Positions 1 through 64,000 of a DNA stretch of 64,000 bases are shown here, one piece after another. The notes below the pieces were generated by a model. It searched no databases. It saw only the letters and a program-made list of their open reading frames with translations, and was not told where the DNA came from. The DNA is taken from positions 1-64,000 of the forward strand of contig JAHJTC010000024.1 in the NCBI GenBank assembly GCA_018830105.1, in the 5' to 3' direction. The translations under genes were made by a program, and so were the position numbers. Each line of letters starts with the position of its first letter. The stretch's first letter is position 1. This stretch comes from Bacteroidota bacterium. Its GTDB lineage: Bacteria > Bacteroidota > Bacteroidia > Bacteroidales > F082.

Positions 1-76
1 CACTACGCTTACCTTTCTTTGTTATTTCAAGAAGCTCGTTTCGTTCTTCTAATGTTAATGTTACTTTGTATCTCAT
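1..76 (-). mobile_element. IS630-type transposase, N-terminal fragment (cut by window edge)
   Basis: Reading leftward from an ATG at 76, 25 codons are visible before the window ends. They begin MRYKVTLTLEERNELLEIT, followed by a basic KKGKR stretch. This is the usual opening of the helix-turn-helix domain of IS630-family transposases (a KVTLT-EER-EL pattern before the first helix). The catalytic DDE domain would lie outside the window, so intactness cannot be judged. Upstream, 114-130 holds a short inverted repeat (GTCAA...TTGAC) that could be part of the element's end. The call rests on a short stretch and could also be a stand-alone HTH remnant. Confidence 0.6.
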
Positions 77-778
77 ATGGTTTTTTGCCAAAGATACAAA
101 AAACAAATAAAACGTCAATTGAAAGTTGACATGACACTAGTATTCCGGCTGAACGTTCAGAAACAGTTTTCATTTTTCTTAATTTATTAGTTTAACATCT
201 ATTCATCCTTGGAGGGAATCCTATTTGGCAATGATCGACTAGCACAGGCGCATTACTGAAGTCCCTCTACTAATACAAGTTATGTGACACTTTTTGGGTG
301 TTTTTGCATCGACTTTATCAACATTTACCTGCATCAGCCTGTTATAGTGTATTAATTATCAGCATTATGTATATTGTTGAAAAGTTTTTTGATGTTAGGC
401 TAAAAAACGTGAATTTTCTCTCAGTTAAGCCTCAAATTAATGCACATTTTTCTTCCAAAATGGCTGTTGACAACTTTACGCTGACAGATTAGCTCAGGGG
501 AAATCGACCTAAATGGGTGTGAAACATCAATCGGCTTATACGAACTGTTCTATCAGTCGTACCAATTGTATTGCTGCTGCATAGGACGGCTCTTCGTCTT
601 TTACGAAACGCAAAAACGGCATACGAAAGGCTGCCCCGGTTTATCTGATCGCCGGTTATACTTCACGGAAATCAGCTCATCGCCTGCGATGGATGAGGAT
701 CACAAAACAGCTTGCAAAAATGGTGGACAGGAAAGCATAAACTCACCACAGGCAGTGTAGGAGCCTTCCTCCGGAGGT

Positions 779-840
779 TTGCAAATCGGTGCCAGGGTAT
801 TTTGCGATAGCGAGGACATCGATTACGAATCGAACCCCAG
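779..840 (-). repeat. Two degraded REP-like hairpins
   Basis: Read on the minus strand, about 797-780 gives CTGGCACCGATTTGCAA, which matches 15 of 17 positions of the intact REP elements at 989-1020 and 1675-1706. A second segment near 840-814 (minus strand) contains a CGATT-CGT-AATCG hairpin preceded by CTGGGG and followed by TGTCC, a looser match that needs gaps. Both lie in the same orientation. They look like diverged copies of the element mobilised by the neighbouring transposase, but the second match could be chance. Confidence 0.35.
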
Positions 841-900
841 CACAAACAATCCATAGCCCACATATTTATCCGTTGGCTATAAATGGATTGCCTGAAACAC

Positions 901-922
901 AAACCGTTTCAACGGTTTTTTT
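901..922 (+). terminator. Short terminator-like hairpin
   Basis: AACCGT (901-906), a TTCA loop and ACGGTT (911-916) form a 6-bp stem that runs directly into a T tract ending at 922. The shape is that of a weak rho-independent terminator on the plus strand. No plus-strand gene upstream is convincing, so it may be a relic. Confidence 0.3.
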
Positions 923-988
923 TGATGGATTAAGGTTTCTACAAAATGAAACGGATGGGTTTATTATTCACGCATAAAACATGCTATT

Positions 989-1020
989 CCCCTAGCTGGC
1001 GCGGATTTGTAATCCGTGCC
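989..1020 (+). repeat. REP-like hairpin, left copy
   Basis: The 32-base element begins CCCCTAGCTGGCGCGG and ends TTTGTAATCCGTGCC. Its arms GGCGCGGATT and AATCCGTGCC pair with one G-T wobble around a very small loop. The right copy at 1675-1706, read in reverse complement, agrees at 29 of 32 positions. The pair therefore brackets the transposase gene in inverted orientation, the arrangement expected of REP elements mobilised by REP-associated Y1 transposases. Confidence 0.75.
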
Positions 1021-1066
1021 TAACAACTTTCAAACAACCACATATCATTCAACTCAAGAGTGTTAT

Positions 1067-1579
1067 TTAAAGCAAACCGTTTTGCCCTGAATAATTAACT
1101 GTACTGCTGTAAACATAGTCTTCTGGCCTGAAAACAAGCCCTTCTTCTACCGGATTATAATGAATGTAGTTTAACTTTTCTTTTATGACTTTATTGCTCC
1201 ATACTTCAATTGGTTTGTTATCAGATCGCCAGAAACGATATCCTTGCTCTGTTTTAAATTGTTCAAGCAACCACTCTTTTCTGCTTTCCTTCTCATTTTC
1301 TTGAATAGCCTTTTTTACTGCCTTACTGGTAAACTTTTTAAAGTCCCTCAATATATCAGAAAACGATTCTTGCCTGGTTGCTCTGGCCAATAAATGGACA
1401 TGGTTTGTCATAATGCACCATGCGAAAATCTCAAGCCCTATATGGTGGATGCAATAAGTCAGGTTTTCAATAAGAATGTCTTTGTACTGATTTCTCGTGA
1501 AAACGTCTACCCACCCTTGCACTGCAAAGCTGACAAAGTAAGTGCCATCAGGATTATGGAATTTGTACTTTCGACTCAT
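1067..1579 (-). CDS. REP-associated tyrosine transposase (Y1/IS200-like, RAYT)
   Basis: The 170-residue protein has the Y1 transposase fold expected of single-stranded DNA HUH transposases. The HUH metal-binding motif is visible as NHVHLL in the first half (TNHVHLLARA), and the helix that carries the nucleophilic tyrosine is visible as LNYIHYNPVEEGLV near the C-terminus. Length is normal for the RAYT group, and no frameshift is seen, so the gene looks intact. RAYTs cut and join REP hairpins. Here two almost identical inverted hairpins lie 46 bases past the stop codon and about 95 bases before the start, which supports a RAYT rather than a classic IS200 with subterminal hairpins. The surroundings are gene-poor, as is usual for such single-copy domesticated transposases. 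Confidence 0.85.
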   Translation of the reverse strand: MSRKYKFHNPDGTYFVSFAVQGWVDVFTRNQYKDILIENLTYCIHHIGLEIFAWCIMTNHVHLLARATRQESFSDILRDFKKFTSKAVKKAIQENEKESRKEWLLEQFKTEQGYRFWRSDNKPIEVWSNKVIKEKLNYIHYNPVEEGLVFRPEDYVYSSTVNYSGQNGLL

Positions 1580-1674
1580 GAATCAAAATTAATCAATTAA
1601 TGATTATTTTACTCAATTAATTTCAAAATCAATATTCTTCAAACAATTAAAAATCTTAGATTTAGGTTTTCTGC

Positions 1675-1706
1675 GGCACGGATTGCAAATCCGCGCCAGC
1701 GTGGGG
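1675..1706 (-). repeat. REP-like hairpin, right copy
   Basis: The minus-strand reading begins CCCCACGCTGGCGCGG and ends TTTGCAATCCGTGCC. Compared with the left copy (989-1020) it differs at three positions: two just outside the stem and one in the loop. Stem arms pair as in the left copy with the same G-T wobble. Loss of mismatches specifically within the stem suggests the two copies are kept alike by recent mobilisation or selection on the hairpin. Confidence 0.75.
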
Positions 1707-1799
1707 CTCTCCGAAAAATCAAGCACTCGCCGACAATTTCGTAACAAATCAGTCGTTATAGTGCCAAAAGAATCGCAAAACAGGAAACTTAAATCTACC

Positions 1800-1807
1800 T
1801 ATCTTTG
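1800..1807 (+). promoter_or_regulatory. Promoter -7 element of the beta-helix lipoprotein
   Basis: TATCTTTG fits the Bacteroidota -7 consensus TAnnTTTG and lies 31 bases before the ATG at 1839. No good TTTG-type -33 element is seen at the expected spacing. Confidence 0.4.
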
Positions 1808-1838
1808 CGCCCGATATTAATGCACTGTAAACAAGCCC

Positions 1839-3314
1839 ATGAAGCCTATTCCATCTCTGATTCTATTTGTTCTGCTCATTGCTTTGTTCAGCACTTTCTC
1901 CTGCCGCAAACAGGATGAGATCAGCACTGATAATGCCCTGAAATTAACTTTTTCGGCTGATTCCGTTGTCTTTGATACCGTTTTTTCCAGTATCGGATCT
2001 GCTACGCAAAAACTGATGATATACAATCGCAACAACGAGCGGTTAAACATCAGCTCTATCCGACTTGCAAATGGCACGCAATCGCCATTTCGTATGAATA
2101 TTGATGGGCTTTCGGGAGAAGAACTTTACGATATAGAAATTGCCGGCAACGACAGCCTGTTTGTCTTTGTGCGCGTCACCATCGACCCGCGCGACCTGAA
2201 TAATCCATTTGTGGTTGAAGAAGATTTGCTTTTCGAGACCAACAACAACCAGCAAAGCATTAAGCTGGTAGCCTGGGGGCAGGATGCGGTGTATATCCTG
2301 GCTGACCAACAAATCAATACCAGTTTCCCGGCATTTAAGATTGTGGCCGATAGTTTGGAAACAACAATATGGACTGCCGAAAAACCTTATGTGGTTTATG
2401 GTTACGCTTTGATTAACAGCTATGGCACTTTGCAGATCGAAGCCGGGGCACGGGTGTATTTTCACGATAAATCGGGACTTTGGTCGTTTAGCGAGGGCCA
2501 GCTTATCGTGAATGGCACGGCAGAAGCGCCTGTACTTTTCAGAGGTGACCGTTTAGAAAGTCAGGAAGGCCTCGACTACCGCAACGTGCCCGGGCAATGG
2601 GACCGTATCTGGTTGATGGAAGCCAGGGCCGGTGCAGATCACAGGATTTCGCATGCCATCATCCGTAATGGCTATATCGGCATCCAGGCCGAATCGTTTT
2701 TTAAACCCACGGAAGCTGCCCTCAGAATTGACAACACCATCATCGAAAACCATACAGGCATCGGACTTTTCTCGAATCTTTATGCCATAGAGGCAAACAA
2801 TCTGGTGATTGCCAACAGCGGCGCCTACAATATGGCCCTTGTTGGCGGCGGCGACTACCGCTTTGTGCATACCACACTGGCCAACAACTGGACTTACTCC
2901 GTACGCAATAACCCCGCCTTGTTTTTCAATAACTTTCTTCAGGACTCACTTGGGCTGCCCATCGCTGTTCCCTTTCAGTTTGAAATGGGAAATAGTATCG
3001 TATATGGCGCTAACAAGGAAGAGTTTAACTATGAATTTGTAAGCGGAGCCGATACGAGCTACCGTTTTGAAAACTGCCTGATAAAAACCGAACGAAAGCT
3101 TGCCGACTGGCCGGGTTTTGTGAATTCCATCGCCAATGAAAATCCATTGTTTAAGGATTATGAAAACTTCGATTACCGCCCCGATAGTTTGTCTCCGGTA
3201 ATTGGGAAAGGCAAGATCGAGTTTGCCCTCGAAATTCCTTTTGACCTGGATGGCGTTTCGCGCACCGAAAGCCCTGACTTGGGGGCCTATCAATTTGTAC
3301 CCGCAAACCGATAA
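1839..3314 (+). CDS. Lipoprotein with right-handed beta-helix domain
   Basis: This 491-residue protein begins with a hydrophobic signal and a lipobox TFSC ending at Cys22, so it should be a lipid-anchored envelope protein. Residues about 30-150 look like an Ig-like beta domain. From about 190 onward come repeated short beta strands with regularly spaced Asn, Gly and Ile residues, typical of parallel beta-helix (pectate-lyase-like) proteins. The end, DLDGVSRTESPDLGAYQF, is the ending pattern often seen on such helices in Bacteroidota. No catalytic residues can be assigned. It may bind or process polysaccharide, but that is inference from fold. It is preceded by its own promoter-like element and followed within 10 bases by the kinase-like gene. 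Confidence 0.8.
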   Translation: MKPIPSLILFVLLIALFSTFSCRKQDEISTDNALKLTFSADSVVFDTVFSSIGSATQKLMIYNRNNERLNISSIRLANGTQSPFRMNIDGLSGEELYDIEIAGNDSLFVFVRVTIDPRDLNNPFVVEEDLLFETNNNQQSIKLVAWGQDAVYILADQQINTSFPAFKIVADSLETTIWTAEKPYVVYGYALINSYGTLQIEAGARVYFHDKSGLWSFSEGQLIVNGTAEAPVLFRGDRLESQEGLDYRNVPGQWDRIWLMEARAGADHRISHAIIRNGYIGIQAESFFKPTEAALRIDNTIIENHTGIGLFSNLYAIEANNLVIANSGAYNMALVGGGDYRFVHTTLANNWTYSVRNNPALFFNNFLQDSLGLPIAVPFQFEMGNSIVYGANKEEFNYEFVSGADTSYRFENCLIKTERKLADWPGFVNSIANENPLFKDYENFDYRPDSLSPVIGKGKIEFALEIPFDLDGVSRTESPDLGAYQFVPANR

Positions 3315-3324
3315 CCAACAAAAC

Positions 3325-3831
3325 ATGATGATTGTTGGGATTGGCGGCGTGAGCAGAGCAGGGAAAACAACATTGGCCGCATGGCTGAGAAAACAGTTTC
3401 CACAAAAAAAAACGCAGATTTTGTGCCAGGATGATTATGTTTTCCCGATTGAAAATATTCCCCGCATTAACGATCGCATAAATTGGGAGCATCCGGATAG
3501 CATTGATCACGCAGCTTTTAGAAAAGCCATTATCGCCGAAAGCCACAACAACGATTTGGTAATTGCCGAAGGCCTGATGGTGTTTTACGACAGCCTTACG
3601 CTCAGCTTGTTCGATCGGATGCTTTTTGTTGACCTTGATTATGCCAACTTTCTCAAGCGCAAAGAATACGACAATCGCTGGGGTCATGAGCCCGATTGGT
3701 ATGTGCAACATATTTGGGAGAGTTACTTAAAATATGGCTTAAGTCCCGAGCCAAACCGTACCCTTTACATCGATGGAACCCGGGATTTTCAGCCAGAAAC
3801 CATTATGGAATTTATAAATAATACGAATTGA
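3325..3831 (+). CDS. Uridine kinase / nicotinamide riboside kinase-like P-loop protein
   Basis: The start is taken at 3325 (MMIVGIGGVSRAGKTT), because an upstream in-frame ATG at 3202 would overlap the lipoprotein gene by more than 100 bases and adds residues with no family resemblance. The 168-residue protein has a Walker A loop GVSRAGKT at residues 8-15, then a QDDY motif and a short WEHPDSID segment, the layout of nicotinamide riboside kinase and small uridine kinases. These phosphorylate a nucleoside with ATP in the cytosol. Which nucleoside is used cannot be told from sequence. The gene ends essentially on top of the start of the HD hydrolase, implying one transcript. Confidence 0.7.
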   Translation: MMIVGIGGVSRAGKTTLAAWLRKQFPQKKTQILCQDDYVFPIENIPRINDRINWEHPDSIDHAAFRKAIIAESHNNDLVIAEGLMVFYDSLTLSLFDRMLFVDLDYANFLKRKEYDNRWGHEPDWYVQHIWESYLKYGLSPEPNRTLYIDGTRDFQPETIMEFINNTN

Positions 3832-3833
3832 CA

Positions 3834-4484
3834 ATGGAAGAAACACTGATAGATAAGACCCGTGAATTTGTAATCGAAAGACTCAAAAATTCAGAAAGCG
3901 GACACGACTGGCTGCATATCGAGCGGGTTTTTCAGAATGCGCTACAGCTCTGCCAAAACATTGCCTGCGACCGGACGCTGGTATTGATTACCGTGCTGCT
4001 GCACGATTTGAATGACTCAAAATTCAATGCCGGCAGAGAAGACGAAATCTTAGTGGAAATCAAGGCTTTTTTGCAAAAGAATGGCTTAAGTAAAACACGT
4101 ATCGAGGCAGTTGAAACAATTATTCAAACGATGTCTTTTAGGCATAGTTTCGAAGCACAGACCGAAAAATCCATAGAATTTCAAATCGTTCAGGATGCCG
4201 ACAGGCTTGATGCCATTGGTGCAGTAGGAATTGCACGTGCATTTAGTTATGGCGGCTACAAAGGAAGACTGTTCTATGCTGATGATCAAGCTTCGACACA
4301 GCATCAGAGCAGTGCTTCTTACCAAAACAGTAAGGCCGCTACCATCAATCATTTTTACGAGAAACTGCTGCTGCTCAAAGATCAGATGAACACCGCCCAA
4401 GCCAAAAAGCTGGCCGAAAACCGGCATCAGTTTATGTTGCAATTTCTGGCGCAGTTTGAGGCAGAAAAAACCGGTAAAGCCTGA
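3834..4484 (+). CDS. HD-domain metal-dependent phosphohydrolase
   Basis: The 216-residue protein carries the HD-superfamily metal ligands: His24 and His28 in SGHDWLHIE, the His57-Asp58 pair in LLHDLND, and a later QDADRLDAIGAVG segment with the final Asp. This matches the cytosolic YedJ/YpgQ-type family of predicted phosphohydrolases. A TTG at 3828 would add two residues, but ATG at 3834 is preferred. The gene follows the nucleoside-kinase-like gene with only 2 bases between stop and start, so both are probably translated from one mRNA. A joint role in nucleotide salvage or clean-up is possible but unproven. The M23 peptidase gene converges directly at 4485. Confidence 0.8.
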   Translation: MEETLIDKTREFVIERLKNSESGHDWLHIERVFQNALQLCQNIACDRTLVLITVLLHDLNDSKFNAGREDEILVEIKAFLQKNGLSKTRIEAVETIIQTMSFRHSFEAQTEKSIEFQIVQDADRLDAIGAVGIARAFSYGGYKGRLFYADDQASTQHQSSASYQNSKAATINHFYEKLLLLKDQMNTAQAKKLAENRHQFMLQFLAQFEAEKTGKA

Positions 4485-6212
4485 TCAATAAACCAACACG
4501 GCTTCCAGCAGGGTGCTGTTGCCAACCTTATCCCTTACGTTGACGATCAAGTTGTTGTTGCCCTTTTTTAAGCGCTCGTCGATTTCATAAATAATTACCT
4601 CATTTTTTGCATCATAGGCCATCAACAACCATTCGCCGTTAAGGCTTGCTGAATAATCGTCAATCCCTGATTCATCGTCTTTGATGCTAATTTTAAGCTT
4701 GTTAATTCCTGCAAGAAGTTTTCCGCTTTTGAAGTTTAACGGCCTCACTTGCGGACTTACAGTATCAGCAAGCAATGCAAAATTGCCCATTTCACGGGGG
4801 CTGGCTTCAATAAACCCATCCCTGAGGGTGCTCGTTAAGGCTGTTTTTTTGCCTTTGCGATCAATAATCACCATATACACTTTCGCAGCTATTGTATTTT
4901 CAGGAATTCTGATACCGAGCTGATAAGCCTTGTGCACCGGAATTACCGCTTTTCCAATCGCGTAAACCATCGAAAGGTAGTTGGTATCCACATCTTGCCC
5001 CAGTGTAATATACTCATCGCGATAAAAAGCTGTTGAAGGTATCTTCAGGAAAAAATCGTCTTTCACCAATTCAAAAGCCGATCCGGCCTCAACCAAAAGA
5101 CCTTCCTCCGGCTTTGGCAAAACCTGATTTTCTGTCGGCCAATTTCGGCCAACCAAAACAAAAGGCAACCTGGAAATATTGCGGTGAAAATCTTCCACCA
5201 CAAACTCCATATGCACTGTATCGCCGGGTTTGAGCGTTAGCATGCCTTCGCCGCTTTCATACAGCCCGAGTTTATTTAATGGATCAAGTTGGGTGCGGAT
5301 CAGTCGCTTTTGCTTTTCAACATAGTAGCCGTAATCGATAAAACTGTTGATAAAGCGTGTTTCGGAAAAAGAAAACCGGTCAGCGGTATATTTAAAAAGC
5401 ACCCTGTTATCCTGTTTTAGCTTCAGGCTGTAAACCCCGTTTTTATTTGGCGAATCATTGTGCTGATCAATCACGGAGATTCCAAAAGCCAATTTGCCGT
5501 TGCCATACACCAGCTGATGCTGTGGCAGGCGATGCTGTTCGCCCCAGCCTTCAACAGGCAGATAAAGTGGCTTGGCAGCACCATTAACCAGCGACAAAGC
5601 GGCGGCTGAATCTGCAGTAAAATCTGTGATGGGATAAACAGCAAACATATTGATAGCCGGGCGGATATAATCCTTGATCTGATAGCCGAAATAGAGTGGG
5701 TTTAAGGGTTCCTGAGAGGCAGCATCACGGATTTCGAAATGCAGATGCGGACCGCCAGAAGAACCACTATTCCCTGATTTACCAATTTGTTCAGATTTCT
5801 TAACAACAAACTGATCCGCAGTAAGGTAAAGATTTACGCCATAGCTTTTCGCAGCATATTGCTGCTGTTTGACCCAGGCCTCAATCTCGGGGCTAAAGCG
5901 CTGTAAATGCGCATAAACAGAGGTGTATCCTTCGGGGTGATTGATATAAAGTGCTTTCCCAAAACCAAATGGTGACACAGCAATCCGGCTCACAAAACCA
6001 TCGCCAATGGCAAAAACAGGCTTTCCTTCAACTCCCTGTGTCCGAATGTCTATCCCGGAATGAAAATGATTAGAACGCAGCTCGGCGAAGGTTCCCGAAA
6101 GATACAAGGGGATGTCGAGCGGCGAGCGATATTGCGGATAGCCCGGTGTTTCTTGCGCCACAAGTTGAAAAGAGATTAAAAAGAGTAGAAATACAATTCC
6201 GGCTTTGGTCAT
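4485..6212 (-). CDS. M23 (LytM-type) peptidase with C-terminal beta domains
   Basis: The 575-residue protein starts with a signal peptide (cleavage expected after LVAQ near residue 20), so it acts in the envelope. The zinc-binding residues of M23 peptidases are present: His51 and Asp55 in HFHSGIDI, and His156/His158 in GGPHLHFE, with the connecting SVYAHL segment. It should therefore be a catalytically competent endopeptidase that cuts peptidoglycan cross-links, not a degenerate activator. The remaining ~400 residues form beta-rich regions typical of Bacteroidota members and probably position the enzyme. It overlaps nothing and is followed on the same strand, one base upstream, by the HAD gene, suggesting an operon with the HAD gene first. 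Confidence 0.85.
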   Translation of the reverse strand: MTKAGIVFLLFLISFQLVAQETPGYPQYRSPLDIPLYLSGTFAELRSNHFHSGIDIRTQGVEGKPVFAIGDGFVSRIAVSPFGFGKALYINHPEGYTSVYAHLQRFSPEIEAWVKQQQYAAKSYGVNLYLTADQFVVKKSEQIGKSGNSGSSGGPHLHFEIRDAASQEPLNPLYFGYQIKDYIRPAINMFAVYPITDFTADSAAALSLVNGAAKPLYLPVEGWGEQHRLPQHQLVYGNGKLAFGISVIDQHNDSPNKNGVYSLKLKQDNRVLFKYTADRFSFSETRFINSFIDYGYYVEKQKRLIRTQLDPLNKLGLYESGEGMLTLKPGDTVHMEFVVEDFHRNISRLPFVLVGRNWPTENQVLPKPEEGLLVEAGSAFELVKDDFFLKIPSTAFYRDEYITLGQDVDTNYLSMVYAIGKAVIPVHKAYQLGIRIPENTIAAKVYMVIIDRKGKKTALTSTLRDGFIEASPREMGNFALLADTVSPQVRPLNFKSGKLLAGINKLKISIKDDESGIDDYSASLNGEWLLMAYDAKNEVIIYEIDERLKKGNNNLIVNVRDKVGNSTLLEAVLVY

Positions 6213-6213
6213 T

Positions 6214-6690
6214 TCAGAAGATTTTAAGTAAGTCAGTCATGGCAGTAATCACGTAATCCGCATCCGGAAAATCACCCTTATCCTCCTGCTCGTTGAACAA
6301 AACGGTTGTCATCCCAATTTGTTTGGCGCCCACAATATCTTTCTCGTAGATATTGCCAATCATGGCGCTTTCTGCTGCCTGCGCGCCGGAAAGCTCCAAC
6401 ACGCGTCGAAAAAAGCGGGGATCGGGCTTGCTGGTTCCGAGCTCTTTCTGCGAAAAAAACATACTGAAATATGTATTGGCACCCACACGACTCAGGGCTT
6501 TTATCATCTCGGCTGTATCAGAATGCGCAGCACTTGTGGCGATAATGCAGGTGTATTTTTGCTGAAGTTTTAGCAGCGCTTCTTCCGCGCCCGGAATCCA
6601 GGCAACTTTTTCCCAAACCGACATGGGGCCATCAAGTTGATAATCGCGCATTATGGTGTCGCCCCAGTCAAAAATTAGTGTTTTTACCAT
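6214..6690 (-). CDS. HAD-family hydrolase-like protein
   Basis: The ATG at 6690 (MVKTLIFDWGDTIMRD) is chosen over a TTG six codons upstream. The 158-residue protein has the HAD motifs in order: FDWGDT (motif I), ATSAAHS (II), KPDPRFF (III) and IGNIYEKDI (IV). Motif I has Gly where the second Asp of DxD usually sits, and motif IV has Asn where GD is usual. FDWGDT is a known variant in this subgroup, so activity is plausible but the substrate is unknown. The gene stops one base before the M23 peptidase start on the same strand and is probably cotranscribed with it. Confidence 0.75.
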   Translation of the reverse strand: MVKTLIFDWGDTIMRDYQLDGPMSVWEKVAWIPGAEEALLKLQQKYTCIIATSAAHSDTAEMIKALSRVGANTYFSMFFSQKELGTSKPDPRFFRRVLELSGAQAAESAMIGNIYEKDIVGAKQIGMTTVLFNEQEDKGDFPDADYVITAMTDLLKIF

Positions 6691-6771
6691 CCGCAAAGTT
6701 TTGGACAAAAGTACAACATATGATCACAGCCACCATGGTTCACCGCCTAAGCATTATAGCCTGATTTTTTG

Positions 6772-6779
6772 TATTTTTG
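6772..6779 (+). promoter_or_regulatory. Promoter -7 element, Ig-like lipoprotein
   Basis: TATTTTTG fits TAnnTTTG in the divergent gap between the HAD gene and the Ig-like lipoprotein. It lies 108 bases before the chosen ATG, which would give an unusually long leader. No clear -33 element is present. Confidence 0.3.
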
Positions 6780-6887
6780 CACAGTAGTTTCATCCTGAGG
6801 TTCAAATTTGTTTTTAGCAAGCTGATGAAATCTTTTAGTCCTTAAATGAGGTTAGGCTACATATCGTTGCATCAAAATGTTTTACCG

Positions 6888-7241
6888 ATGAAAAGCGCTG
6901 TTTTTTTGTTTGTTGGTTTTTTTCTGATCCTGATGGTTCTTCTGTTGAATTCCTGTCAAAAAGAGGAGACATCTGAGGATCCATTTCCACCCTATATCCT
7001 GTTAAACGGCGCCAATCCAACCTGGTCGCAATTGGGTGACGCCTATGAAGATGCAGGTGCCCGGGCCTACGATATTACAGCTACGCGCGACACCATTGAA
7101 ATTAGCGCACGCTTGAGGCAGACCGACAATATCAACATCAACGAAACAGGCTCATACAGGGTATTTTATAATGTGACCGATGAAGCCGGCAATGAGGCAA
7201 AAGAGGTTGAGCGGGTGGTTTATGTGAATCAGTTTAAATAG
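6888..7241 (+). CDS. Lipoprotein with immunoglobulin-like (DUF5011-type) domain
   Basis: Start at 6888 gives MKSAVFLFVG with a hydrophobic signal and lipobox LNSC ending at Cys23; an ATG at 6846 would put a non-hydrophobic stretch before the signal. The mature part is about 95 residues and forms one Ig-like domain of the DUF5011 kind: PPYILLNGANP, GDAYEDAGARAYD and an ending NETGSYRVFYNVTDEAGNEA. Such domains are usually repeated in larger surface proteins, so a protein with only one is small for its type. It is 17 bases upstream of the LtaS-type gene and may be cotranscribed with it. Function is unknown beyond a likely envelope location. Confidence 0.75.
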   Translation: MKSAVFLFVGFFLILMVLLLNSCQKEETSEDPFPPYILLNGANPTWSQLGDAYEDAGARAYDITATRDTIEISARLRQTDNININETGSYRVFYNVTDEAGNEAKEVERVVYVNQFK

Positions 7242-7258
7242 CCAAGACAATAGTTCCT

Positions 7259-9190
7259 ATGATGTTTCATTTCCCCTATACCAAGCGCGTGCCACTACCG
7301 GTTTTACTGGCTTTCAGGCTGCTGTTTGTGCTATTGCTTATGGGATTGAGTCGCTGGATATTTTACTTTTTAAACAGCAGTACTTTCAGTGAACTGGGTT
7401 TTTGGGAACTCCTGAAAATCATGTTCGCCGGAATGCGTTTCGACCTTTCGGCCATCGTCATGGTCAATGCCTTGCTGATTGTATTACTTGCCGTCCCCAC
7501 CGGCATAAAATACGAACCAAAATACATCAAAGTCACTAATTATATTTACATCTGGTTCAATGCGATTGCCATTGGACTGAACCTGATGGATGTTATCTAT
7601 TTTCGCTTTATCTCGAAAAGAACCACCTCCGAATTGTTTCAATTTTTCGGCAACGCCAGCGAAAACTATTTTTTATTGCTCTGGCAATTCCTTCACGACT
7701 ATTGGTATATGTGGGTTCTCTGGTTGGTTTTTATTTGGTTACTGATAAAGTCAACACGAATTCTCGTTCCACGACATCCATCGCCCGTGCGTATCAGAAT
7801 CTGGTATTTGCTGCAAGTTGTTTTTTTACTCGTCAGCCTGCTTTTCGCAGTGATTGCAATCAGAGGCGGTTTTCAGTTAAAGCCTATAGGATTGGTAAAT
7901 GCCGGAAAATATACCGCTACCCAAAATATTCCTTTGGTGATCAACACTCCTTTTTCTATCATAAAAACTATTGGAAAGCAGCAACTCAGAAAAATATCGC
8001 TTTTTGATGAAGCGCAACTCAACGCCATTTATAATCCTGTCCATCAAGCGGGTAAAACAGCTTATATAGCGCTTGAAACCAATCAAAAGCCCAATATTGT
8101 TATCTTGATCCTGGAGAGTTTTGGCCGCGAAAAAATTCATTTTTACCATCCGCAGCCGCAAGGCAGCATAACACCGTTTTTGGACAGTTTATTTCGTGAA
8201 AGTTTGGTATTTGATGGCTGGGCCAACGGACGACGCTCCATAGAATCCCTTCCGGCGATTCTGGCAGGAATTCCATCCTTGATGCCTGTTGATTATCCCA
8301 CCTCAGCGTATGCCGGGAACAGCCTGAAAGGCCTGGGCACCTTGCTGAAAGAAATGGATTATTCCACTGCATTTTTTCATGGCGGCAGCAACGGCACCAT
8401 GCATTTTGACGCCAGTGCCAGAGCAGCAGGTTTTGATCAGTATTTTGGCCGTGATGAATATGATAATGAGCAGGATTTTGATGGCAGATGGGGAATCTTC
8501 GACGAAGCCTTTTTCCGCTTTTCGGCGGATGAGCTTAGCGGGATGGCTTCCCCTTTTGCTGCAGTGGTCTTCTCGCTTTCGTCGCATCATCCGTTTACGC
8601 TTCCTGATAATTTTAAGGAAAAAGAAGAACTCAGCCCATTTGACAACAGCATTCGTTACAGCGATTTCGCCTTGAAAAGCTTTTTTAACAAAGCCGCGAA
8701 GCAGGATTGGTTTAACAACACCATTTTTGTTATCACAGCCGACCATAGCCATCCCGAGCCCAAACATCCTTACTTTAAGCATGCGCTGGGAATTTTTGCC
8801 GTTCCTATGGCCATCTATAGTCCATTAATCAACAACACAGGCTATTTCAGCCAATCAGCGCAGCATACCGATATTATGCCCACGCTTCTCTCGTTGGTTG
8901 CATACGACAAACCCTATCTCGCCTTCGGAAACAATGTGCTTGATTCTATCGCAGATCGTTGGCATTTGAGCTATATCAATCAGGTTTATCAGTTAAACGA
9001 CAGCAACTTTCTGTTGCAATTTGACGGAGCAAATACAACGGGATTTTTTGACCTGGAGCAGGATTCCTTGCTTCAGCATAACCTGAACACGCAAAAGCTT
9101 CCACAACAATTGCTGATGGAGCAAAAACTTAAAGCCATCATACAACAGTATAATAACAGGATGATTTCCAATAATTTGTACGTAAAATAA
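7259..9190 (+). CDS. LtaS-type membrane sulfatase / phosphoglycerol transferase
   Basis: The 643-residue protein has about five N-terminal membrane segments (to residue ~205) followed by a periplasmic sulfatase-fold domain. Metal-binding and catalytic positions are visible: Glu286 in LILESFGRE, a nucleophile candidate Ser327 in NGRRSIESLP, FFHGGSNGT near 373, and TADHSHPE near 494. This is the layout of lipoteichoic acid synthase and related phosphoglycerol or phosphoethanolamine transferases. Bacteroidota lack lipoteichoic acid, so the likely acceptor is an outer-membrane or periplasmic glycan or lipid; that is inference. Its stop codon shares one base with the start of the lipid kinase gene, implying coupling. 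Confidence 0.85.
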   Translation: MMFHFPYTKRVPLPVLLAFRLLFVLLLMGLSRWIFYFLNSSTFSELGFWELLKIMFAGMRFDLSAIVMVNALLIVLLAVPTGIKYEPKYIKVTNYIYIWFNAIAIGLNLMDVIYFRFISKRTTSELFQFFGNASENYFLLLWQFLHDYWYMWVLWLVFIWLLIKSTRILVPRHPSPVRIRIWYLLQVVFLLVSLLFAVIAIRGGFQLKPIGLVNAGKYTATQNIPLVINTPFSIIKTIGKQQLRKISLFDEAQLNAIYNPVHQAGKTAYIALETNQKPNIVILILESFGREKIHFYHPQPQGSITPFLDSLFRESLVFDGWANGRRSIESLPAILAGIPSLMPVDYPTSAYAGNSLKGLGTLLKEMDYSTAFFHGGSNGTMHFDASARAAGFDQYFGRDEYDNEQDFDGRWGIFDEAFFRFSADELSGMASPFAAVVFSLSSHHPFTLPDNFKEKEELSPFDNSIRYSDFALKSFFNKAAKQDWFNNTIFVITADHSHPEPKHPYFKHALGIFAVPMAIYSPLINNTGYFSQSAQHTDIMPTLLSLVAYDKPYLAFGNNVLDSIADRWHLSYINQVYQLNDSNFLLQFDGANTTGFFDLEQDSLLQHNLNTQKLPQQLLMEQKLKAIIQQYNNRMISNNLYVK

Positions 9191-10095
9191 TGAAGACAAA
9201 GAAAAAACTCCTGTTTATTGTAAATCCGATTTCCGGCAGTGCCCACAAGGAGAGCTTCCCGGCTTTTGTGGATCGCGTACTCGACAAGAGTAGCTACGAC
9301 TACCAGATAAAATACACGGAGCGACCAAAGCATGCCTCAGAGATAAGCAGCGAGGCAGTGGCAGCCAAAACGGATGTGGTTGTCGCTGTTGGTGGCGACG
9401 GCACCATTAATGAGGTGGCACGCTGTTTAATAAATACAGAAACCCATTTAGGAATTATCCCCAGCGGCTCGGGCAACGGGCTGGCAAGGCATTTGGGTAT
9501 TCCACTGAACTATGAAGGCGCCCTGCGTTTGATTAATAAAGGCATCAGCAGCAAAATCGACACCGCAACTATTAACAATCATGTATTTGTGAGTATTGCC
9601 GGCGTGGGATTTGATGCCCTGGTGGCCAGGCTTTTTGCGCAAGATCCTAACAGGGGATTTTTTACCTATTTTAAAATTGTGGCTGCCCGATTTCAGTCGT
9701 ACAAACCCAAAAGCTATACCATAACACTTGACAATGAGGAGGCATTTGAATGTCGCGCACTTTTTATCGCGCTGGCAAACTCCAATCAGTTTGGATACAA
9801 TACCACCATCGCCCCCGAAGCCAAATTAAACGACGGCCTGCTTGATGTTTGCATTGTTGAAAAGCCTCCGATTTTCGAGATGCCACTAATCATTAATTTA
9901 TTGCTGCTAAAACGCATTCATAAATCAAAGTTTGTGAAGGTTTATAAGGCCTCAAAAATCACCATCGAAAGAAAAAAAAACAGGGTAATCAACCTCGACG
10001 GCGAGCCTTTGAAAATAAAAAAAAACCTGGATATCCGTGTTAATCCATTAAGTTTAAATGTTTTGATTCCAAAGACTTATGAAAAAGAAAACTAA
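9190..10095 (+). CDS. Diacylglycerol/sphingosine kinase family lipid kinase (YegS/DagK type)
   Basis: This 301-residue cytosolic or membrane-associated kinase shows the family signature in order: FIVNPISGSA near residue 10, the nucleotide-binding GGDGTINEV near residue 75, and PSGSGNGLARHLG near residue 95. The C-terminal beta domain carrying substrate contacts is present. These enzymes transfer phosphate from ATP to diacylglycerol or a related lipid. The gene overlaps the LtaS-type gene by one base (TAATG). That pairing makes sense if the sulfatase releases diacylglycerol when it transfers phosphoglycerol, as LtaS does, and the kinase recycles it. It overlaps the SUI1 gene by 17 bases. Confidence 0.85.
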   Translation: MKTKKKLLFIVNPISGSAHKESFPAFVDRVLDKSSYDYQIKYTERPKHASEISSEAVAAKTDVVVAVGGDGTINEVARCLINTETHLGIIPSGSGNGLARHLGIPLNYEGALRLINKGISSKIDTATINNHVFVSIAGVGFDALVARLFAQDPNRGFFTYFKIVAARFQSYKPKSYTITLDNEEAFECRALFIALANSNQFGYNTTIAPEAKLNDGLLDVCIVEKPPIFEMPLIINLLLLKRIHKSKFVKVYKASKITIERKKNRVINLDGEPLKIKKNLDIRVNPLSLNVLIPKTYEKEN

Positions 10096-10417
10096 CGAAC
10101 AACTTGTTTATTCCACCAATGAAAATCTCAGTTTCGAAGAAGAAGAAATCAAAGCAGCAACACCTAAACCATCCCAACAGAAGCTAAAGGTGTTGCTCGA
10201 CAAAAAACAAAGAGGGGGCAAAAAAGTCACATTAATAACCGGTTTTACAGGTGATCCGGATGATTTGCAGGCATTGGGCAAAAGCCTGAAATCAGCCTGC
10301 GGCGTTGGTGGCAGCGTAAAAGAGGGAGAGATACTGATACAGGGTGATTTTAGAGACCGTGTGCTCGGCTTGCTGCATGACAAAGGCTATACACAGACTA
10401 AAAAAGCCGGTGGTTGA
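10079..10417 (+). CDS. SUI1/eIF1-like translation factor (YciH family)
   Basis: The 112-residue protein has an acidic, flexible N-terminus (NLSFEEEEIKAATP) followed by an SUI1 domain from about residue 33 to the end, with RGGKKVTLITGF, the LGKSLKSACGVGGS strand-helix, and KEGEILIQGDF. SUI1 proteins resemble eukaryotic eIF1 and have been linked to start-codon fidelity; the bacterial role is not settled. It begins inside the lipid kinase gene (17-base overlap) and ends sharing TGATG with the methyltransferase start, so it sits in a translationally coupled block. Confidence 0.85.
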   Translation: MKKKTNEQLVYSTNENLSFEEEEIKAATPKPSQQKLKVLLDKKQRGGKKVTLITGFTGDPDDLQALGKSLKSACGVGGSVKEGEILIQGDFRDRVLGLLHDKGYTQTKKAGG

Positions 10418-11016
10418 TGCCTGAGAACACAAGAGCTGTTTTGGATCCGGCTTACTGGGATGCGCAATATGCCAAACAAAAAACCGGCTGGGATATTGGA
10501 ACAATTTCACCACCCCTAAAAGCCTATATCGATCAGCTTACACGCAATGATATCAGGGTTTTAGTTCCGGGAGCCGGCAAGGGTTGGGAGGTAAATTATT
10601 TGTTCGGGCAAGGATTTAAACAGACTTTCCTCCTCGATTTTTCAGCCACAGCAATTGAACAATTCAAACGGCATAATCCCACTTTTCCCGAATCGCAAAT
10701 TATTCAGCACAATTTTTTCGAACACCAGGCAAGCTACGACCTGATCATCGAACAAACTTTTTTCAGCTCTTTGCCACCTGAAAAACGACAGGATTATGTG
10801 CAACAAATGCATAAAATTCTGGCTCCCGGAGGCAAGCTGTGCGGCTTACTTTTCAACCATAAGTTTGATTCTGCTGCACCTCCTTACGGGGACACAGAAG
10901 CGACCTACCGGGAACTTTTTGCTCCTTATTTTCATTTTTTAGTGTTCGAAACTGCTTACAATTCCATCAAACCAAGGGCAGGAAGAGAATTATTTTTTCT
11001 GTTAAAGAAAATTTGA
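10417..11016 (+). CDS. TPMT-like SAM-dependent methyltransferase
   Basis: The 199-residue protein is of the thiopurine S-methyltransferase type. The opening DPAYWDAQYAKQKTGWD is characteristic of the family (W-x-x-x-Y...GWD), and the SAM-binding loop reads VLVPGAGKGWEV. A DLIIEQTFFSSLP segment corresponds to the family's motif after the fourth strand. These enzymes methylate thiol, selenium or tellurium compounds, and substrate cannot be predicted. ATG at 10417 overlaps the SUI1 stop (TGATG), so it is the last gene of the coupled run. The next gene has its own promoter. Confidence 0.85.
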   Translation: MPENTRAVLDPAYWDAQYAKQKTGWDIGTISPPLKAYIDQLTRNDIRVLVPGAGKGWEVNYLFGQGFKQTFLLDFSATAIEQFKRHNPTFPESQIIQHNFFEHQASYDLIIEQTFFSSLPPEKRQDYVQQMHKILAPGGKLCGLLFNHKFDSAAPPYGDTEATYRELFAPYFHFLVFETAYNSIKPRAGRELFFLLKKI

Positions 11017-11049
11017 TTTGTAAAATCATTTCAGAATTCTGTATATTCG
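11017..11049 (+). promoter_or_regulatory. Promoter before the unknown-protein/MscS pair
   Basis: TTTG at 11017-11020 and TATATTCG at 11042-11049 are separated by 21 bases. This fits the Bacteroidota TTTG/TAnnTTTG pattern with one mismatch in the -7 box, 35 bases before the ATG at 11085. Confidence 0.45.
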
Positions 11050-11084
11050 CCTTTGAATAATACAACCCTAAAAATCCGAATAAT

Positions 11085-11789
11085 ATGGAAAACCACACAT
11101 TATCCTCCATTGGCGTTATTTCTAAAAAAGAAAATCTGGCATCGGTAGAGCATGAAACCAATACCAATGCTTTGGTTATGGAGTCGCTTTATCCTTTTCC
11201 GGGATACAATGGCACAACCGTTCCTGATCGCACGGATCCAAAATCCTTGTTTTTGGTCACCAAATACATCTACGGTGAAGATAAAATCATCAGAAGCATT
11301 AAAAACATCAAAAAGAGTTTTCCGCATTTTTTTGATGGTGCGCCCGGATTAATCAACCTTTTCAATAAGCCGGCCGGTGCCATACGCCTCAAATACCTGC
11401 ACTATCAGCAAGTGGGCGAACTGGTTGAGGCTTTCAGAGAACAGGGTATTTCATTTGTAAAAACACGGCATGTAAACAGTTACTCCTCCATCATCAAAAT
11501 CACCAAGTATTTTATGCTTGAGCTGGTAAACGAAGGTATCTATCACGATCGCAACTGGAAGGAGCTTTACTATTTAAGTCTGCCGGTGCAGCTGCGTTGG
11601 AATTCTTTTGAAAAAATTACCACCAGCATCAAACATAATGTGGAAGACAATAATTTTGATGCAGCACTCACTACGATGTATGATAAGGAAGGTGTTTGCG
11701 ATTTTGTACGCATTTATGATGAAGACAGCTGTCAGGGGAAACTCCTTTTTATCAAGGAAAAATACCTCGAAGCCATCAAATACCTTTAA
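11085..11789 (+). CDS. Conserved-looking protein of unknown function
   Basis: I do not recognise the family of this 234-residue protein. It has no signal peptide and no membrane segment. It is mixed alpha/beta with an aromatic-rich N-terminal half (ESLYPFPGYNGTT) and a long charged middle section (residues ~60-150) likely to be helical. Codon use and the absence of disrupting stops indicate a real gene. It has its own promoter-like element and lies 24 bases upstream of a MscS-type channel, so the two are probably cotranscribed, which hints at a role in envelope or osmotic stress without proving it. Confidence 0.6.
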   Translation: MENHTLSSIGVISKKENLASVEHETNTNALVMESLYPFPGYNGTTVPDRTDPKSLFLVTKYIYGEDKIIRSIKNIKKSFPHFFDGAPGLINLFNKPAGAIRLKYLHYQQVGELVEAFREQGISFVKTRHVNSYSSIIKITKYFMLELVNEGIYHDRNWKELYYLSLPVQLRWNSFEKITTSIKHNVEDNNFDAALTTMYDKEGVCDFVRIYDEDSCQGKLLFIKEKYLEAIKYL

Positions 11790-11813
11790 CCTTAAACACA
11801 AATCCAACTAACT

Positions 11814-13112
<1,299 letters not shown>

Positions 13113-13403
13113 TAAGCTGTTTTAAAGCATGTTAAATGTATTTTTCAAAAATAATTCAAAAATAATTCTAAAAAACTTGCTTTTGGAAAAAGAAAAATAG
13201 TAAAATTGCATGCTATTAATAAACACCTCAACAATAGATACTTTAAGCGACAAATCAAAGCAGTAATGATGAACCGGCTTTCAGCATTTCCCCCAACACT
13301 TCTTTTAATGGAATAATTCACCACTGATAAAGTAAAGCTAAGCGTGTCTATACAAATCAGCTTGATTCTTATTAAATAACCCCAAATTGAAAAATAAATC
13401 ACA

Positions 13404-13613
13404 ATGAAAACGGCGAAGAAAAAGTCACACATTCCAGAAAAAATGGAAGATGACTTTGTACGAAAACCAGTAAAAAAGATGGCTAGTAAACGCGATCGTA
13501 AAATTTCCATCTATAATCCCACCGATGAAGATGATGAGGCTTTCGAAAACTTTGACGAACTCCTTGATTTTGACCCAGATGATTTTGAAGAAGAGGATGA
13601 GGATGATTTCTAA
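13404..13613 (+). CDS. Small charge-polarised protein of unknown function
   Basis: The 69-residue product has a strongly basic first half (MKTAKKKSHIPEKMEDDF, then RKPVKKMASKRDRK) and a strongly acidic second half ending in DFEEEDEDDF. No signal or membrane segment is present. The sharp charge split argues that this is a translated gene, since random sequence rarely gives it. A role in binding nucleic acid or basic proteins is possible, but nothing supports a specific one. It lies 291 bases after the MscS channel gene and only a few bases before the element-like sequence at 13616. The opposite strand contains a longer open frame that looks like a shadow. Confidence 0.55.
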   Translation: MKTAKKKSHIPEKMEDDFVRKPVKKMASKRDRKISIYNPTDEDDEAFENFDELLDFDPDDFEEEDEDDF

Positions 13614-13615
13614 TT

Positions 13616-13750
13616 AGTGTCTGTCCATCATGTCCGATTTAATCATTTAATAATAAATTTAATCGGCATTCGTGAGCTCGTTATCACACGGTTCTGCGTT
13701 ATGCTTGAACTCGAACAGTATAGGCCTAACACTTGACTTTATGGACAGCC
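13616..13750. mobile_element. Small element with CTGTCCAT inverted ends (candidate IS remnant or MITE)
   Basis: CTGTCCAT at 13621-13628 and ATGGACAG at 13741-13748 form an 8-base perfect inverted pair about 130 bases apart. Just inside the left end is a second inverted pair, CCGATT...AATCGG. No transposase reading frame survives inside. The right end abuts the broken parD start, which stops coding like an antitoxin exactly where this element begins. The simplest reading is a short non-autonomous element or the end of a deleted IS. No target-site duplication is evident, so the exact limits are uncertain. Confidence 0.45.
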
Positions 13751-13822
13751 TCCATCTCTATCTACTTGTGCTTTTAACCATTCATCATTTGGTTTCGTAA
13801 AAGATATACTTTGTCTTGCCAT
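13739..13822 (-). pseudogene. Broken ParD-family antitoxin gene (first ~22 codons only)
   Basis: The minus strand from the ATG at 13822 reads MARQSISFTKPNDEWLKAQV, then DRDGGCP and a stop at 13739. The first ~20 residues match the start of ParD-type (RHH fold) antitoxins of type II toxin-antitoxin systems almost word for word. Those proteins normally continue for another 50-60 residues. Here the frame runs into the CTGTCCAT end of the adjacent element and stops. No ParE toxin frame is found nearby. It is therefore a remnant, cut by insertion and deletion. Upstream, 13842-13851 holds an AGGT-TT-ACCT inverted repeat that may have been its autoregulatory operator. Confidence 0.65.
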
Positions 13823-13972
13823 AGTATTATTTTTTGGTGTAGGTTTACCTAAATTGTATCGATTGCAACTTTTTCGTGGTATTGGCAACTATTTTATATA
13901 GCGCCTGCACAACTTTTCGGCCTGGCATTTTTTGTGGCTGATCGATCATTTTTTTTTCAACCTACTGGTCTA

Positions 13973-14019
13973 AAATAGCAAAGCCCGGCTTATGCAGTAT
14001 AAGCCGGGCTTTGCTATTT
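13973..14019. terminator. Strong rho-independent terminator of the M3 peptidase gene
   Basis: A perfect 21-base-pair stem (13973-13993 paired with 13999-14019) closes a 5-base loop. The stem has a GCCCGGC core and AT-rich outer flanks, with T-rich sequence outside both ends, so it can work in both directions. It lies 15 bases past the stop codon of the minus-strand M3 peptidase gene. Confidence 0.8.
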
Positions 14020-14033
14020 AATTTTTTATAACA

Positions 14034-16151
14034 TTATTTGATAATTCCTCTGTTTCTCAACAAAGCATCCTTAGTAGGTTCCTGCCCTCTGAAAGCAACA
14101 TAAAGCTCCATAGGATCAGCGGTTCCGCCACGTGCCAAAATATTTTCGCGGAACAAACTTGCTGTTTCCTGATCGAAAATTCCATTTTCTTTGAAGGCTT
14201 CAAACGCATCACTGTCCAAAACCTCGGACCAGATATAGCTGTAGTAACCGGCAGAATAACCTCCTGAGAAAATATGGTTGAAATAAGGGCTACGGTACCT
14301 GACAACAATTTCAGGAATCAGTCCGCTTTCTTTAAGGGACGCATTTTCAAAAGCGATGGCATCATAATTTTTGTCATCACTGATCGTATGCCAATCCATA
14401 TCCAGCGCTGCTGCCGACAAAAACTCAGCCATAGCAAATCCCTGATTGAAGGTGCTGCTTTTTTCCATTTTGTCCAATAATTCCGCAGGAATTACTTCAC
14501 CGGTTTCATAATGTTTAGCATAAAAAGACAACACTTCTGTTTCCGCTGCCCAATGCTCCATAATTTGGGAAGGCAACTCCACAAAATCGCGGGGCACCGA
14601 AGTACCACTCAAACTGTTGTAGGTTGAGTTGGATAATAAACCATGGAAAGCATGTCCCATTTCGTGAAAAGTAGTTTGCACTTCGTCCCAGCTAAGCAAA
14701 GCAGGTTTATCGGCCGAAGGAGCAGTAAAATTGAAGTTGGTAGTGATGATTGGTGTTACCATTTCACCATCGGCGCTGCGGTATTGCTTGCGAAAACTAC
14801 TCATCCAGGCTCCACCTCTTTTGGATGCCCGTGGAAAGAAATCCATAAACAACACACCGATATGGCTACCATCCGCTTCTTTTACTTCATACACCTGCAC
14901 ATCCTCATGGTAGCGGGGATAATCGCTGCGGGCTTCAAACTGCAAACCCCAAAGTCTTTGGGCCGTTTCGAATACACCATCTCTTACATTCTCCAGTTTA
15001 AAGTAGGGGCGCATCTCAGCCTCATCCAGGTCGTATTTTTCTTTGCGCAGAATCTCAGCATAATACCACCAATCCCAAGGCTGTAGGGTAATGCCATCTT
15101 TTCTTTGATTGATGAGCTTTTGCAATTGTGCCGCTTCCTTTTTGGCCATAGGCATAGCAGCGGCAAGAAGTTCGTCGAGTAAGGCGTTTACGTTTTCGGG
15201 TGTTTTAGCCATGTTTTGCTCCAGCACAAAGGAAGCATGGTTTTCGTAGCCTAATAACTTTGCCCTTTGAGCCCTCAGGCTTGCCATTCTGCTCAGATTT
15301 GTTTTGTTATCGTACTCATCATTATTATCCCCACGTTTGGTATAAGCATTAAATATTTCCTCGCGCAAGCCTCTGTTATCAGCATAAGTAAGCACAGGCA
15401 ACATACTGGGTTTTTGCAGTGTAAAAAGATACTTGTCTGCATATCCGGCTGCATCAGCTGACTCTTTGGCTGCAGCAAGAAAATTCTCAGGAATCCCTTT
15501 CAGTTCTTCCGGGTCATCGATAACCATTTCATACTTATTGGTTTCGGCCAGTATATTTTCGCCAAACTGCAACGAAAGCAGTGAAAGCTCCTCATTTATT
15601 TCTCGTAGTTTCTGCTGTTCAGCTTCGCCAAGTAAAGCACCACCCCTGATAAAGCGTTTGTAGGTTTTCTCAAGCAACATTTGCTGCTCGGCATTCAGAT
15701 CTTGGGATGAAGCATTGTCATAAACCATTTTGATGCGGGTAAACAGCTCAGGATTAAGAATGATATCATCACTGTGCTTGGATAACATGGGCGACATTGT
15801 GCGGGCGATGTCCTGCATGGTATCGCTTGTGAGCGACGAATTCAGGTTGTAAAAAACTGAACTAACCTTATCCAACAAGGCACCGCTGCGCTCATAGGCT
15901 TCGATGGTGTTTTCGAAAGTTGCCGCAGCTTCTTGATTTGTGATTGCTTCAATTTCAGCCTTTTGTTCAGTCAGACCCTGTTCAAGTGCAGGCAAAAAAT
16001 GTGATGTCTCAATTAAATCAAATGGCGGAATCCCATAGGGTGTTGTATATTCCGAGAAAAATGGATTCTCACTTTCGATGGATTTTTCCGGTGCTTCACA
16101 GGCACTCAACAGAACAGCCATAAAAATAAATAAATAGAATTGTTTAATCAT
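14034..16151 (-). CDS. M3-family oligopeptidase / peptidyl-dipeptidase lipoprotein
   Basis: The 705-residue protein is a zinc metallopeptidase of the M3 (thimet oligopeptidase/Dcp) family. The active site FHEMGHAFHG has its first zinc histidine at about residue 496, and the later EHWAAETEVLSFYA region supplies the third ligand, as in Dcp. The N-terminus carries a lipobox LSAC around residue 18, so unlike the cytosolic Dcp of E. coli this one is predicted to be membrane-anchored in the envelope. It would degrade short peptides there. It is followed by a strong terminator and preceded by about 170 bases without a gene. Confidence 0.88.
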   Translation of the reverse strand: MIKQFYLFIFMAVLLSACEAPEKSIESENPFFSEYTTPYGIPPFDLIETSHFLPALEQGLTEQKAEIEAITNQEAAATFENTIEAYERSGALLDKVSSVFYNLNSSLTSDTMQDIARTMSPMLSKHSDDIILNPELFTRIKMVYDNASSQDLNAEQQMLLEKTYKRFIRGGALLGEAEQQKLREINEELSLLSLQFGENILAETNKYEMVIDDPEELKGIPENFLAAAKESADAAGYADKYLFTLQKPSMLPVLTYADNRGLREEIFNAYTKRGDNNDEYDNKTNLSRMASLRAQRAKLLGYENHASFVLEQNMAKTPENVNALLDELLAAAMPMAKKEAAQLQKLINQRKDGITLQPWDWWYYAEILRKEKYDLDEAEMRPYFKLENVRDGVFETAQRLWGLQFEARSDYPRYHEDVQVYEVKEADGSHIGVLFMDFFPRASKRGGAWMSSFRKQYRSADGEMVTPIITTNFNFTAPSADKPALLSWDEVQTTFHEMGHAFHGLLSNSTYNSLSGTSVPRDFVELPSQIMEHWAAETEVLSFYAKHYETGEVIPAELLDKMEKSSTFNQGFAMAEFLSAAALDMDWHTISDDKNYDAIAFENASLKESGLIPEIVVRYRSPYFNHIFSGGYSAGYYSYIWSEVLDSDAFEAFKENGIFDQETASLFRENILARGGTADPMELYVAFRGQEPTKDALLRNRGIIK

Positions 16152-16324
16152 GGTTTTAATATTAATGGATAAATTTTCTCTAACGCTCTTGATTTCTCAA
16201 AAGCCAATTGCACAAACTCACTGTATTGAAAAGCTAAATTATGGCAATTTTTTGAATTACAGTGCATAAGCCAGAAAAAGGCCTGTGTATTAAAGCCAAC
16301 GGGAAACCATAGGGTCAGGAAGTA

Positions 16325-16927
16325 TCAGGATTTTTTTATCTTAATGGTGCAGCCTATTGCTTTAGTAAAATCCGGATTGGGTAAGTCGCCATCCTTCAAA
16401 GCACGGATGGCATCTTCCACATAGTGCTCAGTGGCCTCATCAGCATTTTCGTAATTGTTGTCGATGGCTCCAATATAACGAACAATCAAACCGCCGGCTT
16501 CCTTATTCAGCAGGAAAACATGTGGCGTGCGTGTGGCTCCATAACGCTGAAAAACAGACTGATCAGCATCTAACAGATAAGGGTAAGGAAAACTCTTCTC
16601 ATCTGCCCGCTTAATCATATTCGAATAGCTATCGAGCGGCACGATGGTTGAATCGTTGGGATTGATGGCAATTACAGGATAACCCTGAGGAGCAAACTGC
16701 TTTGCCAAAGCAATTTTACGACCTTCGTAAGCCACAGAATAAGGGCAATGGTTACAGGTGAAAATCACGATAAAGCCTTTGGCATCAGGGTAATCAGCCA
16801 TAGAAACATAGGTTCCATCTACGTTCAGTAAATTGAAATCGGCAGCCTTATCGCCAATTTCATATCCCTGCGCAAACACAATTCCTGAGAAGGAAAAGAA
16901 AAGAAACAGCAACATCAGTTTTTTCAT
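16325..16927 (-). CDS. Secreted thioredoxin-fold protein (AhpC/TSA-like redoxin)
   Basis: The 200-residue protein starts with a signal peptide (cleavage after FAQ near residue 20) and continues with the redoxin opening YEIGDKAADFNLLNVDG. The redox motif is TCNHCPYS, a CxxC within the usual position for resilience-type thioredoxin-fold proteins. RTPHVFLLNKEA is the cis-proline segment. It is predicted to be a periplasmic thiol oxidoreductase. It follows the TlpA-like gene on the same strand by two bases, so the two probably form an operon and may share substrates such as apocytochromes. Confidence 0.8.
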   Translation of the reverse strand: MKKLMLLFLFFSFSGIVFAQGYEIGDKAADFNLLNVDGTYVSMADYPDAKGFIVIFTCNHCPYSVAYEGRKIALAKQFAPQGYPVIAINPNDSTIVPLDSYSNMIKRADEKSFPYPYLLDADQSVFQRYGATRTPHVFLLNKEAGGLIVRYIGAIDNNYENADEATEHYVEDAIRALKDGDLPNPDFTKAIGCTIKIKKS

Positions 16928-16929
16928 AA

Positions 16930-17415
16930 TTAATGGATTAGGGGTTTTACAATTTGATTGAGTTCAGTATAGCTCATACTGCCTTCGCGAAAAAAGCTAA
17001 ACTCATTTTTATAGATAAGCGTTGCAGGTATTGCGCCAGACCAGGAAGGATCAATGCGATCGATCCAGGCGTTCGCATCAGGTGCATGCAGCATCAAAAC
17101 CTCAGCCTGCAGCCTGTTTTTCTCGATAAAAGGCAAGAGATGGCTCTCCAGCATCTTTCTGAAATCGAGACTCACAAGGATCATTTTAAAATTCTTATCC
17201 TGATACTGCTTATTGAGTTTTTCGAAATCCGGCAATTCCTTCACGCAAGGCGCACACCATGTGGCCCAAAAATTTAGGACATAAACCGTGTCATTCTTTT
17301 TACTTAACAAGGTTTCAAAGCTCTCAAAATCAAGTACATTTACAGAAATATCTTGTGCCTGCAACTGCATAATGTTGAAGAGGACAATGGTTAGAAGAAT
17401 TGTTTTTCCGGGCAT
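16930..17415 (-). CDS. TlpA/ResA-like periplasmic thioredoxin
   Basis: The start at 17415 (MPGKTILLTIVL) gives a clean signal peptide ending near MQLQAQ, whereas a start 14 codons upstream adds a second hydrophobic stretch. The 161-residue protein has the TlpA/ResA active site NFWATWCAPCVKELP and a cis-proline segment GAIPATLIYKN. These proteins reduce disulfides in the periplasm, classically to keep apocytochrome c haem-binding cysteines reduced. The fused CcsBA cytochrome c assembly gene lies next upstream on the same strand, about 230 bases beyond a terminator. That supports a role in cytochrome c maturation. Confidence 0.82.
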   Translation of the reverse strand: MPGKTILLTIVLFNIMQLQAQDISVNVLDFESFETLLSKKNDTVYVLNFWATWCAPCVKELPDFEKLNKQYQDKNFKMILVSLDFRKMLESHLLPFIEKNRLQAEVLMLHAPDANAWIDRIDPSWSGAIPATLIYKNEFSFFREGSMSYTELNQIVKPLIH

Positions 17416-17629
17416 TTTCAACTTTATAATCAAACTAATAAACAGCAAATCCGGCACTTTGTTTCATCCATTCGACTTAATCTGCTGCTTTGTTTATTCA
17501 TTGTTATTGGCATGATCACTGATAAAAACGCTTAGAGCGCGAAGCTTGACCTACAGCCACCGAACACGCACCAGTAGGGACTTTCGACCCGGACTGGTGA
17601 TTGCTCAATGCTTGATTAGCTTTTAGCAA

Positions 17630-17668
17630 AAAGCGTTTCTAAAGAGGAAACTTCTTTAGAAACGCTTT
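17630..17668 (-). terminator. Terminator of the ccsBA gene
   Basis: AAAGCGTTTCTAAAGA (17630-17645) and TCTTTAGAAACGCTTT (17653-17668) form a perfect 16-base-pair stem with a 7-base loop. The hairpin sits 17 bases beyond the ccsBA stop on the minus strand. A long U run is lacking, but the stem is strong. Confidence 0.65.
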
Positions 17669-17685
17669 ATAGTACGACAGCTGAT

Positions 17686-20600
17686 TTATTTATTATCCGG
17701 CGCAAACAGGTACTTTCGTTCATTGAGGTAAGCCCACAACGAGACCGAAAAAATGATTGCAATCGTATAATACACAAATGTCGGCACCGGAACAGGATCG
17801 CCGGCAGCGTATGAATGCAAGCCTGAAAGGTAATAATTCACACCAAAATAGGTCATGATTACAGCGCCAAATCCCACGAGGGTGAACAGACTAAAATTAT
17901 AATCTGTTTTCATTCCGGGAATATAGCCGGTATGAACGATAAAGGTATAAACCAAAATGGTAACAAGTGCCCAGGTTTCCTTGGGATCCCAGCCCCAATA
18001 TCGACCCCATGACTCGTTAGCCCAAATACCACCTAAAAAAGTACCTATGGTTAGCAAATAAAGCCCGATAATAACCGTACGTTCGTTGATATAGTTGAGG
18101 TCTTTAATACGTTTTTGCAAATCACCAAAGTTCTTTTTAGTCTTGAGAATCATCAGTATCAGGTTAATAAAACCGAGCAAGGCTCCGAGTGCCAGAAAAC
18201 CATAACTTGCCGTAATAATAGAAACATGAATAGTAAGCCAGTAAGATTTCAGCACCGGCACAAGATTTGTAATTTCAGGATCCATCCAGCTTAGATGTGC
18301 CACCATAAGAATGATGGAAGCCAGTATAGACGTCGCAGCAATTGTCATTGGCGATTTGCGCGAAAAAATCAAACCGGCCATCACGGTAACCCACGAAATA
18401 TAAATCATAGATTCGTAGCCGTTACTCCAGGGTGCACGGCCTGAGATATACCAGCGAATAGCCAATCCCAATGTCTGGAAAATGAAGAACACCACAACGA
18501 TCCAATAAAAAACACTAACGGATTTGTTGATCCACCTACGCTCTTTGAAAATCTGAACAAAAACCAGAACAAGCAAGACCAAACCCACTAAGCCAAAGTA
18601 TTTTCCAAGACGATCAAAAATACCCAATTTATTGTATAAAATTTCGGCTTTTACTTTTGCCTGGGAAGGCACAATTTCGGCACCATAACGCTGCTGAAAA
18701 TTATGAATCCCCTCCACCAGTTCTGTTGCCTGCTGATAATTGCCAGCACCAAGTGCCATAAAATAATAAGGTATCACATCTGTGATAAATGCAGAATCAT
18801 TGGCATTCATGCCGGATACTTTCTGGCCGGGCTTAAACCAGGGATTATGCGAATCGCGTGGGTCAGGCAATATTTTCAGCAAATCGCCGGTATAAACAAG
18901 GTAGGAGATATTCACGCGTTCATCCACCTTAATCACATCGTTGTCGAACTTGCTACGTTCGGCAGGTTTTTTCGCATATGCCTGCGAAACCATATCGCGA
19001 AGCTTATAGCCACTTCCACTCTGCATATCCAGAAAATCGGCAAATGCGGCATGACTTCCTGATCTGATATTTAGAAATTTCTTGAGTTCGGGATGCGAAA
19101 CTTTAATCATTTTCTGCAGCTGCCACTTTTCGGGCTCCAGCTGCATGCCCATAAGCACCTGATCGGGATTAAGACCGTTGAAGCTACTCTTGCGCGCCAC
19201 TTTACGAAGCATTTCGCTCGAAAGGGTATTCAAAGGTTTAAGCCTGCCATCCTGATCCTGAACCAGTAAAGCGCCAAAAGCAGCAGCTTGTTCTTCAGGA
19301 ATTACTGTAGGCTCCATGCTATGACTGTGCTGCTGTGCCATCAAACCACCTCCGGCAAGCAAGGCCACCAAGGTGATTACAGCGGTTTTTTGCTGTGATT
19401 TTTTCAGGAGTTTTCCAAGAAAAGCAAAACGTGTATGCGGCACAAACAACGCCAGCAACATACCTAACGACAGGAGAAAATAGCCGAGATAGGTAACCCA
19501 GGTTCCCAAAGCATCGTGGTTTACGGATAAAACCGTTCCAAGTTCATCTTTGTCGTAGGACGACTGAAAGAAACGGTATCCTTTATAGTTCAGTACATTA
19601 TTCATAAAGATGCGGTAGGGTTTTTCTAAATTATCTTCGTCATCGATCAAAATTACCTCACTGGCATAGGATGCAGGACTGTTTGAACCCGGATAGCGCT
19701 CCAATTGAAAATCAACAAGTTTAATAGCAAAGGGTAAATCAATCATCTTGGCGCCATACATCATATTTACAGTGGTTCCATTTAGCTCAAATTTGGCTGT
19801 CTCGCCAAGATATCCTTTTCCACCACGTAAGGCAATTTCTTTGGTTTGCCCGCCAGATTCAACTTCTACGATCATAGCATCCATAAAATTCATATCGTTG
19901 CCACGATAAGCAGAAAAATCAACTTTTCCGTTTTCATATATATCAGTCAGTACAATACGCATATCGCCCATGCTGTATAGCTTACGCATTTCGAAGGCCT
20001 GCCATTGGTTTGCAGCCAGGGTATCCGAATCTCCTCCAGCCATCGACATAGCAGTCAGGACTTCTGGCGTTTTTATCTTTAGTTCTCCATTCTCATAGCT
20101 AAGCTGAATGGCGCCAGGGGTATCTTTCTGGTCAAACAAAAAGTTTTGCCCCAGGAAGCGACGCTGATCTCCTTTTTTGATGATAAGATTATTGCGTCCG
20201 GAATTTGCCGTTGAAACAACCATAATAACATAAGGAGCTCCTTCGCCCGCTTGGCCTTTTACCAACATTTCCTGCGCATTGGGCACATAACGCACCGATT
20301 TAAAACGGAAGCTCTTACCATTGATGGAAGCCTTATCGCTGTAGCTTTTCTCTGACAAAGCCGACATCAAAACTGCTTCATCAGTATAAACCTTTTGCTC
20401 GCCATCAATCAGTTCGGTCATCACATAGGTGTTATCCGAAAGCATGGTGCTTTCTGTTTGGCCTTCACGGATGCTCATAATGCCTTCAAAACCAATAAAG
20501 CGCGTAATTCCGGCTCCAATAAGAATAATGATAAAAGACAGGTGAAAGGTGAAAACAACAAGTTTTTGTTTTCGGTACATTTTGTACTTGAATATATTGG

Positions 20601-20787
20601 CAACCAGATTGATCGCTAATAACACCAGCAGTATCTCGAACCAGGTCGCATTATAAACAACAGCTTTGGCACCTACCGTTCCAAAATCGTTTTCAACAAA
20701 AGTAGCAACACCAATGGCGACAGCAAAAGCCATCACCATTAACCCCATCAATTCCATTGAAAATAATATGCTTAAAACTTTTTTCAT
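17686..20787 (-). CDS. ccsBA: Fused cytochrome c biogenesis protein CcsBA (ResB-ResC)
   Basis: This 1033-residue membrane protein fuses the two System II cytochrome c synthetase parts. The N-terminal ResB/CcsB part (to about residue 480) has four membrane segments around a large periplasmic domain, with a conserved His in FTFHLSFII. The C-terminal CcsA/ResC part (from about residue 750) contains the haem-handling tryptophan-rich WWD motif around residue 927 (SWGRYWGWDPKETWAL) and flanking His in TIHVSII and FIVHTGYIP. Between them is a long soluble segment of about 250 residues seen in Bacteroidota fusions. It moves haem across the inner membrane and attaches it to CxxCH motifs. The di-heme peroxidase further right is a likely client. 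Confidence 0.9.
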   Translation of the reverse strand: MKKVLSILFSMELMGLMVMAFAVAIGVATFVENDFGTVGAKAVVYNATWFEILLVLLAINLVANIFKYKMYRKQKLVVFTFHLSFIIILIGAGITRFIGFEGIMSIREGQTESTMLSDNTYVMTELIDGEQKVYTDEAVLMSALSEKSYSDKASINGKSFRFKSVRYVPNAQEMLVKGQAGEGAPYVIMVVSTANSGRNNLIIKKGDQRRFLGQNFLFDQKDTPGAIQLSYENGELKIKTPEVLTAMSMAGGDSDTLAANQWQAFEMRKLYSMGDMRIVLTDIYENGKVDFSAYRGNDMNFMDAMIVEVESGGQTKEIALRGGKGYLGETAKFELNGTTVNMMYGAKMIDLPFAIKLVDFQLERYPGSNSPASYASEVILIDDEDNLEKPYRIFMNNVLNYKGYRFFQSSYDKDELGTVLSVNHDALGTWVTYLGYFLLSLGMLLALFVPHTRFAFLGKLLKKSQQKTAVITLVALLAGGGLMAQQHSHSMEPTVIPEEQAAAFGALLVQDQDGRLKPLNTLSSEMLRKVARKSSFNGLNPDQVLMGMQLEPEKWQLQKMIKVSHPELKKFLNIRSGSHAAFADFLDMQSGSGYKLRDMVSQAYAKKPAERSKFDNDVIKVDERVNISYLVYTGDLLKILPDPRDSHNPWFKPGQKVSGMNANDSAFITDVIPYYFMALGAGNYQQATELVEGIHNFQQRYGAEIVPSQAKVKAEILYNKLGIFDRLGKYFGLVGLVLLVLVFVQIFKERRWINKSVSVFYWIVVVFFIFQTLGLAIRWYISGRAPWSNGYESMIYISWVTVMAGLIFSRKSPMTIAATSILASIILMVAHLSWMDPEITNLVPVLKSYWLTIHVSIITASYGFLALGALLGFINLILMILKTKKNFGDLQKRIKDLNYINERTVIIGLYLLTIGTFLGGIWANESWGRYWGWDPKETWALVTILVYTFIVHTGYIPGMKTDYNFSLFTLVGFGAVIMTYFGVNYYLSGLHSYAAGDPVPVPTFVYYTIAIIFSVSLWAYLNERKYLFAPDNK

Positions 20788-21132
20788 GTAGTTGAAAAAT
20801 TTATTTGACTTAATCTATTTCGAACCAAAGATAAATCAAAAGCCTGAGCAGCCCTTTTGGGATTTATTGACATAGATCATAGCGATTTAATGCCTGCATC
20901 AAGGAAAAATTTAAAGTAATTTATTGCCAGTTGTTTATAGAATGATTCAGGAGGCGAATCGCGGCAAGAAACGTTTCTGATTTAAGAAATTTTAACAGTT
21001 GTTTAAGCCCTTCGACGCTGAAATTCCGCTTAGTCAATCACTTAAAGTTAAATCCAACAGGATTACAGCCCAGCAATTTTTTGCTCTAAAAGGTCAAGAA
21101 TTAAAACAAGAATTATCATCTTCAGTCATTGA
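20788..21132. other. 345-base gap upstream of ccsBA
   Basis: No gene or tRNA is visible. On the minus strand, TATCTTTG at 20833-20826 fits the Bacteroidota -7 box and lies 38 bases before the ccsBA start codon, so this gap probably holds the ccsBA promoter. Nothing else stands out. Confidence 0.45.
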
Positions 21133-23154
21133 TTAAGGAGCAGGAGTCATGAGATCCGACTGTTCGGGATAAATCATCAATACGTTCTGATCAGGCAGCA
21201 ATTGGGGTATTTTGTAGGTCAGGTTCCAGTGATGAAGATTGTAGGAAAGCGAATTTTGACGGGCATTGATCAGCACAAATAACTTCTGTTTGGTTTGTTG
21301 GTGTTGTGCCAAAAAATCATCTGTATTATATCCTTTATTTTGATCTTTTAACTGGATTCCAAAAAACTTAAACTGTTGTTTAATTGCCGGGTAATCGCGC
21401 TCATTAGCATAAAACATCAGTGGGGCGGTCATTTCCTTCGACAGCATTACCAAGGTGTTGACCCAGGGTTTAAAACCGTATTCCAAACTTGCATTGGGAG
21501 GCACGAGCACTGTAATCTGAGCTGTTGTTTCAAGTGGTTTGGGCAGGTTGCTTATGATTACCTGATTGTAGGTAGCCTTTAGAATTGCTTCGAACATATA
21601 CCCAAAAATTCGGCTGAGGTCAGCGTCACGGCCACTCCATCCCAGGATCAAAGTTGATGCATTAAGCTCTAATGTAGTTTTGACAATGGCTTCCGGAATA
21701 TTGGCATCCAGCCTGTTAAAGCCTTCCACCCTTACACCTGATGCTGCTGCATGGCTTTTCACTTCCTCAAGAATGGGTTGAATTGCTGCCAGATGCTTTC
21801 GTGCATCTTTATCGTCCTTTACTACAGCCAACGAATAAATTGGATCGGCTGACTTGGGATTGTGAATCATTATAGCCAAATCAATCAATTTCTTAACAGT
21901 GGCAGGGTTTGCAATGGGGACAAGGATGCGCTGACTGAGCGTGGTTGTTTCCTCAGGCTCCTTTTGTTTTTCTTCGATGGCCAGCCGCTTTCCGTAGCGT
22001 TGTGTATGCCAGGAACTAAATAAGGAACTGACCATGATCAGAAAAATCGTTGCATTAAATAAGTCATCAGAAATAACACCATAACGCATCCCAATCAGTG
22101 CAACAGCTAAAGTAGCCGCTGCCCGGGCAGACGAAAGTCCGAAAATAGTCTGCATCTCGTTGGTGGTATGCTTAAAAAGCAGCTTGGTGATATAAGCCGC
22201 GATCCACTTTCCGGCAATAGCCAGTATAATAAGTGCTACGGCATAAACTAAAGGCAAATATCCCATCCATAAAATATCCAGCCGTATCAACATGCCCACG
22301 CTGATGAGGAAAAACGGTATAAACAAGGAGTTCCCAACAAAGTCGATGCGATTCATCAAAGTTGAAGAATGTGGTATTAATCGGTTAAGCGCCAAACCGG
22401 CAAAAAACGCACCGATAATAGGCTCAGCACCGGCCAATTCAGCCGCAAAAGCCGATACAAATAACATGGTAAAAACAAAAAGGTATTGCGTGGTGCCATC
22501 CAGTGTTACATTGCGAAAAAACCAACTGCTTAGCTTAGGAAGGAGAAAGAAGATAACAAAGGTAAACACCGAAAAGCTGATTAGAAAAGTAATAAAACCA
22601 CCCTCGCCGTCACCATTAAGCATGGTTGTTAAAAACGCCAGAATAATTAGCACCAAAGTGTCGGCAATTACTGTACCGCTTACTGCCGTAGTGACAGCAC
22701 TCGTTTTCGACAGCCCTAAAGAGCCAATCAGGGGAAATGCTATCAAGGTGTTCGAAGCCAGCAATATACCCACCAAAGATGCAGCAACAAAATCAAATTC
22801 GAGCAGATAATAGGAAGCTCCATAACCCAGTGCAAATGGAACAGAAAAGCTCAGTAAACCAAAAATAATACTTGCTTTGCTGTTCTTTCTAAACTCCACA
22901 AACTCTATTTCCAGACCGGCCAGAAACATGATATAAAGTAAGCCTACCTTACCAAAAAGCTCCATCACCTGTCCTTCGTTGAGCACATGCAAAGCATGAG
23001 GTCCAATGATGATCCCAAATATGATCATTCCTACAATTGGCGGAATATTCGTTCGCCTGAACAACACCGGAATAGCCATTATTGCAGACAAAACAATTGC
23101 AAAAATCAATACAGGATCGGTAACTGGCAGCGTGAAGGGGTTATGACCGGTCAT
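21133..23154 (-). CDS. CPA2-family cation:proton antiporter with C-terminal USP-like domain
   Basis: The 673-residue protein has about 12-13 membrane segments in its first ~400 residues, with PPIVGMIIFGIIIGPHAL and the AEPIIGAFFAGLALNRLIP segment typical of KefB/NhaA-like CPA2 exchangers. The last 260 residues lack membrane segments and show a universal-stress-like fold (QRILVPIANPATVKKLIDLA, TLILGWSG), a combination common in Bacteroidota. It should exchange Na+ or K+ for H+ and may sense nucleotides or ligands through the soluble part. It is not tightly linked to its neighbours. Confidence 0.86.
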   Translation of the reverse strand: MTGHNPFTLPVTDPVLIFAIVLSAIMAIPVLFRRTNIPPIVGMIIFGIIIGPHALHVLNEGQVMELFGKVGLLYIMFLAGLEIEFVEFRKNSKASIIFGLLSFSVPFALGYGASYYLLEFDFVAASLVGILLASNTLIAFPLIGSLGLSKTSAVTTAVSGTVIADTLVLIILAFLTTMLNGDGEGGFITFLISFSVFTFVIFFLLPKLSSWFFRNVTLDGTTQYLFVFTMLFVSAFAAELAGAEPIIGAFFAGLALNRLIPHSSTLMNRIDFVGNSLFIPFFLISVGMLIRLDILWMGYLPLVYAVALIILAIAGKWIAAYITKLLFKHTTNEMQTIFGLSSARAAATLAVALIGMRYGVISDDLFNATIFLIMVSSLFSSWHTQRYGKRLAIEEKQKEPEETTTLSQRILVPIANPATVKKLIDLAIMIHNPKSADPIYSLAVVKDDKDARKHLAAIQPILEEVKSHAAASGVRVEGFNRLDANIPEAIVKTTLELNASTLILGWSGRDADLSRIFGYMFEAILKATYNQVIISNLPKPLETTAQITVLVPPNASLEYGFKPWVNTLVMLSKEMTAPLMFYANERDYPAIKQQFKFFGIQLKDQNKGYNTDDFLAQHQQTKQKLFVLINARQNSLSYNLHHWNLTYKIPQLLPDQNVLMIYPEQSDLMTPAP

Positions 23155-23202
23155 AAGCTATTCTTTTCTTAGGCTATATTTGATCTTTATAAAAACGAAG
23201 CA

Positions 23203-24288
23203 TTATGCTTTATCTTTCAACAAAACATCTATTGCACCCACACCAAACTTACTCATCGAAGCCATGCGGTTTGAAGTGCCTTCGTAATTGCTAAGCGCGT
23301 TTACGATGGCATTTTTAAGCACGCCATTGCCAACTCCGTGGATAAAGGTGACTTTGTCGTATTCATTTACCATAGCGCTGTCAAGACACTTATTAAAATA
23401 GTCGAGCTGATTATTAAGCATATCCCGACTACTCAAACCTGCAATATTCTCAACTAATTCGGCAATATGCAGATCCACAACAGCCTCACCTGCCGTAGTG
23501 CGGTGCTTGTCGATAATTTGTTTCTCCTTGACTACCACATTAGCTTTACCGCCTTCGGGTAGCAGACCATCTTTTTTAAACTGTCTTGTTTTTTGATCAT
23601 CAGTGCGTAAAGCCTGAATGAGTTGTAAATTAACAACCAGTGCTTTCTCTCCCAAAACAACCGATGAAGTATAACTGCCCTCCTTAAAAAAACGATTTGC
23701 TTTTATCTCATAAGGCGCATGAAGCGGCATAAGTGGCTGATTGGCATGCTCTTCTACAAGTAATGCCTGCACCAATCCGGACGACCAGCTATTCAAATCC
23801 TCACGAGAAATGGTTTCTATCACTACGCTGGAATAAGCCGAAACCTGACCAAAATCGGCATTCTCCAAGCCGTCTTCCAGTTTAATGCCAAAGCTGTATA
23901 GCAATTCGGTATTGCTGTGGTTGACCAGGGTAACATCGATCGGGCCGGTTAGCAACCACTGTTGATCATGCGGTACGAATGCCAAGTAAATCCCCTCGGG
24001 CTCAGGATTGCGTGCAAAGCGCCTCAAAGAACGCTTCCGGGCCGCATCAGCCTCCTCCTCCTTCTCTTGTTCCTGTCGCAGCACCTCACGTTGCGCCACC
24101 TCCATGGCTTGCTTTTTGCGCTCAGGAACAGCAGCAGGATCAAGCACCAAATCACTCACCATTACTGGTATCTCAAATCCGTCATCAATGGCAACCAATA
24201 CCAGTCGGCTATCAATGTTGCGCACAACAACACCCCCGCCCTTCTCATTCAAAAACTTTACCTTATCCCCAGCCTTATATTTTTCCAT
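23203..24288 (-). CDS. DUF2027 protein with Smr domain
   Basis: The start is set at ATG 24288 (MEKYKAGDKVKFLNEKGGG), since 22 extra residues upstream do not resemble the family. The 361-residue protein begins with a beta-barrel-like DUF2027 domain, then a charged helix-rich linker (REVLRQEQEKEEEADAARKR), a second beta domain, and a C-terminal Smr domain with VDLHIAELVENI and FIHGVGNGVLKNAI. Smr domains bind or nick nucleic acids in MutS2 and other proteins. Many Bacteroidota members of this family exist with unknown function. The protein appears cytosolic. Confidence 0.85.
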   Translation of the reverse strand: MEKYKAGDKVKFLNEKGGGVVVRNIDSRLVLVAIDDGFEIPVMVSDLVLDPAAVPERKKQAMEVAQREVLRQEQEKEEEADAARKRSLRRFARNPEPEGIYLAFVPHDQQWLLTGPIDVTLVNHSNTELLYSFGIKLEDGLENADFGQVSAYSSVVIETISREDLNSWSSGLVQALLVEEHANQPLMPLHAPYEIKANRFFKEGSYTSSVVLGEKALVVNLQLIQALRTDDQKTRQFKKDGLLPEGGKANVVVKEKQIIDKHRTTAGEAVVDLHIAELVENIAGLSSRDMLNNQLDYFNKCLDSAMVNEYDKVTFIHGVGNGVLKNAIVNALSNYEGTSNRMASMSKFGVGAIDVLLKDKA

Positions 24289-24436
24289 AAAATTCAATTT
24301 AATCTGCAAAAGTAAGCAATCTTCCCAAAGGATATCTTTTGCCTTGGCAGACAAGCAATAGAAAACACCGGGCCGTGAATTATTTGGAATACATTCTAAA
24401 TAATGCTCCAGGCTTTACAAATGTAGTCGGAAAACT

Positions 24437-24444
24437 TATCTTTG
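24437..24444 (+). promoter_or_regulatory. Promoter -7 element for the MbnP-MbnH pair
   Basis: TATCTTTG fits TAnnTTTG and ends 55 bases before the ATG of the MbnP gene. No strong TTTG -33 element is seen at 19-22 bases. Confidence 0.4.
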
Positions 24445-24499
24445 TAGGCCATCTTATGGATTATTATTACATCGTTATCGCAAATCAAATTGAAACAAA

Positions 24500-25372
24500 A
24501 TGCATAAAATCACCTGGGCTGGAATAATTTCTATACTCTTAATTATTAGTGCATGTCAGAAAACCGATGAACCGGCAACTTTTGGTCAAATAGCATTTGA
24601 GGTGCATCATGAAGTGGATGGAGAAAACCTAAACACAGATGCCCTAATCTATACTAATGGTGCCGGAAACCGCTATATGGTCACTGAAATTCATTGGTTT
24701 ATTTCAAATTTGACACTGATAGGTGCAGATGGCTCCCATACGGAGATGATGGAATCTTCTGAAGAAAATATCTTTTACATTGACACAGATATTGAAGAAA
24801 GCTGGCATATCAAAGCCAACAAACCGATTCCTGCCGGTCGATACAGCGGGCTGCGTTTTACCTTTGGGTTAGACAAAACGCTGAATAAATCGCATCGTTT
24901 TGTCAATCCACCGGAGTCTTTCATGTTTTGGCCCACTTACCTTGGAGGTGGCTATCATTATATGAAACTCAATGGTAAATGGATAAATACGCTTGGCAAA
25001 AACGAGCCTTTCAACTTCCATCTGGGTATTGGGCAGGAATACTATGAAGCCGGCAAAACCAACGAAGATTTTTATGTTTTTGGCCGAAGTGATAATTACG
25101 AGCATTGCGAAGGCTATTTGCCGCCTGAAAACCTAAGTCCGGTAATTGCTTTTATCCATAACAACTTCACAATAGAATTACCGCTTGATTTCGAGGTTAA
25201 GAGTGGCCAGACCACGCAACTGGATTTGGTGATGCAAGTTGAGAAATGGTTTAACAGCCGCGAGCTTTATGACCATGATCAATGGGGAGGTGCAATTATG
25301 CAACAGCAAGCCGCCATGGAAATGGGTTGCCGTAATGGCGTTGAAGCATTTCACTTAAGAAGAAGCAATTAG
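24500..25372 (+). CDS. MbnP-family lipoprotein (copper-site protein)
   Basis: The 290-residue protein carries a lipobox ISAC ending at Cys19. The rest fits the MbnP domain: IAFEVHHEVDGENL near residue 31, the segment around Trp144 (FMFWPTYLGG), YHYMKLNG with His153, and FNFHLGIG with His174. In characterised MbnP proteins a partner MauG-type enzyme (MbnH) oxidises a tryptophan to kynurenine, and His ligands plus the modified residue bind copper. His36, His37, His153 and His174 and Trp144 or Trp161 are candidates here, not assigned residues. The partner gene starts 3 bases downstream. No methanobactin biosynthesis gene is in the window. Confidence 0.78.
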   Translation: MHKITWAGIISILLIISACQKTDEPATFGQIAFEVHHEVDGENLNTDALIYTNGAGNRYMVTEIHWFISNLTLIGADGSHTEMMESSEENIFYIDTDIEESWHIKANKPIPAGRYSGLRFTFGLDKTLNKSHRFVNPPESFMFWPTYLGGGYHYMKLNGKWINTLGKNEPFNFHLGIGQEYYEAGKTNEDFYVFGRSDNYEHCEGYLPPENLSPVIAFIHNNFTIELPLDFEVKSGQTTQLDLVMQVEKWFNSRELYDHDQWGGAIMQQQAAMEMGCRNGVEAFHLRRSN

Positions 25373-25374
25373 TC

Positions 25375-26541
25375 ATGCGCTTGTTTTCTTTGATCCTAAA
25401 TTATTGTACCTTAAGCTTTATTGGGTTTTTGTTGCTCCTTTCCTCCTGCAAGGAGAATGACAATCCACCAGTATCTGATTTTAAACCAACACCTTACGAA
25501 ATAGAAATTCCGTATGCTTTTCCTACAAAGCTGAATATTCCGGCTGACAACCCAATGACTGTCGAAGGCGTAGCTTTGGGAAGATACCTCTTTTATGATG
25601 GCAGGCTGAGTGGCCGCACACATCCCGATTCATTGATGAGTTGCTCCAGCTGTCATATTCAACAAAATAATTTTGAGCCTGGCATTGACAACCCCCATTT
25701 CGTTGGTGGTTTTGTTCATGGATTAAACGGACAACAAACTCACCATGTTGTTCTTCCCTTGATAAATCTGGTTTGGAATAGCAGCGGATATGGCTGGAAC
25801 GGGAGCTTTTTCCCGGATAATGAAAATCCAAATTTCAGAAATATTGAAGATATTGTACGAGCCTCTGTTCTGGCTCCTGATGAAATGTATGGCGACACCA
25901 ATCGGGTAAAAGCTTTGTTTCAAAGCCTAGACGGCTATCCCGAGCTATTTTTTAAAGCATTTGGAAGCCAAACAATTACATTTAAAAACATTGAAAAAGC
26001 CATTGCACAGTTCGTGCGCAGTTTTGTTTCGGCTGATGCCAAAATAGATCGCTATTTAAAGGGAGAAGTTCAGCTATCACAAAGCGAATTGAATGGCTTT
26101 ATACTGTTCACCACCGAAGAAGGAGCCGATTGTTTTCACTGTCATGGTGGCTTTGGCAATCCGCTGTTTACCACACACCTCTTTTATAATAATGGCAAAG
26201 ACACAATTTTCGACGATCCGCTTGATCGCTTTGCTATTACTAACGACCCCATGCATAAAGGAGCCTATAAAGCGCCAACATTACGAAACATCAGCCTGAG
26301 CGGGCCGTATATGCACGATGGCAGGTTCAGCACGCTGGATGAGGTTATCAATTTCTATTCGCATCACGTTAAACTTTCCGAACAAGTTGATCCGCTAATG
26401 CACCATGTTTTGCGCGGCGGCGTGCAGCTGACACCCTCAGAAAAAGCAGATTTAAAAGCTTTTATCGCCACCCTGCACGACGAGAATTTTCTCACGAACC
26501 CGGCCTACAGCAAACCGGAAAAATTTCCGGACGAGGACTGA
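25375..26541 (+). CDS. Di-heme MauG/CcP-type oxidase lipoprotein (MbnH-like)
   Basis: The 388-residue protein has a lipobox LSSC ending at Cys25 and two c-type haem sites, CSSCH at residues 90-94 and CFHCH at 253-257. The segment APTLRNISLSGPYMHDGRF (around 300-318) places Tyr312 where MauG carries its tyrosine ligand, which separates this group from classical cytochrome c peroxidases. Its position right after the MbnP gene, with only 3 bases between, makes it the likely enzyme that oxidises MbnP. The CcsBA protein of this window could attach its haems. A plain hydrogen-peroxide peroxidase remains an alternative. Confidence 0.83.
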   Translation: MRLFSLILNYCTLSFIGFLLLLSSCKENDNPPVSDFKPTPYEIEIPYAFPTKLNIPADNPMTVEGVALGRYLFYDGRLSGRTHPDSLMSCSSCHIQQNNFEPGIDNPHFVGGFVHGLNGQQTHHVVLPLINLVWNSSGYGWNGSFFPDNENPNFRNIEDIVRASVLAPDEMYGDTNRVKALFQSLDGYPELFFKAFGSQTITFKNIEKAIAQFVRSFVSADAKIDRYLKGEVQLSQSELNGFILFTTEEGADCFHCHGGFGNPLFTTHLFYNNGKDTIFDDPLDRFAITNDPMHKGAYKAPTLRNISLSGPYMHDGRFSTLDEVINFYSHHVKLSEQVDPLMHHVLRGGVQLTPSEKADLKAFIATLHDENFLTNPAYSKPEKFPDED

Positions 26542-26574
26542 TTTCTCTATGCTGGATTACCGCATAATTTCAGC

Positions 26575-28542
26575 TCAATACAAATCAGGTTCTATATTGA
26601 TCTCGCGGGGATTAGTATCCGTCAATACTTTTAGTAATTCTTTGGTTTGCACAGGTTTGTAAAGCACATCATCCATTCCTTGCAGTTTGTATTCGTCGCT
26701 ACTTTTTTGCAATGCATCGGCAGTAAGCGCGATAATTCGGGGTTGTAATTCAGCCGGAACCCGCTGACGGATTAGTTTTGTGGCCTCTAAACCATTCATC
26801 ACTGGCATTTGAATATCCATCAAAACGAGATCATAAGTTTTTATCAGGATGGATTCCAGTGCTTGCTTTCCGTTTTCAACCAATCTGGGGCTGTAGCCAT
26901 AGCGGCTAAGAACGCCTAAAATGATTTTCTGATTGATGGCATTATCTTCAGCAACAAGTATTTCGATTGGGTGATATTCTGCCATATGTTCATCTGCCTG
27001 AGGAAGATGATCCCGGCGATTTAAAATATCTGCCTTGCTGTTAAGCACTGCATCTATGGTTTCAAAAAGCTCATCAACGAAAATCGGCTGGAGTAAAATT
27101 ACCGTATCTTTCCTGATAACAATCAGTTGATCATTCACATTTTCACGATCTTTAACCAAAATGTGAGCAACTTCATGCTTGCTGCGAACGCTGTCAATGA
27201 GTTTCAGGTCGAGTTTTAAGTTCGATCTGAGATCAGTAATCAACAAGTCGTACGCTTCCAGTTCATTGCCAAACACAGGCATATCCTGTTCTTCGCGCTG
27301 TATTTTCAACGCTGCTCCCCAGAAAGTACAATATGCTTTCAACAGTTCGTCATGCAATTGGTTGTGCGTTATATAAAGAATTTTCTTGTCCTTAAACGCA
27401 TTTAATTGCCTTGAAACCGGCTGTTTTTCAACCTGAATAAGTGGCAAAATCACCGTGAAAGTTGTTCCCTTCTCAAGCACCGACTCTACTTTAATCTGTC
27501 CTTTCATGCGCTTTACAAGGTGATCGCAGATCGACAAGCCAAGGCCAACGCCTTTTATCTGCGCTGCATCGTGCTCTTCACCCTTCACATAAGGTTTAAA
27601 AAGCTGTGGAATCACTTCTTCTTTTATGCCTTGCCCTGTATCTTCTACTTCAAAATGTATAACAGCGCCCTGCTCTGTTTCATCCTGAAAAACATACACT
27701 TTAACAAATCCGGTATCGGTAAATTTGATGGCATTTTCCACCAGGTTCATCATCACCTGTCGCAGGCGGAGATCGTCACCGGTAATTATTTTTGGGAGCT
27801 CCGGGCTGATATGGAGCAGCAGATTCAGCTTCTTTTCAAGGGCTTGTGGCAGTACCGATTCTATCACCTCCTGCATGCTTTGATGCAAAGAAAAAGGCCG
27901 GGCATGAATCTTAACTTTTCCCGATTCAATTTTTGAGAAATCGAGCAAATCATTGAACAGGCTAACAAGCATATTCCCACTTTCTTTGATCAGCTGCAGA
28001 TAATAACGCTGTTTGCTGTTTAATTCCGAATCCCAAAGCATCTCTGTCATACCTATTACAGCATTCATCGGCGTTCTGATTTCATGACTCATTCTGGCCA
28101 ACAAACGGCTACTATATTCTCGTGCCTCCGCTTCCTTATCGTGATAATTGAGCAGCTCAATCCTTAAATTTCTCCGCGTAACAGCAGTCAGTACACATTT
28201 CCGCAAACTATATGCATCCAACTTCTCTTTTACGAAATAATCCTGCACTCCCTTGCTTATAAAAGCAATTGCTTTGCTTTCCTGGTTTTTATCACAGGAG
28301 AGAATGATAGCAATTTTTGGAAAACGATCAATGAGCTGCAAAATAAAATCTTCCTTACCCCAATTTGCCTCACAAGCAGATAAAATCACAACATCCGGCA
28401 ACTGCTCCGAAAGCTGTTGAATAATATCACCCGGCAGGTTTGGCGTTAATTGCTCGTAAGCAATATCCTCGTTGGCAGCATTTAGCTTTTTGTAATATTC
28501 TAAATCGTGAGGATTAGCAGAAACAGAAAGTACATGTATCAT
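26575..28542 (-). CDS. Soluble hybrid histidine kinase with degenerate receivers
   Basis: The 655-residue protein has no membrane segment. Order: an N-terminal receiver-like domain (1-125), HisKA with phospho-acceptor His153 in MSHEIRTP, HATPase_c (NLVENAIKF and GLGLSICDHL), a second receiver-like domain (~390-505), and a normal C-terminal receiver with Asp576 in LMDIQMP. In the first receiver the phosphorylatable Asp position is Ser55 (VVILSACE) and the usual DD pocket reads SAN. In the second, ITDLRS keeps an Asp but the conserved Lys of KP is Gln (LLQP). So only the last receiver looks competent. No output or partner regulator is adjacent. Confidence 0.87.
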   Translation of the reverse strand: MIHVLSVSANPHDLEYYKKLNAANEDIAYEQLTPNLPGDIIQQLSEQLPDVVILSACEANWGKEDFILQLIDRFPKIAIILSCDKNQESKAIAFISKGVQDYFVKEKLDAYSLRKCVLTAVTRRNLRIELLNYHDKEAEAREYSSRLLARMSHEIRTPMNAVIGMTEMLWDSELNSKQRYYLQLIKESGNMLVSLFNDLLDFSKIESGKVKIHARPFSLHQSMQEVIESVLPQALEKKLNLLLHISPELPKIITGDDLRLRQVMMNLVENAIKFTDTGFVKVYVFQDETEQGAVIHFEVEDTGQGIKEEVIPQLFKPYVKGEEHDAAQIKGVGLGLSICDHLVKRMKGQIKVESVLEKGTTFTVILPLIQVEKQPVSRQLNAFKDKKILYITHNQLHDELLKAYCTFWGAALKIQREEQDMPVFGNELEAYDLLITDLRSNLKLDLKLIDSVRSKHEVAHILVKDRENVNDQLIVIRKDTVILLQPIFVDELFETIDAVLNSKADILNRRDHLPQADEHMAEYHPIEILVAEDNAINQKIILGVLSRYGYSPRLVENGKQALESILIKTYDLVLMDIQMPVMNGLEATKLIRQRVPAELQPRIIALTADALQKSSDEYKLQGMDDVLYKPVQTKELLKVLTDTNPREINIEPDLY

Positions 28543-28620
28543 AAAACCCGATTTTGCAGCTAAATTACAATAAACTCTACAGGACTAAAAATTGAAGGCA
28601 GGGACTTTAGAATGATTTGT

Positions 28621-28628
28621 TACTTTTG
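28621..28628 (+). promoter_or_regulatory. Promoter -7 element for xseA
   Basis: TACTTTTG fits TAnnTTTG and lies 26 bases before the xseA ATG at 28655. A -33 element at normal spacing is not evident. Confidence 0.35.
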
Positions 28629-28654
28629 TTAGCCCTTGTAACCGAAAAATCAGT

Positions 28655-30067
28655 ATGCCAACAACAGTAAACAACAAGCAGGTATTTAGTTTGCTCGAAG
28701 TCACCGACAGCATTCGCAAAACGATAAATCAGCGTTACAACAGCCGCTATTGGGTAAAAGCGGAGATGAATAAGCTTAACCATTATCCCCGCTCGGGCCA
28801 TTGTTATCCGGATCTGCTACAAAAGGAAGCGGGTAAAATTGTTGCACAGATACGCGGCACTTTATGGAAAGACACTTTTGCACAAATTAACCAGGCTTTT
28901 TTGCAAGTCATGCAGGAGTCACTACGCGATGGTATTGGCATATTAATGCTCGTGAGCATCAAATTTGACCCCAATTACGGCCTCACCCTGCAAATACATG
29001 ATATTGATCCCACCTTCACACTGGGTGATCTGGAACGCGAAAAACAAGAAACAATCAGCAAACTTAAGGCCGAAGGAATTTTTGATCAAAATAAAAACAC
29101 CAGCATCCCCTTATTACCTAAAAGACTGGCAATCATATCGGTATCAACAAGTAAAGGCTATGCCGATTTTCTTAAAATTACGGAAGCACGCATGAATGGT
29201 TTCGCCTTGGAACACTATCTTTTTCCTTCGCTGCTTCAAGGCGAACAGGCTGTGAGTCAAATGCTAAAACGCTTAGAAGAAATTAGAAAAGTGGTCTCAC
29301 ATTTCGATTTGGTTGCCATCATCCGCGGCGGCGGTGGCGAGGTAGGCCTCTCGTCCTTTAATCATTACACGCTGGCCAAAACCATCGCCACCTTCCCTAT
29401 TCCGGTAATAACGGGCATCGGGCATGCAACCAATCAAACGGTTTGCGAAATGGTAGCTCATACCAATGCTGTTACACCATCGGATCTGGCCGATATAATT
29501 ATGGATCGTTTTGAAGCGTTCAGGGATAAGCTGACTGAAAACAGCCGAAAAATTGGTTACACACTGCGTTTTATCGCTGAACAGCAGCGGACGATTGAGC
29601 AGACAGCCCAGAAAATTCCTGTTTTGACAAAACGGATTCTATCTGCCAACAACAACTTTTTAAAACTAAGCTCGGAGCAGCTGCGCAAAACAACAATGCA
29701 CTTATGCGATCTGGAGAAAAACAAGCTTAAAAGTTACCAGTCTGACATTCAGATGATAAGCCGAACACTTTTCAAACAACAATGGGCTGCATTAAATCAT
29801 GCAAACAGTCAGCTGAAGCAAAATGCCGTGGTATTGATCAACCAAAAAGCATCGCAGCTCGAACTTGCCGATAAAACCATTCAGCTGCTCGATCCACAAC
29901 AAATCCTGAAAAGAGGTTTTAGCCTAAGTTTTCAGGATGGCAAGCTGCTGCAAAGTGCAGCGCAGGCAAATGCAGGCTCAACCCTGCAAACAGTGCTTAA
30001 AGACGGCACCCTTATCAGTACAATCACTTCAATAAAAAAAGCAAATGAACAAACCACAAAAACTTAA
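28655..30067 (+). CDS. xseA: Exodeoxyribonuclease VII large subunit
   Basis: The 470-residue protein begins with an OB-fold (VFSLLEVTDSIRKTI, YWVKAEMNKLN) and continues with the catalytic domain, which contains RLAIISVSTSKGYADF, VAIIRGGGGEVGLSSF and TGIGHATNQTVCEMVAHT. The C-terminal part is long coiled coil, as in E. coli XseA. With XseB it degrades single-stranded DNA from both ends. It starts after a promoter-like element and overlaps xseB by 23 bases. Its start lies 112 bases from the divergent histidine kinase gene. Confidence 0.93.
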   Translation: MPTTVNNKQVFSLLEVTDSIRKTINQRYNSRYWVKAEMNKLNHYPRSGHCYPDLLQKEAGKIVAQIRGTLWKDTFAQINQAFLQVMQESLRDGIGILMLVSIKFDPNYGLTLQIHDIDPTFTLGDLEREKQETISKLKAEGIFDQNKNTSIPLLPKRLAIISVSTSKGYADFLKITEARMNGFALEHYLFPSLLQGEQAVSQMLKRLEEIRKVVSHFDLVAIIRGGGGEVGLSSFNHYTLAKTIATFPIPVITGIGHATNQTVCEMVAHTNAVTPSDLADIIMDRFEAFRDKLTENSRKIGYTLRFIAEQQRTIEQTAQKIPVLTKRILSANNNFLKLSSEQLRKTTMHLCDLEKNKLKSYQSDIQMISRTLFKQQWAALNHANSQLKQNAVVLINQKASQLELADKTIQLLDPQQILKRGFSLSFQDGKLLQSAAQANAGSTLQTVLKDGTLISTITSIKKANEQTTKT

Positions 30068-30278
30068 TTACACAGCAGCTTACGAAGAGCTTCAACAGAT
30101 TGTAAACGAACTGGAACAGGGCGAAATATCCGTTGATTTGCTTTCAGAAAAAGTAAAGCGGGCATCGGAATTGATTGGGATTTGCAAGCATAAACTCTAT
30201 ACTACCGAGCTGGATGTGAAGCAGGTGCTAAAAACCCTCGATAACAATAAAAATGAGGAGATTAACGGGAATAGTTAA
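30045..30278 (+). CDS. xseB: Exodeoxyribonuclease VII small subunit
   Basis: The 77-residue protein shows the XseB helical hairpin, YEELQQIVNELEQGEIS followed by LSEKVKRASELIGIC. Small size and a two-helix coiled coil are normal for this subunit, several copies of which wrap the XseA helix. The 23-base overlap with xseA supports translational coupling and fixed stoichiometry. Confidence 0.9.
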   Translation: MNKPQKLNYTAAYEELQQIVNELEQGEISVDLLSEKVKRASELIGICKHKLYTTELDVKQVLKTLDNNKNEEINGNS

Positions 30279-30340
30279 GCTATGAAACCTGACATTTCTA
30301 AAAGAATAAACTGGCTATAAACTTGCTTAAAAAATGTATG

Positions 30341-31504
30341 CTAAGCTTGTGGCTGATCTTTGTTTTTAGCTGTCTTCATGGCTTTATAACTCCCCCCAAA
30401 GATATCGAAGCGTGCAAAACGACATTCGAGTGGCCCGTTAAATACGGTATATTTCTTTGAAGGCTTTAGACCAACCATTTTCAAAGCCCTTTGGTCACTA
30501 CTGATTACCCAAGCCTGATAGCCTTTGAAGCCTTGTTTCAGGCTGTCGCCAATAAGCTTATACAATGCCGTAAGGTCTTCCTCTTCAAGCCGTTCGCCAT
30601 AAGGCGGATTGATAAGTAATACGCCATTACCTTCGGGAGCGGTGAGCTCTTCCATCGGCTTTTTTATTAATTTTATGTCCTTATGCAAATGGGCATTGCG
30701 GATATTTTCGCGGGCAATATCTACAGCTTTTCCTGAACGGTCTGAGCCGATAATTTCTACTTCTATTTCACGGATCTGCTCATTGGCAGCGGCTTTCACT
30801 TCTTCCCACAACTTGCTGTCGAAATCGGGCCAGTTCATAAAAGCAAAATTCTCCCTAAAATAGGCCGGAGGGATATGCATGGCAAACATAGCTGCTTCGA
30901 TAGGAATAGTTCCGGAGCCACACATGGCATCAACAAACGGACTGTCGCCCTGCCAACCTGTAATCTTTATCAGTCCGGCTGCAAGTACTTCATTGATCGG
31001 TGCTTTGTCAACAGCGGTGCGATAACCCCTTTTGTGTAAAGATTCGCCTGAGCTATCCAATAAAATACTCACCTGATCACCGGCAATATACACACTGATT
31101 CTTAGATCGGGCTGATTGATATCAACGGAAGGCCGTGCGCCAAAACGATCACGAAACTGATCTACAATGGCATCTTTTACGCGCAATGCGGCATACTGAG
31201 AATGATTAAAGTAGGCGCCGCTAACTACGGCATCAATGGCAAATGTTTGTTCCAGCTTAAAGATTTCATGCCAATGAATCTTACTAACACCGTCGTACAA
31301 GGCGCTTTCATTATTAGCAACAAACTGATGTACCGGCTTCAAAACACGTAAAGCTGTTCGCAGGCAATAATTTGCTTTATACATCAGGGCTTTATCGCCC
31401 TGAAAGCTAACAGCACGCGTACGCAGCTGAATATCTGTTGCACCAAGGCTTTCGAGCTCTTCGGCCAAGAGGTTTTCTAACCCACTTACCGTTTTGGCGA
31501 TCAT
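30341..31504 (-). CDS. THUMP-domain RNA methyltransferase (RlmL/RlmK-like)
   Basis: The start at 31504 (MIAKTVSGLENLLAEELESLG) matches how family members begin; an ATG 16 codons upstream is also possible. The 387-residue protein has an N-terminal ferredoxin-like/THUMP region and a Rossmann methyltransferase domain with the SAM loop MCGSGTIPIEAA and the catalytic motif NPPYGERL, which marks N2-guanine or related RNA methylation. It is similar to the first half of E. coli RlmL, which modifies 23S rRNA G2445. A lone rRNA target is likely but not shown. It converges on xseB. Confidence 0.86.
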   Translation of the reverse strand: MIAKTVSGLENLLAEELESLGATDIQLRTRAVSFQGDKALMYKANYCLRTALRVLKPVHQFVANNESALYDGVSKIHWHEIFKLEQTFAIDAVVSGAYFNHSQYAALRVKDAIVDQFRDRFGARPSVDINQPDLRISVYIAGDQVSILLDSSGESLHKRGYRTAVDKAPINEVLAAGLIKITGWQGDSPFVDAMCGSGTIPIEAAMFAMHIPPAYFRENFAFMNWPDFDSKLWEEVKAAANEQIREIEVEIIGSDRSGKAVDIARENIRNAHLHKDIKLIKKPMEELTAPEGNGVLLINPPYGERLEEEDLTALYKLIGDSLKQGFKGYQAWVISSDQRALKMVGLKPSKKYTVFNGPLECRFARFDIFGGSYKAMKTAKNKDQPQA

Positions 31505-31673
31505 TGAAAATTGTTCAGAAATAGTATTCAAAATAAAGTTTTGTAGTTGCAAAAGTACGAAAGAAGTAGGAGCCGCCCGAAAAAATCAAAAATCTATTCT
31601 ATTGATAACAATTGTTGCGGAATAATTATATTTTTACCATTTTGAATTTGAACCACAAAACCCAACTTATCTT

Positions 31674-32000
31674 ATGACTATTAAAGAAGCTCAACAGCTT
31701 GTAGACGAATGGATTAACAAGGTTGGAGTACGCTATTTCAGTGAACTGACCAACACCGCCTTGCTGATGGAAGAAGTGGGCGAAGTGGCGCGTATCATGG
31801 CACGTCGGTATGGTGATCAGTCATTTAAAAAGTCAGATGAAGCTGTTGATCTGGCTGATGAGATGGCCGATGTGCTGTTTGTCTTAATTTGTCTGGCAAA
31901 CCAAACAGGTATCGATCTGACAAGCGCGCTTGAAAAAAATATGTTAAAAAAAAACAGCCGCGACAGCCAGCGGCACCGCGATAATCCCAAGTTATACTAA
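31674..32000 (+). CDS. MazG-like nucleotide pyrophosphohydrolase
   Basis: The 108-residue protein has the all-alpha NTP pyrophosphohydrolase signature: TALLMEEVGEVARIM (EExxE) and LADEMADVLFVL (ExxD). The length and C-terminal KNSRDSQRH are usual for small MazG-like proteins. These hydrolyse nucleoside triphosphates to monophosphates, often removing non-canonical or damaged nucleotides. The gene is divergent from the THUMP methyltransferase and well separated from the following ABC operon, so it appears to be transcribed alone. Confidence 0.88.
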   Translation: MTIKEAQQLVDEWINKVGVRYFSELTNTALLMEEVGEVARIMARRYGDQSFKKSDEAVDLADEMADVLFVLICLANQTGIDLTSALEKNMLKKNSRDSQRHRDNPKLY

Positions 32001-32146
32001 TTGTTCGTTAGCGAACGCAACTGTCCGAAAAATGTCACTTTCCAAAATATCCATTTCACCACTGATAACTTTAGTATTATGATAAAGAAAGGCTTATAAA
32101 AACAAGCATTATTTTTGTTTAACAATAAATACCAAACATAAAAAGC

Positions 32147-33628
32147 ATGCTGATCAACTCATTTTTAAGTCACCAATTCAAGAAAGCCAGGCGTTCAAGT
32201 ATCTGGCAAAAGAACATCGCACTCAATGTGCTTCTAATTTTTGTTGGCCTTGTTCTATTGGCAGAAGCCATCGGGCTCTCTATTTTGTTAGCTTTTAGCT
32301 GGCACGAGATAGTGTCTGAGGCAGAGGTGCTGTCAAGCTTTTTCAAAGTAAGCGCCTACTATTTTGTTGGATCTGCTGCCATCAGGTTTTTTATGCAGCA
32401 ATTGCCGGCCATGGAAATCATTCATTATCAAACGCTCCCTATCAAAAAAAAGCATCTGATTCATTTTATCCTGGTTAAAGGCAAGTTTAATTTCTTTGTT
32501 TTACTGAGTTTTATTTTATTTACGCCTTTCGCTTTCAAGCAAGTAGCTTATTACGAAGGCACCACAACTGCCTGGATTTGGTTGATCGGCATGATATTGA
32601 TCGATCTAATAATCAACTATTTTATTTTGTACATCAAAAAACAAATGGTGACGAATTTAAAAACGGTTACAATCATTTTAGTGTTTTTAGGTTTGCTGGT
32701 TGCAGGCGATATTTTAAAATGGTATAATTTCAGTGAGCTTTTTGCCCGGGCAGTAAGCGTCATGAATCATCAGCCCTTGCTTTGGACCATTCCCCTCGCA
32801 GTTTTTGCAGCTGTTTACCTGCTAAACTATAAGTTTTTGTACAATCGCTTGTATATAGAAGAAATCGGCAGCCAAAAAACAGATATTGCCAACGGAAGCC
32901 GTTTCGACTATCTGCGCAAATTTGGCCTTCTTGGCGAGGTTATTACACTGGACATCAAGCTTTTCACACGAAACAAACGGACCAAATCAATACTTTATCT
33001 TACGCCACTGTTTCTGGCTTATGGCCTGATATTTTATCCCAACGATGCCTACAGCAACGACAGTGGTTTTATGATTTTTATAGGTATTTTTATTACCGGT
33101 TTTCTGATGCTCAATTACCTTCAATACGCTTTTGCCTACGAAGGCAGTTATTTTGATTATTTAATCACTTCAGGCATCGATTTTCAGCAATATGTTAGAG
33201 CAAAAATGTTTTTAGCCACAACGGTTGTTGTTCTGGCCTACTTTTTGACAATCCCCTATTTGTATTTTGGAACCCAGATTTTATTCATCAATACAGCCAC
33301 AGCACTGTTTAATTTAGGCGTAGTGATCCCAATGGCACTCTATTTTGCCACTTACAACAAAAAAGCCATGACATTGAGTCGGGGAAGCGCGTTCAACTAC
33401 CAGGGTGTAAACGCAACACACTGGTTGATAATGTTGCCGGTATTTATTGTACCAACAATGATCTACCTGCCTTTCAAATGGCTTGGAAACCCTGATGGCG
33501 GTTTATTTGTACTGGGAGGAATAGGAATGATAGCATTGCCTTTCAGGCGATTTATCAGTAAAATGATCGTGAAAAACTTAAATGAAAAAAAATATATAAT
33601 GGCCGCTGGCTTCAGAGAAAAAAACTAA
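32147..33628 (+). CDS. DUF5687 ABC-exporter permease
   Basis: The 493-residue membrane protein has about 12 hydrophobic segments and no catalytic motif. It resembles the DUF5687 family, which in Bacteroidota is found beside an ABC ATPase, as here (the ATPase starts 4 bases after the stop). It is therefore inferred to be the transmembrane part of an exporter or mechanical-type ABC system. The substrate is unknown. The gene starts after a short gap with AT-rich leader and heads a three-gene operon. Confidence 0.75.
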   Translation: MLINSFLSHQFKKARRSSIWQKNIALNVLLIFVGLVLLAEAIGLSILLAFSWHEIVSEAEVLSSFFKVSAYYFVGSAAIRFFMQQLPAMEIIHYQTLPIKKKHLIHFILVKGKFNFFVLLSFILFTPFAFKQVAYYEGTTTAWIWLIGMILIDLIINYFILYIKKQMVTNLKTVTIILVFLGLLVAGDILKWYNFSELFARAVSVMNHQPLLWTIPLAVFAAVYLLNYKFLYNRLYIEEIGSQKTDIANGSRFDYLRKFGLLGEVITLDIKLFTRNKRTKSILYLTPLFLAYGLIFYPNDAYSNDSGFMIFIGIFITGFLMLNYLQYAFAYEGSYFDYLITSGIDFQQYVRAKMFLATTVVVLAYFLTIPYLYFGTQILFINTATALFNLGVVIPMALYFATYNKKAMTLSRGSAFNYQGVNATHWLIMLPVFIVPTMIYLPFKWLGNPDGGLFVLGGIGMIALPFRRFISKMIVKNLNEKKYIMAAGFREKN

Positions 33629-33632
33629 CATT

Positions 33633-34328
33633 ATGATAAAGATTCAAGATATTCAGAAATCATACAACAGCACATTAGTGCTCGATATCAAGGAGTTAAC
33701 CATTGAAAAAGGAATAAGTTTTGGCCTGGTAGGTAATAATGGCGCCGGAAAAACAACCTTATTCAGGCTGTTGCTCGACCTGATCAGGGCCAATAACGGC
33801 CAAATTAGTATTAATGGCGAAGATGTAGCCAAAACTGAAGCCTGGAAACAGATCACCGGCTCGTTTCTGGATCAGGGATTTCTGATCGATTTTTTAAGTC
33901 CGGAGGAATATTTCAGTTTTGTGGGCAAAGTAAGAGGTTTAAGCAAAGAAGATATTGAACTGTATTTGAATGAGTTGGAGGAATTTTTCAATGGAGAAAT
34001 TCTCGGCAGGAAAAAGCTTATCCGTAACCTCTCCATGGGAAACCAGCAAAAAATAGGTATTGCAGCAGCCATGATGGGTAATCCGGAAATTGTGGTGCTT
34101 GATGAACCTTTTAACAGCCTCGATCCTACCACACAAATCAGATTGGTGAAACTGATCAGAAAAATGCAGCAAACACAGCGCATCACTTTTCTCATTTCCA
34201 GTCATGACCTAAACCATATTACCGAAGTTTGTGAACGTATTGTAGTGCTTCACGAAGGTCGCGTTGCTCAGGATATCGTTACATCGGCTGACACACTCGA
34301 CAACTTGAAAGCCTATTTCGCGGTATGA
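33633..34328 (+). CDS. ABC transporter ATP-binding protein
   Basis: The 231-residue ATPase has Walker A GNNGAGKT at residues 34-41, the signature LSMGNQQK, Walker B VVLDEPFNSLDP and the switch histidine in SSHDLNH. This is one ABC half, so a dimer is expected. It lies 4 bases after the DUF5687 permease and overlaps the DUF5686 gene by 4 bases (ATGA), so the three are very probably one unit and one system. Confidence 0.92.
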   Translation: MIKIQDIQKSYNSTLVLDIKELTIEKGISFGLVGNNGAGKTTLFRLLLDLIRANNGQISINGEDVAKTEAWKQITGSFLDQGFLIDFLSPEEYFSFVGKVRGLSKEDIELYLNELEEFFNGEILGRKKLIRNLSMGNQQKIGIAAAMMGNPEIVVLDEPFNSLDPTTQIRLVKLIRKMQQTQRITFLISSHDLNHITEVCERIVVLHEGRVAQDIVTSADTLDNLKAYFAV

Positions 34329-36793
34329 GTGATACTATGAAAAACCAACACCTATCGCTATTGTTGTCTTTTTTCGTTGTTGCCTTACTGCTACTACCAT
34401 CCAATACATTGAGGGCGCAGGTTTTTGAATTGCGCGGAACAGTATCCGATGCAAAAACCGGCGAATCGCTTGCTTTTGTGAATATTTTGGTAAACGACGG
34501 AACCTATGGTGGCACCACAGATATTGATGGAAAATTTCATATCAAATCAAAAGAAGCTATTCAAAGCCTTAAATTTAGTTTTATTGGCTATCAGCGCTAT
34601 GAACACCGGCAGCTTAGTCCTTCAGCGCAATTACACATACTAATGCAACCCATTGATATTGAATTAGATGAGGTTGTTGTAAAGCCGGGTATCAATCCGG
34701 CACACCGCATTATCGACAGCGTATTATTTTACCGGGACAAAAACCATCCTGAAAAAATGCGTTCGTTTGCCTATACGGCATACGACAAAATGGTGCTCAC
34801 CATTGATACACTGATGGGTGTGACTAAAAAAAGCGATACAGTTGTTGCCGATTCCGGTCAAAAAGCCAGGGATTTCTTAAATAAAAGAGACTTATTCCTG
34901 ATGGAAACAGTTACGGAACGCAAGTTTTTAGCACCTGATCGCAGTCATGAAAAGGTTCTGGCTACCAAGATTTCAGGTTTTCAGGATCCCATTTTTATCT
35001 TTCTGATTTCCCAAACACAGAACAGCAATTTTTATGATGAAACCATTCAGATTGTTGACAAAAACTACATCAACCCCATCAGCAAAGGCAGTAAGCGTAA
35101 ATACCTTTTTATCCTTGAAGAAAGCACGGCCGTTAACCTCACAGACAGTATTTTCAGCATTTCATTCAGGCCTTTGCTCAACACCAATTTTGACGGCATG
35201 CAAGGCGTGCTCACTATTCACTCTGATGGATGGGCTATTCAAAATGTTACTGCCGAGCCTTACCGCAAAGAGTCGGGTTTCAGCATAAGGATTCAGCAGA
35301 TGTACCAAAAAATTAATGGTGAAAGGTGGTTTCCAGTTCAGCTCAACACCGATTTGTTGTTTAAAGGAGCCGTAATAGATGACGGGCAAAAACAATATCC
35401 AATGGTTGGTATCGGGAAAAGCTATTTTAGAGACATTGAGCTCAATCCTGAGTTGGTAAAACGCCAGTTCTCTAATATTGCCATTGAGGTGGAGCCGGAT
35501 GCCACGGACAAAGACGCCTTTTACTGGCTGCAACACCGCATCGACAGCCTGAACGAGCGTACAATAGAAACCTATCGTTATATGGATTCGCTGGGACAGG
35601 CCAATAATTTCGATCGTATCGCCGGGAGTTTAGAAACCATGATGACCGGGCGCATTCCTTATAAATTCATTGACCTGAAAATTGATAAGTTCATGCGCTA
35701 CAACGACTATGAAGGCTTATATCTTGGTATTGGCATGCAAACCAATAAAAAGTTTTCTAAAATGCTACAATTTGGGGGTTTTTGGGGATATGGATTTGGT
35801 GACAAAACAGCAAAATACGGCCTGGATATGCAGCTGCAAATCGACCGTTATAAAGCAATTAGTCTTGAGACGGGCTATTCATTTCAGGCACTTGAAACAG
35901 GCGGCTTCACAGATTTTGAAGAAAATGTGTTTACGCTAAATCAGGCCTATTATCGTAATTTTTTCATCAATCGCATGGATCTTGCCACCACTTTTAATGC
36001 CGGCATCAACTTCAGGGCTTTAAGACACTTCAATTGGAAAGCCTCGATCGAACTTCAGGAAAAAAGCAGTGGCAGTGGTTACGCTTATCTGGAAGCAGGT
36101 AAGGCACCAGAACATATTTTTAATTTCACAAAAATTCAGCTACAAACGCGTTTTTCCTTTAAGGAGAAATTTATGCAAACCCCACGCAGTATGATTTCTC
36201 TGGGCTCCGACTTTCCAACAATCTGGCTGGCCTACACCCAAAGCTTCGACGAACTGTTTGGCGGCAATTACAACTATACAAAATGGGAATTTAAATCCAG
36301 TTACAGCTGGTTTACACCTTATTTTGGAAAAACAAATATGGTGCTCATCGGTGGCATGGTTGATGGTAATGCACCTGGCACAGAGCTTTTTAACACATCG
36401 GGCACCTACCGTAGCTTTGGATTATATGCACCCGAAAGCTTTGGAACTATGCGAACCAACGAGTTTTTATCGGACAGGTTTGCAGCACTCTATCTAACCC
36501 ATAGCTTTGGCAAACTTTTATTTAGGAAAGGAAAATTTGAGCCCGAACTGCTTTTGGCAACAAATATCGCTTTTGGCCAACTAAGCCATTCCGCGCAGCA
36601 TGGTGGCATCACATTTAATACCCTGGAGCACGGCTTTTACGAAAGCGGCCTTGTGCTTAACAACCTTTTGAGCCTTCCTGCACTAAAATTTGGCCTGGGT
36701 ACTTACTATAGATATGGTCCATACAGCTTTGATGAAATCCATAAAAACTTTGGCTGGAAATTTAGTCTGATATTTGGTATTGATGGATTTTGA
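34325..36793 (+). CDS. DUF5686 outer-membrane protein with carboxypeptidase-regulatory-like domain
   Basis: The 822-residue protein has a signal peptide (cleavage after LRAQ near residue 32), then a CarboxypepD_reg-like domain at 35-120 (FELRGTVSDAKTGESLAFVNILV) as in TonB-dependent receptors and other Bacteroidota surface proteins. The DUF5686 region follows, and the last half is rich in alternating beta strands, ending in a terminal aromatic motif (LIFGIDGF) that suggests an outer-membrane beta barrel. It overlaps the ABC ATPase by four bases. This links an inner-membrane ABC module to an outer-membrane protein. The function of DUF5686 proteins is not established. Confidence 0.8.
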   Translation: MSDTMKNQHLSLLLSFFVVALLLLPSNTLRAQVFELRGTVSDAKTGESLAFVNILVNDGTYGGTTDIDGKFHIKSKEAIQSLKFSFIGYQRYEHRQLSPSAQLHILMQPIDIELDEVVVKPGINPAHRIIDSVLFYRDKNHPEKMRSFAYTAYDKMVLTIDTLMGVTKKSDTVVADSGQKARDFLNKRDLFLMETVTERKFLAPDRSHEKVLATKISGFQDPIFIFLISQTQNSNFYDETIQIVDKNYINPISKGSKRKYLFILEESTAVNLTDSIFSISFRPLLNTNFDGMQGVLTIHSDGWAIQNVTAEPYRKESGFSIRIQQMYQKINGERWFPVQLNTDLLFKGAVIDDGQKQYPMVGIGKSYFRDIELNPELVKRQFSNIAIEVEPDATDKDAFYWLQHRIDSLNERTIETYRYMDSLGQANNFDRIAGSLETMMTGRIPYKFIDLKIDKFMRYNDYEGLYLGIGMQTNKKFSKMLQFGGFWGYGFGDKTAKYGLDMQLQIDRYKAISLETGYSFQALETGGFTDFEENVFTLNQAYYRNFFINRMDLATTFNAGINFRALRHFNWKASIELQEKSSGSGYAYLEAGKAPEHIFNFTKIQLQTRFSFKEKFMQTPRSMISLGSDFPTIWLAYTQSFDELFGGNYNYTKWEFKSSYSWFTPYFGKTNMVLIGGMVDGNAPGTELFNTSGTYRSFGLYAPESFGTMRTNEFLSDRFAALYLTHSFGKLLFRKGKFEPELLLATNIAFGQLSHSAQHGGITFNTLEHGFYESGLVLNNLLSLPALKFGLGTYYRYGPYSFDEIHKNFGWKFSLIFGIDGF

Positions 36794-36806
36794 GTTGCTG
36801 CTTTTC

Positions 36807-36825
36807 CCTGCATTCCATATGCAGG
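36807..36825 (+). terminator. Possible weak terminator hairpin
   Basis: CCTGCAT (36807-36813) and ATGCAGG (36819-36825) form a 7-bp stem with a 5-base loop, 14 bases after the DUF5686 stop codon. A T run is lacking, so terminator activity is uncertain. Confidence 0.3.
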
Positions 36826-37019
36826 TCCGTTGATGTTTTGGGTAAAACATTGGTGCTAAAGTTGTTTTAAAGGAATTTGGCTCTAAAAACTTTTGCGTTG
36901 TTTTCCTGATGCAGACCTTATGTTTGCTTTCATAGCCGCTCCTCAAGTATAGACTTTGCCTAAAATTCCACCATTATTAATTAAAGACTTGAAATCAAAC
37001 CACCTAATCACGAAATTCC

Positions 37020-37027
37020 TATTTTTG
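37020..37027 (+). promoter_or_regulatory. Promoter -7 element for the ClC channel
   Basis: TATTTTTG fits TAnnTTTG and lies 37 bases before the ATG at 37065. No -33 element at standard spacing is obvious. Confidence 0.35.
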
Positions 37028-37064
37028 CTAAAACTAAACCAATAGCTCACGCAGGAATATAACC

Positions 37065-38840
37065 ATGCAGGAACGCTCGCCTTTTTCCCGCTTTTTAATT
37101 TGGCGCATCAAACATGTGCCCGACAGCTATTTTGTGCTATTACTGAGTGTGATTATTGGGCTTGCTGCCGGCATGTCAGCTTTTTTACTCAAATCCTTTG
37201 TGTTTTATATTAAGGATTTGCTCACGGGCTTTTTCGACAAATCATCACAGAACCTCTGGTATATCCTCTATCCGGGAGTTGGCATCCTAATTTCACTGGT
37301 ACTTGTCCACTATTTGCTAAAAGACAAGACCACACATGGAATTCCCCGTATTTTGTATGTCATCTCCCGCCTCGACGGCAAAATGAGATGGCACAAATAT
37401 TTCTCTTCCATGCTTGGCAGCTCTTTCACGGCCGGTTTTGGCGGGTCAATTGGGCTGGAGTCGCCAATCATTTCTGCGGGCGCCTCCATTGCATCAGGAA
37501 TCAGCCAGCAGCTGCGGCTTAATTACAAAAACACCGTATTATTAATAGGCTGTGGCGCTGCCGGGGCTATGGCTTCCATCTTTACCACACCCATCGCTGC
37601 GGTGGTTTTTGGCCTCGAAGTGCTCTTGCTTGATCTTACAACCGCATCCATCATTCCTTTACTAATTGCCTCCGTAACAGGAGCCATCACGGCAAAGCTG
37701 CTGCTCTCGGACGAGATACTGATTCATTTTGAGGTTACTCAGCCGTTTGAAATCCACGACATGCATTTTTATATACTACTTGGTGTAATAAGTGGCATGG
37801 TCTCGCTTTACTACAGCTGGATGCATCATAGCATCAGAAAACGGTTTCTGAGCTTTGGCAGTCGCAAAAAGCGCTTCATTTTTGGAAGCCTGGCATTAGG
37901 CCTGCTGATCTTTATATTTCCCCCACTTTATGGCGAGGGCTACGAAGCCATAAAACTGGTGATGACAGGCGAGTCTGATCAGCTACTTAACAACACCTTT
38001 TTGTTTGCCTACAAGGATGTGTGGTGGGTATTCATTCTTTTTATGGCTTCTCTTGTACTATTAAAGGTAATTGCAACATCCCTCACTGTAGAAGCCGGGG
38101 GTATTGGCGGTATTTTTGCCCCTGCTGCGGTAATGGGCGGTCTGACTGGGTTTGCGCTGTCAAAATTTATCAATCATCTGGGCTTTATGAATCCACTGCA
38201 CGAAGGCAACTTTACGCTGGTGGGCATGGCCGCTGTGCTGGGAGGAGTGCTGCATGCGCCATTAACAGCCATCTTTCTTATTGCTGAAATGAGCAATGGC
38301 TATGAACTGATCGTTCCGCTGATGATGACAACAGCGATTGCATTTGTTACCGTGAAGATCGTTAGCCCCCACTCTATCTTTACCAAGCAGTTAGCCGAAA
38401 GCGGCGATTTGCTTACCCACGACAAAGACAAAACAGTGCTTACACTGCTTAATATCAAGCAGGTGATTGATAATGACCTGCTAACCATATCACCAGACGC
38501 CACACTGGGCGAGCTAACCAGGCTGATCATAAAATCGAAACGCAATATTTTTCCTGTGGTGGAGGCCGACAACACTTATGTTGGTGTAATTGATATGGAT
38601 GATGTGCGTAAAGATATGTTTAACCAGAAAAAATACAATGAACCCATCAGCACATATATGATTCAGGCCAAAGAGCAGGTATCCACCAATGAACCGATGG
38701 AGCGCGTAATGGAAAAATTCCGGAAAACGGGATACTTCAATCTACCGGTGATCGACAATGGAAAGTATGTTGGGTTTGTATCGCGCGCTAATATTTTTAA
38801 TGCCTACCGCCAGGTGCTAAAGGATGTAACCATAGAGTGA
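37065..38840 (+). CDS. ClC-family chloride channel or antiporter with CBS domains
   Basis: The 591-residue protein has the ClC helical core (to about residue 430) with GGSIGLESPIISAGA, where the gating glutamate of GREGP is retained, and GGIFAPAAVMGGLTG (the GxFxP region). The first ClC signature (GSGIP) is replaced by HGIPRIL, a common variant. The last ~150 residues are two CBS domains that often bind adenine nucleotides and regulate the channel. Keeping the gating Glu suggests Cl-/H+ exchange, but this cannot be decided from sequence. The next gene starts 143 bases later. Confidence 0.9.
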   Translation: MQERSPFSRFLIWRIKHVPDSYFVLLLSVIIGLAAGMSAFLLKSFVFYIKDLLTGFFDKSSQNLWYILYPGVGILISLVLVHYLLKDKTTHGIPRILYVISRLDGKMRWHKYFSSMLGSSFTAGFGGSIGLESPIISAGASIASGISQQLRLNYKNTVLLIGCGAAGAMASIFTTPIAAVVFGLEVLLLDLTTASIIPLLIASVTGAITAKLLLSDEILIHFEVTQPFEIHDMHFYILLGVISGMVSLYYSWMHHSIRKRFLSFGSRKKRFIFGSLALGLLIFIFPPLYGEGYEAIKLVMTGESDQLLNNTFLFAYKDVWWVFILFMASLVLLKVIATSLTVEAGGIGGIFAPAAVMGGLTGFALSKFINHLGFMNPLHEGNFTLVGMAAVLGGVLHAPLTAIFLIAEMSNGYELIVPLMMTTAIAFVTVKIVSPHSIFTKQLAESGDLLTHDKDKTVLTLLNIKQVIDNDLLTISPDATLGELTRLIIKSKRNIFPVVEADNTYVGVIDMDDVRKDMFNQKKYNEPISTYMIQAKEQVSTNEPMERVMEKFRKTGYFNLPVIDNGKYVGFVSRANIFNAYRQVLKDVTIE

Positions 38841-38878
38841 TATTGAATTATTAACCAATAACTTATATATTCATCGAT

Positions 38879-38892
38879 AGACCAATTGGTCT
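38879..38892. promoter_or_regulatory. 14-base perfect palindrome, possible operator
   Basis: AGACCAATTGGTCT is a perfect palindrome between the ClC gene and the AI-2E permease gene. It lies 91 bases before the chosen start of the permease gene and is more regular than the surrounding sequence. It could be a repressor site or the stem of a transcript hairpin followed by TTTG. No regulator is adjacent. Confidence 0.3.
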
Positions 38893-38983
38893 TTGTTCTG
38901 CTGGTCTTACTTCCATGGATAGTAATTTTCGTTATTTCAAAAATAAAAAAACGCCTTATCTTTATCAAAACTTTTCAACTGTT

Positions 38984-40120
38984 ATGAATGCATTTTTTCG
39001 CTTTCTGAAACCGCTTACAGGTGTTATTCTGATCGTATTTATGGCTTGGTATTTCTCTGATATCTTTACCTATATTATCATTTCAGCGGTACTTTCCCTT
39101 ATTGGGAGGCCTTTGGCAAGCAGGCTTCAACGCCTTCATATCTATAAAGTGAGGATTAACAAAGCAGTTGCAGCAGGCATCAGCTTAGTGAGTATGATGT
39201 TGGTTTTCAGCTTATTTATACTTTTCATCGTTCCGCTCATTACTAATCAGGCACGCATCATTTCACAAATTGATACCGAGGCTGTAAGTAATTATTTTTC
39301 GAAACCACTCAATGCCATTTATGGGTTTTTAGTTGATTATAATGTGCTTCAAGCCGATCAAAGCATCAACTTATTATTTGAAGAACAACTCGATCAAATA
39401 CTTGATGTAGCGCACTTCACCAACTTCTTTGGTCATTTGGTAAGTGCTACTTCAAATATTTTCATGGGAACATTTATTGTGTTGTTTCTTACCTTCTTTT
39501 TTTTAAAAGATCCCAATTTATTACGTTCTATTATAATGGCGCTTACACCCGAGGACTACATTAACGATATTAAAATCGTTATGACTGATTCACGGATACT
39601 GCTTACACGCTATTTTCTGGGCATTATGCTGGAGCTTGTTTCTATGATGACAATAATTTCAATTACACTCAGCTTTTTTGGTGTACAAAACGCAATTATA
39701 ATTGGTTTTTTAGGTGGTTTAATGAACATCATACCCTATCTCGGACCGGTTATCGGAGCTTCTATCGGCATTACGCTTGGCATTATCTCGGTCCTCAGCA
39801 GCGGACAGTTTGATGCCGTATTAATTACAACGGTAATTATAGCAGGGACATTTATTGCTGCAAATATAATGGACAATATTTTATTACAGCCGTTGATCTA
39901 TTCCCAAAGTGTTAAAGCACACCCTATTGAAATCTTTCTGGTGATAATAATGGCTGGTAAAGTTGCCGGAATAGTAGGAATGATCATTGCTATCCCAACT
40001 TACACTATTTTAAGAGTTGTAGCGCGTCAGTTTTTAAGCCAGCTGAAGTTTATTAAAGTGCTGACAGAGAATATGGTAGTAAAACACAAACTGGATCACG
40101 AAGTCGAAAATCAGGAATAA
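38984..40120 (+). CDS. AI-2E-family (PerM-like) transporter
   Basis: The start at 38984 (MNAFFRFLKPLTG) is preferred over an ATG at 38915, because the extra 23 residues are polar and the sequence between the two holds a CTTATCTTTATC promoter-like stretch. The 378-residue protein has about 8 membrane segments in the AI-2E/PerM layout, with FLKDPNLL in the third segment group and GGLMNIIPYLGPVIGA in the middle, the family's conserved motif. Members include Na+/H+ antiporters and an autoinducer-2 exporter. Substrate cannot be assigned. The YtxH and holin-like genes lie downstream, each with its own gap. Confidence 0.85.
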   Translation: MNAFFRFLKPLTGVILIVFMAWYFSDIFTYIIISAVLSLIGRPLASRLQRLHIYKVRINKAVAAGISLVSMMLVFSLFILFIVPLITNQARIISQIDTEAVSNYFSKPLNAIYGFLVDYNVLQADQSINLLFEEQLDQILDVAHFTNFFGHLVSATSNIFMGTFIVLFLTFFFLKDPNLLRSIIMALTPEDYINDIKIVMTDSRILLTRYFLGIMLELVSMMTIISITLSFFGVQNAIIIGFLGGLMNIIPYLGPVIGASIGITLGIISVLSSGQFDAVLITTVIIAGTFIAANIMDNILLQPLIYSQSVKAHPIEIFLVIIMAGKVAGIVGMIIAIPTYTILRVVARQFLSQLKFIKVLTENMVVKHKLDHEVENQE

Positions 40121-40135
40121 TTAGTATCAAAATCA

Positions 40136-40166
40136 TTGGTTTTTTAAACAATTTATTGTATATTTG
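40136..40166 (+). promoter_or_regulatory. Promoter of the YtxH gene
   Basis: TTGG at 40136-40139 and TATATTTG at 40159-40166 are 19 bases apart, a close fit to the Bacteroidota TTTG/TAnnTTTG consensus. The ATG is 47 bases further on. Confidence 0.55.
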
Positions 40167-40213
40167 TAAAAATCAAATAAATATTTAATTATAAACCTTT
40201 AAAAACTAATACT

Positions 40214-40456
40214 ATGAGTGATTCAGGATCTAAAACAATTTTAGCATTTGCATCAGGATTATTTATCGGAGCAGCAGTAGGAACTGTAGCAGGCATCTTA
40301 TTTGCTCCTGATAAAGGAACTGAAACCAGACGTAAAATCGCCGAAAAAACAGGTGAATACAAAGATGAAATCTCTGAGAAAATTGATCAACTGAAAGGTG
40401 ATATTGAAGAAAAAATTGCCGAAGTGATGCCCAAAGAAAAAAAAGTAACGAAATAA
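40214..40456 (+). CDS. YtxH-domain small membrane protein
   Basis: The 80-residue protein has one membrane segment (about residues 9-30, LAFASGLFIGAAVGTVAGIL), then FAPDKGTETRRKIAEKTG, the YtxH signature, followed by a charged amphipathic helix (KDEISEKIDQLKGDIEEKI). Proteins of this type are usually induced by stress and stationary phase. It precedes the holin-like gene by 31 bases and has a good promoter just upstream, so the two could be cotranscribed. Confidence 0.85.
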   Translation: MSDSGSKTILAFASGLFIGAAVGTVAGILFAPDKGTETRRKIAEKTGEYKDEISEKIDQLKGDIEEKIAEVMPKEKKVTK

Positions 40457-40487
40457 TTGGTTGACGTAAAACTAATAAACAATCCGT

Positions 40488-41078
40488 ATGGACGATTTCA
40501 CGCGACCTATTTCGGCAATAAGCATTGAGTTTAAACGATACATCAATTTGCGGGTCAACCATCTTGGCCTGATTCTGAGCAAACGACTGGCTGACTTCAT
40601 GTCCCAGTTTATAACTATGCTTCTATTGGCAGGCTTTTTCTCGTTGATCCTGTTGATGTTATCGTTTGCCTTTGTGTTTTGGTATGGAAGTGAAGCAGGT
40701 ACCTATTACCATGGGTTCTTAATAGTTGCATTGGCATATATGCTCTTGGGCTTAGTTTTGTATTATTTCCGTGAGCCATTGCTTTTGAATCCATTGATAA
40801 AGAAACTTCATAAAAAGCAAAATGATGGAGAAGACCCATCAGAAACTGGATTGATTCCGATTACTTCCAAAGAAGATTTGGATAAATCCCTCGAAATTAT
40901 GCAGCTTCAACTTGAACAAAGCGAATTGTTGATGACCAAGCATATGAATGATTTTGGCGATGCAATTACACCATCCAACATCCTCAATTCATTAATGAAG
41001 TATGCGCTTACCTCCTCAAACCTGATGATGAGCGGTACCTTATTGCTTTTAAGGTATTTGCGTAAAAGAAAGCATTGA
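40488..41078 (+). CDS. Holin-like (phage holin family) membrane protein
   Basis: The 196-residue protein has two adjacent membrane segments (about residues 47-68 and 78-98) framed by charged soluble parts, as in the chromosomally encoded holin-superfamily proteins often found beside YtxH genes in Bacteroidota. No phage genes are nearby, so it is unlikely to be a lysis holin. A role in envelope integrity is inferred from neighbours only. The C-terminal tail is basic (LLLRYLRKRKH). Confidence 0.65.
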   Translation: MDDFTRPISAISIEFKRYINLRVNHLGLILSKRLADFMSQFITMLLLAGFFSLILLMLSFAFVFWYGSEAGTYYHGFLIVALAYMLLGLVLYYFREPLLLNPLIKKLHKKQNDGEDPSETGLIPITSKEDLDKSLEIMQLQLEQSELLMTKHMNDFGDAITPSNILNSLMKYALTSSNLMMSGTLLLLRYLRKRKH

Positions 41079-41083
41079 ACCAA

Positions 41084-41647
41084 TCAAACGGTTAGAATAT
41101 CTTTTTCTTTGAGATCAGTCAAATGATCAATCTTTTTGATAAATTCATCGGTGAGTACCTGAATTTGTTCAAGCATTCTTTTTACATCATCTTCAGGTAA
41201 GCCATCTTTTTCAAGCGTTTTGGACTCTTCGTTGGCTTGGCGTCGGGCATTCCTGATGCTAATTTTGGCATCTTCAGCTTCTGATTTAGCCATTTTTACA
41301 AGTGACTTTCGTCTCTCTTCGGTAAGCGGCGGCACATTGATACGGATCAGGTCGCCTTCGTTGCTAGGGTTAAATCCAAGATTTGCACCCATAATGGCTT
41401 TTTCTATGGCACCAATGCTCGACTTATCAAAAGGCTGAACAATAATCTGGCGGGGATCGGGCGTGTTGATATTGGCAGTTTGCTCAATAGGCACATGTGA
41501 TCCATAATACTCAACAACAACGCCATTCAACATACTGGGACTAGCTTTCCCAGCACGAATTTTTGAAAATTCTTTTTCGAGATGCATAATAGAACTTTCC
41601 ATTTGCTCCCGTGCCGAATCCAGCACAAATTGGGCTTCTTCTGTCAT
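41084..41647 (-). CDS. frr: Ribosome recycling factor
   Basis: The 187-residue protein is of normal RRF length (~185). It starts MTEEAQFVLDSAREQMESS, followed by KIRAGKASPSMLNGV and IIVQPFDKSSIGAIEKAIM, with ending IQVLTDEFIKKIDHLTDLKE, all typical of the two-domain RRF. It splits post-termination ribosomes together with EF-G. It converges on the holin-like gene, has its own promoter at 41675-41708 (minus strand) and lies near pyrH on the same strand, an arrangement common in bacteria though here separated by the GT39-like gene. Confidence 0.96.
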   Translation of the reverse strand: MTEEAQFVLDSAREQMESSIMHLEKEFSKIRAGKASPSMLNGVVVEYYGSHVPIEQTANINTPDPRQIIVQPFDKSSIGAIEKAIMGANLGFNPSNEGDLIRINVPPLTEERRKSLVKMAKSEAEDAKISIRNARRQANEESKTLEKDGLPEDDVKRMLEQIQVLTDEFIKKIDHLTDLKEKDILTV

Positions 41648-41674
41648 AAATTCCGTGTTTTCAATTACTGATCA

Positions 41675-41708
41675 CAAATTTAAACTAAATTTTGAATTTT
41701 ACTTCAAA
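41675..41708 (-). promoter_or_regulatory. Promoter of frr
   Basis: On the minus strand TTTG (41708-41705) and TAAATTTG (41682-41675) are separated by 22 bases, close to the Bacteroidota -33/-7 pattern, 27 bases before the frr ATG at 41647. Confidence 0.45.
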
Positions 41709-41758
41709 CAAAAGCAAACCTGTATTCTATTTTTCAAAAAACTGAGGGTTAAAATAAA

Positions 41759-43696
41759 CTATATGGCTTCAACCAGTCCAAGAATAAACGGATGTTGGTC
41801 GCGCTTGTAATAAAAAACATCCACACAACTGAATGTTTCTCCGGCTTTATTCCAAATATATGCCTTGATAACAACTTCTTTGGGCTCAATTTTTAAGTTT
41901 GAAAAGCGAAAGCCTGACAGCAACAGCGTTTGCTCCGCTTTTTGCCAGGCATTTGAAACAGTTCCGGCTTGCCAAAAAAGTAAAGAATCAGTTTCCTTAT
42001 CTTTAATCTCCAACACCAAACGCGCTTCAGTAACAGGCTTATCATGCAGAAGCAATGCCCCCAAGGCAAAAACTTTTACATCAGTGTCCCAAAATTCAGC
42101 ATTCCAATTCCAGGCAGGACCATAGGTTTTGGACCCATCAAAATGAACGAATTCTTGCTTTAGATTTGTTGTCAGGTTTTGATCTTCGGTGACTGGTAAA
42201 GATTGAATAACACAGAAGTTCTCATCTTCAGTTCGCCTGGAACTTTCGAACCAGGCAGCATTAAACCAGGCCTTATGTACACTCCTATTGGGATAAAACC
42301 AAAAGGCCAGGAACTCCCATTCAACAGGGGCGTAATCGGTCCAGCCAAAACCCAGTTTATCAGTTTTTTGGTCGTTCAGCCAGTCTCCAAATTCCTGCAA
42401 AGTTTGGTGTTTCGAGAACCGCTTCACAGTGCCCGGCACCAGCTTATCCTGATAAAATGCAGCCATCGCAGGTGTTGCACTATACGAAGCCAATGAAACT
42501 TGATTGGGGTATTTTTTCTTCATTTGGTACATCTCCTGAGCAATCTGATCATAACCCTGTTCAGACATCAAAAGCGGATGCTGCCGCTCGTAAATCGTTG
42601 TAAATGAACTCACAAAAAGGATTACAAGTGTTAACAGCATTTTCTGATTAGCGCTAAAAGCTTTATCCTGAAAGAAGGAAAAGAAAACCATAACCAAAAA
42701 TGGGAAACCAAAATACAAGGTACTGTATTGTAAAATGGGCGTACGCAGCAGAGAATAACTCCAGGCAACAGCTAAAGGAATAAAAAACCACATTAAAGCC
42801 ACTACCCGGAAAGTATTTTTGGATGACAGCGTATGCTGACGGGTTAAAAATGGCAAAAGAAAAACTGCCAATAAAATAAAAACAAAAAACCAGGAATAAT
42901 TAGTGGTGTAAAACAGAAAACTACCTAAAAAACCTGCTTCCGGTTTTCCAAGCCAGCCACCAATTCCTCCAGCGTTCAGTTGATGGACAAAAACGGGTAA
43001 ATGAGGCAGATAAAACAGGATTGCAAGGACACCGGCAACCATATATTTTCTATGATGGCTGCGCTGAATCAGGAAAAAACCAGTTAAATAAATGAGTCCG
43101 GCTGATGCCAGCGAAAAAGCATGCATCAGCGCAGCCAGCCAGGAGGCAATGGCAAAGGCCAAAATCAAGGTCCAGGGTATTTTCTGATTAGCCTTTATCC
43201 AGCGATTTAAAAAGTGAACCATCAAAAGCACAAAAAACAAGCCGGCAGCATAGGGTCGGGCAATTTGACTGTAAAAAACAGCATATTGGATTCCGGCAAA
43301 AAAAGCGGCAGACAACAGCGCAGAAAGCGTTCCAAACCATTGTTTAGCAATGTTATATATCAGAAAAACGGAAGCAACACCCAAGATTACGAAAGGAAGT
43401 TTAATCCAAAATTCGTTGAATCCAAAAAGCTTTACCCAATAATATAAAAATACCTGTACACCAGCCGGATGTGAATCATTCTCCATCACACCGATTCTTA
43501 TTAAATCACCAAAAGATTGATAATGCGTGCGGAATAATGCACTGAATTCATCGTGCATAAATGGAATTTCATGCAAGCCATAAAATCTCATCCCAGCCGC
43601 TACAATCAGCACCAGACTTATAGTCAGAGCTACTGATAAATTTTCATTATTTAAGCTCTTGCGGATACTCAACTTATTCTTTAACAATGGTTCCAA
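41759..43696 (-). CDS. GT39-like membrane glycosyltransferase
   Basis: The 645-residue protein has about 10-12 membrane segments and the short motif IPFMHDEFSALFR after the first one, the acidic DE pair expected of GT-C (PMT/ArnT-like) glycosyltransferases that use a polyprenyl-phosphate sugar donor. The C-terminal ~200 residues are a soluble beta-rich domain with Trp- and Tyr-rich patches. It would transfer sugar on the outer face of the inner membrane. It begins 23 bases inside the pyrH 3' end on the same strand, so it is probably cotranscribed after pyrH. Confidence 0.78.
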   Translation of the reverse strand: MEPLLKNKLSIRKSLNNENLSVALTISLVLIVAAGMRFYGLHEIPFMHDEFSALFRTHYQSFGDLIRIGVMENDSHPAGVQVFLYYWVKLFGFNEFWIKLPFVILGVASVFLIYNIAKQWFGTLSALLSAAFFAGIQYAVFYSQIARPYAAGLFFVLLMVHFLNRWIKANQKIPWTLILAFAIASWLAALMHAFSLASAGLIYLTGFFLIQRSHHRKYMVAGVLAILFYLPHLPVFVHQLNAGGIGGWLGKPEAGFLGSFLFYTTNYSWFFVFILLAVFLLPFLTRQHTLSSKNTFRVVALMWFFIPLAVAWSYSLLRTPILQYSTLYFGFPFLVMVFFSFFQDKAFSANQKMLLTLVILFVSSFTTIYERQHPLLMSEQGYDQIAQEMYQMKKKYPNQVSLASYSATPAMAAFYQDKLVPGTVKRFSKHQTLQEFGDWLNDQKTDKLGFGWTDYAPVEWEFLAFWFYPNRSVHKAWFNAAWFESSRRTEDENFCVIQSLPVTEDQNLTTNLKQEFVHFDGSKTYGPAWNWNAEFWDTDVKVFALGALLLHDKPVTEARLVLEIKDKETDSLLFWQAGTVSNAWQKAEQTLLLSGFRFSNLKIEPKEVVIKAYIWNKAGETFSCVDVFYYKRDQHPFILGLVEAI

Positions 43697-44381
43697 TAAC
43701 TTCTCCGCGCAAAACAGCCTGAAGATTTCCGGCTTTGTTCATATCAAAAACCAAAATAGGCAATTTGTTTTCACTGCACAATGTAAAAGCAGTTAAATCC
43801 ATCACTTTTAACTGTTTAGTATAAGCCTCATCAAAACTTAATGTTTCATATTTTACCGCTTGGGGGTCTTTTTCAGGATCGGCTGTATAAATTCCATCTA
43901 CGCGAGTTCCTTTGAGTAAAACATCAGCTTGTATCTCAACGGCACGTAAGGCTGCAGCAGTATCCGTCGTAAAGAAAGGGTTTCCTGTTCCGCCTCCGAT
44001 AATAACAACATTTCCTTCATTAAGCAACTGAATGGCTTTGGGACCACTCATGGATTCAGCAACCCTGTCAATCAGCACACCCGACAATAAGGCAGCCTTT
44101 ACGCCTATCGATTCAAGTGAAGATTGTAGTGCCATGCTGTTGATTACGGTAGCAAGCATACCCATATAATCACCTTTCACCCTATCCATACCCTGACTTG
44201 CGCCCTGTAAACCACGGAATATATTACCTCCCCCTATTACAACAGCTATTTGAACACCTGTTTCGGCTGCTTCTTTAACCGCTTCTGCATAGGACATCAG
44301 TCTATCAGGATCAATACCATATTGCTGATCTCCCATAAGCGCTTCGCCACTTAGCTTCAATAAAACACGTTTATATTTCAT
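43674..44381 (-). CDS. pyrH: UMP kinase
   Basis: The start at 44381 gives MKYKRVLLKLSGEALMG, which matches PyrH; 22 upstream codons in the same frame have no family resemblance. The 235-residue protein has VVIGGGNIFRG, MGMLATVINSMALQ and VVIGGGTGNPFFTTDTAA, the aspartokinase-type fold motifs of bacterial UMP kinase, which phosphorylates UMP to UDP and is regulated by GTP and UTP. It overlaps the GT39-like gene by 23 bases and is downstream of the patatin gene. Confidence 0.95.
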   Translation of the reverse strand: MKYKRVLLKLSGEALMGDQQYGIDPDRLMSYAEAVKEAAETGVQIAVVIGGGNIFRGLQGASQGMDRVKGDYMGMLATVINSMALQSSLESIGVKAALLSGVLIDRVAESMSGPKAIQLLNEGNVVIIGGGTGNPFFTTDTAAALRAVEIQADVLLKGTRVDGIYTADPEKDPQAVKYETLSFDEAYTKQLKVMDLTAFTLCSENKLPILVFDMNKAGNLQAVLRGEVIGTIVKE

Positions 44382-44447
44382 AATTGTAGATGTTGAAAAT
44401 TGAAAATATTTTTTTACACTGCAAAAATAAGGCTGGTTTAAAAGCAA

Positions 44448-46691
44448 TCAAAACCAATAACCTATATTGATAAAACTTAGCATTCCGCTGTTTTTGTTTG
44501 ATCCCATCAGGCTAAGCTCTACAGGTCCAATAAAACTATCATAACCAAAAGCAATACCAAATCCTGAGTACAAATCAGGCCTTCGCATCATTTCATCAAA
44601 ATCATCACCAATATACCCTAAATCCCATTTTAGGGTGATATAGAATTTCCGGTACACATTATACTGCCACGAAAAAGCGCCAACCAGTGTATAAAGCCCG
44701 GCTTCCTCAATAAAGCGTAGTCCATTAAACGGAATAAAGCCATCGAAATAATTATTCTGTGACTGCCCCCCAAGAATAAACCAATGTTGCGGTGGAGGCA
44801 AGTCATCCTTTATTGTAAAACCAGCATGAATAACTGATTGAAAGGCATTCCGGCGATTTATCGGTGTGCTTTTTGCAAACCGCATTTGAAACATTAGTGC
44901 ATTGGAAAAAAAGTCCTCGTCCCAGTTTTTTACGACCGGAACGATATATTTGGCCTTCAAATTAAGTTGAATGCCTTTTGTGGGAAAACTAGATTTATCA
45001 TAGGTATCGGCTAACCAATTGGCAAAAACAGTAAGGTATGAGTTATATTTGTCTGAGATTATGGGGTTGAGATTTGATCTTATCTTAATATATTCATATT
45101 CAAATCCGGTACGAAACTGCAATGTTTTACCTCTGCTAAGCTGCGTAAATAATTCAAGCTTATTTTGGTTGCTGCGAAAAACATCAACGATATTATTATT
45201 ATCATAATCGTTAAAACTTAGCGAAAAGGTTGTAAACCGCAATCCAAAACCCGGTTTTTGTCCACGATCTATCAAATAAAACCCCGTAAAACGCGAATTT
45301 TCGCCAAGGTTCAAATCGATAAATAGTTTAGAGCCCTTATACAACACATTTTTAAAAGTACCATTAAGTAGCAGAGCCACTTTATAGTCAGAATCATAAT
45401 GGATTCCGGCACCTAAAATACCCGAGCTGGCTTCTTTAACCTCAATAACCAAAACCACTCCTTCAATATCAGGCAGGAAATGAAAATTCACCGTTTCGAA
45501 AAAACCACTTCCATAGGCCCTCAGAATACCTTTAGTCAGCTCATTCATTTGAATCCACTCACGGGTATTTATCTGCAGGGCGCCTTCCAAAAAATCGCGT
45601 GACACATTTTTAAGCCCCCTATACTGCACCGAAGAGATAAAAACTGAATCCAAAGGTTTTGCATCCAACACCCGGAAATTACCTCTACCAAAAGCATTGA
45701 GAGAATCGGCCAGTTTTTTTAACTGCGGAAGGGCTTTTCTGGCTGCAGCTTCCCCAAGTTTTACTATGCTGTCATGATCGTTGAAACTCATTACATCATA
45801 AGTTCCCAAATCAGGTTTAATATATATGTCCGTGTTTTTACGTCCTTTTTCGTTGGCATCCATGCGGTAAAATGAGGTAACCTGATCCATGATTTTCACC
45901 AAAGAGCTAAGTTGATCCTGACGATGTAAACCTGATTGAACATCAACACCAACAATTATATCCGCGCCTAAATCCTTGACTTCCTGCACCGGATAGTTAT
46001 TTACAACTCCCCCATCAACAAGGAAGGAGTCATCAATTTTTACCGGCGTAAAATAACTGGGAATAGACATGCTTGCCCGCAAAGCCCTGTGCAAAATACC
46101 CCGATCAAGTATCACAGATTCTCCGTTCTCAAGATCTGTCCCAATGCACAAAAACGGAGTAGGAAATTTATTAAATGTTTCATATTGATAAGACTGACTC
46201 GTATAATGAGCGAGCAGTAGCTCTATAAGTTGTCCATTATAAAGTCCTTGTCTCATCTGCAGCTTTCGCTTTCGTACCGGAAACGTTGTAATAAAGCGAT
46301 CTACATTATACTTTTCTTCGATGGGAACAAACCTTCGTGGAATTTTATCAGACATGAGGTTGTTCCAGTTCTGGCTACCCACAATCTTCATCATCGTATC
46401 AGGATGGTAACCAATGGCATACAGCCCACCAATAATACTTCCCATGCTGGTTCCGCCTATGTAGTCGAACCTAAGGCCTGCTTCCTCGAATACTTTTATC
46501 GCTCCGATATGTGCAAAGCCTTTAGCTCCTCCTCCACTCAAAACCAAACCTAACTTTGGCCTTTCAGTTTTAAAATGTTCTCCCTGAGCTAAAGCTGATA
46601 TGGAAAAAAAGAAATTAAGGCTTATTAAACAGATACTTATGAAAATAAATATCTTCTTTTGATGGTCAGAATTTGGGCTCGAAGTCTGCAT
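44448..46691 (-). CDS. Patatin-like phospholipase with beta-barrel (type Vd-like)
   Basis: With the start at 46691 (MQTSSPNSDHQKK) the 747-residue protein has a signal peptide ending near SALAQ and the patatin active site: GGGAKG at 53-58 (oxyanion hole), GTSMG with nucleophile Ser82, and LVDGGVVNNYP with the catalytic Asp. A POTRA-like segment follows around residues 350-440, then a BamA-like beta-barrel to the C-terminal aromatic YWF. This matches the type Vd (PlpD-like) self-transported phospholipases. It would act at the cell surface or be released. The start overlaps the lipoprotein gene upstream by 26 bases. Confidence 0.84.
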   Translation of the reverse strand: MQTSSPNSDHQKKIFIFISICLISLNFFFSISALAQGEHFKTERPKLGLVLSGGGAKGFAHIGAIKVFEEAGLRFDYIGGTSMGSIIGGLYAIGYHPDTMMKIVGSQNWNNLMSDKIPRRFVPIEEKYNVDRFITTFPVRKRKLQMRQGLYNGQLIELLLAHYTSQSYQYETFNKFPTPFLCIGTDLENGESVILDRGILHRALRASMSIPSYFTPVKIDDSFLVDGGVVNNYPVQEVKDLGADIIVGVDVQSGLHRQDQLSSLVKIMDQVTSFYRMDANEKGRKNTDIYIKPDLGTYDVMSFNDHDSIVKLGEAAARKALPQLKKLADSLNAFGRGNFRVLDAKPLDSVFISSVQYRGLKNVSRDFLEGALQINTREWIQMNELTKGILRAYGSGFFETVNFHFLPDIEGVVLVIEVKEASSGILGAGIHYDSDYKVALLLNGTFKNVLYKGSKLFIDLNLGENSRFTGFYLIDRGQKPGFGLRFTTFSLSFNDYDNNNIVDVFRSNQNKLELFTQLSRGKTLQFRTGFEYEYIKIRSNLNPIISDKYNSYLTVFANWLADTYDKSSFPTKGIQLNLKAKYIVPVVKNWDEDFFSNALMFQMRFAKSTPINRRNAFQSVIHAGFTIKDDLPPPQHWFILGGQSQNNYFDGFIPFNGLRFIEEAGLYTLVGAFSWQYNVYRKFYITLKWDLGYIGDDFDEMMRRPDLYSGFGIAFGYDSFIGPVELSLMGSNKNSGMLSFINIGYWF

Positions 46692-47094
46692 AGGTTGTAT
46701 CAAGCTTTGTAAAACCCACAAAAAAATTGTTGAATTCGCTGGTGTAAATATTGCTAACAATGAGTTCATAGGTTTTGTCCGATTTTAAACCCAAAGTGTC
46801 TATCAGTGTAATCGGGTGATTAACAGAATCGTTACCAATAAAAAAGCTGATACGTCCGTCACCTAATTTTTCTATTTCCCACACATTGTCATTTTCAAAA
46901 CTAATCAAAGCAATCCGATCACCAACAATTGAGGTGTTGAAAACAACCAGAAACTCATCAGGTGGATTAGTAATAGGCTCGGTATAAGAGAATACGGGAC
47001 GATCATCTCCACTGGTGCCATTCTTTTTGCATCCTGTTACTGCAAGAATTGGAAGCAAAAAAAACAGCGCAAATGCATAAACAGTTGTTTTCAT
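46666..47094 (-). CDS. Small lipoprotein of unknown function
   Basis: Start at 47094 gives MKTTVYAFALFFLLPILAVTGC, a signal with lipobox VTGC at Cys22; an ATG 6 codons upstream is less likely. The 142-residue product has a single beta-rich domain (residues ~40-140) with no recognisable motif. The end overlaps the patatin gene start by 26 bases, so the two are translationally linked. A helper or surface partner of the patatin protein is possible but unsupported. Confidence 0.65.
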   Translation of the reverse strand: MKTTVYAFALFFLLPILAVTGCKKNGTSGDDRPVFSYTEPITNPPDEFLVVFNTSIVGDRIALISFENDNVWEIEKLGDGRISFFIGNDSVNHPITLIDTLGLKSDKTYELIVSNIYTSEFNNFFVGFTKLDTTYADFEPKF

Positions 47095-47323
47095 AACAGC
47101 AATTTTTGTCAAACCACAGCTGATTATAAACCATCAGCCTTGAACAATCTACTTTGCAGTGCACTAACGAAATATCACAAGCATACACAAAGCAGCACAA
47201 ATTTCAAATAATATGCCCGGCGATGCTTCCTCTATTGTCTGAAATCAGTTCGACAAAATACAAATGTTTGAAGTAAAAACAGTCGTCCTGATTTAATGCA
47301 TCTTACAGAACAAATATAGACAA

Positions 47324-50300
47324 TCAAACATTAGCGGACACTTTGCCGTGGCAATTTTTATATTTTTTTCCGCTACCACAAGGGCATGGTTCATTACGGC
47401 CAACTTTTTTCTCAGCCACAATAGGCTGTGTTACCTGCTGAGCCTGCGTATTGCTATGGGCCTGCGACAACAAATCAGAACGTTCTTCCTTCATTTTTGA
47501 GCGATCCAAACCTCTTGGCTGCCTTGCTTCTTTGACGTTATCGGCACTTTGAACCGGAATATCAGCACGCATCAGAAAAGAAATTACCTCGCGGTTGATC
47601 TTTTGAATCATCGATTTGAAAAGCTCGAAGGATTCAAACTTATAGATCAACAATGGATCTTTCTGTTCATAGGTTGCATTCTGAACAGACTGTTTCAAGT
47701 CGTCCAATTCACGTAGATGTTCCTTCCATGAATCATCAATTAATGCAAGAGAAATACTCTTCTCGATGGATAAACTAACTTCTCTCGGGCCATGTTCTAC
47801 AGCCTTTTTAAGGTTCACAACAACCTGCATCCCTTTGCTACCATCGGTTATTGGAATAGCGATATTTTCATATTGTGTTTGTTTCTCAAACACATCCTGA
47901 ATCACAGGCATGGTTTTCTCACCAATCCTTTTGTTTTTATCGCGGTACCTTGCAAATGCTTTGGCAAAGATTTCGTCAGCAAGCGTTTCCGTTTTAGCGG
48001 CAAAGAAAGTATCAGAATCAAAGGGAGGTTCAATACCCAGGTTGCTTATCAGTGCCATTCTAAGCGCCTCATAATCGCGTGCATCCTGATTCTCTGCGAC
48101 CAGATTTTCAGCAAGGTCGTACATCATATTTGAGATATCAACCGAAAGCCTTTCACCAAAGAGTGCATGTTTTCTTTTCTTATAAATCACTTCCCTTTGG
48201 GCATTCATAACGTCATCGTATTCAAGGAGACGCTTACGAATACCGAAGTTGTTTTCTTCAACTTTTCGTTGTGCACGTTCGATAGATTTGGTAATCATGG
48301 AGTGCTGAATTACTTCACCCTCTTTCAAGCCTAATCTATCCATCAACCCGGCAATACGTCCTGAGCCAAACATGCGCATCAGGTCGTCTTCGAGCGAAAC
48401 AAAAAACTGCGAACTACCGGGGTCTCCCTGTCGTCCGGCGCGACCTCTCAGCTGCCTGTCAACACGTCTTGATTCGTGGCGTTCGGTACCTATAATAGCC
48501 AGACCACCCGCTTCTTTTACCCCCTTGCCCAGTTTAATGTCGGTACCACGACCAGCCATATTCGTAGCAATGGTCACTGTTCCTGGCTGTCCGGCTTCTT
48601 TTACAATCTGTGCCTCCTTGGCATGAAGCTTGGCATTGAGCACATTGTGTGCTATCGATTTCCGTTGCAGCATACGCGCTAACAGCTCGGATGTTTCAAC
48701 AGAAGTTGTACCCACCAAAACAGGCCGTCTTGCTTTTACAAGCGATTCTATTTCGTCAATTACGGCATTAAATTTTTCTCTTTTCGTTTTATACACCAAA
48801 TCCTGACGGTCATCACGTGTAATTGGCTTATTGGTTGGGATTACAACCACATCAAGTTTGTAAATATCCCAAAGCTCCCCTGCTTCGGTTTCGGCAGTAC
48901 CCGTCATACCGGCTAACTTGTTGTACATGCGGAAATAATTCTGCAGGGTAATGGTCGCATAAGTTTGCGTTGCAGCTTCAATTTTTACGTTTTCCTTGGC
49001 TTCAATGGCCTGATGCAGCCCATCAGAATAACGCCTGCCTTCCATGATACGGCCGGTTTGCTCATCAACAATTTTTACTTTGTTGTCGATAATGACATAC
49101 TCATCATCCTTTTCAAAAAGCGTATACGCCTTAAGCAACTGATTAACTGTATGCAAGCGCTCGGATTTTACAGAATAATTGCGTATCATATCGGCTTTGC
49201 GTTCGATGAGTTCATCTTCGCTAAGCTCTAATTTTTGAAGATCAGCTATCTCACCACCAACATCTGGCAGAATAAAAAATTCCGGCTCATTATATGAAGC
49301 GGTAAGCAAATCAATTCCCTTATCGGTGAGGTCAACAGAATTGTGCTGTTCATCAATCACAAAGTACAATTCATCATCAATGATATGCATGTTTTTCATT
49401 TGCTCCTGCAAATAAAAACTTTCGGTTTTTTGCATGAGCGAACGCATTCCTTCCTCACTCAAAAACTTGATTAAGGCATGGTTTTTAGGTAATCCGCGAT
49501 AAGCTCTGAAAAGCAAATCACCCCCGCGTTTCATATCTGCATCTTTGGCTCCGGACTGCAATATTTTCTTAGATTCTGCCAAAAGACTGCTCACCAGTGT
49601 TTTCTGCGCATTAAAAAGTTTAACAACATCCGGCTTCAAGGCATCAAACTCCTGATGATCTCCTCTTGGAGTTGGGCCACTAATAATTAATGGTGTTCGT
49701 GCATCGTCAATTAATACCGAATCCACCTCATCCACAATAGTATAATGATGCTTGCGTTGAACCAGCTCATCGGGATTCCCTGTCATATTATCACGCAGGT
49801 AATCAAAGCCAAATTCATTGTTCGTACCGTAGGTAATATCAGCAAGATACGCTTTTCTTCTCTCTGTTGAGTTGGGCTGATGCTTATCAATGCAATCGAT
49901 CGTGAGCCCCAAAAACTCATAGATAACACCCATCCATTCGGAGTCGCGTTTGGCCAGATAATCATTCACGGTAACCAGATGCACGCCTTTGCCTGCCAAG
50001 GCATTGAGGTAAACAGGCAAGGTGGCAACAAGGGTTTTCCCTTCACCTGTAGCCATTTCGGCAATTTTCCCTTCGTGCAATACAATACCTCCAATAAGCT
50101 GCACATCATAATGCACCATATCCCAGGTGATTACGTTACCGCCAGCTACCCAGGAGTTTTTATAAACTGCTTTGTCGCCCCTGATTTCAACATGATCACG
50201 GGTGGCAGCCATCTGCTTGTCCATTTCAGTAGCCGTAACCTCAATGGTTTCATTTTCCTTGAACCTGCGGGCAGTTTCCTTCATCACAGAAAAGGCTTCA

Positions 50301-50626
50301 GGCAGTATTTCGGTAAGCAGCTCTTCTGTTTTATCGTATTGCAGCTTTTCAAGCCGGTCAATTTGATTGTAAAGTTTTTCTTTTTCGGCGGACTCCATGT
50401 CCGGAGAATCATTTGCTTGTTGGTGCAAAGCAGCAATTTCACTGGTCTCAGCAGAAATGTGTTCAGCAATTAATTGCTTAAACTCATTGGTTTTGGCTCT
50501 TAGGGCATCGTTATCCAGCTTTTTGATATCCTCATAAGCTGCAAGAGTTTTGTCCAAAAGTGGTTTGATGACTTTTAAATCACGCGTTGATTTATCGCCA
50601 AGCATTTTTTTTAATATTCCTAACAT
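47324..50626 (-). CDS. secA: Preprotein translocase ATPase SecA
   Basis: The 1100-residue motor has Walker A MATGEGKT at 191-198, the DEVD box ([15 protein letters not shown]), [13 protein letters not shown] and a C-terminal SEC-C zinc motif ([14 protein letters not shown]). It drives preproteins through SecYEG. E. coli SecA is 901 residues; this one has about 200 extra, as is usual in Bacteroidota, including an inserted segment at about 55-90 and a longer region between the DEAD motifs (ca. 330-430). It is flanked by non-coding gaps on both sides and seems to be monocistronic. Confidence 0.97.
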
Positions 50627-50975
50627 ATGCTATTGGAGTGCTTATTTTTAAATTTTAGAAAGCAGGCAAACAACAATCGTTCCATGAAATGGGCAATAAA
50701 GCTTGTCGTGCCAACGCAGGCAAAGTTAAGCTATTTTTAAAGTTTGAAGCCAGTAAAATGGGAGATTAAAAGCTGAGGGGCTAAAAACAAAGACTTACAG
50801 CTATTTAGAGCCTGTATATAAACTCCAGTAACTGATTCATAATGATCGCGAGATCAAGCCTGTCTGGTCGGCAGGCAAGACGTGCAAGGTATGAATGTCA
50901 GGAATTTACTAAAGTAATTGACTGACATGAATGACACACATAACGAAGCCATCAGACTTTAATGACAAACACAAT
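50627..50975. other. 349-base gap upstream of secA
   Basis: No gene or RNA is visible. A short inverted repeat GCCTG...CAGGC occurs near 50875-50893, of a kind seen scattered in Bacteroidota genomes, but a single copy cannot be called a repeat family. The secA promoter should lie in this gap on the minus strand; no clear TAnnTTTG box is found. Confidence 0.35.
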
Positions 50976-52358
50976 TTAGTTGCTTAGTAATCTGTTGATA
51001 TGAAATAACAGGGCTGCTTCCTCTTGCGGAGCCGGTGCCATCCCAATTTTTGACTGGCGGTTGATTAAAATCAGCTCGGGATAGGTTTTAACATTGAACT
51101 CTTCGGGCAAGAGAATTTTTTCGCCAAGATTGAGCAATGGCCACTTGTAATCCCGCGAAGCAAACAGCCTTTGATAATGCGAATAGCTATCAGCAGTTGA
51201 AATTGTAATCAGTTGAATATCAGCTTCAATTAGATTTAACAATTCTTTCATTTGCTGCAGGCCGGCTTCACAAGTTGGACAATCTGCATTTACAAACTGA
51301 ATGACCACCAAGGAGTTAGAAAAATCAGTGCCTTTTACTACTTTTCCATTTTGATCTATTAATTCAAAATGCGGTGCTCCAGTACCCGGAGCTAAAAACA
51401 GCAGCTTGTTGATTGTATTTTCAGCCATCTGCCGATGTTCGTCGAAAAGCGCATTTGACTTCAGGTATTCCAGGTAGTTTATTACGTCATTCCGGTTAAA
51501 TCGGGTATCGCGGTAAAAATGTTTTAACGATGCCAAAACTATCAGCTCGGCAAGCCGGCTGTCTTTCTCAAGCAAAGGATCGTTGCGCAGATAATCCCGC
51601 CATTCCGGATAGGATTTCCAGTCCATTTCTCTTAAAGATTCCATGGCAAGAAACCGATTCGAAAAAAGATAGTCAGAGAATATCTCGCTAAAAAGTACCA
51701 TATAAGGTTCATTGCGGTACAATACCTCTTTATCCTTATAATAATCATTGATTACTAAAGCTTTACCGTTTCTTTTCACGGCTAAAATAACCGCTGCAAA
51801 CTTATATTGCGCATAAGCTTTGGTATAGGCTGATGCTCCGTTTCCGGTTGTTTGATCAATCATTTGCTGCAAACTGTCGAGTAAATGATAGCGCTGAAGC
51901 CGGTAAAGTGATTGAAAATTGTCGATTAAAAAGCTGTTAACCAGCATGTCAACAGCTTCAAGCCTTGCTTGCAAATCATCATCATTGGTTTGCTCGAAGA
52001 TTAAGGCCGGAGGAACTTTATCAAAATAGGATAAGTTTCCTTGCTGGAGGTCTTTCCGGATAATCAACTTGTAGCTGGCTCCGGGTTTTAACACCAAATC
52101 AACCCGATCAAGGTCAAGAGCGATATGTGCAGGTTTAGAAACATCCAAATCAACGACAAAGCTTACCATACCCTGCGCATCAGTGTGCTCCTGAGCAAGT
52201 GTTTTTCCGTGCCAGTTCAACAGGTCATCATAGGTTATTAACCTCACTAAAGCCCCCGGTGTATTGGTTTTGATGCTTAAACTTGTCTGCTGTGCCTGCA
52301 ACATATTTATGCTGCAAAACAACAGGATTGTATAGGAAAGAAAAAAGCGGGAAATCAT
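50976..52358 (-). CDS. Periplasmic thioredoxin-like (TlpA-type) protein with beta domain
   Basis: The ATG at 52358 is used instead of a TTG three codons upstream. The 460-residue protein has a signal peptide ending NMLQAQ. Residues ~25-105 form a beta domain of the kind found before TlpA domains in Bacteroidota. A helical middle part follows, and the C-terminal thioredoxin domain carries FVNADCPTCEAGLQ (CPTC, normal CxxC spacing) and TYPELILINRQ as cis-Pro region. It is predicted to act as a periplasmic thiol-disulfide oxidoreductase, with substrates unknown. It follows coaD by 24 bases on the same strand. Confidence 0.8.
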   Translation of the reverse strand: MISRFFLSYTILLFCSINMLQAQQTSLSIKTNTPGALVRLITYDDLLNWHGKTLAQEHTDAQGMVSFVVDLDVSKPAHIALDLDRVDLVLKPGASYKLIIRKDLQQGNLSYFDKVPPALIFEQTNDDDLQARLEAVDMLVNSFLIDNFQSLYRLQRYHLLDSLQQMIDQTTGNGASAYTKAYAQYKFAAVILAVKRNGKALVINDYYKDKEVLYRNEPYMVLFSEIFSDYLFSNRFLAMESLREMDWKSYPEWRDYLRNDPLLEKDSRLAELIVLASLKHFYRDTRFNRNDVINYLEYLKSNALFDEHRQMAENTINKLLFLAPGTGAPHFELIDQNGKVVKGTDFSNSLVVIQFVNADCPTCEAGLQQMKELLNLIEADIQLITISTADSYSHYQRLFASRDYKWPLLNLGEKILLPEEFNVKTYPELILINRQSKIGMAPAPQEEAALLFHINRLLSN

Positions 52359-52382
52359 AGGTTGCAAACGTTTTACGATGCG

Positions 52383-52847
52383 CTATATTGTAAGATCAAC
52401 CTCCTTGGGAACAAACTGAGAAGCATCGCCATTGTTACGCACAACATCTCTGATTACACTTGACGTTATGGCAGTGAGTTCAGGCGTAGTGAGTAGAAAC
52501 ACCGTTTCTATTTCGGGATAGAGTTTTTTATTGACCTGCCCGATGCTGCGTTCAAACTCAAAGTCGGCAGCCGTGCGCAAACCACGCAGAATATAACGGG
52601 CATCAACATTTCTGCAAAAATCGACAGTAAGCCCGGTATATGTAGTGATCGTAATTTTTGGCTGGTTCGCAAAGACCTCTTCGATCCATTGTTTTCGCTT
52701 TTCAAGCGGGAAATAATAATCCTTCAATGCGTTGATACCCACTGCAATTATGATTTCATCAAACAAAGGAAGTGCGCGCAATACAAGAGATTCGTGCCCC
52801 AAAGTAAGGGGATCGAATGACCCGGGAAAAACAGCTATTTTTTTCAT
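52383..52847 (-). CDS. coaD: Phosphopantetheine adenylyltransferase
   Basis: The 154-residue protein has the nucleotidyltransferase TxGH motif (GSFDPLTLGHESL), RGLRTAADFEFE and the ending TSSVIRDVV, all standard for CoaD (PPAT). It makes dephospho-CoA from phosphopantetheine and ATP. Length and motifs are normal. It sits between the NUDIX gene (94 bases upstream) and the TlpA-type gene. Confidence 0.97.
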   Translation of the reverse strand: MKKIAVFPGSFDPLTLGHESLVLRALPLFDEIIIAVGINALKDYYFPLEKRKQWIEEVFANQPKITITTYTGLTVDFCRNVDARYILRGLRTAADFEFERSIGQVNKKLYPEIETVFLLTTPELTAITSSVIRDVVRNNGDASQFVPKEVDLTI

Positions 52848-52940
52848 GCTTGAAGCAGTTTATTGAATTGGTAAAACTACAATTTTTGACTATTTAATCC
52901 GCTTAATCTACCGGAAAATATACAGTCTCAATCAAACCCC

Positions 52941-53573
52941 TTAGTTTTTCGGATGTTGCGCCATCAAATTTTTAATCGGGTATTCCAAAATTTCCCGGAT
53001 AGAACGGTACGTTGAGGCAAAAAACTCATCAAGGTCTTTCTCCTGAATAAATTTTACGTCAGTAATTCCTTCTTCCTGCTGCGGCCTGATCTCAAAATCA
53101 GCTGTAGGCCTCATGCAAAACCAGGAAGTCTTTTTTATCACCCAAGTCGCGTCCAATTGATAACAATGAAAAGTATCAGGCAAAGCGGAAATAATTTTCA
53201 CTGGCAGCAGCCCGGTTTCTTCGCTCACCTCTCTGATAGCAGCCTCTTCAACCGCTTCTCCGGGCTCAATATGGCCTTTGGGCAGATCAGGAATTCCGTT
53301 GCGCAGAATCATCAGCATTTGTTGCTTGTGCAAAACAACACCTCCAGCTGCATAACGCCATTCAAAAACCTGCCCTAAAAGAGATTCAAGATTCTTGAGG
53401 TCATCAAAAAAAATATCCATATCACCCCGGGCAGGGCTATTAAGCCAAAGCTGCACTTGCGCAACAATTTGATCTAAAGCGTTCCCAAAAATGCTATTAG
53501 CCGTCTTTTCTGCCTGTAAATCTGATGGTTTAAGAAAATTTAACCGGTCATTTTCACAGAAAACTTTATACAT
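52941..53573 (-). CDS. NUDIX hydrolase
   Basis: The 210-residue protein has the Nudix box (GHIEPGE followed by REVSEETG) at about residues 107-130 and a ~100-residue N-terminal extension without known motif. Such enzymes cleave nucleoside diphosphate-linked compounds. Substrate cannot be told. An ATG two codons upstream (53579) is equally possible. It diverges from pyrE, which starts 170 bases away. Confidence 0.85.
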   Translation of the reverse strand: MYKVFCENDRLNFLKPSDLQAEKTANSIFGNALDQIVAQVQLWLNSPARGDMDIFFDDLKNLESLLGQVFEWRYAAGGVVLHKQQMLMILRNGIPDLPKGHIEPGEAVEEAAIREVSEETGLLPVKIISALPDTFHCYQLDATWVIKKTSWFCMRPTADFEIRPQQEEGITDVKFIQEKDLDEFFASTYRSIREILEYPIKNLMAQHPKN

Positions 53574-53744
53574 TTGCATCTACAATTTTACTTTGATTCT
53601 TTAGTTAATAATAAAAATCAATTTTGTGAAATTACTCATTCGACTATCATCTCTAAACTAATTGCAGCGGCAATTTCACTGACAAACTGACATAGAATTA
53701 ATCACTTGATCCCTGATAGATTACGCAACAAACCAAGATTTTTT

Positions 53745-54401
53745 ATGAAATATAAGCTTGAATCCGCAATGAACCTGGCAGGTTTTCTTTTGCAAATTAA
53801 AGCAATTAAACTCAATCCTGCCAGTCCTTTCACATGGGCATCAGGGCTGAAAAGCCCGATTTACTGCGATAACCGAATCACCCTTTCTTATCACAAGATT
53901 AGAACACATATCCGTCAGGAATTTGTGAATGCCCTTCTTGAAAAATATGATAAACCGGATTTAATTGCCGGGGTAGCAACAGGAGGAATCGCTCAGGGAG
54001 CATTAGTAGCCCAGGAATTAGGATTACCCTTTGCTTATATACGATCAGAAAAAAAATCGCATGGCCTTAATAATCAGATAGAAGGCCTTGTTGAAGAGGG
54101 ACAATCTGTGGTGGTTATCGAAGACCTGGTTTCGACCGGAGGAAGCAGCCTGAAAGCAGTAGAGGCACTCAGAGCCAAGGGCGCTGTCGTTAAAGGAATG
54201 TTGGCTATTTTCACCTATGGACTAGCAATTGCTGAGGAAAACTTCGAAAAAGCAAATTGCGAACTAATTACGTTAACCGATTACGATACACTGCTCAAAA
54301 AAGCCAGTGAAGACGGTTTTGTTCAGGAGAAAGAGTTACAGTCTTTATTGAAATGGCGCATAGATCCCGAAAAATGGAGCAATAACTTTAACAGTAAATA
54401 A
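53745..54401 (+). CDS. pyrE: Orotate phosphoribosyltransferase
   Basis: The start at 53745 (MKYKLESAMNLAGFLLQ) fits the family best; an ATG 13 codons upstream and another 8 codons downstream are possible. The 218-residue protein has FTWASGLKSPIYCDNR, the PRPP-binding VVVIEDLVSTGGSS and the long catalytic region typical of PyrE. It makes OMP from orotate and PRPP in pyrimidine synthesis. The next gene begins 7 bases after its stop, so it is likely cotranscribed with the SRPBCC gene. Confidence 0.95.
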   Translation: MKYKLESAMNLAGFLLQIKAIKLNPASPFTWASGLKSPIYCDNRITLSYHKIRTHIRQEFVNALLEKYDKPDLIAGVATGGIAQGALVAQELGLPFAYIRSEKKSHGLNNQIEGLVEEGQSVVVIEDLVSTGGSSLKAVEALRAKGAVVKGMLAIFTYGLAIAEENFEKANCELITLTDYDTLLKKASEDGFVQEKELQSLLKWRIDPEKWSNNFNSK

Positions 54402-54408
54402 GTATAAA

Positions 54409-54804
54409 ATGGATTTTAACAGCAAGTGGAAAGAAATTAATGCCAGTCCTAAAAGTGTTTTTCTATTCCTGAAAGACCTCAGAAATCTTGAAAACCTGAT
54501 GCCTGAGCAAATTATAGATTTTAAAGCTGAAGAAAATCGTTGCTCATTTACCATCAAAGGCATGACAAGCTTGAGCCTGGTAATTGATGAAGCACTCGAA
54601 TATCAGCGCATAAAACTCATTCCCGAAGGTAAAAGCCCTTTCGAATTTGAATTAATTGCACACATCAAGAGTTCCAATGATCAGGCGGCAGTTAAAATTA
54701 GCCTGAATGCAAGCCTCAACCCCATGCTCGCCATGATGGCCAAGCGGCCACTTCAAAATCTGGTTGAGATTATGGCAGAAAAACTGTCTCTGCAAAAATT
54801 TTAA
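54409..54804 (+). CDS. SRPBCC-family protein
   Basis: The 131-residue protein looks like a START/SRPBCC helix-grip fold: an N-terminal helix-strand pair, a beta sheet with FTIKGMTSLSLVID, and a long C-terminal helix ending QNLVEIMAEKLSLQ. Such folds bind small hydrophobic ligands. The gene lies 7 bases after pyrE and this neighbour order recurs in Bacteroidales; its link to pyrimidine metabolism is not understood. Confidence 0.75.
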   Translation: MDFNSKWKEINASPKSVFLFLKDLRNLENLMPEQIIDFKAEENRCSFTIKGMTSLSLVIDEALEYQRIKLIPEGKSPFEFELIAHIKSSNDQAAVKISLNASLNPMLAMMAKRPLQNLVEIMAEKLSLQKF

Positions 54805-54809
54805 AGTCA

Positions 54810-55556
54810 CTAAAAAAGGAACTCAATTTCCTTCATGTCAAATTCATAGCGATTTCCCAAACCATCTTCGGTTTGCAAAAAACCAAATTCGCCAATCCCT
54901 GTTATCCGCAATTTCATTTTTTTTCCATCCACAGCGTACCAGCCAAACTGATTATAGCGATAAAGTATGGACAAGTATTGTGAAGCGATCTTTTGCTTAT
55001 TCGCATCATGTTTTAATTGTTCTGCGAATGACAGATAATTCATTAATAGCTTTTCCATTAGCATTTCCAAATCCAAGTCCTTGTTTAGCAGTTGCTTTAG
55101 CGAAACAGGGCGTGGAATAGAATCCGGGAAATCAGTTTGATTTACATTGATCCCTAAACCGATGATACTTCGCTCAAGCTGCATTCCGTTTATCGTATTG
55201 GAAATAAGCATACCGCCCAATTTGCGATTCTCAAAATAAATATCATTGGGCCATTTCACCCTAAGTTTTTCTTTTTCAACATATTGTTGCAAAACCTGAA
55301 ATACAGCGAGTGAAGCCATCTGACTTATAAGAAACTGCTGAGAAGCATGTAAAAAAGAAAAATTAAACCCCACGCTAAATAAAAGATTTTTACCCGCCAC
55401 GCTGTGCCAGGTATGTTGTCCAAGTCCTTTTCCCGTCTCCTGAAAAGCTGATCTTACGCATAGTCCATCAATCTCCTTACCGGAATTCATCAAATCGCTC
55501 AAATATTTATTTGTTGAGTCAATTACAGGAAAGAAGTGGGTTTCAATTTTTTTCAT
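54810..55556 (-). CDS. birA: Biotin--[acetyl-CoA-carboxylase] ligase
   Basis: The 248-residue protein has the ligase domain only: GKGLGQHTWHS (the biotin-binding loop), VKWPNDIYF and KLGGMLIS. The N-terminal DNA-binding domain of E. coli BirA is absent, so it cannot regulate transcription as BirA does there. It attaches biotin to carrier proteins. It converges on the SRPBCC gene with 5 bases between stops. Confidence 0.93.
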   Translation of the reverse strand: MKKIETHFFPVIDSTNKYLSDLMNSGKEIDGLCVRSAFQETGKGLGQHTWHSVAGKNLLFSVGFNFSFLHASQQFLISQMASLAVFQVLQQYVEKEKLRVKWPNDIYFENRKLGGMLISNTINGMQLERSIIGLGINVNQTDFPDSIPRPVSLKQLLNKDLDLEMLMEKLLMNYLSFAEQLKHDANKQKIASQYLSILYRYNQFGWYAVDGKKMKLRITGIGEFGFLQTEDGLGNRYEFDMKEIEFLF

Positions 55557-55927
55557 TCAGGTAATTTCATTCTATTAGATTTCAAATCTACCATTTGCAG
55601 AGCATCCCATAAGCCACCGAAATTCAATCTGCTTCAAATTTTTTGGCATAAACTCCAATCCTGGTATTCAATATATTCCTGGTATCCATAGCTTTACGGT
55701 TTGTTGCACGAGCTGATAACAGCCTTCTCCATAAATCAGAATAAGCAGCAATGCGCACTCAAAACACCTGACTTATGCATGATTTTTATGACATTAAAAT
55801 TCCGGTATGACACAGCAACAAATCTAAGCATATTGTCGAAAGCAATAAGCGCAATCCCCAATAAAATACGAGGCAGTCATTAAACTAAAAAAGCCTAATT
55901 TTGTTGTTTATTCTAAACAGAAAATTA
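55557..55927. other. 371-base gap between birA and rsfS
   Basis: No convincing gene. A short palindrome TAGATTT-C-AAATCTA occurs at 55576-55590, 20 bases upstream of the birA start, and could be an operator or part of a hairpin. TAATTTTG at 55896-55903 fits the -7 box and is probably the rsfS promoter. An open frame of about 60 codons at 55701 lacks family features and is not called. Confidence 0.4.
55896..55903 (+). promoter_or_regulatory. Promoter -7 element for rsfS
   Basis: TAATTTTG fits TAnnTTTG and lies 24 bases before the chosen rsfS start at 55928. No TTTG -33 element is visible at the normal distance. Confidence 0.4.
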
Positions 55928-56305
55928 ATGAGAATCAGACACCAGTCAGATAATGCAGAAAACATCCTGCAAATAGCCGTCAACACTATGCAGGAAGGCA
56001 AAGGAAAAGATGTAATTTCGCTTAATTTGAGCAAAATCATGAGTGCGGTAACGGACTATTTTGTCATTTGCCATGGCAGCTCGCACACGCAAGTTGATGC
56101 AATAGCAGGAAAAATTGTTGAAAATGTAAAGAAAGAATGCGGAGCAATACCTTACAATAAAGAGGGTTTTGAAAATTCGGAATGGATTTTGATAGACTAC
56201 GTGGACGTTGTTATACATGTCTTCCTGGATACCACAAGAAAATTTTATCATTTAGAAGATTTGTGGGCTGATGCAGAACTCGTTAGCTACACCGAGGAAG
56301 ATTAA
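55928..56305 (+). CDS. rsfS: Ribosome silencing factor
   Basis: The start at 55928 (MRIRHQSDNAENILQ) is preferred over one nine codons upstream that overlaps the promoter box. The 125-residue protein has the RsfS core: GKGKDVISLNLSKI, TDYFVICHGSSHTQVDAI, and the ending DYVDVVIHVFLDTTRKFY. RsfS binds ribosomal protein uL14 and keeps ribosomal subunits apart during starvation. It is followed by ftsH after 25 bases, a Bacteroidales arrangement. Confidence 0.93.
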   Translation: MRIRHQSDNAENILQIAVNTMQEGKGKDVISLNLSKIMSAVTDYFVICHGSSHTQVDAIAGKIVENVKKECGAIPYNKEGFENSEWILIDYVDVVIHVFLDTTRKFYHLEDLWADAELVSYTEED

Positions 56306-56330
56306 AAAAACCCTATTTCATTAAGTTAAC

Positions 56331-58445
56331 ATGAAAGAAACACAAAACGAAGATCAAAAAAAAAGCGGCAAGTCACCTGAGAATAAACCAAAATTTAATT
56401 TTTATTGGATTTATGGTTTACTAGCATTGGTATTTATTGGACTTCAGCTACTTAACTGGGACACTGGCGCAGAAGACCTGAATAAAGGTGAGCTTATTGA
56501 GATGCTAAAGGCAGAGGAAATAGAAAAAATTGATTTGGTAAATCGCGAGATTGCCGAGATATACCTGAAACCTGATGCACAACAAAAGTATTTTCCTGAA
56601 GGACAAGGTGGCGGAATTACTGACAATATTGGCAACGAAACACCGCATTACACCTATCGTATTGGTTCGATCGAAGGCTTTGAAGCTGATATAACCGAAG
56701 CACAAAAAAACTCCACAAATCCTGTTTACATCAATAATGTCAGCCGGCGCAACTGGGGTGGCGAAATCCTGGGATGGATTTTTCCGATTGCTTTATTAAT
56801 AGGTGTCTGGTTTTTTATCATGAGAATGATGAGTCGCGGTGGCGGTGGTGCTGGCGGACAAATTTTCAATATTGGAAAATCGAAGGCGCAACTTTTCGAC
56901 AAGAAAACCAACGTCAACGTTACTTTTAAAGATGTAGCCGGGCTTGAAGAAGCTAAAGTAGAAATCATGGAAATAGTTGATTTCCTGCGCAATCCAGACA
57001 AGTACACCCGTCTTGGCGGCAAAATTCCTAAAGGTGTTCTGCTTGTAGGCCCTCCCGGAACAGGAAAAACATTGCTGGCCAAGTCGGTAGCCGGTGAGGC
57101 TCATGTTCCATTTTTCAGCATATCAGGCTCTGATTTTGTCGAGATGTTTGTTGGTGTGGGCGCCTCGCGAGTGCGTGACTTGTTTAAGCAAGCCAAAGAG
57201 AAATCTCCTTGCATCATTTTCATCGATGAAATAGATGCTATTGGTCGTGCCCGCGGAAAAAACCCTGCTACAGGAGCCAATGATGAACGCGAAAACACGC
57301 TCAATCAATTGCTTACAGAAATGGATGGCTTTGGAACGAACTCCGGTGTCATCGTTTTGGCTGCAACAAACCGGGCAGATATTCTGGACAGGGCCTTGAT
57401 GCGTGCAGGCCGTTTTGATCGACAGATATATGTTGAATTGCCTGATTTGGAAGGAAGAAATGAAATTTTTGAGGTGCATATGCGTCCGCTTAAGCTAAAT
57501 AAAGATGTAGATATCGACTTTTTGGCGCGCCAAACTCCTGGTTTTTCGGGAGCAGATATTGCAAATGTATGTAATGAAGCTGCCCTGATTGCTGCCCGAA
57601 GAAGCGGGGATTCTATCGATAAACAATCGTTTATGGATGCCATTGACCGCATCATTGGTGGCCTCGAAAAGAAAAACAAAATCATTACCCCGTCAGAAAA
57701 AAAGGTCGTGGCATACCACGAAGCAGGACACGCTTCAGTAAGCTGGTTGCTCGAACATGCGCATCCGCTTGTGAAAGTTACCATCGTTCCGCGTGGCAAA
57801 TCACTTGGTGCAGCCTGGTATCTGCCCGAAGAGCGTCAAATAACCACTACGGAGCAGATGTTTGATGAAATGACAGCCGCACTTGGTGGAAGAGCTGCTG
57901 AAGAAGTAATCTTTGGTAAGATTTCGACGGGAGCTTTAAACGATCTCGAAAAAGTAACCAAACAAGCCTATGCCATGGTTACTTATTATGGCCTGAGTAA
58001 AAAAATCGGGAATGTAAGTTTTTACGATTCAACCGGGCAGCAGGAATATGCTTTTAATAAGCCATTCAGTGAAAAAACCAGTGAAATTATTGACAATGAA
58101 ATCAGTGATTTGGTTGAAAAAGCTTATAAAAATGCTCTGGAGATTTTAACAAAACATAAAGATGGTTTGGTGCAGTTGGCTGAACAGTTGCTTGAAAAAG
58201 AAGTTATTTTCGGTGATGATCTGGAGCATATTTTTGGGAAAAGACCCTGGATTAAAGAGGAAAGACCCATGCATAAAAAAATAGTAGCTACTGAACAAGA
58301 CACTACTACACCTACCGAAACACCCCAGGAAACTGACGAAAGTCAAACTGAGACTAAGCCGGACAACAGCGATAAGACTGAGGAAACGGACGACAAAAAA
58401 AACGATGTTAAAGATAAAAGCCAGACAAAAAAGGATCGTAAATGA
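56331..58445 (+). CDS. ftsH: ATP-dependent zinc metalloprotease FtsH
   Basis: The 704-residue protein has two membrane segments (~26-42 and ~147-165) flanking a periplasmic domain. Next come the AAA module with Walker A GPPGTGKT (240-247), Walker B IIFIDE (295-300) and [11 protein letters not shown] (357-364), and the peptidase domain with the zinc motif HEAGH (463-467). It degrades damaged membrane proteins and short-lived cytosolic regulators. The last ~55 residues are a low-complexity tail rich in Thr, Glu, Asp and Lys, which is longer than in E. coli. Confidence 0.97.
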
Positions 58446-58481
58446 TCCTGTAATTCCATTTGCTGTTTAACCTAATACGTC

Positions 58482-59129
58482 ATGGAAGAAACAACTTCAC
58501 GCGAGCAGATCTTAACGAAAATCAGAAATGCCCTGATAGACAAAACTGACATGCCGTATCCTGATGTGAATATGACAACAAATGTGATGCATCAGCCCAA
58601 TAAAGAGGAGGGTCTTGAAGTTATTTTTGCACAAGAACTTATCAAAGCGAAAGGAAATTTCATTTACTGTGAAAACGAGATTCAGTTTATTGAATACCTG
58701 AAATCGTTGCTGATCGACAAAGAATGGCCAGGCATCTGGACAGTGAACCAGAAAGCTCAACAAGTGCTGAAAGCCGGCAATATTGCCTTTAGTTCGGAGC
58801 CCCTAAAGGAATTAAACCCCTTGGTGGGCTTGGTTAACAGCGAGAAACTTATTGCACAAACCGGCACAATCTTGCTTTCTGATCAGAGTGCCGGCAGCCG
58901 AAGTGCCATTGCGCTGCCTGATGTTCAGCTGGTTTTGGCTTATGCGTCTCAGGTTGTACTGAGCTTGAAAGATGCGCTTCACGAAATAAAACTTATCTAC
59001 CCCGATCGCCTGCCTACACAGCTAAGCTTTGTAACCGGACCAAGCCGTACGGCTGATATTGAAAAAACACTGGTAATGGGAGCGCACGGACCAAAAGAAC
59101 TTTATCTTTTTATGATAGATGATATCTGA
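58482..59129 (+). CDS. LUD-domain protein (LutC/YkgG type)
   Basis: The 215-residue protein has the LUD fold, with LVNSEKLIAQTGTILLSD and YPDRLPTQLSFVTGPSRTADI, the pattern of LutC-like proteins that belong to lactate oxidation complexes. No LutA or LutB partner is near. It lies 36 bases after ftsH, and this order (ftsH, LUD gene, cdsA) recurs in Bacteroidales, so a separate role is likely. That role is unknown. Confidence 0.82.
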   Translation: MEETTSREQILTKIRNALIDKTDMPYPDVNMTTNVMHQPNKEEGLEVIFAQELIKAKGNFIYCENEIQFIEYLKSLLIDKEWPGIWTVNQKAQQVLKAGNIAFSSEPLKELNPLVGLVNSEKLIAQTGTILLSDQSAGSRSAIALPDVQLVLAYASQVVLSLKDALHEIKLIYPDRLPTQLSFVTGPSRTADIEKTLVMGAHGPKELYLFMIDDI

Positions 59130-59166
59130 TCGCTTCAATGCTTCAAACACTCCAACCAATTAATAA

Positions 59167-59196
59167 TTGTGCTCACAACTTTTTTTCGTATTTTTG
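59167..59196 (+). promoter_or_regulatory. Promoter of cdsA
   Basis: TTGTG at 59167-59171 and TATTTTTG at 59189-59196 have 17 bases between them, near the Bacteroidota spacing. The ATG at 59233 follows 36 bases later. Confidence 0.45.
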
Positions 59197-59232
59197 CGTT
59201 TGGCTCAAAGCTGCAAACAGCACATTTAGAGG

Positions 59233-60054
59233 ATGAAAGAACTTTTTAAACGTACGGTGTACGGAATTTTATTTGTTGTTTTGATCATTGGAAGCATCCT
59301 GATTTCTAAATATCTGTTTGCCCTCTTGCTATTGGTCGTTGTGCTAATAGGAACACAGGAGATGATTAATTTGCGCCTTAAATCTGGAATGCAGCTAATT
59401 GATAAAACCTTGATTCTTGTCAATAGCTTACTGTTTTTCACGCTGATTGGCGGGATTGCCTTGGATTTAATCCCACAAAAGCTGCTTAGCTTAGTGTTGT
59501 TTACACTGCTTTTTCCTTTTATTCATGCGTTGTTTAGTAAGACATACAGTTTCACCGAACTTGCTTCAATTCACTGGCCTTCCATTTTCTTGGTTTCTCT
59601 TCCAGCCGGACTTCTTGTCACATTTTTTAATCAAAAGTTTGTTGGGGAAATTGCCGGATCGCAATTGATTATCTCGATACTTACGCTGGTATGGATCAAT
59701 GATATTTTTGCTTATCTGGTGGGCATCACCATTGGCAAACACCGGCTCTTTGAGCGCATTTCTCCCAAAAAAAGCTGGGAAGGAAGTATCGGAGGTTTAG
59801 TTTTTACGGTAGCTGCCACTGTTTTATATAGCCATTTAACGGGCTTTTTAAGCCTGCAGGCTGCCATCATAATGGCCACTATCGTAGTGGTTTTTGGTAG
59901 TTTGGGAGATTTAATAGAATCGATGATAAAAAGACAAGCCGGCGTTAAAGATTCCGGTAAAATTATACCCGGCCATGGTGGCATCCTCGACAGATTTGAT
60001 GCCAGTTTTTATGCTGTGCCTTTTATATTTGTTTACTTAAGCTTGTTTAATTAA
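59233..60054 (+). CDS. cdsA: Phosphatidate cytidylyltransferase
   Basis: The 273-residue membrane protein has about 7 segments and the CdsA signature near its end, KRQAGVKDSGKIIPGHGG followed by DRFD. It makes CDP-diacylglycerol from phosphatidate and CTP for phospholipid synthesis. Its stop shares one base with the psd start (TAATG), so the two lipid genes are coupled. Confidence 0.93.
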   Translation: MKELFKRTVYGILFVVLIIGSILISKYLFALLLLVVVLIGTQEMINLRLKSGMQLIDKTLILVNSLLFFTLIGGIALDLIPQKLLSLVLFTLLFPFIHALFSKTYSFTELASIHWPSIFLVSLPAGLLVTFFNQKFVGEIAGSQLIISILTLVWINDIFAYLVGITIGKHRLFERISPKKSWEGSIGGLVFTVAATVLYSHLTGFLSLQAAIIMATIVVVFGSLGDLIESMIKRQAGVKDSGKIIPGHGGILDRFDASFYAVPFIFVYLSLFN

Positions 60055-60728
60055 TGCATATCCATCGCGAAGGTTATAAAATTATTTTCATCACACTGCT
60101 GATTATCGGTTTAATCGTAAGTGTAATCAACGTATTGGCTCCTGAACAGCAATGGTTTCACTACCTTTTCTATGTGCTTTTGCTGGGCTGGGCAGTCTGG
60201 ACTTTTGCCTTTTTCAGGGTACCGCATCGCAAACTAAATATTGAGGATATAAACCAGGTGTTAGCCGCTGCTGATGGCACTGTGGTTGCGATAGAAGAAG
60301 TAGAAGAACCCGAGTATTTTAAGGATAAACGCATTCAGGTTTCAGTTTTTATGTCGCCTTTTAATGTGCATGTCAATTGGTATCCGATAGCCGGCGAGGT
60401 GAGTTATACAAAATACCATCCCGGAAAATTTCTGGTGGCTTATCATCCAAAATCATCTACCGAAAACGAGCGTAATACTGTTGTTGTGCGTGCTGAGGAC
60501 GGGCAGGAAGTGCTCATAAGGCAGATTGCCGGTATGATGGCCCGAAGGATTATCAGTTATGCAGCCAAAGGCGATGATGCCGTTCCCGGAAAGGAATTTG
60601 GGATTATTCGTTTTGGCTCAAGGGTTGACTTTCTTCTTCCTGCCGATGCTACAGTTCATGTGAAAATAGGCCAAAAAGTGCGTGCCCTCAAAACCACTGT
60701 CGCCAGCCTTAAAAAGTTGAATGCCTGA
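60054..60728 (+). CDS. psd: Phosphatidylserine decarboxylase (short Bacteroidota type)
   Basis: The 224-residue protein has two membrane segments near its N-terminus and self-cleaves at Gly188-Ser189 in RFGSRVD, the step that makes the pyruvoyl cofactor. FNVHVNWYP carries the conserved His. It decarboxylates phosphatidylserine to phosphatidylethanolamine. It starts on the cdsA stop codon and converges on the HAD gene that ends 21 bases later. Confidence 0.92.
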   Translation: MHIHREGYKIIFITLLIIGLIVSVINVLAPEQQWFHYLFYVLLLGWAVWTFAFFRVPHRKLNIEDINQVLAAADGTVVAIEEVEEPEYFKDKRIQVSVFMSPFNVHVNWYPIAGEVSYTKYHPGKFLVAYHPKSSTENERNTVVVRAEDGQEVLIRQIAGMMARRIISYAAKGDDAVPGKEFGIIRFGSRVDFLLPADATVHVKIGQKVRALKTTVASLKKLNA

Positions 60729-60748
60729 TCAGCGAAGCCTTCAGGGTG

Positions 60749-61453
60749 TCAAAGCAAAAGCTTCACGATTTCCTTCAGCTGCCTGATTTCATAGGTCGGC
60801 TTTTCGTTATGCGGCAAGGCTTCCGGATTGAAATAGAGCTGATCCATGCCAAAGCTTTGCGCTCCGAGAATATCTACTTCCAGATCGTCGCCTATCATCA
60901 GACTCTCCTTTTTATCAGCGCCTGTCTGCTGCAGGGCATATTCAAATATCTTCGGATCAGGTTTTTTTACGCCGGCAGCTTCCGAAGTAATCACCTTATC
61001 AAAGAAGGGCTCAAGGCCAGCCGACTGAATTTTGATATGCTGTACCTCTACAAACCCATTGGTGATCAGATGCAGCTCAAAATGAGGATGCAACTGCTTC
61101 ACCACTTCCACGGCATCAGGAAACAGATGAACGGTACGCGGCGCATAATGCAAATACTCCTCTGACAAAGTTACCGTAAGTGCTTGATCTTCGATCCCAA
61201 AGCTCTCAAGTGTATTACTGAAACGCAGGTCGCGCAATATTTCTTTCTTCAAATCACCATTCCGGTAAGCATCCCAGAGCACATCATTGTGTTTGTTATA
61301 GGTATCGAAGAGCGTTTTCAGGTCAGGAATTCCCCGCGCTTTCAATCCGTGCCTTTCGTAGAGCAAGGCAAAGGTTTGCAGGGCGCTTTGATCAAAGTCC
61401 CACAAAGTGCGGTCGAGATCGAAAAAGAGGTGCTTATAGTTGCTTTTGTTCAT
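60749..61453 (-). CDS. YjjG-type HAD nucleotidase
   Basis: With the start at 61453 (MNKSNYKHLFFDLDRTLWDF) the 234-residue protein has full HAD motifs: FFDLDRTL (motif I), LITNG (II), KKPDPKIFEY (III) and MIGDDLEVDI (IV). This is the layout of YjjG, which hydrolyses pyrimidine nucleotides, including non-canonical ones. It overlaps the end of the TrmH gene by 20 bases. Confidence 0.85.
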   Translation of the reverse strand: MNKSNYKHLFFDLDRTLWDFDQSALQTFALLYERHGLKARGIPDLKTLFDTYNKHNDVLWDAYRNGDLKKEILRDLRFSNTLESFGIEDQALTVTLSEEYLHYAPRTVHLFPDAVEVVKQLHPHFELHLITNGFVEVQHIKIQSAGLEPFFDKVITSEAAGVKKPDPKIFEYALQQTGADKKESLMIGDDLEVDILGAQSFGMDQLYFNPEALPHNEKPTYEIRQLKEIVKLLL

Positions 61454-61991
61454 CATTGATTTTTGTACTGAATTTATACTGCATCTGCCTGAGCCATTCA
61501 AAAAAGAGCACGGCAGCAGCATGGGTAACGTTGAGCGAACGGGTTAGCCCGGGCACAGGAATATAAACCACCTGATCGGCCTGAGCCAGCAAGGATTCAC
61601 TCATACCAAAGCGCTCGTTGCCCACCACAAAAACCGGATTTTCTGGCAGCTCTAGTTCAAAAAGGCTTTTGGCTTCGTGTGCTGTTTCCAGCGCGATAAT
61701 CGTTGCTGAAGGCGTAACCAATTTCCGGATTTCCGTTTCCCGGCTAAAAGCCCAGTTCAGGTTGCCGTGACTGCTGGCAGCAATTCTGCGAATCTTTGTC
61801 ATCTGCTTAACGGGCTCCTCTCCCAGAAAAAACAAATCCTTCGCACCCAGATTATCCGAAAGCCTGATCAAAGCGCCAATATTTTGATAATCCGTGAGCT
61901 GTTCGCCAATCACAATCGGTCGCTCCGTGAAGCGGTAAAGCGCTTCCGGTTGAATGGATTCAAACAAATGATTTGATTTCAGGTATCCCAT
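61434..61991 (-). CDS. TrmH/SpoU-family RNA methyltransferase
   Basis: The 185-residue protein starts at 61991 (MGYLKSNHLFESIQ); earlier ATG adds residues without family match. SPOUT motifs are present: RRIAASSHGN, FVVGNERFGMS and PVPGLTRSLNVTHAAA. These enzymes 2'-O-methylate ribose in tRNA or rRNA with SAM. The target is unknown. It overlaps the YjjG gene by 20 bases. Confidence 0.88.
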   Translation of the reverse strand: MGYLKSNHLFESIQPEALYRFTERPIVIGEQLTDYQNIGALIRLSDNLGAKDLFFLGEEPVKQMTKIRRIAASSHGNLNWAFSRETEIRKLVTPSATIIALETAHEAKSLFELELPENPVFVVGNERFGMSESLLAQADQVVYIPVPGLTRSLNVTHAAAVLFFEWLRQMQYKFSTKINDEQKQL

Positions 61992-62031
61992 GCAGCCGGC
62001 AAAGTTACAGGAATTTGACTTGTTGACAGCC

Positions 62032-62072
62032 AAAAAAAAGACGGCTCCCGAATCGGAAGCCGTCTTTTTTTT
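62032..62072 (-). terminator. Terminator of the T9SS protein gene
   Basis: A GACGGCTCCCGA / TCGGAAGCCGTC stem with one mismatch, flanked by A8 on the left and T8 on the right, lies 23 bases past the T9SS gene stop (minus strand). The bases can act as terminator in both directions. Confidence 0.75.
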
Positions 62073-62094
62073 ACAATTATGAAAAACGTTTACT

Positions 62095-64000
62095 TTAGTG
62101 TTTTACGACGATTTTCTTGGTAATTGTCTTATCACCGTTAACCATCTGTACGAAGTAAAATCCTTCGGGCATATTGGCCGTACTGATACGGTGCTGTTTT
62201 GTAGCAGCATTAAGGCGTGTTTCCAACACTCTGTTGTTGAAACGATCAAAGATTGTTACATCAAAGATGCCATCAAGCTGCTCATCAAATTGTACATTGA
62301 AATATTGAGAAGCCGGATTGGGGAAGATAGCTGCCAAAACCTCTTCGGTGATAGTAAATTCATCACTATTGAACTCCATATTAGGATCAAGTGAGCTTAC
62401 TATTTGAATATAGTAATCAACTCCTGTTGGAACTGTATTATTGGTAGGAACCAAATAATCGATCATACTGCCTTCAAAATCAGTATCAATTGGTATGTTT
62501 ACCGTTCCAGCCACATTTTTCAGATAAATATCAAGTGGTTCCATGATATCATCTTCCCAGATAATCCAATAAGTTACGCCCTTATACCACACATCTCCTG
62601 CTGAAGGCTGGTTGAAATCTAAATCACCACCACCGGAGAGAACCAGATCAAATGTCCTGTAACTTATATCTTCAATGTCTCCTTTGAAAATTCGCACTTT
62701 GTGGCTTCCTGCCGGATATCCTGCAGTATTCCAAACATAAGTCGAACCTTCTACATCTGTTGCTATATCGGCTAAATAGGTGTGTATTTGGAGGTTGTTA
62801 AACCAATTTGCTCGGATAAGATTATTGCCATCATCCAATTGTCCTTTAGCATGAAAACTTATCGCATCAACTGGTGATGATATTGCAAAAATTTCTTCAT
62901 AATCAGCTTCGCCTGCATCTCTTGCATTAGCTTTTACTTCGAATTCTCCAGATTCCAGGTATTCAAAAGTAAAATGCATTACGTTATTACCTAGATTATT
63001 AAAGACTGGCTCTGTGAGTCCTTGATGGGTGCGAAAAATTGTATTATTACCTGTTTCTATAAAAAATACTAATTCAGCAATTGTACCATCATTAGATCTT
63101 ATATGAAAAGCTTTATGACCATTATTTCCATAAATCCCCCAATCAAACGATAGAGTACTTCCTACCTCAAGGTCAGAAAACTCTCTAACCACAATAACTT
63201 CATCATTTGGATTAGCTGGATTGCCAGGCGCTACTATTCCAAAAGAAGGGTTGTCCATGCCAGAAATGTTTCCATTAGCTGGGTCGTCAACTAATGTGAT
63301 CCCATTTCCACTTATTCCAATACCCCATTCCTCAAAACCATCACCACCATTATCTCCATTATCTAGGCCATTATCATATTGACTATTACTTGCGTTGTCT
63401 GATGCAAGAATGATAGGATCTTCACTTATCAATTCAATATCAACCGGAGCATCTACGTTATCAGTCCATGAAATAAGATATTCATTTCCAATAACCCACT
63501 CAATACCACTTACGTTGGGTTGAATAATTGTGATCTCACCATCATACTCCACCAGTGTAAACGTTCTATAACTTACATCTTTAATACTATAATCAGGTGT
63601 TGTAATTAAAATTCTGTAATCATCACGTGGTTCCAAATTTGGATCAATATCCCAGGTGTAGGTAGTACCAGGAACACCAGCTTCGATTAAATCCCAAGTA
63701 TCTGAATCATCCTCATCATACTCTTCATCATTCACCAGATAAATGTTCATATCTGAATCAATATTATCCAGCCAGGAGATCAAATGCTCTGATCCTAATA
63801 CCCATGTAATGTTACTTACATTTGGTTGTTCTATTTGAATAAAACCACTATATTCTACAATACTGAAATTACGATAGCTAATTTTATAAATATCAGTTCC
63901 ATGCGCCCTCACCATAACACGAAATCTACTACCTGGAAGAAGAGCCTCGAGTTCATTATCCTCAATATCCCAGCTATATGTTGTACCCTCAACATCTGTG
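62095..64000 (-). CDS. T9SS-sorted surface protein with Kre9-like repeats, partial
   Basis: The frame is open to the right window edge, so only the C-terminal ~635 residues are visible. Repeats of ~90 residues of the Kre9/Knh1-like beta type recur (QPNVSxIxWVxGxEYLISW, then SYRTFTLVEY, each starting with a TTYTWDI-like stretch). One repeat is split at about 62770-63420 by a ~215-residue beta-sandwich domain with GFEEWGIGISGNG and ISGMDNPSFGI. The end, AIFPNPASQYFNVQF to GDKTITKKIVVKH, is a T9SS type A sorting domain, so the protein is exported through the outer membrane and anchored or released. Confidence 0.85.
   Translation of the reverse strand, partial: TDVEGTTYSWDIEDNELEALLPGSRFRVMVRAHGTDIYKISYRNFSIVEYSGFIQIEQPNVSNITWVLGSEHLISWLDNIDSDMNIYLVNDEEYDEDDSDTWDLIEAGVPGTTYTWDIDPNLEPRDDYRILITTPDYSIKDVSYRTFTLVEYDGEITIIQPNVSGIEWVIGNEYLISWTDNVDAPVDIELISEDPIILASDNASNSQYDNGLDNGDNGGDGFEEWGIGISGNGITLVDDPANGNISGMDNPSFGIVAPGNPANPNDEVIVVREFSDLEVGSTLSFDWGIYGNNGHKAFHIRSNDGTIAELVFFIETGNNTIFRTHQGLTEPVFNNLGNNVMHFTFEYLESGEFEVKANARDAGEADYEEIFAISSPVDAISFHAKGQLDDGNNLIRANWFNNLQIHTYLADIATDVEGSTYVWNTAGYPAGSHKVRIFKGDIEDISYRTFDLVLSGGGDLDFNQPSAGDVWYKGVTYWIIWEDDIMEPLDIYLKNVAGTVNIPIDTDFEGSMIDYLVPTNNTVPTGVDYYIQIVSSLDPNMEFNSDEFTITEEVLAAIFPNPASQYFNVQFDEQLDGIFDVTIFDRFNNRVLETRLNAATKQHRISTANMPEGFYFVQMVNGDKTITKKIVVKH

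Follow-up and report, generated by a model that had tools for sequence, protein, structure and literature searches.

An MbnP/MbnH-like lipoprotein pair of a Bacteroidales genome as a probable copper-acquisition module of the cell envelope

Two adjoining lipoprotein genes, located in the window (the whole stretch of 64,000 nucleotides that was analysed), probably form an envelope copper-acquisition module in which an MbnP-like protein carries a kynurenine copper site made by an MbnH-like enzyme. Judged by sequence, the pair is a variant of the known methanotroph system; one gene most likely encodes a protein that holds copper, and the other the haem enzyme by which this protein's copper site is made. 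This reading was based on the gene content, the family assignment by domain, fold and tree, the conserved residues, the linkage of the genes, and the presence in the genome of copper enzymes and a copper receptor. From these we infer that kynurenine is formed, that MbnP binds copper, and that it is displayed on the surface and passes its copper to a receptor. To our knowledge, kynurenine copper sites have been proven only in methanotrophs. In the clade of the window, the Trp that would be modified is kept while the second motif Trp is missing, and the wider family is common, so this clade would show what such a site really needs.

Gene layout and family assignment of the two lipoproteins

The mbnP-like gene (24500..25372, plus strand) encodes a lipoprotein of 290 aa with the lipid anchor at Cys19 and a PF20243 domain, and the mbnH-like gene (25375..26541, plus strand) encodes a di-haem c-type lipoprotein of 388 aa anchored at Cys25. 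Both open reading frames lay where the first-pass annotation had placed them, on the same strand, while its gap of 3 bases was corrected to 2, as the TAG of mbnP ends at 25372 and the ATG of mbnH starts at 25375. In five relatives of the same genus (L004-L008), the coordinates showed that the mbnH start overlaps the mbnP stop. The pair stands alone between a divergent upstream gene for a DUF2027 plus Smr protein (23203-24294) and a convergent downstream gene for a histidine kinase with receiver (26575-28542). The sequence TATCTTTG (24437..24444, plus strand), 55 bases before the mbnP start and with TTTACA 17 bases upstream of it, was noted as a possible Bacteroidota -7 promoter element (TAnnTTTG), but it is a weak candidate because the pattern is common in the region.

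The source genome is 3.9 Mb in size and 94% complete, and the other members of its genus are uncultured Bacteroidales. A search with PF05114 (MbnB) gave no match across this 94% complete genome, in line with the earlier statement that methanobactin genes are absent. The position of the pair outside a methanobactin operon is already known and not unusual, because the pair was reported to be conserved "far beyond" methanobactin producers (PMC3621798). The special link to CcsBA that had been proposed for haem supply was not upheld, CcsBA being a general cytochrome c assembly gene outside this operon.

The lipoboxes read from the two proteins (ISAC19 in MbnP, LSSC25 in MbnH) agreed with the earlier claim that both partners are lipoproteins. 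In MbnP, the codons of Cys19-Glu24 (24554..24571, plus strand) specify CQKTDE, the lipid anchor plus a stretch like the surface-export signal of Bacteroidota, of which the Capnocytophaga consensus is QKDDE (PMC5080379). From this resemblance, MbnP may be exported to the cell surface. Among the relatives with a recognisable lipobox, at least two acidic residues at +2 to +7 were counted in 41 of 69, without a control set.

The MbnP identity was confirmed by the Pfam profile search, in which PF20243 scored 86.1 bits (cut-off 27), and by the fold; the score on TIGR04052 (MbnP_like_WxW equivalog) was 29.5 bits, below its cut-off of 140. When the solved structures were searched with the window MbnP sequence or its profile, no MbnP was matched, and it was the fold search and the profile comparison that found the solved MbnP. 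The AlphaFold2 model (mean pLDDT 82.8, with the Trp144 loop at low confidence) had a single significant fold match, 7l6g (Foldseek E 5.6e-9, Z 16.3 over 222 residues). The window family also matched the canonical MbnPs, those of methanobactin operons included, in a profile-profile comparison (E 7.7e-12). These yardstick MbnPs were those of methanobactin operons carried by Methylocystis plasmids, together with MbnPs of three further plasmids, and one of them matched 7l6g by sequence.

The enzyme scored 112.7 bits on PF03150 in the Pfam search and 200.6 bits on TIGR04039 ("MbnH family"), its best NCBIfam match although below the cut-off of 362.85. Two CxxCH haem motifs were present, one at residues 90-94 and one at 253-257. 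Among solved structures, 6e1c, entitled "a MauG-like protein associated with microbial copper homeostasis", was the closest to the enzyme in both sequence and fold; the AlphaFold2 model of the enzyme was weak (mean pLDDT 63.7), so the fold match served as support only. In a tree of 80 sequences, the window enzyme was placed among the Bacteroidota enzymes that adjoin MbnP, with the canonical MbnHs in the same part and the plain peroxidases and MauG elsewhere. The identification as a di-haem MbnH, made earlier from the sequence, was thus sustained by domain, haem motifs and tree, and the enzyme did not fall among the plain cytochrome c peroxidases.

The MauG-type haem ligand had been assigned to Tyr312. 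This residue was rejected, because column 312 is Tyr in every group, including 12/12 plain peroxidases, and is part of a PYxHxG motif shared with them. The equivalent of MauG Tyr294 is Tyr328 (codon 26356..26358, plus strand), as obtained from two alignments (query 332 paired with chain 298; P0009 316 paired with chain 305, with Tyr at 305). Column 328 is Tyr in the window MbnH, in all close and canonical MbnHs and in MauG, whereas it is Met, the ligand of the high-potential haem, in 12/12 plain peroxidases. These results bear on the proposal that the di-haem protein is mainly an envelope-protecting peroxidase and that MbnP binds copper or another metal without Trp modification. The enzyme does belong to the same superfamily as the bacterial cytochrome c peroxidases, some MbnH genes lie apart from MbnP, and MbnPs that lack the Trp exist; but Tyr replaces the Met ligand, the enzyme lies on a separate branch, its co-occurrence with MbnP is near-perfect (see below), and in many relatives a plain peroxidase has a gene of its own next to that of MbnH. 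A peroxidase as the main function is therefore considered quite improbable.

Motif of the MbnP-like protein and candidate copper ligands

In the profile-profile alignment, M142-F-W144 (codons 24923..24931, plus strand) was paired with M-x-W, with which the canonical MxWxW motif begins, and H174 was paired with the HLGS His. Trp144 is thereby aligned with the first Trp of the methanotroph motif. Among 89 Bacteroidales MbnPs, sixteen residues never varied: N53, N57, G123, N129, P138, M142, W144, P145, G149, G150, Y152, H153, H174, G176, W250 and M267. In a wider set, the first Trp was found in 47 of 51 rows and the His of HxG in 49 of 51. Among the ligands listed as candidates by the first-pass annotation, Trp144, His153 and His174 were invariant (n=89), His37 was kept in >90% of 29 close relatives, and Trp161 and His36 were not conserved. 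The candidate modified Trp and a candidate His ligand were retained, with W144 and H174 aligned to canonical MbnP.

The second Trp of WxW, the loss of which had gone unnoticed earlier, is absent across the window clade, and the WxW motif of TIGR04052 was not found. Most MbnPs across the phylum have the full MxWxW (e.g. MYWSWNSGY), while the loop of the window clade reads MFWPxxLGGGYHY and is two residues longer; its WPxxLGGGYHY part is clade-specific and nearly invariant. By sequence, the window MbnP is a variant form of the family, with the second Trp gone and, for both families of the pair, scores below the NCBI cut-offs, and a transfer of function across this distance crosses a real sequence change for these two reasons.

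Manesis et al. in 2021 reportedly found that the first Trp of WxW is converted to kynurenine in the MbnP of strain OB3b, and the copper there is said to be held by His, Met and solvent beside the kynurenine. The residue set conserved in the window clade is compatible with this site. His174 (HLG), Met142 or Met267, and His153 are the candidate copper ligands; Met267 was aligned with the CM Met of methanotroph MbnP in one alignment and not in another.

The rebuilt loop could also mean that MbnH makes a different modification (Trp144 might, e.g., be hydroxylated or cross-linked, or the invariant Tyr152 altered), since the second Trp is gone and WPxxLGGGYHY has taken its place. MbnH also stays beside related GGGYH-type MbnPs that lack the Trp, at L152:3916-4681 and L155:3919-4690, where NVP replaces FWP and the adjoining MbnH keeps Trp141 and Tyr328 intact. 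If MbnH served only for kynurenine, these pairs should not exist; their MbnPs may be decaying, or MbnH may have another role there. Against a different modification, the first Trp, reportedly the oxidised one in the solved MbnP, is kept without exception in the clade, and the window MbnH has the same Tyr328 and Trp141 as the canonical MbnHs. Such a modification is considered unlikely, and oxidation of Trp144 to kynurenine is preferred.

Pairing across relatives and the OprC-like copper receptor

The pairing and gene order proposed from the window alone were recovered widely in Bacteroidota. MbnH lay directly behind MbnP at 58 of the 80 best-scoring loci in species genomes, a set that leans to close relatives, and an MbnH-like gene was near MbnP in 39 of 40 regions from other parts of the phylum. 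Among 41 relatives, 27 had MbnP, and a close MbnH was found in 26 of these 27 and in 0 of the 14 without MbnP (Fisher p 4e-10, with genomes that share descent and are not independent). The single MbnP genome without a close MbnH was 77% complete. Lack of the enzyme where MbnP has no neighbouring MbnH was excluded, because MbnH was encoded elsewhere in 18/18 tested genomes with such loci. Of the 198 genomes of the phylum that were sampled, 51 encoded a PF20243 protein, and no relative was found among viral contigs. Together with the identities and lipid anchors, the pairing is the part of the earlier interpretation that stood, in contrast to Tyr312, Trp161, His36 and the CcsBA link.

Several other arrangements were observed. 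At seven loci with MbnP and without a neighbouring MbnH (L062, L078, L080, L085, L086, L097, L106), six of the seven checked read MGWP, not MFWP, and a putative PAP2-type phosphatase-like gene, named from its sequence, directly followed MbnP in 7/7. The window genus has a second MbnP paralogue with an MEWP motif and without an adjoining MbnH (L180:10602-11370, L184:8829-9597), and in its genomes a second MbnH, 44-46% identical, is on another contig (L181, L185). In addition, plasmid records name di-haem MbnHs "methanobactin export MATE transporter MbnM" (L033:5932-7116, L035:5917-7077, L036:4734-6005, L037:4899-6050), which looks like an annotation error because the proteins are two-haem c-type.

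A second association, not mentioned in the first-pass annotation, is with an OprC-like receptor. In 30 of the 80 related loci, a TonB receptor gene directly preceded MbnP on the same strand, in most cases with the gene of a small lipoprotein in between, and 23 of these 30 also had MbnH directly behind MbnP. For the receptor P0010, OprC was the only solved relative at the threshold of E 1e-5 (E 4e-31); its score on the TonB-copper family TIGR01778 was 221.6, below the cut-off of 472.45. The copper of OprC is held by Cys143, Met147, His323 and Met325 (PMC8610252), and CPNRM and HxM were found in 24/24 and 25/25 of the receptors covering those regions.

The operon of OprC-like receptor, lipoprotein P0011 of about 120 aa, MbnP and MbnH was seen at L087:2256-6945 and 29 further loci among L059-L119; P0011 had no Pfam or NCBIfam match, and some operon copies are without MbnH. 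In other Bacteroidota (L144, L145, L146, L151), MbnP was near a TonB receptor of the same broad type, for which a different ligand is possible because the CPNRM motif is lacking. Operons headed by cruR homologues with MbnPH-like genes and OprC-type receptors were reported mainly in Proteobacteria (PMC9426467). The Bacteroidales four-gene operon with a CxxxM-HxM receptor and the WPxxLGGGYHY loop without the second Trp were not found in a partial literature search and may be new.

Among the 20 loci closest to the window, none had a TonB receptor gene upstream of MbnP. A receptor hidden in the flanks of the window pair was ruled out, as the upstream gene is the divergent DUF2027/Smr gene and the only close receptor of this type is on another contig. 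That receptor, OprC/NosA-like with CPNRM and HxM, is encoded in the same genome as part of a nos (nitrous-oxide reductase) cluster (L197:4767-16959, contig C29). Besides it, the cluster encodes two NosZ-like proteins, of which one scored above the cut-off and the other below it, a small cytochrome c, NosD and a second TonB receptor. An OprC-like receptor was present in 7/7 genomes searched in the genus, and the own genome also encodes aa3 (CtaD) and cbb3 (CcoNO) oxidases.

The isolated position of the pair gives some room to the view that the modified copper site is built for detoxification or storage of envelope copper, not for acquisition: in the clade of the window the pair has no receptor next to it, and copper could be sequestered by a tightly binding Cu(I) site. 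However, in related genomes the pair runs in the same direction as the gene of an OprC-like importer in which the copper-binding motif is retained, and the methanotroph counterparts CorA and MopE are made under copper limitation (PMC3912023, PMC3423442). Detoxification or storage is accordingly held to be rather unlikely, and acquisition remains the preferred reading.

Proposed copper route and comparison with known systems

The pair is proposed to act as a two-gene copper module on the cell envelope. With peroxide or another oxidant, MbnH would oxidise Trp144 of MbnP, the product being most likely kynurenine. One Cu(I) would then be bound by MbnP through His174, a methionine (Met142 or Met267) and the oxidised Trp144, with a possible contribution from His153, which is specific to the clade. 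Once loaded, MbnP would be located at the outer membrane, perhaps facing outwards, and would pass its copper on for import. An OprC-type TonB receptor is a plausible recipient; in relatives, the gene of such a receptor directly precedes that of MbnP. The users of this copper would be the nitrous-oxide reductase and the aa3 and cbb3 oxidases of the cell. Nitrous-oxide reduction depends on copper, and the receptor link gives a testable route of ionic-copper uptake in Bacteroidota, including N2O reducers. As a tentative extension, the OprC-like receptor, the small lipoprotein and MbnP with its enzyme-made Cu(I) site, based on kynurenine or a related product, might work as a surface uptake module like SusC/SusD, with the window form separated from its receptor; if true, it would be the Bacteroidales copper counterpart of SusC/SusD pairs.

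Several known systems resemble parts of this arrangement. The receptor of the relatives and that of the own genome keep the CxxxM-HxM copper site of the OprC/NosA receptors (PMC8610252), although in the window the receptor is not beside the pair and operons of OprC-type receptors with MbnPH-like genes have been reported mainly in Proteobacteria (PMC9426467). In the methanotroph systems MopE/SACCP and CorA/CorB, a di-haem partner adjoins a copper protein with a Trp converted to kynurenine beside two His (PMC3912023). The MopE/CorA site is Kyn-x-His plus a distant His, whereas the window MbnP has W-P-T and no His at +2, and the solved MopE/CorA structures gave no match to the window MbnP by sequence. 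In the system of MauG and methylamine dehydrogenase, the enzyme is likewise di-haem, has a Tyr haem ligand and oxidises Trp residues of its partner protein; the window MbnH differs in its separate tree branch and its partner, and no TTQ cofactor is expected.

The closest comparison is with MbnP/MbnH of Methylosinus trichosporium OB3b (PDB 7l6g, 6e1c). Compared to OB3b, the window has no methanobactin genes, both of its proteins are lipoproteins, and its MbnP is without the second Trp of WxW, has the WPxxLGGGYHY loop longer by two residues, and is only about 15% identical over the aligned fold. Yet the two pairs share the same two families, the gene order and the fold (Z 16.3), together with the first motif Trp, the HLG His and the MauG-type Tyr.
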